From a virus: 36,368 nucleotides of DNA. How positions within the stretch are numbered: the stretch's first letter is position 1; each line of letters opens with the position of its first letter. Below are positions 1 to 36,368 of the stretch, piece by piece. The stretch spans positions 1 to 36,368 of the IMG/VR virus record IMGVR_UViG_3300024348_000125, one strand, 5' to 3'. Below the pieces are notes generated by a model. The model was not told where the DNA came from and did no database searches. It was given only the letters and a program-made list of their open reading frames with translations. Both the position numbers and the translations under genes were made by a program.

Positions 1-773
1 CAAACTAAATCTGGTTGAAAACCAACACCACCTATATACTGTTGGTCTCCAGAACCTTCAGACGAAGCCTCACCAGTATAAGTAGTAGCACTGAAACCCT
101 CTACCGTGTAGTCCTGTTTGAATGGTAGGTAGAAGCCGTTTGTGCCATAGCCGTCACTGTCTGTGTATTTCTTAGCTTTCCAGTGTCCGTATGTAGCGTC
201 AGTTTCACCGAAGTCTGAAGGAGTTTTGGCATAGCCGTCAATGAAGTTGACTTCTGCTAGGTAGCCGTCGTAAGGATACAGAGTAGTGGCATTAGAAAGC
301 ATACTAATAGTATGCAACTCTGCTCTATTTACAGCATAATCTGTATTGTCTGCAAAAGTCCTTGTTTTGGTCCATAAAACCTCAACCCCATTCACATATA
401 ACCTACTCCTATTTGCAGATGTGGTCTCATTATCTGTGTTAAACGACCATACAATGTGATACCAAGCAGAAGCATCTCTAAATAGTGAGGCAGTCTCATC
501 AAATACTCCTGTACCTCCTACATCTGTCTTTAATTTATTATCTGATGTAAGCAGCAGTGACATTCTACCTGTGGCAGTACCGCCTGAAAATAGTGAACGG
601 TTTATACTGGTATTACCTATCTTAACCCAACCACTCCAAGTCCAAGTCTTGCGATTACCCGCACTACTCGGTGTCCAGCTTAGATAAGCAGAATCATCGT
701 CATTAAATCTTAACGAGTTGGGGATGTCGTAGCCTGAAGCTGGTGTCGCTAGACCCGTGTTAAGGACAGACAT
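1..773 (-). CDS. LamG-like tail fibre protein, 3' end cut by window edge
   Basis: My manual translation from the ATG at 773 stays open for 257 codons to the window edge, so the C-terminus is missing. The protein starts [19 protein letters not shown] and carries the pattern RKTWTWSGWVK near residue 42, AWYHIVWSFN near 104 and DGYLAEVNFIDG near 169. These are typical of the concanavalin/LamG-type jelly-roll fibres of marine phages; the readable part ends GGVGFQPDLV, a stretch normally followed by a long further domain. The start overlaps the upstream stop as TAATG, so translation is probably coupled. Inferred role: receptor-binding fibre or its adhesin domain. LamG-type fold is likely; exact function is not shown. 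Confidence 0.75.
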   Translation of the reverse strand, partial: MSVLNTGLATPASGYDIPNSLRFNDDDSAYLSWTPSSAGNRKTWTWSGWVKIGNTSINRSLFSGGTATGRMSLLLTSDNKLKTDVGGTGVFDETASLFRDASAWYHIVWSFNTDNETTSANRSRLYVNGVEVLWTKTRTFADNTDYAVNRAELHTISMLSNATTLYPYDGYLAEVNFIDGYAKTPSDFGETDATYGHWKAKKYTDSDGYGTNGFYLPFKQDYTVEGFSATTYTGEASSEGSGDQQYIGGVGFQPDLV

Positions 774-1504
774 TAAGCTAGAGCCTCGCTTGCTGAAACA
801 TAAACATTCGTACCATCACAATAATAAGACACAAGGTAAGTACCTGCTGTGGACACATCCCAAGATGTACCTTTTACAATTGCACCTACCAGTGAGATGG
901 TGTGACCAGAGTTGATAATTGTGATAAAGCCAGACTGACCAGTTGATGAGGACTCATTACTAAATTCAAGATTATCGGCAGCAGCAGGGGTGTACTTAAA
1001 GTTGTTGGCAGTATTAAGGTTAAGTGTGCCATCTGTCACAACAGAGGGTGTACCCCTTTGTGAGCCTGACCAAGAGCCATCTTCTGTCCTGTCTATTTCT
1101 CCATCAGCACCAGTAGCGCCTTGAGCGCCAGTAGCACCTGTATCACCCGTAGCACCCGTATCTCCTTGAGGCCCTGTTGCACCAGTAGCACCAGTAGGGC
1201 CAGTTAATGCTGTTAATTGTGCAGTTGTAAAATCTTCATATTCAAATGCGTCACCTTGAGGGCCTGTAGCTCCCTGAGAACCTGTAGCTCCCTGAGCACC
1301 TGTAGCTCCCTGAGCACCTGTAGCTCCTGTGTCTCCTGTGTTTCCTGTAGCACCTTGAGAACCTCTAATATCACTGGTTGTTGTAACTGTGCCATCATCA
1401 AAGGTTATGGTTAATACACCCGTTGAAGAGTTGTATGACGTTGAATCAATACCATTACCTGCATCGCCTTGTGCTAATACTGGTGAGCTTCCTATATATG
1501 CCAT
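773..1504 (-). CDS. Collagen-like tail fibre protein (243 aa)
   Basis: The centre is a long run of G-A-T/G-A-Q triplets (about residues 47-85 and 100-136), the Gly-X-Y pattern of a phage collagen-like triple-helical shaft, interrupted by a short insert. The C-terminal ~100 residues look like a small beta domain ([15 protein letters not shown]), probably a trimerising or tip domain. Residues ~17-48 closely match a segment of the second collagen-like protein at 1843-2400, so the two share a module. The first codon follows the stop of the gene at 1504-1839 with overlap. Inferred role: elongated fibre shaft in the virion. Antisense reading frames here are shadows of the repeats. Confidence 0.8.
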
Positions 1505-1839
1505 TATGTCATCTCCATGATTGATAAACTCGCATCAAAGTCTGTGGTAACTGCTGAACCGATAATCTTGATTGCATCACCTGTCTCTAATACAATTTTG
1601 TTTCCAGACATGGTTTCAAGAGATGCTCCTATGGGCATAGGTGCTTCTTTAACAATGTAGGCATCATCACCACCTGATTTAACAATCTGAGCAGATACTT
1701 TTCTAAGGTTGTCTGAGGTGTTTGTATTGGAAATTAACAAGCCAATAATCACCGTGGTTGTTGAACTTGGAACTGTGTATACAGTCTCTCCAGTGGAACT
1801 GATGTCCGATGCGGTTTTTAATTTAAATGTATTTGCCAT
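1504..1839 (-). CDS. Virion-associated hypothetical protein (111 aa)
   Basis: A small beta-rich protein ([19 protein letters not shown] near residues 19-37; [16 protein letters not shown] near 77-92). The pattern 'Thr/Ser-rich start, VP..TTT.IIGL, KIVLE.GD.I' is one I associate with small conserved proteins in fibre clusters of marine myo- and podoviruses, probably a single-domain beta sandwich. It lies between two collagen-like fibre genes and overlaps the next start by one base, so it is probably part of the fibre or baseplate assembly. No catalytic motif is visible. Function is unassigned. Confidence 0.7.
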
Positions 1840-1842
1840 AAT

Positions 1843-2400
1843 TTATCCTAGTGCTATTGCCATTGCTGTTGCTGAATCCTCGCCACCATCTGCACCGTCT
1901 TGGCCTCGTAGGTCTGACGTTGTTAGAGATGTGCCATCTGCGTAGTTGATTGTTATTTTTCCGTTACCTGCGTTGTAACTTGAGCTTGATATACTGATAC
2001 CGTCATCACCGTCTTGGCCATTAGTGCCGTTCGTACCGTTATCTCCCGTTAGGCCCTGCTCTCCTTGTGGGCCTGTTGCCCCGTCATCACCATCAGCACC
2101 ATCAGAACCATCAGCACCATCAGCACCATCAGCACCACCAGCTATATAGAATGTAAGTGTGGATGTAGGCTCGTCAAACTCAACATAAGGAGTTTCTCCT
2201 GTAGAAAGGGCAACATATACAACACTTAGCTCAATAATTGAATCCGCTGCTGCTTCTGCTGCTACCTCAGAGGCTGAAGCTGCTACCTCAGAGGCTAAAG
2301 CTGCTGCCTCACTTAAGGCCGCTGCGTCTGCGTTTTCCTTTGCGGTAGGGGCATAGTCTACGGCTGTGTTATTTGAATAGAAACCAATATCTTTAGGCAT
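1843..2400 (-). CDS. Second collagen-like fibre protein (185 aa)
   Basis: Residues ~20-58 are an Ala/Glu/Ser helix with an 8-residue repeat (LASEVAAS, ASEVAAEA) that could form a trimeric coiled coil. Residues ~88-135 are Gly-X-Y triplets rich in GAD/GDD. Residues ~136-170 (DGISISSSSYNAGNGKITIN and following YADGTSLTTSDLRG) match the N-terminal module of the fibre at 773-1504. An N-terminal coiled coil followed by a collagen shaft is typical of phage fibre or neck-attached proteins. It begins immediately after the adaptor stop, with overlap at 2400, which places it at the head-tail end of the fibre cluster. The function is inferred. Confidence 0.8.
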   Translation of the reverse strand: MPKDIGFYSNNTAVDYAPTAKENADAAALSEAAALASEVAASASEVAAEAAADSIIELSVVYVALSTGETPYVEFDEPTSTLTFYIAGGADGADGADGSDGADGDDGATGPQGEQGLTGDNGTNGTNGQDGDDGISISSSSYNAGNGKITINYADGTSLTTSDLRGQDGADGGEDSATAMAIALG

Positions 2401-3014
2401 TAATAGACCCCTGAAGTTGTGGTGACACCTATACCAGAGCCGCTATGTTCTGCCTTGTCTGCCATTGTTTGTATGTTGCGTATGGACTCTTTAAAAGCCG
2501 TCTGCCAAATACCGACACGCTCATCGTCATTTAAATAAGGAGACGCTTCCAGTAAAGCACCATACAACAATATGTCTGGGGCGTTCTCAGTAAACCAATT
2601 CTGCCCGTCTGCTTCATCTATTATACTGCCAATGTCTGCCCAGTAGTATAGCTCGTAATCAGTACTACTGTCAGGAGCAGGGTGTACTATAATTTCATTT
2701 GCTCTTCTTGAATATGTTGATGGTATCCCAGTGCCTGTTGTCTTTGACTGGTCTCTATATGAGACTCTTTTAAGACCTTTGTCTGGTGTGCCTTTTGCTG
2801 TGACGGACTTCATCTCCACATAATTAGAAGGAAGAGCCACCGCTTGGTTTGATGAAGCTACTGTTACTACAGCCTCCATAGGGGGAATGCGTAATTCCCT
2901 GTAGATGCGTAACTCTGCCAGTCTAATGAAGTCTGGAATTTGTGTTGTTAGGTCACTGCGGTCAAGCCAGTCTGCGACTGCTGCTTTGATGTCTGAGAAT
3001 GTACTTAATGCCAT
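2400..3014 (-). CDS. Head-tail adaptor protein (204 aa)
   Basis: The N-terminus (WLDRSDLTTQIPDFIRLAE, about residues 16-34, then RIYRELRI) is the signature I recognise in the phage adaptor family that bridges portal and tail in many podoviruses and SU10-like phages. VALPSNYVEMKSV at ~54-66 and the YELYYWADI segment near 121-129 also fit. Length of about 200 residues is normal for the family. It lies two genes after the capsid gene in transcription order, as expected for a connector. Start and stop overlap with neighbours. Expected location is the virion neck, between portal and stabilisation protein. Confidence 0.75.
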   Translation of the reverse strand: MALSTFSDIKAAVADWLDRSDLTTQIPDFIRLAELRIYRELRIPPMEAVVTVASSNQAVALPSNYVEMKSVTAKGTPDKGLKRVSYRDQSKTTGTGIPSTYSRRANEIIVHPAPDSSTDYELYYWADIGSIIDEADGQNWFTENAPDILLYGALLEASPYLNDDERVGIWQTAFKESIRNIQTMADKAEHSGSGIGVTTTSGVY

Positions 3015-3310
3015 TATAGTTTGCCCTTAGTTGTTCTAAAAGGTGAGTTCTCTGGGTTGTTTAACCATTCACGCATCCGTTCTTGGTTTCCCCATACACC
3101 CTCACGCATCATACGCTCTACTAAAATAAGGGGTATTCTTGCAACTCTGTGCTTGAATTCTGAATCCCCTTTGTAGGCGGTGTTACGGTTGTTGAATTTG
3201 AGTTTGTCGTTTCCGACTATAAGACTTTTAATTGCATCAGTGTCTTGTTCAGAGACTATTGTTAAGGAGTCATCTGCGTTCTGAATAATATTTGTTTTTA
3301 CTATTTCCAT
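3014..3310 (-). CDS. Conserved small late protein downstream of capsid (98 aa)
   Basis: A small mixed protein with the pattern EFKHRVARIPLILVERMMRE followed by W.N.ERMREWLNNPEN.PFRT. I have a sense of similar proteins between capsid and adaptor genes of T7-like and marine podoviruses, but know no function. A GTG at 3328 would add six residues but lies inside the capsid terminator hairpin; the ATG at 3310 just after the hairpin is preferred. The hairpin's 3' arm supplies the only G-rich stretch upstream, so translation may be weak or tied to read-through of that terminator. Confidence 0.65.
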   Translation of the reverse strand: MEIVKTNIIQNADDSLTIVSEQDTDAIKSLIVGNDKLKFNNRNTAYKGDSEFKHRVARIPLILVERMMREGVWGNQERMREWLNNPENSPFRTTKGKL

Positions 3311-3317
3311 ATGTAAG

Positions 3318-3340
3318 TAAACCCCCACCGAAGCAGGGGT
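3318..3340 (-). terminator. UUCG-capped intrinsic terminator after the capsid gene
   Basis: On the minus strand ACCCCTGC, TTCG, GTGGGGGT forms an eight-pair stem (two G-U pairs) with a C(UUCG)G tetraloop, followed by a short TTT. It begins 12 bases after the capsid stop. The weak T tail suggests partial termination, giving more capsid message than adaptor/fibre message. Confidence 0.7.
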
Positions 3341-3352
3341 CTATTTAGCTAC

Positions 3353-4243
3353 TTAAGCAGTAGTAATCTTAGCGTTAGCCGCTTCGTTACCACAGCGTAA
3401 GCCATACTCAACCACAAGCATCTTCTTATCAGAGTCACCGTCTTTCGCGATGTCTACTGTTTGGAAGTCACGTAAGTAGTCTACTGACCACATATCATGG
3501 TCTAGCATAAGAGCTGTATTAGCTGGCAAGTATCTATCCAACACTACATTGAAAGTACCAAAGTCTGATACATAGACATCAACCGAGTTGTAGACTGACT
3601 TATTGTCATCCACTACTGATTGCGTCTGTGAAGCACGACCGCTCATTCCAGTAATAAGCTTCTTAGCAGCAGCACCGACCAACAAAGTTGATGGGTCGCC
3701 ACCTTGAGTCCAAGCAGCTTCAGCAGCATCAGTGATGTCAGCATCATTAAATACTCCAGCATTATCTGCTACAGCTACTGTATTAGTAGTAATGAAAGCA
3801 GAAGCACCTCTAGTAGTACGAGCTGCTGAGGCAGTACCAGCAGAAGATGCAGTAGCACTTAACAGCGCAAGCTCCATATCTCTTTTCAGTTCTTTAGATG
3901 CCTTAGCTAGTTGGTACGCCATCTCTGACTTCTTACCTGCTTTGTCTACTGCTTCGCCAGAACCAGTAACGTCCACTGTTTTAGTAGAGATTTGAGTTTG
4001 GTTGGTAACACGTACTGTGTCATCCATGTCAGCAGCTCCTGCTGCTGCACCCTCAACCCTAGCGTTTGCTGCTGCAGCCGCCAACGAATCAGTCTGCCAC
4101 TCAAACAGTGTATTAGAGACAGAGCCTTTCTTCGTAATTGAAGACAGGAACGGAGTCTCTGTTGGAGAGATGTCGTAGATTACATTTGATAAATCTTCTC
4201 TTTGGCTATTAACCGTGTTGTATGTATTTTGCGTAGTTGCCAT
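3353..4243 (-). CDS. Major capsid protein, SU10-like (DUF5309 type), 296 aa
   Basis: The N-terminal pattern DLSNVIYDISPTETPFLSSI (about residues 17-36) is the hallmark of the SU10-type major capsid family, an HK97-fold shell protein. It continues with a long Ala-rich helix region (E-loop and spine helix, residues ~55-140) and ends with SDKKMLVVEYGLRCGNE, the usual C-terminal strand. The length is close to family norm. A good ribosome site (AAGGAAATAACA) precedes the ATG. Upstream is an acidic scaffold gene and downstream a terminator, the usual arrangement for a highly expressed shell gene. Expected to form the procapsid with the portal and scaffold. Confidence 0.9.
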   Translation of the reverse strand: MATTQNTYNTVNSQREDLSNVIYDISPTETPFLSSITKKGSVSNTLFEWQTDSLAAAAANARVEGAAAGAADMDDTVRVTNQTQISTKTVDVTGSGEAVDKAGKKSEMAYQLAKASKELKRDMELALLSATASSAGTASAARTTRGASAFITTNTVAVADNAGVFNDADITDAAEAAWTQGGDPSTLLVGAAAKKLITGMSGRASQTQSVVDDNKSVYNSVDVYVSDFGTFNVVLDRYLPANTALMLDHDMWSVDYLRDFQTVDIAKDGDSDKKMLVVEYGLRCGNEAANAKITTA

Positions 4244-4258
4244 TGTTATTTCCTTATA

Positions 4259-5320
4259 TTATAACATATCGTAAAAGATGGAAGCGGCATCATCTTGCTT
4301 ACCTGACTTCCTTAACCTTGCACGCTTCTTTTTAACGGCTTCTGAATTAACATCTTCTTGAGATTTACCTCTTCCGGACTTCTGGACTTTAGGAACTTTC
4401 TTGACTGCCTTCTTCTTAGGAGCAACTTTCTTAGTAAGCCTGTCAAACTCCATAGCTTTCTTAAGTATAAGAACACTACGGTGGTCTACTAGTTGTTCAA
4501 TCTCCTGTTGTTGAAAACCAACAGATGTTGCATATTTACGTATGTCATCTTTGATTGTGGAGTCTTTATCTTTCCATTCAGGAATTGCATCAGTCAGTCT
4601 TGTATACTCTTTTTGAACAAACTCAGCTCGCGCTTTATGGGCTTGCTCTTGTTGTTCCTGTTGAATATAGTGCTGTTGTTCTGATACGTTCTTTACTTTT
4701 TCCTGTGCGTCTCTGAACTCGTCCTTCTTAAGCATATATTGATAAGGGTCTTCTTCTTTTAAAGAATTCCAATCAACGCTCTCAAACTCAGATAGTTTAT
4801 CATTTTGTTGCTCTTGCAACAGTTGTAAACCGTTTGCGTACATTTGCCTTTCTTGCTCTAGCTGCTGGCGCTCGGACTGGATGTTCTCCGTCTCCTTACG
4901 TTGCTCTGCTAGTGCTTGGGACTTACGAGTATAGTCAGCCTGTCTCTGGTATCCGTTTCTTAGCTCTTCGATTGAAACTTCCAACTCCTCGCCATCCACC
5001 TTAATGGTGTACTTGAGGTCATCTTCGTTTACTATCTCAAACTCTTCATCAGATTCCTGTTCCTCTTCAGATGTTTCTTCTTCAGATTCTTCGACCTCTT
5101 CTTCAGCTTGTCCTTCCGGGGCTTCTTCTTCAGTCTCTTCGGCTTCCTGTGTTTCCTCCACTACTTCCTCGTCACTCTCAGTAGTTTCGGCTACCTCGTC
5201 TGTAGGTTGCTCTTCCGAGTTCCACATATTAAGGATTTCATTTGCTGCTTCTTCAGCAGAACCTTCTTTTGTTCTTGCGAACGTGTCATTAACTTCTTGG
5301 GTGTTCTCTGCAGAATCCAT
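4259..5320 (-). CDS. Capsid scaffolding protein (353 aa)
   Basis: Strongly biased composition: an acidic Glu-rich stretch at about residues 35-100, a short folded segment (YTIKVDGEELEVSIEELRNG, ~109-128), a Gln/Glu-rich coiled coil (~130-235), and a basic Lys/Arg-rich tail (~298-335) that could bind the capsid inner wall. This order and the position directly between portal and major capsid genes match scaffold proteins of podoviruses and SU10-like phages. A strong ribosome site (GAGAGGAG) precedes the ATG. No protease motif is visible. Role is assembly of the procapsid, with later exit or cleavage; inferred from layout and composition. Confidence 0.8.
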   Translation of the reverse strand: MDSAENTQEVNDTFARTKEGSAEEAANEILNMWNSEEQPTDEVAETTESDEEVVEETQEAEETEEEAPEGQAEEEVEESEEETSEEEQESDEEFEIVNEDDLKYTIKVDGEELEVSIEELRNGYQRQADYTRKSQALAEQRKETENIQSERQQLEQERQMYANGLQLLQEQQNDKLSEFESVDWNSLKEEDPYQYMLKKDEFRDAQEKVKNVSEQQHYIQQEQQEQAHKARAEFVQKEYTRLTDAIPEWKDKDSTIKDDIRKYATSVGFQQQEIEQLVDHRSVLILKKAMEFDRLTKKVAPKKKAVKKVPKVQKSGRGKSQEDVNSEAVKKKRARLRKSGKQDDAASIFYDML

Positions 5321-5357
5321 TAGTTACTCCTCTCACTTAGTTTAATTTAGTTTTGCT

Positions 5358-5606
5358 TCAGCCCTTCTCGCTGTGTTCAGCAAACTTTCCTGTTGTTAGA
5401 ACTGACTCAACATATTGTTCAATTAGTTCTACAGCTTTGATGGCCATGTAATAACCATCTCTTTCATTGGCTTCTTCATACTCTGTATTCAGTAACCTAT
5501 TAACCAATTCTTTACGCACATTTATAAAAGCTTCTGTGTAAAGCGGGTTGTTTAATAAATCTTTAGCCTGTTGTCCTCTCTTTAGGTCTTCCCTCTTGCT
5601 CCCCAT
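5358..5606 (-). CDS. Hypothetical protein between portal and scaffold (82 aa)
   Basis: A short helical protein with MGSKREDLKRGQQAKDLLNN at the start and a Tyr/Glu-rich middle (TEYEEANERDGYYMAIKAVE). It begins eight bases after the portal stop, with an AGGAGAGG ribosome site overlapping that junction. I believe small proteins of this type occur at the same place in related phages, but I know no function. A head-assembly accessory role is a guess from position only. Confidence 0.65.
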   Translation of the reverse strand: MGSKREDLKRGQQAKDLLNNPLYTEAFINVRKELVNRLLNTEYEEANERDGYYMAIKAVELIEQYVESVLTTGKFAEHSEKG

Positions 5607-5614
5607 ACCTCTCC

Positions 5615-7660
5615 TTAACCGTTACCGATTTTAACCGGCCTCTCTTGTTCTCTTTCTAAAATTAATTCTTGTTGCTTAAGCGCCAAGTCAGCCTTCTTAA
5701 TCTCAAGCTCTTGTGCTTTAATCTGCATCTCTACCCTAGACTCTTCAGCCTTAAGGCTTAGTTCTTGTTGCTTAAGCTGCGACTCTAGCTGCATCTCTTG
5801 TTGTCTCAAAGCAGCCTCTTGCTGCATCTTTTGCAACTTAAGTTTAAGCTCTTCTGCTTTAAGCTGCATCTCTGCTTGTTTAGCTTGGTCTTCTGGACTA
5901 GGACCTTGTTGTTGTGGCATAGGAGCATCACCCGGGTCTGTAATAAAGTCATCTACATTCTTCATTCCCATTGCTCTTACTTGCTCAGCTACTAAGTTAT
6001 AAATATTCTTAGGTTTGATAAGCATACCACTTACTGGGTGTTGTGCAACCATTTGCATTGTCTGCGCTAACCTTCCTAGGTGCATAAGGTTCATGTCCTT
6101 ATTACCAAAACCAAGGCCTACTTGTGCAGTACAATCAGCTTTCTCTCTCCAATCTGCAGGGTACAGTGTAACCCACTTATTGTTTAGACGTACAATCTTC
6201 TCAGGCTTCTCATATTTCTGTACTAGCTGGTAAACAGACTTAGCCAAGTCTTTCACACCTGTCTCAGCAAACACACGAGCAATGAGTTCAATCTTTTGCT
6301 GGGCAGCAGACATAACTTGTCCAACACCTGTTGCTGTTTGATGTGACTTAAGGCCGCCTTCACTCAGTCCCATGCTATTCTTACTAACGCCTGTTCGTTC
6401 CTCACGGATACTGTCCAAGTAACCTAGCATGTTGAACGAATTAGCATCTAACTGTGGAGTATTTAAAGGACTAACAGCGCCTTGTGAGCGCACTCTTACA
6501 ATACCACCCGGCCTAGCTGTCATCAGGTCATCTAAGTTTGCTTGTCCCTCTACTACTTCATAACGCCCGTTGTTTGTTAGGTACATATTATCTAACAAGT
6601 TACGCATTAAAGTAGTCTTAATTAGTTGAAGGTCAGAGATGATGTCATAGACACTCAGACCATAGAACTTATGAGGCATTGGGATAGGTGTAAGGGAGGA
6701 GAAGGGAACACTATCCACGGCCTCATTATCCAACAGTTCATTTCCAACCTTCGTTATTTTTCTTAACTCGTCAATACCATCATTATCAAAGTCTACACGC
6801 ACATAGCATTCTGTAACCCAAACACCATCATCAACATCTTCAGGTGTTGTGTTCTGCTCGTGACTGAAACGCGCTAGTCTTTCTGACGTGAAATCAGCCT
6901 CGTGTGCACCAAAGGCACGTTCAATCTTGGCTTTAGAATGGCCTTGTTGTAGTAGCTCAGACTTAGTACGCTTGACCCTGTGCGCAACAAACCTAGCATC
7001 TTCAATTGTTTTTGCATATTTATTAATTAAGAATTCTTCAGGAGGCACGTTCTCAATTCTTACTTGACCGTCCTCGTATGTTCTGTTTACAACCACATCA
7101 TGTAATACTTGTTGTGGTACTAGTGATAATACATCTCCCTCTTCACCACTATTTACTGTATGTTCTTTTACTTCTACATTGTCATCAGCTAGAAGAGCAA
7201 AGAACTCTTCCTCAGTAAGGTTTTTGTATTCCTCTCTAAGTACTTCAGTAGTATCATCCCAGTACTGCTTTACAATACCATTCTTCTGTAGTAGTGCATC
7301 CTTGAACCAGTTATATATAATACTGAATCCCGGGTTCTGGCGCATCATTACATAATTTGTGTAATCTGTAGCTTGTTCTGCGGATTCCATGTCCTCTGGG
7401 CCTTGTGGCTCAAACTTCACTACCTTATCACCACCTGTGAATATCTTCATCAGGCTTGGCATAATCCATTCTATTACATCAGCTACATCTCTAGTGACAA
7501 TCTTAGAGCGACCTTCTTGTTCGTTACCATATTCTTTACCATAGTACCTGTCAAGAGCGTCGGCTCTTTGTTGTGAGAGCTTGCCTTCACTGTGTCCTAG
7601 AGCAGAGGTAATTTCCCCTTCTAGGTGTGCAGCCAGTTCTCTCTTTGTCATCTTTGCCAT
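5615..7660 (-). CDS. Portal protein (681 aa)
   Basis: The N-terminal region (SQQRADALDRYYGKEYGNE, ~29-47, then SKIVTRDVADVIEWIMPSL) is the standard start of the SU10/P22-like portal family. The core includes VWVTECYVRVDFDNDGID and the PHKFYGLSVYD segment near 340. The last ~90 residues are an almost pure Gln/Glu/Lys/Leu coiled coil, consistent with a long barrel or crown inside the head. The size fits the family. It follows the terminase genes, as in most tailed phages. Twelve copies form the DNA channel at one capsid vertex and dock the large terminase during packaging. Confidence 0.9.
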   Translation of the reverse strand: MAKMTKRELAAHLEGEITSALGHSEGKLSQQRADALDRYYGKEYGNEQEGRSKIVTRDVADVIEWIMPSLMKIFTGGDKVVKFEPQGPEDMESAEQATDYTNYVMMRQNPGFSIIYNWFKDALLQKNGIVKQYWDDTTEVLREEYKNLTEEEFFALLADDNVEVKEHTVNSGEEGDVLSLVPQQVLHDVVVNRTYEDGQVRIENVPPEEFLINKYAKTIEDARFVAHRVKRTKSELLQQGHSKAKIERAFGAHEADFTSERLARFSHEQNTTPEDVDDGVWVTECYVRVDFDNDGIDELRKITKVGNELLDNEAVDSVPFSSLTPIPMPHKFYGLSVYDIISDLQLIKTTLMRNLLDNMYLTNNGRYEVVEGQANLDDLMTARPGGIVRVRSQGAVSPLNTPQLDANSFNMLGYLDSIREERTGVSKNSMGLSEGGLKSHQTATGVGQVMSAAQQKIELIARVFAETGVKDLAKSVYQLVQKYEKPEKIVRLNNKWVTLYPADWREKADCTAQVGLGFGNKDMNLMHLGRLAQTMQMVAQHPVSGMLIKPKNIYNLVAEQVRAMGMKNVDDFITDPGDAPMPQQQGPSPEDQAKQAEMQLKAEELKLKLQKMQQEAALRQQEMQLESQLKQQELSLKAEESRVEMQIKAQELEIKKADLALKQQELILEREQERPVKIGNG

Positions 7661-7663
7661 AAA

Positions 7664-7807
7664 TTATTTACCTTTATTAATAGGGTATTTGGTTGTGTCC
7701 TTGGCTTGGGGCTGATTCTGGACCAATTTCATTATGTCCTTAATATCCTTAATATCCTTAGCCATCTCTTCAATCTTGTTTGTCAACCAACGTGGGTTTA
7801 TACTCAT
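7664..7807 (-). CDS. Small hypothetical late protein (47 aa)
   Basis: Reading from ATG at 7807 gives MSINPRWLTNKIEEMAKDIK followed by DIKDIMKLVQNQ and a Pro/Lys-rich tail. A very strong ribosome site, TAAGGAGAGGAGA, lies directly before the ATG and supports it as a real gene. It sits in the gap between large terminase and portal with no overlap with either. The protein looks like one amphipathic coiled-coil helix. Function unknown; a packaging or portal accessory role is only suggested by position. Confidence 0.65.
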   Translation of the reverse strand: MSINPRWLTNKIEEMAKDIKDIKDIMKLVQNQPQAKDTTKYPINKGK

Positions 7808-7817
7808 TCTCCTCTCC

Positions 7818-9107
7818 TTATACTATCCAATCTAAATTCTGCTTTGGGAGTTCCCGACCCCATACACTGTCTGCGCCTGTGAATACTACATCTGTTACAC
7901 ACAAGTAACGGAAGGCATCTGAGGCATGAGAAGTCCAGTCGTGTACTGGCTTCTGCGACCAAATCTTTTTCTTGTCATTGTAACTACTACGGTATTGGAG
8001 TAAAGCTTCTAGACCTTTTGTTGTCTTTTCTTCATCAAACCAACACTTGTTTAACGTAGTTCTAGTAGTCTCAATACCATCCATAACACGTAGTTTAGGT
8101 GCTACTTGAAAGTCTATACCTAAACTAAAAGCAAGGTCCTTGCGTGACTTACCGGTAGAAAACTCCCTAACGACAATATCGTGTGGTGCAATATGAGCAC
8201 CGTAGCGATAACCTTTTGCGTTGAGGACATCGATATAATGTGGTAAACCTTCTCCTGAACTTTCATAATAATCTATTATGTTAATTGCTTTGCCGTCAAA
8301 CTGTGCAAACCAAATAGCAGTAGCGTCTGCTACTCCCAAGTCCCACGATGTAACAACCTGTTTACTAGGGTCATAAGGTACTTTACCAACCCTTTCGCCC
8401 TCGTAAGCAGCCTCAATCTCTTTAGCATAATAAGCCCCTCTAAGAGCAGCAGACCAAGAACACTCATACTCTTGTTCGTACTCAGTTTCTGCCATATCCT
8501 GTTGCGCAAGTTCAAGCTCTTCATCGTCTAATATTCCTGTTTCACTTGCTTTGAACAAGAACCTTGCCCATCCCTTCTTATCGGGCGCAGTGTGATATAA
8601 ATCATAAAATTCGTTCTTACCTTTGGGTGTACCAATAAATATTGCGTACCCCTTTCTGTCTGACAGTGCAGGTCTTATTACCTCACTGTACATCTTAGGG
8701 TTCATCTGGGCATACTCGTCTAAGATGACACCATCCAAATAAATTCCCCTAAGGGTGTCTGGATTATCTGCACCATATAACTGTATCCTAGCACCTAGGA
8801 AGTCAGCTCTTAGCTCTGCCTCGTTAAACTTAACATCAGGAAAGCTGCCACATAATCTCTTTAACTCATCCCAAGCAACGGTCTTAGCTTGCTTGAATAA
8901 AGGCGCTAAGTAAGCATACCTAGGCGCTCTCTTACCAGACTGGATGTCTTCTACACTGCTCTTAATAAGCTCATTAATAGCAAATACAGTCTTACCAAAC
9001 CGCCTGTGACATACAACAACATTGAATCTAGCCAAGTTTGTATGTAAATGTTTCTGTAATTCCCTAGGTGTATAGGGTATTACTATACTGCGTCTCCCCT
9101 CTTCCAT
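7818..9107 (-). CDS. terL: Terminase large subunit (429 aa)
   Basis: ATP-dependent DNA packaging motor with nuclease. Walker A is CHRRFGKT (residues 33-40), Walker B GVILDE (126-131, with catalytic Glu131), and the coupling motif FIGTPKGKN (157-165). The nuclease domain begins SWDLGVADAT (254-263, metal-binding Asp256) and ends with HDWTSHASDAFRYL near 387-400, the usual C-terminal acidic site. Length is at the short end of normal. Directly after the small subunit and before the portal. Cleaves concatemers and pumps DNA into the procapsid. I cannot tell from the motifs whether it uses headful or site-specific cutting. Confidence 0.92.
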   Translation of the reverse strand: MEEGRRSIVIPYTPRELQKHLHTNLARFNVVVCHRRFGKTVFAINELIKSSVEDIQSGKRAPRYAYLAPLFKQAKTVAWDELKRLCGSFPDVKFNEAELRADFLGARIQLYGADNPDTLRGIYLDGVILDEYAQMNPKMYSEVIRPALSDRKGYAIFIGTPKGKNEFYDLYHTAPDKKGWARFLFKASETGILDDEELELAQQDMAETEYEQEYECSWSAALRGAYYAKEIEAAYEGERVGKVPYDPSKQVVTSWDLGVADATAIWFAQFDGKAINIIDYYESSGEGLPHYIDVLNAKGYRYGAHIAPHDIVVREFSTGKSRKDLAFSLGIDFQVAPKLRVMDGIETTRTTLNKCWFDEEKTTKGLEALLQYRSSYNDKKKIWSQKPVHDWTSHASDAFRYLCVTDVVFTGADSVWGRELPKQNLDWIV

Positions 9108-9134
9108 ACACTTCTTTCCCTTTAATACGTCTTT

Positions 9135-9716
9135 CTAGTGTAGCTTGTCTTTCTCTTCCCTTCCGTTAGCGTCAGCTATATCAGTAGCATCATTAGCCCA
9201 TTGTATGTCAAAGTTCCTGTCTTCAACCACAACGTGTTGTTTAGTGTTCCAACCACATTGGGTCTTAAGCCAGAATGCTGTCATACTTGGACTGTCTCCG
9301 GATACTGCCATTTCATAGGCTACTCCTGCTACTCTGGCTGACCTCTTTTCTTTACCAATTGTAAGGTTATGCTGAAAGTACTTTGTAAGGGTAGCATTAC
9401 TAATACCCATTACCTTTGCTATTGTGTGCTGGTCAAGCCCAATAGTTACCATTTCCTCTACCTTACTATAGTCATCATCTGTAGGCTTATACTTAGAACC
9501 TCTCTTGTTCCTAGACTTCTTACCTCCAGCAACTCTAGTTTCACCTGCGTTGTCTATAGTTGGTCTGCCTATTTTACGCTCAATCTTAATTACAGCGTCA
9601 CTAGGTACAATGCCTGTAGCAGATGCCACAGCAAACTTAGCTTCTTCAATCAGTTCTTTCTCTAGCAGCTTAGCATCCTCTTTAGAGTTTACCTCTGCAA
9701 ATCCTTTCTTAGCCAT
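9135..9716 (-). CDS. terS: Terminase small subunit (193 aa)
   Basis: A helix-turn-helix sits at about residues 95-114 (LDQHTIAKVMGISNATLTKY), followed by the conserved pattern RSARVAGVAYEMAVSGDSPS and MTAFWLKTQCGW, which I recognise from phage small terminases. An N-terminal ~80 residues is basic and low in complexity. It is the first gene of the leftward late block, facing the AT-rich control region. There is no clear ribosome site before the ATG, unlike its neighbours, so its expression may be deliberately low. Expected role: recognises the packaging site on phage DNA and recruits the large subunit. Confidence 0.85.
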   Translation of the reverse strand: MAKKGFAEVNSKEDAKLLEKELIEEAKFAVASATGIVPSDAVIKIERKIGRPTIDNAGETRVAGGKKSRNKRGSKYKPTDDDYSKVEEMVTIGLDQHTIAKVMGISNATLTKYFQHNLTIGKEKRSARVAGVAYEMAVSGDSPSMTAFWLKTQCGWNTKQHVVVEDRNFDIQWANDATDIADANGREEKDKLH

Positions 9717-9740
9717 ACACTATTATTATACACTATAAAA

Positions 9741-9760
9741 TTAAATACTATTAAATACTA
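9741..9760 (+). repeat. Tandem 10-base repeat
   Basis: TTAAATACTA occurs twice head to tail. It lies 25-44 bases upstream of the small terminase start, in an easily melted AT stretch. It may be part of the late promoter or an unwinding element. Confidence 0.6.
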
Positions 9761-9797
9761 TAAACTAGACATAGTTTGAATATTGTTTATATACATA

Positions 9798-9820
9798 CCT
9801 AGCGTCCATACTAAGTATGT
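9798..9820 (+). promoter_or_regulatory. Shared intergenic element, copy A
   Basis: A 23-base site matching copy C (14928-14950) at 19 of 23 positions; core TAGCGTCCATACTAAG. Found only in the two AT-rich control regions. On the minus strand it lies just downstream of a TATAAT at 9847-9852, so it could act on late transcription. Confidence 0.55.
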
Positions 9821-9879
9821 TGATGCTGTTCTATATACTATTATGTATTATATATACTGAAAGCTTCACACTTTGTTTG

Positions 9880-9902
9880 CTTAGCTTCTATGCTAGGTTT
9901 GT
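9880..9902 (+). promoter_or_regulatory. Shared intergenic element, copy B
   Basis: A 23-base site matching copy C at 21 of 23 positions; core TAGCTTCTATGCTAGG. It lies 28 bases from a minus-strand TATAAT (9847-9852) on the upstream side, where an activator for the late genes could bind. This role is an inference. Confidence 0.55.
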
Positions 9903-10072
9903 GTCTTAACTTTATCAGTTTAGATAAACAATATTATACCATATTTCTAAATAAATAGGTTGGAATACAGGGTTATATTATTGTGCCCGATTCTGGGAAT
10001 GTATGTGGGCCTATTTTACACGTGGCTATTTCGTGAGCGGATGCCATCTGGTACAGCAACAGCAGGCTGGAA

Positions 10073-10095
10073 ATGTAAAAAAAATAATTTTACAT
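10073..10095. repeat. Inverted repeat ATGTAAAA / TTTTACAT
   Basis: Eight-base perfect arms (10073-10080 and 10088-10095) around a seven-base AT loop. With A/T runs in both directions it could be a weak bidirectional terminator or a protein-binding dyad separating late genes from the cassette. Confidence 0.45.
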
Positions 10096-10120
10096 AGAGG
10101 TGGGTTTCCCCGTTTTTAGC

Positions 10121-10152
10121 CCCGCGCGTTTGGGGTGCGTACCCGCGCGTTT
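10121..10152 (+). repeat. Two direct copies of CCCGCGCGTTT
   Basis: Exact 11-base copies at 10121-10131 and 10142-10152, offset by 21 bases, which is two helical turns. GC-rich in an otherwise AT-rich region. The same-face spacing is what one expects for cooperative protein binding. Confidence 0.55.
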
Positions 10153-10220
10153 TCTTCGAATACCCCCACTCCGTGTGTGTGATTAATAATACCCGACTGC
10201 CACGCTTGGTTATTCATTTT

Positions 10221-10246
10221 GGCGGGAATGCGTGGCGGGAATGCGT
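10221..10246 (+). repeat. Perfect tandem 13-base repeat
   Basis: GGCGGGAATGCGT is duplicated head to tail, carrying two of the CGTGGC hexamers once the following GGC is included. A recent duplication, or two binding sites about 1.2 turns apart. Confidence 0.65.
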
Positions 10247-10257
10247 GGCATTTATAC

Positions 10258-10273
10258 ATTAGCATTTGCTAAT
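10258..10273. repeat. Palindrome ATTAGCATTTGCTAAT
   Basis: Seven-base perfect arms around two bases. A classic dimeric operator shape, about 170 bases upstream of the -35 of the promoter for the 10522 gene. Confidence 0.45.
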
Positions 10274-10373
10274 ACACCAAGGCAATTTTGTTTTTTATTC
10301 GTGGCGTGTGCGTGTGAATTTATATATCCCTCACTAATAACGATACAGCGCGAAGTTTTAAGCGTGGCGTTGA

Positions 10374-10395
10374 AAAAGCGTAACACTGTTACAAG
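10374..10395 (+). repeat. 22-base repeat with 13-base palindrome, copy 1
   Basis: The core GTAACACTGTTAC (10380-10392) is a palindrome with six-base arms. Including flanks, 22 bases are identical to 11205-11226. It ends 30 bases before the -35 of the promoter at 10426, a position suited to a regulator. Confidence 0.7.
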
Positions 10396-10425
10396 TTTAT
10401 TGTGTGCAAATAGTCCGTTATGCGC

Positions 10426-10455
10426 TTGACGTGTGGCCGTATGCCGTGTTAAAAT
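10426..10455 (+). promoter_or_regulatory. Sigma70-like promoter of the 10522 gene
   Basis: TTGACG (10426-10431), 18-base spacer, TAAAAT (10450-10455); five of six matches in each box. The gene starts about 66 bases downstream behind an AAAGGAAA ribosome site. Confidence 0.6.
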
Positions 10456-10521
10456 TCTTTTATGGCTTGCGCCCTGCGTGCCTATTTTATAAAACGCTAG
10501 GCAATCATAAAAGGAAATACC

Positions 10522-11055
10522 ATGACAAACAAGAAAAACACAAACAACGCAAAAACAATATACAACGCTGACTTGCCACCGCTTGACGCTGATTTCAAAA
10601 AAGAGCTTAATAGCTGGCTAAATGCTGATGACAAGGCAAAGGCAACCGAGAGCACACTCAGTGACCGCATACGCGGTTATATGGTGGATGGCTTAGCGGG
10701 CAAGCAACAACTTGAACAGGCCGCTTACTTTTTACACTTAGCTGGCAGAAGCGAAAGTTACCGTGCTCTAATTAATCGCCTTACTGCTGAGCTTTTCAAT
10801 AAAGGCAAAGTAAAGCAAATGGTAGTTATTAAATCCAGTCGCAAAGGCGCTAAAAAAGAGATAGTGCCAGTCGTTCCGCCTACTAAAGAGCAGGCCGAGC
10901 AAAAAATCGTTGACTTAGCTGAAAAGGCACGCGACCGCCAGCAGAAGCAGGCCGAAGAATACATGCTTTGCACATACAACACGCTTGACACATTGCGCGC
11001 TGAATTTGCCCGTATTGAAGCGCTTTTGACTGCTAAGCTGGCCAAGGCTTCATAA
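10522..11055 (+). CDS. Unknown protein in a self-contained cassette (177 aa)
   Basis: I do not recognise this protein. It is hydrophilic, mostly helical and charged, with an acidic/Pro N-terminus (YNADLPPLDADFKKELN), a middle segment VKQMVVIKSSRKGAKKE and a C-terminal coiled-coil-like helix (residues ~120-177). There is no membrane segment or enzyme motif. Its codons favour CGC, GCC and GCG in a way the neighbouring genes do not. It has its own promoter (10426), ribosome site AAAGGAAA, and a strong terminator 30 bases after the stop, and sits between the late and early blocks. These are the marks of a moron-type insertion expressed independently of the phage programme. Confidence 0.75.
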   Translation: MTNKKNTNNAKTIYNADLPPLDADFKKELNSWLNADDKAKATESTLSDRIRGYMVDGLAGKQQLEQAAYFLHLAGRSESYRALINRLTAELFNKGKVKQMVVIKSSRKGAKKEIVPVVPPTKEQAEQKIVDLAEKARDRQQKQAEEYMLCTYNTLDTLRAEFARIEALLTAKLAKAS

Positions 11056-11084
11056 CTCAATAATAGCGCCTAAATAAGCTTATT

Positions 11085-11107
11085 AAGCCCCTTAATTGGG
11101 GCTTTTT
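11085..11107 (+). terminator. Strong intrinsic terminator after the cassette gene
   Basis: AAGCCCC (11085-11091), loop TTAATT, GGGGCTT (11098-11104), ending in a TTTTT run to 11107. A perfect seven-pair stem. It isolates the 10522 gene from the early genes that follow. Confidence 0.88.
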
Positions 11108-11137
11108 AGCGCCTGCTGTTCTTGTATTCTCACAGGT

Positions 11138-11166
11138 TTGACAATGCAGATAAAAAAGCGGATAAT
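11138..11166 (+). promoter_or_regulatory. Strong sigma70-like early promoter
   Basis: TTGACA (11138-11143), 17-base spacer, GATAAT (11161-11166): perfect -35, five of six in the -10. It follows the cassette terminator and heads the early gene run starting at 11297. The second palindromic repeat lies about 40 bases downstream, within the leader. Confidence 0.75.
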
Positions 11167-11204
11167 GTTAGTATGAATCAAGTATTACGCGTGCAGGGAT
11201 AAAG

Positions 11205-11226
11205 AAAAGCGTAACACTGTTACAAG
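11205..11226 (+). repeat. 22-base repeat with 13-base palindrome, copy 2
   Basis: Identical to 10374-10395; core GTAACACTGTTAC at 11211-11223. Lies downstream of the early promoter, where a bound protein could block elongation or the transcript could form a small hairpin. The two copies bracket the 10522 gene with its promoter and terminator. Confidence 0.7.
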
Positions 11227-11296
11227 AATTCTCCGAGTGCTAAGCAACACTATAAAAGGCTCATAAATTTACAATTAAAAGGGATAAACAAAAGCT

Positions 11297-11485
11297 ATGA
11301 GAAAACTATCAAAACGACAAAAGAACATACTTAAAGACTTTACAAGCTATTACAGCTTTGACCAGTTGCCAGAAGTAACACAATGCCAAGTAGAAAGGGC
11401 AAATGATTATGAAAGCCTGCATACTGATGTAGGTATTTTTCTTTCAGATAATTACTATACAAACAGGGATAAACAAAATGCATAA
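11297..11485 (+). CDS. Small early protein (62 aa)
   Basis: A short protein starting MRKLSKRQKNILKDFTSYY, with NDYESLHTDVGIFLSDNYY in the C-terminal half. The pattern 'KKQK..L..F..YY...LP...........DYE.L..D...F' is familiar from small T7-like early proteins of unknown role. It is the first gene after the early promoter and overlaps the next gene by eight bases. The upstream AAAAGGGATAAACAAAAG has a plausible though distant ribosome site. Candidate host-takeover or anti-defence factor by position only. Confidence 0.7.
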   Translation: MRKLSKRQKNILKDFTSYYSFDQLPEVTQCQVERANDYESLHTDVGIFLSDNYYTNRDKQNA

Positions 11486-12092
11486 AGTAATAACATTCAA
11501 AGGCAAAAGACTGAGCCGTGCAAGGGTAAAGAATAATATTCTTAAAGTGTACAATAAGGCAGACGCGCACACCGATTGGTATGTTGATGCTCATGCTTTT
11601 TGTAAGGGATTGAGTATTAAATACAATAGACCGCTTAGTGTTGTTGTTGGTATTGTTTCTGCACTGTCACCACTAAAGACGTGGGATAAAAATAAAGAGA
11701 TAGCTGAATACTACTTGCAGACAAACAGCGTACTAAAAGGCGGTAAGTATATTAACTTTACTAAGCAGTGCGATAAAGTATTACAACTGGATAGGTGCTG
11801 GTTAATATGGAATAAGGTAACAGACGAGGGAATACAGTATATTCTTAAAGGGGAAAAGACAAAATCTTTCTACTTGAATATAATGCACCCATCACAGGAA
11901 TCAAAAGTCACAGTGGATAGACACGCTATTGCTGTGGCTTTAGGTAGAGTAGCAACAGACGAGGAACAAGCACTGACACCGCTTCATTATGCGTTCTTCG
12001 AGGACTGCTACATTTGGACAGCTAAGTTTCTGGGAATAAGACCGCTTATGTTGCAGTCTATTACTTGGGAAACGTGGCGTAATCTTAAATAA
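11478..12092 (+). CDS. Conserved phage protein with HhH-GPD glycosylase-like pattern (204 aa)
   Basis: A conserved phage early protein without an accepted function that I know of. Three segments line up with the endonuclease III (HhH-GPD) plan. VVVGIVSALSPLKTWDKNKE (56-75) sits where LLIAVLLSAQATD...NKA does, GEKTKSFYLN (125-134) where GVGRKTANVVLN does, and KVTVDRHAIAVALGR (143-157) where IAVDTHIFRVCNR does. Lys127 and Asp147 would be the catalytic lysine and aspartate. Their spacing of 20 is close to the 18 in endonuclease III. There is no C-terminal four-Cys iron-sulfur loop. A DNA base-excision or AP-lyase activity is my inference, not established. It is the second gene of the early block with ribosome site AGGGATAA. 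Confidence 0.75.
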   Translation: MHKVITFKGKRLSRARVKNNILKVYNKADAHTDWYVDAHAFCKGLSIKYNRPLSVVVGIVSALSPLKTWDKNKEIAEYYLQTNSVLKGGKYINFTKQCDKVLQLDRCWLIWNKVTDEGIQYILKGEKTKSFYLNIMHPSQESKVTVDRHAIAVALGRVATDEEQALTPLHYAFFEDCYIWTAKFLGIRPLMLQSITWETWRNLK

Positions 12093-12104
12093 AAGGAAAC
12101 TATT

Positions 12105-12320
12105 ATGTGTGAAAACAAAATAAGCTACATGATGCCCAAAGGTAACTTTGGTTATAGAGAATACATGGTCGAATGCGGTACGACAGACCCATACGGTGAA
12201 CGTGCGATGTGCGACACTTGTTATGAAGACGAGCATATACGCAGGAATGCCCAGAGACAACAGGAAAACAGCGATGCAGACAATGCTTGGTTGCGTAGTG
12301 CTGGATGGGGTGAAATGTAA
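12105..12320 (+). CDS. Small Cys-containing early protein (71 aa)
   Basis: The sequence has Cys24 and a CDTC pair (36-39) in CGTTDPYGERAMCDTCYEDE, a possible small zinc knuckle with only three or four ligands. It ends with a charged helix and NAWLRSAGWGEM. A good ribosome site (AAAAGGAAAC) precedes the ATG. The PYGERA.CD.CY and SAGWGE patterns look familiar from marine phage small genes, but I know no function. Its stop overlaps the next start as TAATG. Confidence 0.7.
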   Translation: MCENKISYMMPKGNFGYREYMVECGTTDPYGERAMCDTCYEDEHIRRNAQRQQENSDADNAWLRSAGWGEM

Positions 12321-12442
12321 TGGAATATTTCATACTGACTATGATGGGAATGACACTGGTATTCATGTCCCTAGTATTTGTATTAGCACCAGATGACCTA
12401 CTAAAAGAGGCGAACAACGCGCCAAGGGGTAACAAGAAATGA
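12320..12442 (+). CDS. Small membrane protein (40 aa)
   Basis: Translation from the ATG at 12320 gives MEYFILTMMGMTLVFMSLVF and then VLAPDDLLKEANNAPRGNKK. This is one clear transmembrane helix (about residues 3-23) followed by a short charged tail. It overlaps the previous stop (TAATG) and the next start (ATGA), so it is placed exactly as a coupled gene would be. Such short early membrane proteins may alter the host envelope or superinfection; no function is known. Confidence 0.6.
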   Translation: MEYFILTMMGMTLVFMSLVFVLAPDDLLKEANNAPRGNKK

Positions 12443-12816
12443 CTGAGCAACAACAAAACACATTGTACGACATAACGTATATATTGGCGGATAGGGAATA
12501 CCTTATAAAGGAACATAAGGATAATCCATCGCTTGATAGATTACACACAATTAGAGTCTTGTTAAATACGTTAGAAGAGGCACACGGGCTTATCGACGAA
12601 TTAAAAGTTGAAGAAGACTATAAGTGCAACAATTGCTATGGCAGTTATAAAGACACAAGTGAGGGGTGTACAACAACCTGTGTTGAACATTTCATAGCCT
12701 CAAGAGAAGCGCCTTGTATGGATGGCTCTTGGGAAGGGGTTGTGCCTAAGTTTGAAGCTGTGACACAACTAATACTAAAAAAGGCGAATAAAGCGCCAAG
12801 GTATTATGAAAAGTAA
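12439..12816 (+). CDS. Early hypothetical protein with possible zinc site (125 aa)
   Basis: The first ~60 residues are helical (ITYILADREYLIKEHKDNPS, then a leucine-rich helix). After that come YKCNNCYGSYKDTSEGCTTT and CVEHF, giving Cys63, Cys66, Cys77 and Cys81 in a CxxC...CxxxC arrangement that could bind zinc. The C-terminus has DGSWEGVVPKFEAVTQLILK. It overlaps the previous gene as ATGA and the next by 11 bases. I do not recognise a family. Candidate early regulatory or host-interaction protein. Confidence 0.65.
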   Translation: MTEQQQNTLYDITYILADREYLIKEHKDNPSLDRLHTIRVLLNTLEEAHGLIDELKVEEDYKCNNCYGSYKDTSEGCTTTCVEHFIASREAPCMDGSWEGVVPKFEAVTQLILKKANKAPRYYEK

Positions 12817-12979
12817 TTCTCGAATTTTAACCGTGGATATTGACGATGCTATACATGCTGTGAAGCTACTTAAAAAGGCCAGTATCCACACAAATAACTT
12901 TATGGTGAACCATTCAAGACTAACAGCACTAAGGCTGATGAAAGAATGGGGAATTACTAGAGTACAACTACAACAATAA
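12806..12979 (+). CDS. Small early protein (57 aa)
   Basis: From the ATG at 12806 the protein reads MKSNSRILTVDIDDAIHAVK and then LLKKASIHTNN, with a C-terminal SRLTALRLMKEWGITRVQLQQ-like helix. It is a compact basic alpha/beta mini-protein. It overlaps the previous gene by 11 bases and leaves 18 bases before the next gene, whose ribosome site (AAAAAGGAAGG) fills that gap. No family recognised. Confidence 0.55.
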   Translation: MKSNSRILTVDIDDAIHAVKLLKKASIHTNNFMVNHSRLTALRLMKEWGITRVQLQQ

Positions 12980-12997
12980 TAAAAAGGAAGGTGTAAG

Positions 12998-13297
12998 ATG
13001 GAAGAAGAAAGAGAACAACTAGAGAAAGCGAACGAAACTATTGCAAGCTTAAGAGATGAGGTTAAGAGTTTGTACACTAAGATTGATAACTACAACCACG
13101 AGCTTGCAGTCGAGCGTTCTATATGGGAAAGGTTTGCTGATAGTATCATCCTAAGCAACAGCTTCGCTGACTTTATAGAAACCATGGTGTCTGATGAAGT
13201 GGATTCTAAGATAGACAATCTTGATTTATCTGATGAGATATCTGATGAAGTAGATAGTTACTTAAGTGCTTCAACAATTACTCTAGACAGGTATTAA
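12998..13297 (+). CDS. Acidic coiled-coil early protein (99 aa)
   Basis: The N-terminal half is a clear heptad coiled coil (EEEREQLEKANETIASLRDE). The C-terminal half is rich in Asp/Glu/Ser with two short similar stretches (SDEVDSKIDNLDLSDEISDE). The highly negative charge could mimic DNA, as several phage anti-restriction proteins do, but nothing specific identifies it. Excellent ribosome site (AAAAAGGAAGG) upstream. Confidence 0.65.
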   Translation: MEEEREQLEKANETIASLRDEVKSLYTKIDNYNHELAVERSIWERFADSIILSNSFADFIETMVSDEVDSKIDNLDLSDEISDEVDSYLSASTITLDRY

Positions 13298-13298
13298 G

Positions 13299-13475
13299 AT
13301 GGAAAATGAACTAGACAACTACTCAGATGGTGAGGTATTAGATTGGCTCTTAGATTTGGCTGGTGTTACAACAGTCGCAGAGTTGGAAGATATTTTAATC
13401 AACCATAGTAAACAAGAAGCGGGTACTTTTACATATAACAATATGTCTGGATTTTTAGAAAAGGGGGAGAAATGA
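13299..13475 (+). CDS. Small acidic early protein (58 aa)
   Basis: From the ATG at 13299: MENELDNYSDGEVLDWLLDL, then AGVTTVAELEDILINHSKQE and a short tail. It begins one base after the previous stop and overlaps the next start as ATGA, consistent with coupled translation. Acidic and helical. No family recognised. Confidence 0.6.
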   Translation: MENELDNYSDGEVLDWLLDLAGVTTVAELEDILINHSKQEAGTFTYNNMSGFLEKGEK

Positions 13476-13720
13476 ACATAGTAGAAGAACACTTGAAGAA
13501 AGAAAAAGAGCAGGAGTACTACACATTCTGCAGTCGCATGGAAAGGGTACTCGACAAGAAAGTACACGATGACCTTATTGAAACAGGCAGATACCTTGAT
13601 GATGAAATAGGTGAGGATAGATTTGTTGAGGCTGTGGATGCCGTAAAAGAAAGTCTATACAAAACATTGTGGGATTGTTACGAGGATGTCATTGGTGATA
13701 TTATTATGGAGGAGGCGTGA
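13472..13720 (+). CDS. Acidic early protein (82 aa)
   Basis: A helical, acidic protein (MNIVEEHLKKEKEQEYYTFC at the start; GRYLDDEIGEDRFVEAVDAV in the middle; WDCYEDVIGDIIMEEA at the end). The AAGGGGGAG before the ATG is a strong ribosome site. Start overlaps the previous stop and its own stop overlaps the next ATG (TGATG). No motif or family recognised; a DNA-mimic or host-factor-binding role is conceivable from its charge. Confidence 0.6.
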   Translation: MNIVEEHLKKEKEQEYYTFCSRMERVLDKKVHDDLIETGRYLDDEIGEDRFVEAVDAVKESLYKTLWDCYEDVIGDIIMEEA

Positions 13721-13917
13721 TGTCAACTGAAGAAAACGAAATAAAACTAGAGGCAATCTTTGACTGGCTTTGGTATGAATGTGATGACCCTATTGATGAA
13801 ATAACCAACCTAATTCTCAAAGCTTATCCAAATAAAGAATGGCTTGATGAGTACGGAGATGTTCTGAAACATAAGAGCGACTTCATAAAAGAACTTAAAG
13901 ATTATAGAGGAGAATAA
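13720..13917 (+). CDS. Acidic early protein (65 aa)
   Basis: ATG at 13720 is preferred over the GTG one codon upstream because GGAGGAGG sits at the right distance and the ATG overlaps the previous stop. The protein begins MSTEENEIKLEAIFDWLWYE and includes CDDPIDEITNLILKAYPNKE. Tryptophan-rich and acidic. It may be a distant relative of the neighbouring small acidic proteins, but no family is recognised. Confidence 0.6.
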   Translation: MSTEENEIKLEAIFDWLWYECDDPIDEITNLILKAYPNKEWLDEYGDVLKHKSDFIKELKDYRGE

Positions 13918-13919
13918 TA

Positions 13920-14117
13920 ATGTCAAGTGAAGACACGGAATGGGAATTATTAGACAAGAGATTACAGGCTACTAAAGAGGTAATTAAGGCAGGGCATAGG
14001 GTCAATCAAAGAAGTACCCTAGAATCCAATCCTACGCCCTCTGAATGTACAATTGAGGGTTGTATGGACAGGATGATGGAACACCTAAGTGAATACTATA
14101 AGAATGGGGGTAAATAG
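13920..14117 (+). CDS. Small early protein (65 aa)
   Basis: A hydrophilic protein beginning MSSEDTEWELLDKRLQATKE with ECTIEGCMDRMMEHLSEYYK near the end. The AGAGGAGAATA upstream is a good ribosome site. The next gene follows two bases after the stop. It could be a small helical adaptor; I do not recognise it. Confidence 0.6.
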   Translation: MSSEDTEWELLDKRLQATKEVIKAGHRVNQRSTLESNPTPSECTIEGCMDRMMEHLSEYYKNGGK

Positions 14118-14118
14118 T

Positions 14119-14538
14119 ATGAGAAAGAAGAAGACATACACACTGTCAGATGGTAGTATTGTAAGTGCTCAAGATGTAGCTGACAAGGTGGGATGTAGGC
14201 TTAATACAGCGTACCTGAGATTGACTAAGCATTCAGATGTTGAGACTATATACAGCCCACTACAAGCTAACCAACGCAGGCGTGGGTACGGTACGCGTAA
14301 TGACTGGGTAGACAAACCAGCAACAGTTGTAATGGGAATACCTATAGACCCATCCTACATGGATGGTAGTCCAGACGGCTCGGGAAGTAAGGACAGGAAC
14401 GGGGTAAGGATGTCGTTCAAGGAAGCCAGTAGCCTAATGCGTTACCGCCAGCAACAAAGGGATGAGTGGCTACAGTCTAAGGGATGCAAGACAGAAGACG
14501 AGAACGACAGGGAACATAGTCTTAATGAATTTAAATAA
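14119..14538 (+). CDS. Helix-turn-helix-type early protein (139 aa)
   Basis: Starting at ATG 14119 (ribosome site GGGGGTAA; an earlier ATG at 14089 would overlap the previous gene needlessly), the N-terminus MRKKKTYTLSDGSIVSAQDV and the following ADKVGCRLNTAYLRLTKHSD form a likely helix-turn-helix (about 16-37). The middle is basic (ANQRRRGYGTRNDWVDKPA), the end carries FKEASSLMRYRQQQRDEWLQ. A DNA-binding regulator of the early or middle genes is a reasonable inference and it is a candidate to bind the shared intergenic element. Confidence 0.65.
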   Translation: MRKKKTYTLSDGSIVSAQDVADKVGCRLNTAYLRLTKHSDVETIYSPLQANQRRRGYGTRNDWVDKPATVVMGIPIDPSYMDGSPDGSGSKDRNGVRMSFKEASSLMRYRQQQRDEWLQSKGCKTEDENDREHSLNEFK

Positions 14539-14553
14539 TAAGAGGAAACAACA

Positions 14554-14736
14554 ATGAGTGAAGCACGTACATGGACACAGCAATTAGCAGCAGACTTGGT
14601 TCGTATAAACAGGGCCATAGAAACCATAGAAGCAGATGTTTCAGAGGGCATCAGCAGACTTAAGAAGCTCGAGAGAGAGCGCGAAGATGTCATAACAAGG
14701 ACATTAGGTGGCAACACAGGAGGTCTAGATGGGTAA
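14554..14736 (+). CDS. Small coiled-coil protein (60 aa)
   Basis: A short helix pair with heptad character (LAADLVRINRAIETIEADVS then EGISRLKKLEREREDVITRT) and a flexible Gly-rich end. The ribosome site AAGAGGAAACAAC precedes the ATG. It overlaps the next gene by eight bases. Likely a dimerising accessory protein; no family recognised. Confidence 0.6.
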   Translation: MSEARTWTQQLAADLVRINRAIETIEADVSEGISRLKKLEREREDVITRTLGGNTGGLDG

Positions 14737-14899
14737 GGTAAAAAGAGAACTGTATGAGCCTATGCAGGAAGCACTACAAGATGAACCATTCACGGAAGAG
14801 GGTATGGATACATCCATCAAGTGGGTACGAATGTATATGCAGACTGATGAATACAAGAAAGAGCATGATGAAGCATTCAATTCAAGCTCTACAACTTAG
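14729..14899 (+). CDS. Small early protein (56 aa)
   Basis: From the ATG at 14729: MGKVKRELYEPMQEALQDEP, then FTEEGMDTSIKWVRMYMQTD and a charged end. A near-perfect ribosome site (AGGAGGT) lies inside the end of the preceding gene. The stop is followed directly by the promoter region for the replication genes, so this closes the early run. No family recognised. Confidence 0.6.
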   Translation: MGKVKRELYEPMQEALQDEPFTEEGMDTSIKWVRMYMQTDEYKKEHDEAFNSSSTT

Positions 14900-14916
14900 C
14901 AAAAGTATGCTATAAT
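14888..14916 (+). promoter_or_regulatory. Extended -10 promoter for the replication module
   Basis: TCTACA (14888-14893), 17-base spacer, TGC-TATAAT (14908-14916). The -10 is perfect and carries the extended TGn. The -35 overlaps the end of the 14729 gene. Copy C of the shared element begins 12 bases after the -10, over the expected start of transcription. Confidence 0.7.
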
Positions 14917-14927
14917 ATTGATACTTT

Positions 14928-14950
14928 CTTAGCTTCTATACTAAGTTTGT
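14928..14950 (+). promoter_or_regulatory. Shared intergenic element, copy C
   Basis: CTTAGCTTCTATACTAAG plus GTTTG context; 21/23 identical to copy B and 19/23 to copy A. The outer CTTAG/CTAAG arms form an imperfect dyad. Its place over the start site of the 14888-14916 promoter is typical of a repressor operator. Confidence 0.6.
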
Positions 14951-15007
14951 TCTGTTGTATGATTACTATTAGATACTACATAATAGTATTACAGCAACAG
15001 AGTAATG

Positions 15008-15023
15008 CTTAGTATGGTAGCTA
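15008..15023 (-). promoter_or_regulatory. Shared intergenic element, copy D (inverted)
   Basis: Reading on the minus strand, TAGCTACCATACTAAG matches the 16-base core of copies A and C at 14 of 16 positions each. With copy C it forms a pair in opposite orientation about 60 bases apart, as used for looping between operators. Confidence 0.5.
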
Positions 15024-15106
15024 TAGTATTACTAAGTTAGTACAGTAGTTTTTATTGTGTTTGTCAGACACTATGAATTAAACTTCCTTTTTCTGCTGTA
15101 CTAATT

Positions 15107-15145
15107 TAGTGGTATTAACCACTAGGTGTGTAACCCAAGAGGGTT
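15107..15145 (+). promoter_or_regulatory. Two leader hairpins before SSB
   Basis: TAGTGGT-ATTA-ACCACTA (15107-15124) and AACCC-AAGA-GGGTT (15132-15145) are successive perfect stems in the leader, 34 bases before the SSB start. They may stabilise the message or control ribosome access. The rest of the 14900-15178 gap is AT-rich with many ATAGTATTA-like words and no gene. Confidence 0.5.
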
Positions 15146-15178
15146 GCTGAATGTTAATAATATATAGGAGTTACAACT

Positions 15179-15565
15179 ATGAGCGATTACTTAGCTTTAA
15201 CAGGTGATGTGGTATTTAATCACGTTACTCAACCAGACAATTACAAAGGGGATGAGAAGTATTCCCTAACCGTAGCACTAGATAAGGAAGGTGCTAAGGT
15301 TGCTGAGAAAGCAGGTCTGAAACTGTCTGAGTACAAAGGCGTTAAGCAAATCACTGCTAAACGCAAGGTAGACTTTGGTGCACCCAAGGTTTATAACGTG
15401 GACAAGGAGGAGGTGGATATTAATCAACTGTCTCTGTTCGGTGATTCAGTTACGATGCTAGTGAAGCAGGGAAAAGCACCTTATGATGCTTACACCTACC
15501 TAGAACGTATCCGGATTGAGTCTAAAGCTGAAGGGGCTTCGGACTACGACCCATCAGAGTTCTAA
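15179..15565 (+). CDS. Single-stranded DNA-binding protein, T7 gp2.5-like (128 aa)
   Basis: The fold pattern (LALTGDVVFNHVTQPDNYKG, KYSLTVALDK near 27-36, and LERIRIESKAEG near 108-119) and the acidic C-terminal tail ending DYDPSEF with a final Phe match phage SSBs of the T7 gp2.5 type. In those proteins the acidic tail with terminal aromatic binds polymerase and primase-helicase. It is about 100 residues shorter than T7 gp2.5. Good ribosome site (TAGGAG). It is the first replication gene and has its own terminator, suggesting high-level expression. Acts at the replication fork coating ssDNA. Confidence 0.8.
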   Translation: MSDYLALTGDVVFNHVTQPDNYKGDEKYSLTVALDKEGAKVAEKAGLKLSEYKGVKQITAKRKVDFGAPKVYNVDKEEVDINQLSLFGDSVTMLVKQGKAPYDAYTYLERIRIESKAEGASDYDPSEF

Positions 15566-15577
15566 ACATCCACATTT

Positions 15578-15599
15578 GGGCTACTTCGGTAGCCCTTTT
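15578..15599 (+). terminator. UUCG-capped intrinsic terminator after SSB
   Basis: GGGCTAC (15578-15584), TTCG loop, GTAGCCC (15589-15595), TTTT. Perfect seven-pair stem with C(UUCG)G. Located between SSB and primase-helicase; partial read-through must feed the downstream replication genes unless another promoter exists. Confidence 0.88.
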
Positions 15600-15619
15600 A
15601 ATCATTAAAGGGAAGAGAC

Positions 15620-17278
15620 ATGAGCAATTACATACTCCGTAAGGAGCAGTGTCCAGACTGTGCTAAGGTAGGCAGGGACACATCAAAAGACAACCTAACA
15701 GTGTACTCAGATGGACAGACACACTGTTATGGATGCAAGAAACACGGTAAGATTAACTTAGACACATCAGAAGTAATCAATGCCACACCACCAAAAGATA
15801 AACCAGATGGTGATTGGATACACGACTATAGAGGTGAGTACTATAGCCTACCAGACCGCAGACTAAGAGCTGAAACCTTGGAGAAGTATAAGGTTAAAGC
15901 GGAGAAGGATGCGCAAGGCACAATCATTAAACACCACTACCCTTACCACAATAAGAAGGGAGAGCATGTTGGTATTAAGACAAGACTTGTAGCCAATAAA
16001 AGGTTCTTCGGTGGGGGTGACACAAGTAAAGACAACTTACTGTTTGGACAACACCTGTTCAGAAGTGGTGGAGCTTTCGTTACTGTATGCGAGGGAGAGC
16101 TGGACGCTATGGCCGCCTTCGAGATGTTTGGTAGCAGGTGGCCTGTTGTATCAGTCAACAACGGTGCTAATTGTGTAGACAATATAAAAGCTAATATAGA
16201 ATGGCTTGATTCTTTCGAGACTGTAGTACTGTGCTTTGATAATGACGAAGCGGGAAGGGATGCGGCCAGCAAGGTAGCACCAATACTAGGCCCGAATAAG
16301 TGTAAGGTATTAACACTTGCTAAACACAAGGACGCAAGTGACTACCTAAGTAGCGGGGATAGCAAGTGCTTCTATGATGAGTGGTGGAATGATGCTAAAG
16401 AATATACTGTAAGTGGAGTAGCATCTATTGATGACATGCGAGAAGCACTTCTTAAGTATAAAGACACAGAACTAATACCACTACCAGAATCATTCGGTAA
16501 CTTGAACGAGATGATGAGAGGTGGTGTTGCTAGGGGAGAGCTAGTGTCCATCATTGCACATACTAGTATAGGTAAGACTACTATTCTTAATGAACTGATA
16601 TACCACTTTGCAACAGAGACAAAGGAAAGGATTGGTTGCTTTATGGTGGAGGATAATATTGACGAGACAATTAGAAAGGTAGTAAGTGTACACACCAGAG
16701 ACAACCTGCAACTACTGAAACCAGAGGAGCTGGACGTAGATACGATTATGGATGAAGCTATTGACATTGGTTTTGGTAAGAAGGTTCAGCTACATAATGA
16801 TGGTGGTGGTAGTATAGACTTGGACGAGATGTTTGCTAAGATAAGGTACTTTGTTAAGGGGCTGGGTTGTTCAGTAATACTAGTAGACCCTTTACATACA
16901 GCCATTAAGAACTTGAGCAATGAGAACGTGGAAGAGGTGATGGACAGGTTTATTAAGTTATGTAAAGAGACCAAGGCCACAGTCATACTGAGTACACACA
17001 CAAGGAAGCCTGATGATGGTAGTCATCCACATAAAATCAGCGAGTATGACGTGAAAGGTAGTGGAGCAATACCACAAGCGTGCCATACTAACATCCTATT
17101 TAGTCGGGACAAGCTAAGCGAGGATGAGTACACAAGGAATGCAACTAGAATACGAGTACCTAAGCTTAGACGTACTGGTCAGACAGGCGAGGGTGGCTGG
17201 GCGTTCTTTAACATACTAACAGGCCGGTTGGAGAAAGGACACAACCCAGAAGTGGGTAATTCAGATGCGAACTTTTAG
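15620..17278 (+). CDS. Primase-helicase, T7 gp4-like (552 aa)
   Basis: Bifunctional replication protein. The N-terminal zinc ribbon is CPDC (11-14) and CYGC (36-39). The TOPRIM primase core has CEGELDA (Glu158) and CFDNDEAGRDAA (Asp207/Asp209). The C-terminal DnaB/RecA-type helicase has Walker A HTSIGKT (314-320), a Walker B-like VILVD (419-423) and the ILSTHTRKP motif (456-464). Length is close to T7 gp4 (566). Its 3' end overlaps the polymerase start by 14 bases. Makes RNA primers on the lagging strand and unwinds the fork with the adjacent polymerase and SSB. Confidence 0.93.
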   Translation: MSNYILRKEQCPDCAKVGRDTSKDNLTVYSDGQTHCYGCKKHGKINLDTSEVINATPPKDKPDGDWIHDYRGEYYSLPDRRLRAETLEKYKVKAEKDAQGTIIKHHYPYHNKKGEHVGIKTRLVANKRFFGGGDTSKDNLLFGQHLFRSGGAFVTVCEGELDAMAAFEMFGSRWPVVSVNNGANCVDNIKANIEWLDSFETVVLCFDNDEAGRDAASKVAPILGPNKCKVLTLAKHKDASDYLSSGDSKCFYDEWWNDAKEYTVSGVASIDDMREALLKYKDTELIPLPESFGNLNEMMRGGVARGELVSIIAHTSIGKTTILNELIYHFATETKERIGCFMVEDNIDETIRKVVSVHTRDNLQLLKPEELDVDTIMDEAIDIGFGKKVQLHNDGGGSIDLDEMFAKIRYFVKGLGCSVILVDPLHTAIKNLSNENVEEVMDRFIKLCKETKATVILSTHTRKPDDGSHPHKISEYDVKGSGAIPQACHTNILFSRDKLSEDEYTRNATRIRVPKLRRTGQTGEGGWAFFNILTGRLEKGHNPEVGNSDANF

Positions 17279-18989
17279 TTGTGACATAGAAACTGATGGC
17301 CTAGACCCAAGCGTTGTCTGGTGTATTGTTGTGCAGAATGTAGATACTAAAGAGGTTACTAGTTTCTACAAGGACACACTTGGTTTGTTTAAGCTTTGGC
17401 TTGCTACTGAGGTAGATGTTATAGCTTTTCACAACGGTATTGGCTATGACGTGCCGGTGCTGAAGAAGCTATTAGGTGTTAACTTTGATGGTGTTACTGT
17501 CGAGGACACCTTAGTAATGAGCCAGCTTGACAAGCCAGCACGTGATGGTGGCCATTCTCTCAGGGCTTGGGGTGATTACTTCGAGTTCCCTAAGGGTGAC
17601 TATAACGACTGGTCTAAGTTTACTGATGAGATGTTACAGTACTGTATAAGAGACGTTGAAATAACTACTAGTTTATACAAGCTACTGAAGCAGAAGAAGC
17701 TGAGCGAGGATGCTTTGCAATTAGAATACAAAATAAAGGAGTACTGTAGTGAGCAAGAAAAAACAGGGTGGTTCTTCGACTTCAAAGGAGCAGGGTGGCT
17801 CTTACAAAAGATTAACGCAGACTTGGGAGAGGCTGAACGAACTGTCCAAGCAGTGTTCAAACCTTTGCCTGTCTGGCGTAGCAAACAACCGGTTGCTCAA
17901 AGGTTTAAGAAAGACAACACGAGAACTAAAGCATACGCTGCGGAAGTAGCCCTTAAGTGTCACACTAATGAAGCAGGAGAGTACGGTTACTGGGCATACC
18001 CTGAGTTCAACTTAGGTAGTAGACAACAGATAGCTAGACACCTGCAACATTATGGATGGAAGCCCACTGAACTGACTGAGACAGGTAAGCCCAAGGTTGA
18101 TGAGACAATACTCAAGGACGTGGACATACCAGAAGCACAGCTTATCGGGAGATACTTGATGCTACAAAAGAGACAGGGGCAAGTGAAGTCTTGGCTTGAT
18201 GAGTACAACCACAAGACAGGACGCATACACTCTAGGGTACATACGATGGGAACAGTAACACATCGCATGTCCAGCAGTAAGCCTAACCTACAGCAGGTGA
18301 CAGCCAGTGGTAAGGAGTATGGTAGTGAGATGCGTAGCTTGTTCACTGTGCCAGAAGGTAAGGTGCTGGTAGGTGCTGACCTAAGCGGCCTAGAGCTTAG
18401 ATGTTTAGCTCACTATATGAAGGATGACAACTACACTCAAGAGATACTGAGTGGTGACATCCATACAGCAAACCAAGCAGCAGCAGGGTTAGCAACAAGA
18501 GACGAGGCCAAGCGGTTCATCTACGCTTACCTTTATGGAGGTGGGGATGTTCTTATTGGTGGTATTGTGGGCGGTGGAAAGGAGGAAGGTGCAGAAGTTA
18601 AGGAAGCTTTCCTAGCTAACACACCTGCTCTTGCAAAGTTAAGGAAGGGAGTTGAGTATGCAGCTAAGAGAGGACATATCAATACACTTGATGGGCGTAA
18701 GGTTTATGTACGCAGTCCTCACTCAGCACTTAACTTCTTATTACAAAGTGCTGGTAGTATTATAGCTAAGCGTGCTTGGGTTATATTTCATAGCATAGCC
18801 ACGCACCTAGAGTACAAGCAACTTGGTGTCATACACGATGAGATACAAATAGAGTGTGACCCCGAGGATGCAGATGCCATAGGTAAGTTGGTTGTTGAAG
18901 CAATGGAAAGTACTACTGATTATTACAAACTAAACTGTCCAATAACTGGAGAGTATAAAATAGCGAGGAGCTGGGATGGAACACACTAG
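17265..18989 (+). CDS. Family A DNA polymerase, short T7-like form (574 aa)
   Basis: Replicative polymerase with proofreading. Exonuclease sites: CDIETDGL (Asp7, Glu9), FHNGIGYD (Asp62) and YCIRD (Asp130). Polymerase motif A VGADLSGLELR (Asp372), motif B RDEAKRFIYAYLYGGG (Lys416, Tyr420) and motif C VIHDEIQ (Asp525). It is about 130 residues shorter than T7 gp5: roughly 44 are missing in the exonuclease and ~60 between it and motif A, so the thioredoxin-binding loop is probably absent or much reduced. Tyr420 is the position equivalent to E. coli Phe762 and T7 Tyr526. Works with the primase-helicase and SSB of this operon. Confidence 0.93.
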   Translation: MRTFSCDIETDGLDPSVVWCIVVQNVDTKEVTSFYKDTLGLFKLWLATEVDVIAFHNGIGYDVPVLKKLLGVNFDGVTVEDTLVMSQLDKPARDGGHSLRAWGDYFEFPKGDYNDWSKFTDEMLQYCIRDVEITTSLYKLLKQKKLSEDALQLEYKIKEYCSEQEKTGWFFDFKGAGWLLQKINADLGEAERTVQAVFKPLPVWRSKQPVAQRFKKDNTRTKAYAAEVALKCHTNEAGEYGYWAYPEFNLGSRQQIARHLQHYGWKPTELTETGKPKVDETILKDVDIPEAQLIGRYLMLQKRQGQVKSWLDEYNHKTGRIHSRVHTMGTVTHRMSSSKPNLQQVTASGKEYGSEMRSLFTVPEGKVLVGADLSGLELRCLAHYMKDDNYTQEILSGDIHTANQAAAGLATRDEAKRFIYAYLYGGGDVLIGGIVGGGKEEGAEVKEAFLANTPALAKLRKGVEYAAKRGHINTLDGRKVYVRSPHSALNFLLQSAGSIIAKRAWVIFHSIATHLEYKQLGVIHDEIQIECDPEDADAIGKLVVEAMESTTDYYKLNCPITGEYKIARSWDGTH

Positions 18990-19293
18990 AAAACTATATA
19001 GGGCTGATGGTACTGACACAAGCAAGGAAGCTGCTTATTCATTAGGAGATGTAACAAAAATGGAGGATATTGTGCTAAGTGTAATATCAAAGCATAGAAA
19101 GGAAGGTTGTATATCTGATGATGTTAGAGAAGAGCTTTCTGATTACAGTTACAGTTCGGTGACCGCAAGGTACAGAGCCTTAAAAGACAAGGGACTTATA
19201 AAAATAGATGACAGGAAATTAAAAGGGAGGAGCGGTCGCAAGCAACACATAATGTGGGCTACTGGGTATTATGAGGCTAGGCATGAAGGATAA
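18976..19293 (+). CDS. Winged-helix protein (105 aa)
   Basis: Residues ~28-95 read as a winged helix: TKMEDIVLSVISKHRKEGCI, a recognition helix SYSSVTARYRALKDKGLIKI and a basic wing KLKGRSGRKQHIMW. The N-terminal DGTDTSKEAA is common in phage proteins of this kind (vegetative-phase regulators or terminase-like small DNA binders). It overlaps the polymerase by 14 bases. A DNA-binding role in replication or regulation is likely, with the target unknown. Also a candidate reader of the shared intergenic element. Confidence 0.7.
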   Translation: MEHTRKLYRADGTDTSKEAAYSLGDVTKMEDIVLSVISKHRKEGCISDDVREELSDYSYSSVTARYRALKDKGLIKIDDRKLKGRSGRKQHIMWATGYYEARHEG

Positions 19294-19501
19294 CATTAAC
19301 CCCGACCATTACAACCAAGGTGGTGCAAGTTGCATTGAATACATAGAAGCAAAGCAACTAAGTTACCATGAAGGGAATGTGATAAAATACATAACAAGGT
19401 ATAAGTTTAAGAACGGATTAGAAGACCTAAAGAAAGCACAATGGTATTTGAACCGTTTGATAGAGATTACAATAAGAGAGGAAGAAGATGAAGACAATTA
19501 A
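19283..19501 (+). CDS. DUF3310 protein (72 aa)
   Basis: INPDHYNQGGASCIEYIEAK, LSYHEGNVIKYITRYKFKNG and LEDLKKAQWYLNRLIE are the full DUF3310 signature, a small helical family very common in phage replication modules and related by pattern to nucleotide-handling helical bundles. Start 19283 is preferred over 19271 because GAGG lies eight bases before it. Overlaps both neighbours (11 and 14 bases). The biochemical function of DUF3310 is not established; location suggests a role in nucleotide or DNA metabolism. Confidence 0.85.
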   Translation: MKDNINPDHYNQGGASCIEYIEAKQLSYHEGNVIKYITRYKFKNGLEDLKKAQWYLNRLIEITIREEEDEDN

Positions 19502-20291
19502 CACAGTAGTACAGGATGTATATGATGTTCTAAAGACAAAGGATTATTCCGGAGACCTAAAGACCATCGCTGCACAAGCAGGAAAAGAAGTGGAAGAAGC
19601 AATGGTGCAGGCGTTCGAGCCATATGAAGACAAGCGTAAGCTACGTATGTCTGGCATAGGCAGGTGTGAACGTGCTCAGTGGTACAATGTAAAGGGCTAC
19701 GAGGCTGAGGAAATAGAAGGCAGTGTATACCTTACATTCTTGCAGGGTCACGTGCTCGAGGCTATACTTGTTGCACTTGTTAAGTTAGCTGGTCACGAGG
19801 TGACAGAGCAACAGAAGAAGCACGAGGTTGAGGGCATCCTAGGTTCGCAGGACTGCACTATTGATGGTGAACTAGTAGACATTAAGACAGCAAGTGCATG
19901 GAGCTGGGACAATAAGTTTGCAGCGGATGGTATTAAAGACGATGCTTTCGGTTATGTAAAACAACTTAGTGCGTATGGTAAGACAGACAACAGGGAGTCA
20001 GGCTACTTCTTAGCACTTAACAAGAACAAGTCAACCCTTAAGTTATGTAAGCAAGAGCTTGACCGTAGTGTTGACCAACACATACTACAACTTAAAGACA
20101 AGATGGAGTCAGACACACCACCCATGAGGATTGCTAATGCTACCACGTTCAGTAAGAAGACAGGCGAGGAGAGGTTGTGCATGAACTGTGCCTTTTGTGG
20201 TTATAAAGAACACTGTTATGATTCCATAAGTGCTAGACAGACTGGTAAGATTACTAGTTACTATGTTGATAACATAGGTGGTAGCTTTTGA
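19488..20291 (+). CDS. RecB/Cas4-type PD-(D/E)XK exonuclease with Fe-S cluster motif (267 aa)
   Basis: Nuclease core: GHVLEA (Glu91), DCTIDGELVDIKTAS (Asp122 or Asp126, Asp131-x-Lys133) and QLSAY (Gln159...Tyr163, the QxxxY motif of RecB-like exonucleases). Cysteines: Cys60 in SGIGRCERAQWY, then CxxC-x5-C at 234, 237 and 243, the 1+3 arrangement that holds a 4Fe-4S cluster in Cas4 and AddB. No cas genes or array are nearby, so this is a phage recombination/degradation exonuclease, probably the functional counterpart of T7 gp6. Works in the replication module, removing primers, degrading host DNA or promoting recombination. Confidence 0.85.
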   Translation: MKTINTVVQDVYDVLKTKDYSGDLKTIAAQAGKEVEEAMVQAFEPYEDKRKLRMSGIGRCERAQWYNVKGYEAEEIEGSVYLTFLQGHVLEAILVALVKLAGHEVTEQQKKHEVEGILGSQDCTIDGELVDIKTASAWSWDNKFAADGIKDDAFGYVKQLSAYGKTDNRESGYFLALNKNKSTLKLCKQELDRSVDQHILQLKDKMESDTPPMRIANATTFSKKTGEERLCMNCAFCGYKEHCYDSISARQTGKITSYYVDNIGGSF

Positions 20292-20464
20292 AGCAACTGC
20301 CTGAACTAAAAGAGTTTATAGCTTCCACATATGATGTGTGTCTCATATGTGAGGAGCTTGAGCTTGAACCAGAGGAGCTTCTTAATGCTTTTGAAAAGCG
20401 TTTGATTGAGAAGAGAGACAGATTCTTAGAGGATTTTGAGGAAAGCGGATGGAATACATACTAA
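20288..20464 (+). CDS. Small acidic protein with TTG start (58 aa)
   Basis: A TTG at 20288 overlaps the exonuclease stop (TTGA) and opens a frame reading MKQLPELKEFIASTYDVCLI, then CEELELEPEELLNAFEKRLI and KRDRFLEDF. The pattern 'L.EFI...YD...ICE.L.L.PEELL.AFE.RL.EKR..F' is one I recall from small phage proteins next to the following membrane protein. It overlaps the next gene by 16 bases. A TTG start makes the call less certain, but the frame fills the gap exactly. Confidence 0.6.
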   Translation: MKQLPELKEFIASTYDVCLICEELELEPEELLNAFEKRLIEKRDRFLEDFEESGWNTY

Positions 20465-20646
20465 TTAGTTTAGCTTGGGTTGCTTTAGGTGCGGCATTTA
20501 ACTACTGGACTTATAGGACAGCATACAGAGAAGGCTTGCTCGATGCTATAGCACAACACAACAGAGGGGAGCTTGTGTACTACCAGTACACAGACGAGAA
20601 CGGCGAGCCTATGATTGAAATTGAATTTATAAAAGGAAAGAAATGA
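20449..20646 (+). CDS. Small membrane protein (65 aa)
   Basis: One N-terminal transmembrane helix (YILISLAWVALGAAFNYWTY, residues 3-22), then a soluble acidic domain (YREGLLDAIAQHNRGELVYY and DENGEPMIEIEF). Predicted N-out or N-in topology cannot be told. It overlaps both neighbours and sits directly before the RNR. Small proteins with this layout are common in phage nucleotide modules; function unknown. Confidence 0.7.
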   Translation: MEYILISLAWVALGAAFNYWTYRTAYREGLLDAIAQHNRGELVYYQYTDENGEPMIEIEFIKGKK

Positions 20647-22586
20647 ACAACCTACCAACAGATTACCAAAACTTCATAGCCCTATCTCGCTACGCTCGAT
20701 GGCTACCGGAGAAGAACAGAAGAGAGAACTGGTCAGAGACAGTAGCACGTTACTTTGACTTTATGGATAAGCACCTTAGTGAGAACACTGAGTACACGCT
20801 TACACCTACTACACGCAAGGAACTAGAGCAAGCAGTTCTTAACCTAGACATTATGCCTAGTATGAGAGCGTTAATGACAGCAGGACCAGCACTAGAGAAG
20901 AACCACATCGCTGGTTATAACTGTGCGTACCTAAGTGTTGACCATCCCAAAGCATTTGATGAGTGCCTATACATCCTGATGCACGGCACAGGTGTAGGCT
21001 TTAGTGTAGAAAGACAACACATTAACAAACTACCAAGGATTCCTGGTGGGTTGATTGACACACCTGAGAATCTAATAGTGGTGTCTGATTCAAAGGAAGG
21101 TTGGCAGACAGCGTTCAGTAAGTTAATAGGGTTCTTGTACAACGGTAGGATTCCATCGTGGGACTTAACCAAGATACGCCCTAAAGGCGCTCGCCTTAGT
21201 ACCTTCGGGGGCAGAGCAAGTGGACCAGCACCTCTTGAGGACTTGTTTAACTTTACCGTACACCTATTCAAGGAAGCTGAAGGACGCACACTGACTAGCT
21301 ATGAGTGCCACCGCCTTATGTGTAAGATTGCAGAGGTAGTGGTAGTGGGTGGTGTAAGACGTTCAGCACTTATTAGTTTGTCTAACCTTACGGATGACCG
21401 CATGAGACACGCTAAGTCTGGACAGTGGTGGCAAGACACACCTGAGATGGCTCTTGCTAACAACTCCGTGTGTTACACTGAGAAGCCTAATATGAATAGC
21501 TTTATGCAAGAGTGGTTGTCTTTATATGAGTCTAAGTCTGGTGAACGTGGTATCTTTAACAGAGAGGCGGCGGTCAAGCAGGTAGCTAGGGTAGGAAGAA
21601 GAGACACTGACCACCACTTTGGTTGTAACCCTTGTAGTGAAATCATACTAAGAGACGGGCAGTTCTGTAACCTCACTGAGTGTGTCGTTAGAGCTGAGGA
21701 TACACAGGATTCGATTCTAGAGAAGATTAGGCTAGCTACTATGTTGGGTACGTTCCAGTCATCTTTGACCAACCTCAAGCGTTTACGTGCGAAATGGAAA
21801 CATAACACAGAAGAAGAGGCGCTACTCGGTGTCAGCCTTACGGGTATTATGGACAATACTTTTATGAACACAACTACTCACGAGCTTACAGACTACTTAG
21901 CAATACTGAGACAGAAGTCAGTAGACACTAATAAGTTGTGGGCTAAGAAGCTGGGGATTAACCAATCAACTTCCATTACAGCTATTAAACCAAGTGGTAC
22001 AGTCAGTCAGTTAGTTGACAGCGCCAGTGGTATTCACTCAAGACATAACGACTACTACTTAAGACGAGTAAGGGCTGATGCTAAAGACCCTATAGCACAG
22101 TTGATGGAAGACCAAGGCATCCCTTGCGAGGCTGACGTTATGAAGCCAGACAGTGTTAAGGTGTTTACGTTCCCTATGGAAGCACCTAAAGGCGCTGTGC
22201 TTAGAGATGACAGGACAGCACTCGAGCAACTGGAGCTGTGGCTAACGTACCAGAGACATTACTGTGAACACAAGCCATCTGTTACTGTGTCTGTTAAAGA
22301 ACACGAGTGGATGGAAGTAGGTGCGTGGGTGTACAAACACTTTGACGAGGTAAGTGGTGTGTCTTTCTTACCACACTCAGACCACACGTACCAACAAGCA
22401 CCTTATGAAGACTGTAGTAAAGCAGACTACAAGGCACTGCTTAAGAAGATGCCTAAGGCTGTCGACTGGTCACTGATTAGTCAGTACGAGTTGACAGACA
22501 CAACAACCAGCACCAAGACGTTAGCTTGTACCGGTAACGTATGTGAGATGGTAGACTTAACTGATGAAGAAGGTGATAAAGAGTGA
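20643..22586 (+). CDS. nrdJ: Class II (B12-dependent) ribonucleotide reductase, monomeric (647 aa)
   Basis: Reduces ribonucleotides to deoxyribonucleotides for phage DNA synthesis. Matches the single-chain adenosylcobalamin enzyme of the L. leichmannii type. Cys94 (GYNCAYLSV) and Cys342 (FCNLTE) form the substrate-reducing pair; NPCSE (329-333) gives the thiyl-radical Cys331 and Glu333. Cys629/Cys634 (CTGNVC) is the C-terminal relay pair with the family's spacing of five. RWLPEKNRRENWSETVARY (19-37) is a typical start. About 90 residues shorter than the Lactobacillus enzyme. No NrdB-like radical subunit is present, as expected. Activity depends on host cobalamin. Confidence 0.92.
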   Translation: MNNLPTDYQNFIALSRYARWLPEKNRRENWSETVARYFDFMDKHLSENTEYTLTPTTRKELEQAVLNLDIMPSMRALMTAGPALEKNHIAGYNCAYLSVDHPKAFDECLYILMHGTGVGFSVERQHINKLPRIPGGLIDTPENLIVVSDSKEGWQTAFSKLIGFLYNGRIPSWDLTKIRPKGARLSTFGGRASGPAPLEDLFNFTVHLFKEAEGRTLTSYECHRLMCKIAEVVVVGGVRRSALISLSNLTDDRMRHAKSGQWWQDTPEMALANNSVCYTEKPNMNSFMQEWLSLYESKSGERGIFNREAAVKQVARVGRRDTDHHFGCNPCSEIILRDGQFCNLTECVVRAEDTQDSILEKIRLATMLGTFQSSLTNLKRLRAKWKHNTEEEALLGVSLTGIMDNTFMNTTTHELTDYLAILRQKSVDTNKLWAKKLGINQSTSITAIKPSGTVSQLVDSASGIHSRHNDYYLRRVRADAKDPIAQLMEDQGIPCEADVMKPDSVKVFTFPMEAPKGAVLRDDRTALEQLELWLTYQRHYCEHKPSVTVSVKEHEWMEVGAWVYKHFDEVSGVSFLPHSDHTYQQAPYEDCSKADYKALLKKMPKAVDWSLISQYELTDTTTSTKTLACTGNVCEMVDLTDEEGDKE

Positions 22587-22765
22587 GCAACCTAACAAGG
22601 AAACTGTGGAAAGTCGCTGACGCAGAGACCATTGAAGTAGCGACAACAACTGAAGAGGTAAGAAAGATGGATGAACTTATGAAGCTATTGAAAACAAAGA
22701 CTAGTCTAGTTGTTTTTGTAGGTATTGTAATGCTTATGTTAGCAGGTAGCTGGCTAGGTCTGTGA
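22583..22765 (+). CDS. Small membrane-anchored protein (60 aa)
   Basis: Begins with a GTG overlapping the RNR stop (GTGA), ribosome site AAGGTG. Residues ~1-38 are soluble and charged (WKVADAETIEVATTTEEVRK), and the last ~20 form a transmembrane helix (TSLVVFVGIVMLMLAGSWLG), so it is a C-tail-anchored protein. The first of a GTGA-coupled chain of tiny genes. No family recognised. Confidence 0.6.
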   Translation: MSNLTRKLWKVADAETIEVATTTEEVRKMDELMKLLKTKTSLVVFVGIVMLMLAGSWLGL

Positions 22766-22836
22766 TTAACTTTGTACTAGGACTCGCTCTTACAATATGG
22801 GTGTATATGTTCTTACTTTCGTTTACTATATTGTGA
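22762..22836 (+). CDS. Tiny membrane peptide (24 aa)
   Basis: A GTG overlapping the previous stop opens MINFVLGLALTIWVYMFLLS followed by FTIL, essentially one transmembrane helix. The stop overlaps the next GTG by the same GTGA arrangement. Plausible as a translationally coupled micropeptide, but very short and without other support. Confidence 0.35.
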   Translation: MINFVLGLALTIWVYMFLLSFTIL

Positions 22837-22967
22837 AGAAGAACCTAGTACAGACAGACAAAACATCCGAGCTTTATCATAAATTACGTAGGGATAAGGC
22901 TCGTAACCGAGAGGTTAGAAATACAACAGCACGTAGACCGTTCTGGAAAAGAGACTGGAGGAAGTAA
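22833..22967 (+). CDS. Small basic protein (44 aa)
   Basis: GTG at 22833 overlaps the preceding TGA; the frame reads MKKNLVQTDKTSELYHKLRR, then DKARNREVRNTTARRPFWKR and DWRK. It is highly Arg/Lys-rich, suited to nucleic acid or acidic partner binding. The stop overlaps the next ATG (TAATG), so the frame exactly bridges the gap between two genes. No family recognised. Confidence 0.5.
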   Translation: MKKNLVQTDKTSELYHKLRRDKARNREVRNTTARRPFWKRDWRK

Positions 22968-23164
22968 TGACTAAAGAATTAATAAACAGAATTAAGTACA
23001 GGTACAAAGAGTATTACATTACCAAGTCCAAGGCTAAGACACACGCCAACGCAATGAAGATGGCATCAAACTGGTCACACGAATACCCAACAGGCACATC
23101 ACGTGCTTACATAGCTGACCAGATAGTTGAATGCTGGAAAAGACAGGAGAATAAAGATGACTGA
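22967..23164 (+). CDS. Small basic protein (65 aa)
   Basis: Starts MTKELINRIKYRYKEYYITK, continues SKAKTHANAMKMASNWSHEY and ends in a charged helix. Tyr/Lys-rich, compact and probably helical. GACTGGAGGAAG before the ATG gives a strong ribosome site. Overlaps the next gene by eight bases. Unknown function within the nucleotide/recombination operon. Confidence 0.6.
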   Translation: MTKELINRIKYRYKEYYITKSKAKTHANAMKMASNWSHEYPTGTSRAYIADQIVECWKRQENKDD

Positions 23165-23411
23165 ACAAGGGCTGTACACCTTTAACGAGGTGTTAGATAG
23201 ATTGTTGTTGACTGATGAAGAGCTGTTATTATGTAAACAACATAGAGACTACAATAAGAAACTGGATGATATGTTTGAAGGACACCCTAGTTATAGCGAG
23301 GGTATGCACTATCCACCAGAGAATGTATGTGACAATAGAGGTAACATAGGTAATCCACCAGATAAGCCTAAGACACACAACAGAGGATGGGATGAATACT
23401 ATGGTGCATAA
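23157..23411 (+). CDS. Hypothetical protein (84 aa)
   Basis: ATG at 23157 is chosen because ACAGGAG sits nine bases before it; an in-frame start at 23127 would overlap the preceding gene further with no ribosome site. Reads MTEQGLYTFNEVLDRLLLTD, a helical N-terminus, then a Pro/Asn/Gly-rich tail (YPPENVCDNRGNIGNPPDKP) that looks disordered. Overlaps RusA by 20 bases. Not recognised. Confidence 0.6.
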   Translation: MTEQGLYTFNEVLDRLLLTDEELLLCKQHRDYNKKLDDMFEGHPSYSEGMHYPPENVCDNRGNIGNPPDKPKTHNRGWDEYYGA

Positions 23412-23802
23412 GGCAACCTTCCATATAGCACCAGTACCAGCATCACGTGCTAGAGTTACACGCTGGGGAACATACTTTCCTAAGAAGTATAAAGGATTCA
23501 GAGACGAACTAGAAGCAATCCTTGACAGCTATGCGCTGACACCTAGTGACGAGCTATTGTATGTGAAGGTAGACTTCCACGTGCAGATGGCTAAGAGTTG
23601 GTCTAAGAAACGCAAGGCTTCAGCCGAGGGTAAATACTGTGATAATAATGCAGACATAGACAACTACATCAAGGCCGTGCTAGATGCAGCCGAGGGTAGG
23701 TACTATAATAATGACAAACAGATTGTAATGGTACGTGCTCGGAAGTTCTGGGCAGTAGAAGGAAGTATTACATATTCGCAACAACCAATCATAGGATTAT
23801 AA
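23392..23802 (+). CDS. rusA: RusA-like Holliday junction resolvase (136 aa)
   Basis: IAPVPASRARVTRWGTYFPK (12-31) and WSKKRKA (70-76) are typical of the RusA family. The catalytic set is NADIDNYIKAVLD (Asp88, Asp90, Lys94) and NNDKQI (Asp108); the spacing matches RusA (Asp70, Asp72, Lys76, Asp91) closely. Length is normal. Resolves recombination or replication junctions so that concatemeric DNA can be packaged. Lies at the end of the replication operon. An ATG at 23401 is an alternative start; 23392 has GAGG at suitable spacing. Confidence 0.88.
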   Translation: MNTMVHKATFHIAPVPASRARVTRWGTYFPKKYKGFRDELEAILDSYALTPSDELLYVKVDFHVQMAKSWSKKRKASAEGKYCDNNADIDNYIKAVLDAAEGRYYNNDKQIVMVRARKFWAVEGSITYSQQPIIGL

Positions 23803-23803
23803 G

Positions 23804-24199
23804 ATGCCACTGAATAAAGCAGAAGACTGGGAAGGTAGAAAGAAGTTTGACGTTGACCTAGAGTTTGGTCAGCAATGGGAGAAGCACATAGACGAGCTGT
23901 TCTCAGGTGCTAAGACAGCAGAAATAAAGACAGAGCGTGACAAGTGGGTAACCACAGGCAACATCTGTATTGAGGTAGAGAGTTATGGCAAACCCTCAGG
24001 ACTAACGTCAACCGAAGCTGACGTATGGGTACACAATCTAGTGAAGGATGGAGAGTTGCAGTGTAGTCTCATGTTCCCTGTCGAGAAGTTACGCTCTATA
24101 ATAGAAGAGATGAAGCCCTACACTGTAATGGGCGGTGACAACAGAGCAAGTAAGCTGTGTCTTGTCAACTTACAGAAGTTACTTAAGGCTGTTGTATAG
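23804..24199 (+). CDS. Possible PD-(D/E)XK nuclease-like protein (131 aa)
   Basis: The segment AEIKTERDKWVTTGNICIEV (39-58) followed by ESYGKPSGLTSTEADVW resembles a compact phage nuclease family in which an acidic residue, E-x-K and a GN.xIE strand form the active centre; here Glu20, Glu40-x-Lys42 and Glu57 are candidates. I recall similar 'TGN.IE....GKPSG...T.ADYW' proteins in phage replication modules. It is the last rightward gene and its stop overlaps the stop of the opposite-strand gene by 17 bases. Nuclease assignment is tentative. Confidence 0.6.
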   Translation: MPLNKAEDWEGRKKFDVDLEFGQQWEKHIDELFSGAKTAEIKTERDKWVTTGNICIEVESYGKPSGLTSTEADVWVHNLVKDGELQCSLMFPVEKLRSIIEEMKPYTVMGGDNRASKLCLVNLQKLLKAVV

Positions 24200-24953
24200 C
24201 AACGTGACGCTCATCGAACACGACATAGTTTTTAGAACTGCTGGAGAAGTTACCTGATATTGTGTCGGCATTATATTTAATACCACGAATTCCTAACGAC
24301 AGTAAGTACTTTGATGTTTTCTTAGGACCTAGTACTCTCGCCAGTGTCTGATACAAGTCAGAACCATACTGCTCACCTTTTATACTTAACCTGTGTCGCT
24401 TAATTATATTCTTGATTGTATTCTGTATATCAGGGTGTTGTTTGTTTAAAGGCACGTGCCATAATAACAAATTAGACTTACCTGCTTTGATGGTAACCGA
24501 GTATACAGCACCACCCTGCTTAGGAATGTACCCTTCACGAATAAGAGCAGCAGCATCATCCATTTTGTTCCTGAAACCCTGTGATGTGTCTGGTCTTTTA
24601 CGAGATATGAATTCCTTAGCAGCGTCATCTAGGGTTTTTGCGTTAACAGGAAACCCTGTGTTTTTGAAATAATCGTCTATGAAATCTTGAGGAGCTAGTG
24701 AATCAGACAATCTTGTTAGGTGTTGGTCAGCATACTTAGAAGCTATACCCTCACTGTCAGTGAAGTACAAACCCCACCCAAAAACCTGAGCACCTTCTCC
24801 TGTTCCGATTTTGTCTGTGCTGAATTTAATTATATTCCTCTCAGGAGAGCCATGAAAAGCATTTATCTCCTGCTCAATCTTAACCTCTAGCCCGTGGTCT
24901 TTAATCTTATTAGAGTCATCAAACCCCGGTACAATATTAGTTCCACAAGCCAT
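24183..24953 (-). CDS. ADP-ribosyltransferase-like protein of the polyvalent (ART-PolyVal) type (256 aa)
   Basis: NAFHGSPERNIIKFSTDKIG (31-50) then TGEGAQVFGWGLYFTDS (51-67) and a C-terminal KNYVVFDERHVAI (241-253) match the ADP-ribosyltransferase domain seen in phage and plasmid polyvalent proteins. His34, Tyr63 and an acidic residue near 247-248 would be the H-Y-E/D NAD-binding and catalytic set. AVYSVTIKAGKSNLLLW (148-164) fits the middle strands. It lies at the very end of the late block, directly after the large ejection-type protein, so it is probably packaged and delivered with DNA. Catalytic activity and target are inferred, not shown. Confidence 0.7.
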   Translation of the reverse strand: MACGTNIVPGFDDSNKIKDHGLEVKIEQEINAFHGSPERNIIKFSTDKIGTGEGAQVFGWGLYFTDSEGIASKYADQHLTRLSDSLAPQDFIDDYFKNTGFPVNAKTLDDAAKEFISRKRPDTSQGFRNKMDDAAALIREGYIPKQGGAVYSVTIKAGKSNLLLWHVPLNKQHPDIQNTIKNIIKRHRLSIKGEQYGSDLYQTLARVLGPKKTSKYLLSLGIRGIKYNADTISGNFSSSSKNYVVFDERHVAIQQP

Positions 24954-27900
24954 TACTCATCTCCTCCAAAAGGTTTGAAGTGTATACCCGCAGCACCCAT
25001 AGAAGAGTCAAGGCTTTCACCCAACCATTCAATAAGGTTATCACTGACGTCAACCTCTGCATCACCAGACCACAAAGGAGAGATGACATCTTCTAATGCT
25101 TTAGTTATGAAACCAAAGCTTACACCCATCAATGAAGATGCAGCATCACCATACTTACCAGAACCAAAGACCATACCCGGAGCACCTGTAAGACCTGCTC
25201 TGTCTATAGTCTCTAAGAATGCAGGGGACTCATGGTCCTCGTCTCTGATTGCGTCCTTAAGTATTTCACCTAGGTGTACCAGAGCGTATGAAGCAGCAAG
25301 CGCACCTACCACACCAATAGCAGCACCATAATCAGGAGTACACTGCTTAGGATTTAACTTCCTAAGTAATCTCTTAACAACAGTATTACCAAATACAATA
25401 GGGAAAGTCTTAAGCTGTGCTATGATAGCGTAGTTAGGATTAGACATCCATAAAGGTTTGTTAGTAGCTTTAGGAGTTACTACTACATCATCAACAACCT
25501 TATGTAACCAAGGTATAAGCACATCTCTCACTGTAGTTTCTTTACCATTAGCTGTAATAACAGCATCAAGGAAAGCATCGTTTGTAATATCAATACGAAC
25601 CTTTCCTTCCTCGTTACGTGCCAAGTTAGTCAGTTGGTTAAAGGTATCAATACTAATTCCATTCTCGTGAAGCTCGTTCTCAAGTCTTCTCTTCTCGATG
25701 TCTGATATGTTACCTCTAATAAGACCATTAGCTCTGCTGTTGATGTTACTTAGCATAGCCTGAGCTGCCCAGTTCCTGTTGAAGTTAGTCCACTGTGTAA
25801 GGAAACCACCTAACGGGCTACGGAAGTACATATTCAATAGTTTGTTTTTATCAGTAGAGAACAACTGGTCGAGGCGTTCATTGACTTCAGGGTTTAAGTT
25901 GTAACCAAGTAACGCAAGTGTCTGAGCACCCTCTCCCGGTTCTATGTGTTTACCTGAAGCTCCTCTGTATATGCCCTTTACAGTATAACTAAGTGCCTTA
26001 GGAATAGTAGCCAGCATATGACCGAAGCCAGCACGCTCACCAATCCAAGCAAGCTCCACTATAGAAGATAGAGTTGCCATACCTAGGTGTGTGAAAGCAC
26101 CTACACCTGTTGCTATTTTAGAAAGTGCTCTCCAGTTCTGTTCTTTCTCTGTTGTTGGTCTTTTATATATATTATGAACAGCATCATACACATCATAAAT
26201 CTTATTAATTTGTTCTTGGTTTATAGCTGTTGAGTTGTCACCTCTCTTCTTAGAAAGAGTCTCAATGTTTTTCCTTAGCTTCTTAGCCTTGTAACCAAAG
26301 GCTGTAGCAGAAGCAACTCTTACAGCAGCCTTTGACAGGTAGCCAGTAAGAACCTTATCTACACTACGTTCTCTGTACTTAGTATCTAAGTGTTCCCAAG
26401 CAGAACTACGTGACTTCTCAAAGTCCTTACGTTTAGTACCTTCAAACTCTTGCTCTTTACCTAGTAATTCTCTTGCCGTTATAAGGTCAGGGTCAACACC
26501 ATTTATAATGTCTTGTGCAATACCATCAGCCCACTTTTTAACAGCACCCTTTGCAAGCTCTGCAGGTGTGAAGTGTTCCTTTAGTTTACCTTCTCTAATA
26601 GCGCGTGCACGTGATGCCATAAGACTGCTTACAAAACCTTCAGTGTCTTGTTTAACAGCATCAGCACTGACAGGGCGATGTAAGTAGTTCTCTACAAATC
26701 CTATAGGAACACCAGCTTCTTTCAAGTCTTTCTGTGCTGTGTTCAGTGCCTTTCTTATAAGACCATCCTTACCTGCGTCTACATCAATGCCTGCTCTAGT
26801 AGCTGCATCCACATTCTTAGCAGCAGCATTAAGAGCTGCAACAGTTTCTGGTTTCTTAGGATTATGCTCAAGACGTGCAATAATATAAGCACTGATACTA
26901 GGGTCTATGTTACGACCAAAGTCACCTAGGCCCATACGTTTGTTAGAGTACTTGTTAATTATATTAACTACGTCTTTTAAATATGTACCTGACTTAACAG
27001 CTCTTACACTGTCGAAGTTGCTTGTTGTTCCTTTCTCACGACTTCCTGTCCCAGTAGGAGAAATGCTTTGGAATATTTCATTAGCTGCATGGAATTCTGC
27101 ACCTGTCTTTGCTTTATTACGTACATCATAAATAATAGGAGACAACGGCTTAAGTGTTGTACCCTCAAGAAGAGATTTAGTACCTTCCTTTATGTCATAA
27201 TTGGTGTACTTCTTAAGAAGCGCAGCGCCCTCATTGAAAGTTTGTTGTACTCCCGGAGTGTAGCCCCTGCCTTCTGGTAAATCAATAAGACCACCAACAG
27301 TTTCTGTACTAGTAGGACTAGCATTCCTTAGTTGGTCTATGTTGAATCCCTTGGCAAGTCTTCTAGCAGTACTTAAATCCCTATTAGTAGAACGTGCCTC
27401 GCCTATAGCACCCGGTGCACCAATCATACCAGCAGTAGGACCAGCAATTAACGCCTCTTCAAAGATGTCTTGTGCGCCTTCAGAAGTACCTAGTATAGAC
27501 GGGTCAACACTAGTACCTATTTGTATTGCCTTCTGAGCTGCCTCAGTTGCAGCTTCAGTACCGACTAACTTAGCACCGAACTTAGCACCAGTACCTACCT
27601 GCTTAAGTAATGAGTCTCTGCTAGTATTGACTAGTTTAGTTAGGTTAGCTCTAGCAGTACTAACACCACCTTTACCGAAAGACTTAGCTAATGCCTTAGA
27701 CGTGGCACTTGCACCTTTGATAGGAGCTAAGGTGTCTAAGTAAGTAAGACCACCGGCAACCAAGGCCGCTTTGGTTTTCTCAGCAACAGTAAGTTCTCTG
27801 CCTGCTATACGCTGGTGTTCTTCAATAGTATCACCAAGATTAGCATTGTAGGTTGTGGCAAAGGTAGCATAATTAACTAGACTACCCAAGCCCTTAGCTA

Positions 27901-28252
27901 CAGGATGCGGCATGGCTTTAAGAATATTACCCACAGTGAAGCCCAGCATTGGGGCTACTGTATTCATAGCATTAAGACTAGCCTTCTCTTTCCACCAGTC
28001 GAGCTTCTGCTCAGACTCTAAGAATCTTCCTGCGTGTTGTGGGTTGAATTGCTGTAGCTTCTCTTCCTGTGCTTTACGGAAGTCTGCAACTCTCGTTGTG
28101 TCTGCGCCAAATATGTCACCAAGTGCTTCAGCACCTGTTGATTGTAGTACACCATACTGAGGTACAGATGCTTGTATAGCAGACAAAGAACCAGTACCAG
28201 AACCCCTGAACTGTCTCGTTATCTCCTCACGTTCTTCGGGAGTAAGTGCCAT
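24953..28252 (-). CDS. Large internal virion / ejection-type protein (1099 aa)
   Basis: The largest protein in the window. The N-terminal ~300 residues are Ala/Gly-rich with hydrophobic stretches (VAPMLGFTVGNILKAMPHP; TEAATEAAQKAIQIG). Residues ~450-640 are charged (YRERSVDKVLTGYLSKAAVR), and the C-terminal third has further apolar segments (ATGVGAFTHLGMATLSSIVE; AAIGVVGALAASYALVHLGE). This composition fits the giant internal virion proteins that cross the host envelope during DNA ejection in podoviruses and SU10-like phages. It is flanked by other virion genes and the ART-like gene. No enzyme motif is clear. The label rests on size, composition and position. Confidence 0.65.
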   Translation of the reverse strand: MALTPEEREEITRQFRGSGTGSLSAIQASVPQYGVLQSTGAEALGDIFGADTTRVADFRKAQEEKLQQFNPQHAGRFLESEQKLDWWKEKASLNAMNTVAPMLGFTVGNILKAMPHPVAKGLGSLVNYATFATTYNANLGDTIEEHQRIAGRELTVAEKTKAALVAGGLTYLDTLAPIKGASATSKALAKSFGKGGVSTARANLTKLVNTSRDSLLKQVGTGAKFGAKLVGTEAATEAAQKAIQIGTSVDPSILGTSEGAQDIFEEALIAGPTAGMIGAPGAIGEARSTNRDLSTARRLAKGFNIDQLRNASPTSTETVGGLIDLPEGRGYTPGVQQTFNEGAALLKKYTNYDIKEGTKSLLEGTTLKPLSPIIYDVRNKAKTGAEFHAANEIFQSISPTGTGSREKGTTSNFDSVRAVKSGTYLKDVVNIINKYSNKRMGLGDFGRNIDPSISAYIIARLEHNPKKPETVAALNAAAKNVDAATRAGIDVDAGKDGLIRKALNTAQKDLKEAGVPIGFVENYLHRPVSADAVKQDTEGFVSSLMASRARAIREGKLKEHFTPAELAKGAVKKWADGIAQDIINGVDPDLITARELLGKEQEFEGTKRKDFEKSRSSAWEHLDTKYRERSVDKVLTGYLSKAAVRVASATAFGYKAKKLRKNIETLSKKRGDNSTAINQEQINKIYDVYDAVHNIYKRPTTEKEQNWRALSKIATGVGAFTHLGMATLSSIVELAWIGERAGFGHMLATIPKALSYTVKGIYRGASGKHIEPGEGAQTLALLGYNLNPEVNERLDQLFSTDKNKLLNMYFRSPLGGFLTQWTNFNRNWAAQAMLSNINSRANGLIRGNISDIEKRRLENELHENGISIDTFNQLTNLARNEEGKVRIDITNDAFLDAVITANGKETTVRDVLIPWLHKVVDDVVVTPKATNKPLWMSNPNYAIIAQLKTFPIVFGNTVVKRLLRKLNPKQCTPDYGAAIGVVGALAASYALVHLGEILKDAIRDEDHESPAFLETIDRAGLTGAPGMVFGSGKYGDAASSLMGVSFGFITKALEDVISPLWSGDAEVDVSDNLIEWLGESLDSSMGAAGIHFKPFGGDE

Positions 28253-28254
28253 TA

Positions 28255-29256
28255 TTATAAGCCTTGTTGTTTTCTCTTCTCTTCTTCTGCTTGTTTCATT
28301 AGAGAATGGAGAGCAGGTAAATCATATATGTTCAAATCCGGGTTTTGTTGGTGTAATAGGTACATCTCATTAACAAGCTTATCCTGCTCTTCACCACTAA
28401 GACCACCGAAACCTAAGAAACTTTGGTCATTCTCATCGAAGTAGCCACCCATTTCTTTACGGAAGCTGGTGTAGGGTATAGTCTTAAAATCTGTAGAACC
28501 AGCAGACTGTGCGGCAGCAGCGCGTTGTGTTACAGCATCAGCCTCATTAGCCCTCTTAGCAAAGTCATCAGATACACTACCTTTGCGTAAGTGAGGAGCA
28601 GTACCCATCTCACCAATAAGCCTGCCAATACGGCTTAGACGCGTATCACCCGGAGCACCACTCATAGGCTGCATCCAGTAGTCTTTAGTCTTCATCTGCT
28701 CAGCTATTGTCTTAGGTTTTTCTGGTGCTTTTTGGTCAACCGTCTGAGCACGTTGTTGTTCCTGAGTCAGGAAGGATGGTCCTGCGGTAGGCTGTGATGA
28801 ACCCGCCTTAGAGGCGAGGAAAGGATAAGCACCTACAGAAGCTATATTACCTAGTTTAAAAGGAGACACACCGCCATATACAGGCTTACCTGCTTTATAT
28901 ACAGGCTTACCTGATTTACTAAGTTTTTGGCTTCTATACAAAGGGTCAGTAAGTGACTTGACTTTCTTAGCTTTCTTACCTAGGTCAACACCTTTGTATA
29001 GTTTATGTGCAGCTCTGCCACCAGCAAGTGCAGCCCTTCCACCAAGACCAATCAAACCTAAACCGGGAATAACCATAGAAGCATCTAGGGCCTTTTCCCA
29101 AGCAGGTGTGTTCTCCCAATAGTCTGATACATAACCACTCACTGTGTCAAAGTTACTAGCACCTTCTTTACCAGACTCAACCCAAGTACCACCACCCGCC
29201 TCACAAGCACCTCTTCCTATTGCACTTGGTGTACCATTAATGCTACAGTAACTCAT
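28255..29256 (-). CDS. Virion protein, possibly internal/ejection (333 aa)
   Basis: Begins MSYCSINGTPSAIGRGACEA and has GGGTWVESGKEG. A hydrophobic stretch (MVIPGLGLIGLGGRAALAGG, ~61-80) could cross or dip into a membrane, and a repeat SGKPVYKAGKPVYGG lies near 114-128. The C-terminal part is soluble and charged (SDDFAKRANEADAVTQRAAA). It starts at the transglycosylase stop and ends three bases before the large protein start. Together these three look like an injection set. No known family by sequence alone. Confidence 0.6.
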   Translation of the reverse strand: MSYCSINGTPSAIGRGACEAGGGTWVESGKEGASNFDTVSGYVSDYWENTPAWEKALDASMVIPGLGLIGLGGRAALAGGRAAHKLYKGVDLGKKAKKVKSLTDPLYRSQKLSKSGKPVYKAGKPVYGGVSPFKLGNIASVGAYPFLASKAGSSQPTAGPSFLTQEQQRAQTVDQKAPEKPKTIAEQMKTKDYWMQPMSGAPGDTRLSRIGRLIGEMGTAPHLRKGSVSDDFAKRANEADAVTQRAAAAQSAGSTDFKTIPYTSFRKEMGGYFDENDQSFLGFGGLSGEEQDKLVNEMYLLHQQNPDLNIYDLPALHSLMKQAEEEKRKQQGL

Positions 29257-29834
29257 TATAAACTCCTTAAATATTTATTAAATCTCTTATAGTAATCTGA
29301 ATCCTCATCCTTGGTCTTACCTCTCCAAGCATTAATGAATTCATCTACTGCATTCTTTTTGTTCTTATTCTTCTTCCACATATCACGCATCATGTCTTGG
29401 GCTAATACTTTGTATTGGCCTTTCTCTTCATCATTAAACCCAAACCCAGTACCACCGTAGTCAAACAAGCCTTCACCGAACCCAGCTCTGTCAGGTTCAT
29501 TACCAAAATGGTTAAACAATGTGGCTTGTCCTTTTAACTTAGAAGCGATGTCTTGGTTATTATCCCAGACACCTCGTTCATTCTTATAGAAGTCATCCAA
29601 CAAACCACCGGTAATCTGAACAGGACCAAAAGCAGTACTGCCTCCCGGTGTCTTACGTGCTACTGTACGTATCCAAGGGTTGTTAAATGAACCAGTCTCA
29701 GCAAATTTAAACGCGTTGTATATATCATCTTCGTTATAATCATCAAACAGGCTTGCCATATCAGTACTAGAACCAATCGAATGGGTCATAAACAGTAGGC
29801 TGCTCAAACACATTACTATAATGGTCTTCAGCAT
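29256..29834 (-). CDS. Lytic transglycosylase-like protein with hydrophobic N-terminus (192 aa)
   Basis: YNAFKFAETGSFNNPWIRTV and RKTPGGSTAFGPVQITGG form an SLT/lysozyme-type core, with Glu46 the likely catalytic acid and TAFGPVQ the usual substrate-groove strand. ATG 29834 is chosen because AAGAGG lies at the right distance; it adds MLKTIIVMCLSSLLFMTHS, a signal-like or anchor segment, overlapping the upstream gene by 68 bases. An internal ATG at 29759 (MASLFDDYNEDD) would give a soluble 167-residue form but has no ribosome site. Role: cuts peptidoglycan during DNA entry as a virion protein, or as the endolysin at lysis. Confidence 0.75.
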   Translation of the reverse strand: MLKTIIVMCLSSLLFMTHSIGSSTDMASLFDDYNEDDIYNAFKFAETGSFNNPWIRTVARKTPGGSTAFGPVQITGGLLDDFYKNERGVWDNNQDIASKLKGQATLFNHFGNEPDRAGFGEGLFDYGGTGFGFNDEEKGQYKVLAQDMMRDMWKKNKNKKNAVDEFINAWRGKTKDEDSDYYKRFNKYLRSL

Positions 29835-30525
29835 AAGCACCTCTTATTTCTGGACTAGAGAAGTCTATTTCGTTAATGTAATAATCTCTATTGGCCTCTG
29901 GGAACTGACTGTTTAGTTGCTCAAACTGGAATATATTATTAGTATATGGGTTAGAGCCGGGTACAGAACCTATAGTGCCGTTAGTATAGTTAGAGTCAAA
30001 GTCTGGACTGTTTACAAAAGCAGCCGCTCTTGGGTCAACAGGAGAACTTTCTACTTGATAAGTAACTGTACCATCCTCATTGATTGTCTCACTCCTAACA
30101 TCAGGGTTATTACCTAACAAAGAGTCCTCTGAAGAACCATAAGGAACTGTATACTCTTGGAATGGGTATGGGTTCATTATAGAAGGAGGAGCTGTGTTAG
30201 GATATGAAGGTGAACCAACAGCGATGTCCTCAATAGGTACTCCAGAACCATCAGTAGAACCATACCTAAGTAGACCACCTAACCCCATACGCTCAGCCCA
30301 CCAAGCAGCTTGCTTAGCTGTCATGTCTTCCATGCCTGTCCTGTCTATACTGGGAGAAGAAGGACCTTGTTGCTGTGCTTCTGCTTGCTGTGGGCTGTAG
30401 TCATACAAGCCCTTAGTATATGTAGGACCTTGCGTGTAATATGGATTAGGTGCTGAGGCTGGAGTACCCCATAAGTTATATGCAGCTCCTGTGTTGCTTA
30501 AACCTTGTCCGTATGTGTAAGCCAT
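29767..30525 (-). CDS. Virion protein of low complexity (252 aa)
   Basis: Rich in Tyr, Pro, Gly, Asn and Gln (LYDYSPQQAEAQQQGPSSPS; NPYPFQEYTVPYGSSEDSLL), with a short helical stretch MEDMTAKQAAWWAERMGLGG near 66-85. It looks partly disordered and may be an internal virion component or scaffold for the ejection proteins. Its start overlaps the upstream stop at 30525 and its 3' end also encodes the leader of the transglycosylase in another frame. No family recognised. Confidence 0.6.
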   Translation of the reverse strand: MAYTYGQGLSNTGAAYNLWGTPASAPNPYYTQGPTYTKGLYDYSPQQAEAQQQGPSSPSIDRTGMEDMTAKQAAWWAERMGLGGLLRYGSTDGSGVPIEDIAVGSPSYPNTAPPSIMNPYPFQEYTVPYGSSEDSLLGNNPDVRSETINEDGTVTYQVESSPVDPRAAAFVNSPDFDSNYTNGTIGSVPGSNPYTNNIFQFEQLNSQFPEANRDYYINEIDFSSPEIRGAYAEDHYSNVFEQPTVYDPFDWF

Positions 30526-31355
30526 TACTCACCTCCCCATATACTGTCCCAGCCCGGAGCACCTAGGTTGCTGTATATTTGTGCAGCAGAACCAATGCCT
30601 TGCATAAGGTTAGGACCGGGTTGTGTAGTAGTTGTAATACCAGCATTACCAATCAAAGGACTGAGGCCGGTTATTCCTGCTTGGAACTGTTGTAGCTGGT
30701 TGTAAGGTAAGTTCTGTTCAAACTGGTGTTGTGCTTGTGCATCACCAATAAGCGCCTGCTCTCTTGCTTGTTGCTGTGCACCGCTGGCTTGTAGTTGCTG
30801 GTATGGACGGAAGCCTGTATTCATAAGACTACCTGCCTGTCCAAGCGTGCCTAGTTGGTGTCCAAGGCCTTGGCTATAAGCATTACCATAAATACCTGCT
30901 GCTGCTTGTGTAGCCGCGTCTGCTGCACCAGCCATTGCTACTCCTTCTGCGATGCCTTGTCTGCTACCACCATAACCACCAGACTGTACAGCACCACTGC
31001 GGATACCGGCAAGCTGAGGTGTTAAACCTGAGTATGCCCTGTCTGCTGCTGCCTGTGCCATGCCAGTCACGTATGGGTTATTAGCCACATCCAGTACTTG
31101 GTCTGAAGTACCATATTGGAATGCACCCAAGGCAGGGTTCATTACATTAGGAGCACCTTCAACCGCGAAGTTCCTAGTGCCTTGTTGCGCAGTTAGCTGG
31201 TCAGGACTAAAGCCTGCCTGCGTCTGTCCTTGGTAGAACTGAGGCGTGAAGTTGTTATATAAGTTGGCAGCCTCACCAAAGCCCTGCTTAATGTAGGGTT
31301 GAGAAGCCTCCCACGGCTCTGAGTTTGTAGTAGTTATAGAGTCACCGAATGACAT
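30525..31355 (-). CDS. Virion protein common to marine podovirus-like phages (276 aa)
   Basis: The N-terminal pattern SEPWEASQPYIKQGFGEAAN then LYNNFTPQFYQGQTQAGFSP is one I recognise in a family of virion proteins of marine and SU10-like phages. Residues ~85-215 are an Ala/Gln/Gly-rich helical domain (GMAQAAADRAYSGLTPQLAG; SGGYGGSRQGIAEGVAMAGA). The C-terminus ends in a Pro/Gly-rich segment. The composition suggests an elongated helical internal or tail-needle-like protein. Good operon overlap with both neighbours. Exact role unknown. Confidence 0.6.
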   Translation of the reverse strand: MSFGDSITTTNSEPWEASQPYIKQGFGEAANLYNNFTPQFYQGQTQAGFSPDQLTAQQGTRNFAVEGAPNVMNPALGAFQYGTSDQVLDVANNPYVTGMAQAAADRAYSGLTPQLAGIRSGAVQSGGYGGSRQGIAEGVAMAGAADAATQAAAGIYGNAYSQGLGHQLGTLGQAGSLMNTGFRPYQQLQASGAQQQAREQALIGDAQAQHQFEQNLPYNQLQQFQAGITGLSPLIGNAGITTTTQPGPNLMQGIGSAAQIYSNLGAPGWDSIWGGE

Positions 31356-31762
31356 TAGCTTAGCTCCTTAGTATAGAATTTAATTGTTTCTTTATAGTTC
31401 AAGTTCTGTAGTACCTTACTCCAGCCTTTTCTACCAGCTAACTGCACGTACTCACAGTTGTTTTCTTTTCCAAATGCAGATAACAATGTATCTGCCTCGT
31501 CTTTCCAGTCGCTGAAGTTATTACCACCTAGTAACAAAACAACAAGTATATTCTTTTGAGGGTATGTATTTATTTTAGTAACGAAAGCACCCTCTACCTT
31601 GTTACTTAAGTTTACCCAGAGCTGCATATCCTTCATTATACAGGACTTCTTTATGTCCTCTATAGTGTACTCGCCTAGTCCGTAGTTCAACGCTGAAATC
31701 AAGTATTCTTCAACGTAAGGCCACCAGACATCAACGTCCTTTGACAGGACACCTTCTATCAT
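31355..31762 (-). CDS. GNAT-like acetyltransferase-fold protein (135 aa)
   Basis: The pattern MKDMQLWVNLSNKVEGAFVT (strands 1-2), ILVVLLLGGNNFSDWKDEAD and NCEYVQLAGRKGWSKVLQNL with a final Y.E....YTKEL follows the GNAT fold plan and resembles the acetyltransferase-like proteins found in tail clusters of many phages. The acetyl-CoA P-loop (Q/RxxGxG/A) is not obvious, so it may be structural rather than catalytic. It overlaps the upstream gene by four bases (ATGA) and abuts the next virion gene. Confidence 0.6.
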   Translation of the reverse strand: MIEGVLSKDVDVWWPYVEEYLISALNYGLGEYTIEDIKKSCIMKDMQLWVNLSNKVEGAFVTKINTYPQKNILVVLLLGGNNFSDWKDEADTLLSAFGKENNCEYVQLAGRKGWSKVLQNLNYKETIKFYTKELS

Positions 31763-32028
31763 GCGTGTGTAAACTGAATCTTGTGCCAGTGTCCGTCAAC
31801 ACCGTCATAATAATACAAAGCTTTGCCGTGTCCCGGATTCCAGTCAGTACCATCTGCGTACCTTATGTCACCGTCACGTGGTCTTACAGGAGCTACGTGT
31901 GAAACTTCCATATGCCCGTCAGCAATATTACCAATAACAAAGGATATTCTCTCAAGCTCTCTTTGTAAATAAGCAGGTATGTCTTTTATGTCATCAGGAA
32001 CAGGGTTTTTTGTATAGCGTATACTCAT
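31759..32028 (-). CDS. Small virion-associated protein (89 aa)
   Basis: Starts MSIRYTKNPVPDDIKDIPAY, followed by LQRELERISFVIGNI and a beta-rich second half (RPRDGDIRYADGTDWNPGHG, then KALYYYDGVDGHWHKIQ). The 'P.P.......LPAYL..EL..I' and 'P..P..GDIRYADGT.WNPG.G.G.Y.Y..G.W' patterns are familiar from marine phage tail clusters. Overlaps both neighbours by four bases. Probably a small tail or fibre-connecting protein. Confidence 0.65.
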   Translation of the reverse strand: MSIRYTKNPVPDDIKDIPAYLQRELERISFVIGNIADGHMEVSHVAPVRPRDGDIRYADGTDWNPGHGKALYYYDGVDGHWHKIQFTHA

Positions 32029-33575
32029 ACACCAGTGCCTCTGTTACCTGAAGGCTTCCAATGAAGCTCTAGGTTAGTTAAACTCCAGTGGTTAGAGTCT
32101 TGTGATTGTAATTTAACACTGACGTACTTACCATTAGCTCTTACCGGTATATCAGAGTGAGTGCCCGGGGTAATACTGTAAGGACCTTTCCAAGATACAC
32201 CTGCGTTAGGCACACTCTCTGTTCCTACATAGAAATCAACAGAACCGTTGCCTTCTATATGAGGCACAATCTTTTGTATGCTTTTATTCAAGGTAGTACC
32301 TAGAGACATGCCAGTCTTCTCTACCCAAGATAAATAATCAGAGCCTGAGTTTTGGAACGTGTCAACCTTTCTTAATTTACTGTTTGTTGAAGCAATAAGA
32401 AGTGCTGTTTGTGTAGGATTGAATCCTGTAAAGTTCCAGTCTGTGTCGTCAGAGTCCCAGCTATTAGTATCAGAGTCCCAGTCTTGTGTGTATGAACTAG
32501 AGTCATTTACAATACCCGGTGCTATGAAAGAAGCACTAGGTAGGTCTCTCTTAGACCACATATTAGTAGAGTAGTTCCAAACATAAGCCAAGTCACATTC
32601 TCCTGAGCTTGCTTGAGAAGGAATACAAACCCACATTTCACTGTCTTTGTGGTTAGCAGTGACAAAAGTATTCTTATAATGTGTGCTGTTTATAGCACTG
32701 AATATTTCATCTTTAATAACTCTGTCAGCAACTGATTGTTTAGTTTGTCCGTTGTGTATGTAAATATCATTTACTCCAACAACAAAATGTTTGTCATCAA
32801 AAGACTGTACGCAGTCCCTAGAGAGAATACCTGATTCTGAGAACACCTGAGAGAAACTGAATATAAAAGCACCACCTACGTGGGACATATTATACACACT
32901 GTCTTCTTTATAAATGAAATTGTAATCCTTTAAAGGAAGGCAATCAATAATAACACCGTCAGTTTCTGACAGGTCAACGTAACCAGTGTCTTTTGTTGCG
33001 TCACTGTAGTCCCAAGAAGTAGGAACACTTCCAGCGTCAGCAGGATTAGACCACATAACTCTGTAAGGGTACTCTGCTACCGAAGCTGTACCAAAATTCT
33101 CAGTAACATTCAAAGCTACCAGAAACTCTTTGAAAGGTCTAATGACTTTTGCTCTTGAGTCGGCTGTCCAGTTACTTAAGTCAGTACACGCAGCAGCAGC
33201 AGAGCCAAACTGTTGTGGAGCGTCTGTTCCGTTATTCAACACAGCAACACCACCTAAGACACCACCGTTCCAGTCACCTTGTGTAGCCGTGTAACCACCG
33301 CTTGCTCTTGTTATAGCTGTGTGTGTAGAACCACTGAGTTTATATATAGCCGCTGCACCTGCATATAACCATAGGCTTGCAGACTGAAAAGGTAACAACC
33401 AATAAGGTGCTATGGAGGTGCTGCCAAAGACATCAGCAGTTCCTGTTGCTTTCTTTGTAAGGTCGTTATCAAATACAATATTATTGCCGTTAGTCCATGT
33501 TGTCTCTGGTAGCTCATAGACACTTATGTCTGTGTTAATACCGTTCAGGTTCAGTTTAGTTATTTGACTAGGCAT
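32025..33575 (-). CDS. Tail stabilisation/nozzle protein, P22 gp10-like (516 aa)
   Basis: MPSQITKLNLNGINTDISVY then ELPETTWTNGNNIVFDNDLT is the common N-terminus of the phage stabilisation protein family that plugs the portal-adaptor complex and forms the tail hub or nozzle in short-tailed phages. The body is beta-propeller-like with repeated W/Y-rich strands (LPFQSASLWLYAGAAAIYKL; EMWVCIPSQ; LAYVWNYSTNMWSKRDLPSA). Asp-rich repeat WDSDTNSWDSDDTDW near 370-385 may bind calcium. Length normal. Its presence supports a short-tailed virion. Confidence 0.8.
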   Translation of the reverse strand: MPSQITKLNLNGINTDISVYELPETTWTNGNNIVFDNDLTKKATGTADVFGSTSIAPYWLLPFQSASLWLYAGAAAIYKLSGSTHTAITRASGGYTATQGDWNGGVLGGVAVLNNGTDAPQQFGSAAAACTDLSNWTADSRAKVIRPFKEFLVALNVTENFGTASVAEYPYRVMWSNPADAGSVPTSWDYSDATKDTGYVDLSETDGVIIDCLPLKDYNFIYKEDSVYNMSHVGGAFIFSFSQVFSESGILSRDCVQSFDDKHFVVGVNDIYIHNGQTKQSVADRVIKDEIFSAINSTHYKNTFVTANHKDSEMWVCIPSQASSGECDLAYVWNYSTNMWSKRDLPSASFIAPGIVNDSSSYTQDWDSDTNSWDSDDTDWNFTGFNPTQTALLIASTNSKLRKVDTFQNSGSDYLSWVEKTGMSLGTTLNKSIQKIVPHIEGNGSVDFYVGTESVPNAGVSWKGPYSITPGTHSDIPVRANGKYVSVKLQSQDSNHWSLTNLELHWKPSGNRGTGV

Positions 33576-34434
33576 ATGTATATCCGTTAGTTACAATAGC
33601 TGTTCCAGCAGCACCGCCTGTACCTCCTGAGCCTTCTTTATCACCACTTGTTCCACCACCACTCCCAGAGCTTCCGTTAGAGCCAGCCTGACCCTGTGCA
33701 CCACCATTTCCGCCAGCACCACCAGTCGCGTGACCGTGAATGTTAGCTTTCGCAGCACCACCAGTACCGTAAGTGTTAAACCCACCTGCTTGGCCAATGT
33801 TACCGTTGGTGTTGTTATCACTTACCGCAACACCTGCCGCACCAGCAGCTCCATATGAAGCACCACCGCCACCACCAGAGCCGCCTGTTATATCCTCATT
33901 TCCGACAGAGTGTTCGTGGAAGGCTGAACCACCACCTGCACCACCACCTCCTCCACCAAGGATTGAGCCATTGTTAGTAAGTGTTATGTTTGTTTCTAAA
34001 CTAAGAGCAGAACCACCTGTACCACCAGCACCACCATTGTTCACTGTACCAGAGCCAGAGCCATTTCCAGCACCACCTGCTCCACCTGCTCCACCACCAC
34101 CATATATGTAGCCGTTGTTTATAATGGTCAGGTTTCCACCATAGCCTGTGCCTGTCTTAAGAGCAGGGACTGTAGGGTCATCTGAATATACATACACCCC
34201 AGAGTTAATAGTTATTATTACATCATAGAACTTGTCAATACCTGCTAGTTCGTCTAAGTCTAGCTTATTAGTATTAGAGGACACAGTATAAGACCACACA
34301 CTACGATGTGCTTCTTTCCAAACACCTCCATCCTTTACGTGTACTTTCTTAGTACGCTTCCAAGTTCCACCATCTTTGATGTGAACCTCTTCAGCCTCCT
34401 TGAATGTACCTGCGTCTTTTACCTTAATAGTCAT
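33568..34434 (-). CDS. Glycine-rich receptor-binding tail protein (288 aa)
   Basis: The N-terminal ~50 residues hold three copies of a VKDGGTWKxAxxVHI unit (KVKDAGTFKEAEEVHIKDGG; KKVHVKDGGVWKEAH). The next ~60 residues are beta (VIITINSGVYVYS, LTIINNGYIYGG). From ~112 to 277 the chain alternates glycine-rich runs (GGGGAGGAGG, GGGGGGAGGG, GGSGGGGGAS) with short variable segments. This is the plan of T-even-type gp38 adhesins with polyglycine-II helices, where the segments between Gly runs are the receptor-contacting loops. It lies in the fibre cluster. Host-specificity role is inferred by analogy. Confidence 0.7.
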   Translation of the reverse strand: MTIKVKDAGTFKEAEEVHIKDGGTWKRTKKVHVKDGGVWKEAHRSVWSYTVSSNTNKLDLDELAGIDKFYDVIITINSGVYVYSDDPTVPALKTGTGYGGNLTIINNGYIYGGGGAGGAGGAGNGSGSGTVNNGGAGGTGGSALSLETNITLTNNGSILGGGGGGAGGGSAFHEHSVGNEDITGGSGGGGGASYGAAGAAGVAVSDNNTNGNIGQAGGFNTYGTGGAAKANIHGHATGGAGGNGGAQGQAGSNGSSGSGGGTSGDKEGSGGTGGAAGTAIVTNGYTYA

Positions 34435-34437
34435 TTA

Positions 34438-34800
34438 CTATACCTGATAATGTACGTCACCATTAGAACCAGCACTAGGGGAAGAGGTACTGATTGTACG
34501 TGTACCAAAACCATTGGCTGTTGTCGTATCAGTAATGTTTACAAGGGTTGCTTGCTTAGTACCTACTGATGTTGTCAACGCACCTAGTTGTGTTTGTATA
34601 GCACTTGTAACACCGACAGTGTGGTTAAGCTGCTCATGTGTGGCTGTAACAGCACCAGTGATGCCCGGGAAAGACAGCTTAAGAGTATTCTTAATACCTC
34701 TAAGGTGTTCGTCACCAAATGACTTTGCGTCCGAACTCGCGGGGTTGCTAGAGTTTAGGTTGTTTAGGTACTTAGTACCTGTTAAATCTTCTGTTGCCAT
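34438..34800 (-). CDS. Short tail fibre/attachment protein (120 aa)
   Basis: LNNLNSSNPASSDAKSFGDE, then HLRGIKNTLKLSFPGITGAV and TATHEQLNHTVGVTSA, is a conserved fibre N-terminal module in many phages (residues ~12-68); it usually precedes longer fibres. The rest is Thr/Ser-rich and ends SSPSAGSNGDVHYQV, another familiar short fibre end. Here both ends are joined in a minimal protein. Probably a fibre-joining or short fibre protein acting with the glycine-rich protein that follows it three bases later. Confidence 0.7.
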   Translation of the reverse strand: MATEDLTGTKYLNNLNSSNPASSDAKSFGDEHLRGIKNTLKLSFPGITGAVTATHEQLNHTVGVTSAIQTQLGALTTSVGTKQATLVNITDTTTANGFGTRTISTSSPSAGSNGDVHYQV

Positions 34801-34819
34801 ATTAGTTTCCTTTTGTTTG

Positions 34820-35251
34820 TTATTTGCCCTTAGCTAGTTGTGCGCCGAAGTAGAACTCTACAATCATAGTTGCCCAAGCAAATACTTCGTTAAATTTAAT
34901 CAAACCTCGTACTGTTACGTACTCAATCTGGTCTGGTGTAATAGTAAAACCCAGTAGGCTAAAGCCTTCTCTTACTGTAGGTATTACAGTTTCTACGTTG
35001 AATAATACTGGTGCTACTTGCGTGAATATTATTAAACCTAGAATAGCAAAGATGATGAACCTTCTGTTCCAAGCAGCCATTGGTGACTCTTTGTCAGCAG
35101 CGTCTCTTGCTTTGTTAATAGACTTGTTCTTAGCAGCAAACGACTCAAGCATTAGCTTCTGACCGTCTGTTGCAGCCTGACTGCGTATCGCTAAGAGTTT
35201 GGCAAAGAACCCCAGTAGTATTGGTGCTGCGTTAGTTAGTATGGTTATCAT
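34820..35251 (-). CDS. Holin-like protein with three membrane segments (143 aa)
   Basis: Three apolar segments at about residues 5-22 (LTNAAPILLGFFAKLLAI), 64-84 (FIIFAILGLIIFTQVAPVLF) and 118-140 (FAWATMIVEFYFGAQLA), with an amphipathic helix (LMLESFAAKNKSINKARD) between the first two. The AAWNRRFI run ahead of the second segment and three-TM plan resemble the 3-TM holin family found in gene transfer agents and phages. It is followed by fibre genes and preceded by three other small membrane proteins. Expected to permeabilise the inner membrane at lysis. Confidence 0.7.
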   Translation of the reverse strand: MITILTNAAPILLGFFAKLLAIRSQAATDGQKLMLESFAAKNKSINKARDAADKESPMAAWNRRFIIFAILGLIIFTQVAPVLFNVETVIPTVREGFSLLGFTITPDQIEYVTVRGLIKFNEVFAWATMIVEFYFGAQLAKGK

Positions 35252-35454
35252 TATTGACTCCCTGTGTATAGTTCATAAGCCTGTTGTGCTGTCTCAATCT
35301 TCGTTTCCAGTACAATTACTCTGTTCATATTCTGGTCTGATAGTTCTTTCAGGTACTCTAGGCTGTTGACCTTGTTGGTTAATTGTCCGTAAGTGAACAC
35401 AATTCCCCCAATAATGCCAAGTAAGGTTAATAGTGTAGGTGTGTCTATCTTCAC
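35251..35454 (-). CDS. Small membrane protein with coiled coil (67 aa)
   Basis: One N-terminal membrane helix (PTLLTLLGIIGGIVFTYGQL, residues 6-25) followed by a heptad-like helix (VNSLEYLKELSDQNMNRVIV, then LETKIETAQQAYE). This topology fits an i-spanin or antiholin. It overlaps both neighbours in ATGA/TAATG style. Lysis role inferred from location. Confidence 0.6.
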   Translation of the reverse strand: MKIDTPTLLTLLGIIGGIVFTYGQLTNKVNSLEYLKELSDQNMNRVIVLETKIETAQQAYELYTGSQ

Positions 35455-35654
35455 TTAAATGCGTCCTCGAGCAAGCCACTTAGTTTCTCCTTTAGTCTGT
35501 CCTCTGCTTTCTGTTTAACTACTTCTTCTACTTGGTCTGTACCCACTGTGATGAAAGCATCTGTAACAACACCTTCTAACCAGCTATAGCCAGCGAATAA
35601 GCCAGTTGAGCCAATGGCTAATAGTAGTAGGTATCGTTTAATCTTCTTCATCAT
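35451..35654 (-). CDS. Small membrane or signal-bearing protein (67 aa)
   Basis: Basic N-terminus MMKKIKRY followed by a hydrophobic stretch (LLLLAIGSTGLFAGYSWL) and a soluble charged helix (GTDQVEEVVKQKAEDRLKEK). There is no lipobox cysteine, so it is not an obvious o-spanin. Could be a signal-anchored periplasmic protein. Member of the overlapping membrane-protein cluster that may form the lysis cassette. Confidence 0.6.
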   Translation of the reverse strand: MMKKIKRYLLLLAIGSTGLFAGYSWLEGVVTDAFITVGTDQVEEVVKQKAEDRLKEKLSGLLEDAFK

Positions 35655-35902
35655 CGTATTGGGGTGCTGTGGATAATCTCAATCATCCTATCCAGCTTGT
35701 TATCAATCCTAGCAAACATCTCTTTGTTGTCTGTCTGCATATCAATAATCTGCAGTTGCATATTGTTCTGGTTAGCTTGTAGAACAGCAATGTCTTTACC
35801 GATGTCTGTTATATAAATCAATGCTCCAAAGATTAGGGCTGCTGTTGTCACTAGGTGACTGACACTTACTGACCTGCTTAAATGCCACTTATCTTGACTC
35901 AT
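35651..35902 (-). CDS. Small membrane protein with coiled coil (83 aa)
   Basis: Membrane helix at about residues 15-33 (HLVTTAALIFGALIYITDIG) followed by a long heptad helix (IAVLQANQNNMQLQIIDMQT, then NKEMFARIDNKLDRMIEII). Many phages carry proteins of this plan next to holins. It could be an antiholin, holin or i-spanin. Its stop overlaps the next start (TGATG). Confidence 0.6.
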   Translation of the reverse strand: MSQDKWHLSRSVSVSHLVTTAALIFGALIYITDIGKDIAVLQANQNNMQLQIIDMQTDNKEMFARIDNKLDRMIEIIHSTPIR

Positions 35903-35905
35903 CCG

Positions 35906-36368
35906 TTACACCTTGGTCAGTGAAACAAAACTTGGGTCAACTTCATCTGTAGGATTAGCTGTCCAGCCACCTGTTACCATATTAATCTCTTGTGTTACTG
36001 GGTCGTTTAACTCAGGTCCGTATGTCTCAACACCTTCTTCAGACGTGTGCTTTACCTTAGTTACCAGTGTGTACGGAGTAGCCTCATAAGCCATAATATC
36101 TTCAAGGGTAGTCAAAGCATTTACCTCTGCTTCCTTAGTTGCTTGGTCAGCATAGATAGCACTGGCGTATGTCTCAATCTCTGTTGGTACAGCCTTACCA
36201 CCTTTAGATGCTCTTGACCAGTACCAATCTACTTCACCTTGCTTGGAAGTTACTTGAGAGTTAATCTGTCCTAGCATTCCTTCTTTGAGTGTGTCTACAT
36301 CTCTAGCTATAGACTCTGGTGTTCCAACTACTGAGCCGTCTGTCTCTACGTTGGTTACGTTTCCTGTC
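35906..36368 (-). CDS. Tail-associated protein, 5' end beyond window edge
   Basis: The frame remains open to the right edge, reading TGNVTNVETDGSVVGTPESI upstream of the first internal Met at 36277, so the N-terminus is missing. Residues include VDWYWSRASKGGKAVPTEIE, TYASAIYADQATKEAEVNAL and EAEVNALTTLEDI. The 'DWYW.R...GG.AVP.EI..YA..I......KEAE..AL...EDI' pattern loosely resembles phage tail-fibre assembly chaperones. It is placed between a fibre region beyond the edge and the lysis-like cluster. Function tentative. Confidence 0.55.
   Translation of the reverse strand, partial: TGNVTNVETDGSVVGTPESIARDVDTLKEGMLGQINSQVTSKQGEVDWYWSRASKGGKAVPTEIETYASAIYADQATKEAEVNALTTLEDIMAYEATPYTLVTKVKHTSEEGVETYGPELNDPVTQEINMVTGGWTANPTDEVDPSFVSLTKV

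Follow-up and report, generated by a model that had tools for sequence, protein, structure and literature searches.

The gene at issue here lies alone between the late and early blocks of a phage genome, bracketed by two identical palindromes, and it raises the question of what such a unit contributes to the phage that carries it. The window, by which we mean the whole stretch of 36,368 nucleotides analysed, is the virus record IMGVR_UViG_3300024348_000125 of an uncultured podovirus. Podovirus structural genes extend leftward from the locus in a late block (small terminase start at 9716), while genes for a primase-helicase, a DNA polymerase, a Cas4-type exonuclease, a ribonucleotide reductase and RusA extend rightward, so that the location between the two blocks given in an earlier sequence-only reading is correct. 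That reading had also described a promoter-like sequence, a Shine-Dalgarno site and a terminator belonging to the gene alone, together with two 22-base palindromic repeats, and all of these are present (Table 1). The repeats are identical and lie 831 bases apart, the 6-bp arms of their core (GTAACA-C-TGTTAC) reach the central base, and a scan of the whole window with GTAACACTGTTAC returned them as the only sites with fewer than three mismatches. We propose, with a probability of roughly 0.7 (0.72), that the 177-aa product is a DNA-binding regulator, probably a dimer, that its operators are the two identical dyads, and that operator 2 is repressive. Computation shows that the dyads exist, pair exclusively with the cassette across relatives, co-vary with its protein and follow the early promoter; we infer binding by the cassette protein, its dimerisation and the repressive sign.

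Table 1. Features of the cassette locus, in window positions.
Feature	Position	Strand	Basis or remark
Promoter-like element TAAAACT-N14-TTATTA(G), directed leftward; a candidate for the late promoter of the terminase/structural operon	10334..10360	-	
Operator 1, dyad AAAAGCGTAACACTGTTACAAG, flanked by the leftward late-promoter-like element and by the cassette's own rightward promoter	10374..10395		exact 22-mer repeat; equivalent dyads in relatives
Cassette-gene promoter, sigma70-like TTGACG-18-TAAAAT	10426..10455	+	consensus match only, 10 of 12
Shine-Dalgarno-like AAAGGA	10510..10515	+	sequence
Cassette gene, 177 aa, proposed sequence-specific DNA-binding regulator	10522..11055	+	ORF, predicted structure
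Cassette-gene intrinsic terminator	11085..11107	+	hairpin AAGCCCC-TTAATT-GGGGCTT, then T; -17 kcal/mol, z -2.5
Early promoter, sigma70-like TTGACA-17-GATAAT	11138..11166	+	11 of 12; 1% of positions in the region score equally
Operator 2, second identical 22-mer	11205..11226		in the early transcript, from about +30 to +55
Start of the early operon, with a 62-aa ORF and the DUF7178 protein; proposed to be controlled through operator 2	11297..12092	+	

The protein itself offers few clues. Homologues of the window protein occur in identical contigs only, across annotated phages, cellular genomes and IMG/VR, and an operator scan of IMG/VR likewise gave nothing beyond identical copies of the window operator. 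Pfam, PHROG, PDB-sequence and fold searches with the window protein and with the cassette proteins of its relatives returned nothing significant, in agreement with the initial impression that the protein matches nothing, and profile-profile comparison of the window protein with the relatives' proteins detected no relation (best probability 2%). An AlphaFold2 model from one sequence (pLDDT 70, pTM 0.42) predicts three helices (residues 45-55, 58-74 and 77-93), then a beta-hairpin (100-115) and finally a single long helix that spans residues 122-176; this model had no match in the fold search and may be compatible with a winged-helix domain combined with a coiled coil for dimerisation. Since the window protein has no homologue beyond identical contigs and no detectable link to the relatives' proteins, the role proposed for it draws on position, architecture and the dyad pair. 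The model of the protein of cassette family c1 (11 sequences, pLDDT 71) consists of helices only, grouped around a conserved L-S-L-x-G-x-G-K-K motif, also with no fold match. The deviant codon choice previously noted for the gene is weakly supported: its GC content of 0.457 (z 0.9), GC3 of 0.469 (z 1.7) and codon score (z -1.8) fall inside the range of other phage genes, GC3 at the upper end, reaching the edge of that range and never passing it.

Because the window protein is confined to identical contigs, relatives were gathered through the large terminase, and the region upstream of the small-terminase gene, up to the early operon, was compared; seven terminase loci with the wrong extraction direction were left out, and 44 usable regions remained, window included, the relatives all being uncultured contigs and many of them incomplete. 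A gene of about 146-256 aa adjoining 2-4 dyad copies is found in 26 of the 44 regions (window included), and the other 18 have no cassette gene at the locus. By sequence, the cassette genes form the families c1 (9 members), c4 (8), c16 (3) and c28 (2), with L054, L068, L063 and the window as single cases; profile comparison joined c1 and c28 clearly (88.6%), and the link between c28 and L063 is suggestive (42%). The description of the gene as acquired thus holds in the sense that the same locus carries different families or none in close relatives. In one c28 phage, L059, the cassette gene (2556-3056) is inverted relative to that of L107; the dyads are unchanged (TAAC-N2-GTTA), and four of them lie upstream of the gene. 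In the pieces read of the distant relatives HTVC203P, HTVC010P, P12053L, ICBM2 and ctXG6705 and of two MAG contigs, repeated dyads were absent. The leftward element TAAAACT-N14-TTATTA, located some 440-640 bases 5' of the small terminase gene, occurs in 29 of the 44 regions, with or without a cassette, and in none of 34 control regions, and is probably a phage-specific late promoter. Separately, a 40-base non-coding stretch of the window (10074-10113) is about 88% identical in L052, L053 and L058, where the flanking DNA cannot be aligned.

The dyad sequence varies among these phages, and it is this variation that carries the argument for a protein-site pair. At least ten classes can be told apart: CGGAAC-N2-GTTCCG, (C)GTAAC-N2-GTTAC(G), CTCCGA-N5-TCGGAG, CAAGCAWTTAAWTGCTTG, ACGCAWTTAAWTGCGT, GCACTAC-N2-GTAGTG, TTAACC-N-GGTTAA, GGCGCGCGC, GCGTAC-N3-GTACGC, TAAC-N2-GTTA and the window's GTAACA-N-TGTTAC, as well as AAGACA-N-TGTCTT, one of whose two copies is imperfect. 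Repeated dyads did not appear in any of 34 shuffled regions and so are not due to chance. In the single cases the gene was chosen partly by its position between dyads, and the independent test of pairing is therefore given by the members of c1, c4, c16 and c28, families defined by protein similarity alone, in which repeated dyads are present in 22 of 22; the 18 cassette-less regions (60.5 kb) contain nothing that fits one of the 12 dyad patterns. Dyad classes do not mix within a phage, the exception being the broad c28 pattern, which overlaps the related TAAC sites of c1. Dyad similarity follows cassette-protein similarity when terminase similarity is controlled for (partial r 0.82, 0 of 2000 permutations) and is not associated with terminase similarity itself (partial r -0.19), and site specificity thus co-varies with the cassette protein independently of the terminase; the window class is known from one phage species. 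The c4 cassette of L100 (2265-2963) illustrates this at the level of domains: compared with L015 its N-terminal part is 89% identical and its C-terminal part 42%, and the operator half-site changes from CAAGCA in L015 to CACGCA in L100. By its sequence the L100 regulator is a natural chimera, or domain swap, and the divergence of the C-terminal part together with the operator change points to this part as the determinant of specificity in c4. The repeated AAGCCCC...GGGGCTT dyads of L027, L032, L041, L044 and L075 were discarded as operators, being intrinsic terminators.

Symmetric sites in transcribed regions might equally be thought to act in RNA, as leader hairpins through which the protein would exert translational repression or antitermination. 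Many copies do lie in transcribed leaders directly 5' of a Shine-Dalgarno sequence, and every copy can form a small hairpin, though that of the window is weak (-2.7 kcal/mol, z -1.1). An Rfam search found nothing. The centre of the dyads also speaks against this reading. Complementarity extends to the centre in all odd-centred classes, and a second pair is present in all even-centred classes, positions that are unpairable in an RNA loop; moreover, asymmetric centres occur in both orientations inside one phage (L050, L063, L088, L090, L100 and L107). Central pairs that an RNA hairpin could not form, together with flipped centres, point to double-stranded DNA bound by a symmetric protein, and we regard binding to RNA as improbable.

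The places of the sites suggest how a DNA-binding regulator would use them. In the relatives, one or two dyad copies lie 5' of the cassette gene and one lies between the cassette and the early operon, with the placement of operator 1 differing among phages. Across records there are 2-5 sites (two in the window, none with reversed-pattern controls), the extra copies lying directly before an SSB-type gene, a Cas4-type exonuclease, a small gene after ribonucleotide reductase and another early gene; orthologous early-operon sites are of the class of the local cassette. In 16 of the 21 phages compared (the window being one of the 16, and some of the 21 being closely related), a strong sigma70-like promoter (at least 9 of 12) precedes the early-operon dyad, which begins 23-40 nt beyond its -10. 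To judge from the sequence, an operator so placed would block promoter escape or early elongation. The cassette gene accordingly adjoins sites at its own and at the early promoter, the position expected in repressor-operator systems, and most likely encodes an autoregulated regulator that represses early transcription. In the mechanism we envisage, the regulator, probably as a dimer, would bind both dyads; at operator 2, just inside the early transcript, bound protein would block the start of RNA polymerase at the early promoter or its exit from it, and at operator 1, which separates the cassette promoter from the leftward late-promoter-like element, it would provide autoregulation and possibly control of late transcription. 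An earlier suggestion that a palindrome-binding protein regulates the gene came close, with the refinement that the cassette itself most likely encodes the predicted binder.

Several further observations concern the early operon. In L088, L056, L019 and L066 a longer hairpin, AAGGGATA-[operator]-TATCCTTT, has the early-operon operator as its loop and is constant across phages of different operator classes. A leader peptide 5' of operator 2 was considered for the c1 phages and rejected, as the frame is not open in L035 or in the window. The DUF7178 protein (11478-12092 of the window) is the first sizeable early gene and is an early gene in cobaviruses too; it is labelled 'glycosylase' in some mycobacteriophage records. 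Further along, the early ORF at 14089-14538 weakly matches two families, one of Ren-like exclusion proteins (phrog_16568, E 6e-5) and one of transcriptional regulators (E 5e-4).

The same distribution of sites bears on two other accounts. The sequence-only reading had raised the possibility of a moron-like or mobile cassette bounded by repeats and able to be lost by recombination between them, which would agree with the gene's own promoter and terminator and with a variable gene at a fixed locus. Such loss would leave a single repeat behind, and none of the 18 cassette-less relatives keeps one; identical sites in relatives also lie kilobases away, 5' of replication genes and other operons, and no recombinase family was found in the phage records examined. 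We consider mobility through the repeats very improbable, and the moron label fits poorly despite the promoter and terminator: the sites are shared with the early operon in the window and with replication genes in relatives, so that the cassette forms part of the regulatory programme of the phage itself. Palindromes near the gene of a proposed DNA-binding protein, with conserved non-coding elements close by, could also belong to a partition or replication-origin binding protein of the ParB or iteron type. Against this, the ten phage records contain no ParA-type ATPase (PF13614), and the sites are tied to promoters and operon starts, which makes a partition or origin role highly unlikely.

Of greater weight is the proposal that the protein is an early-to-late switch, activating the late promoter and shutting off the early genes in the manner of phi29 p4. 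The phage looks lytic: its early and late blocks diverge, and no gene of the window was recognised as coding for an RNA polymerase. In the window and roughly ten relatives the centre of operator 1 falls about 45-69 bp upstream of the leftward late-promoter-like element, and this element has a poor -35. The p4 protein of phi29 recognises inverted repeats placed between the early and late promoters, represses A2b and A2c and activates A3 (PMC3100819), and the likeness to the present locus lies in a proposed sequence-specific protein, inverted repeats in the corresponding place and the use of host RNA polymerase (PMC3100819). The p4 sites, however, are few and of the form CTTTTT-N15-AAAATG (PMC3100819), whereas the operators here are compact dyads, phage-specific, and also found 5' of distant operons. 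Operator 1 adjoins the late-promoter-like element on different sides in different families, lying downstream of it in c1; the element occurs also in phages without a cassette, the distances between operator and element show no helical phase, and several operators sit inside operons right 5' of a Shine-Dalgarno sequence, where activation is unlikely. A p4-like switch may apply but is in our view the less likely reading, and we return to the autoregulated repressor when placing the locus among known systems.

Immunity regions of the lambda CI/Cro type combine autoregulation, dimer-type operators and cassettes that are replaceable in similar phages. The locus resembles them in its proposed autoregulated dimer-type operators and in cassettes swappable between otherwise similar phages, and differs in that no HTH family match, no divergent CI/Cro pair and no lysogeny genes were found. 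Closer in layout are the Cluster A mycobacteriophages, whose repressors (L5, TipsytheTRex) block elongation at intergenic sites and co-vary with those sites (PMC9283540, PMC6550527). The likeness takes in a gene of repressor size, an operator located at the early promoter with additional sites in short gaps between genes, co-variation of sites with the repressor, and C-terminal parts that diverge and are linked to specificity. The Cluster A stoperators, in contrast, are asymmetric 13-mers, 20-30 per genome, in one orientation and bound by a monomer (PMC9283540, PMC6550527), whereas the phages studied here have 2-5 symmetric dyads per record in either orientation and do not show the asymmetric 13-bp form. 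The cassette proteins are also unrelated, the N-terminal HTH and Stoperator domain being undetected in the Pfam, PHROG, PDB and fold searches. Moreover, Cluster A phages carry integrase or parABS genes (PMC9283540, PMC6550527), and we found no integrase, resolvase or ParA family (PF00589, PF00239, PF13614), and hence none of these lysogeny or prophage-maintenance genes, in the window and nine relative records, many of which are fragments. A terminase search through the contigs of 84,980 cellular species genomes gave two distant matches only, at 51-53% identity. By analogy, the simplest account is that the cassette works like the Cluster A immunity repressors with dispersed operators, while not being a member of that family.

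Our findings bear on how related phages of this kind may deal with one another. Repressor-operator pairs diversify fast in temperate phages and there set the immunity groups. In the phages compared here operator and protein vary in step in an otherwise nearly unchanged phage, so that relatives would be mutually insensitive to each other's regulator, and the exclusive pairing of protein and operator in otherwise similar phages suggests selection for such insensitivity, which may serve superinfection exclusion in lytic growth or an unrecognised dormant state. The same signature at one locus in phages with no recognised integration genes points to a part for regulator incompatibility in lytic co-infection as well, or to such an unrecognised dormancy. 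We put forward, tentatively and as less probable than not, the broader idea that a large group of uncultured phages that never integrate carries an immunity-like locus, in which numerous unrelated or extremely diverged DNA-binding proteins of undescribed folds are swapped together with matching dispersed operators and keep co-infecting relatives orthogonal or let them exclude each other during lytic growth. The locus also offers about ten natural protein-site pairs, including the L100 domain swap, for the study of a new DNA-recognition domain.
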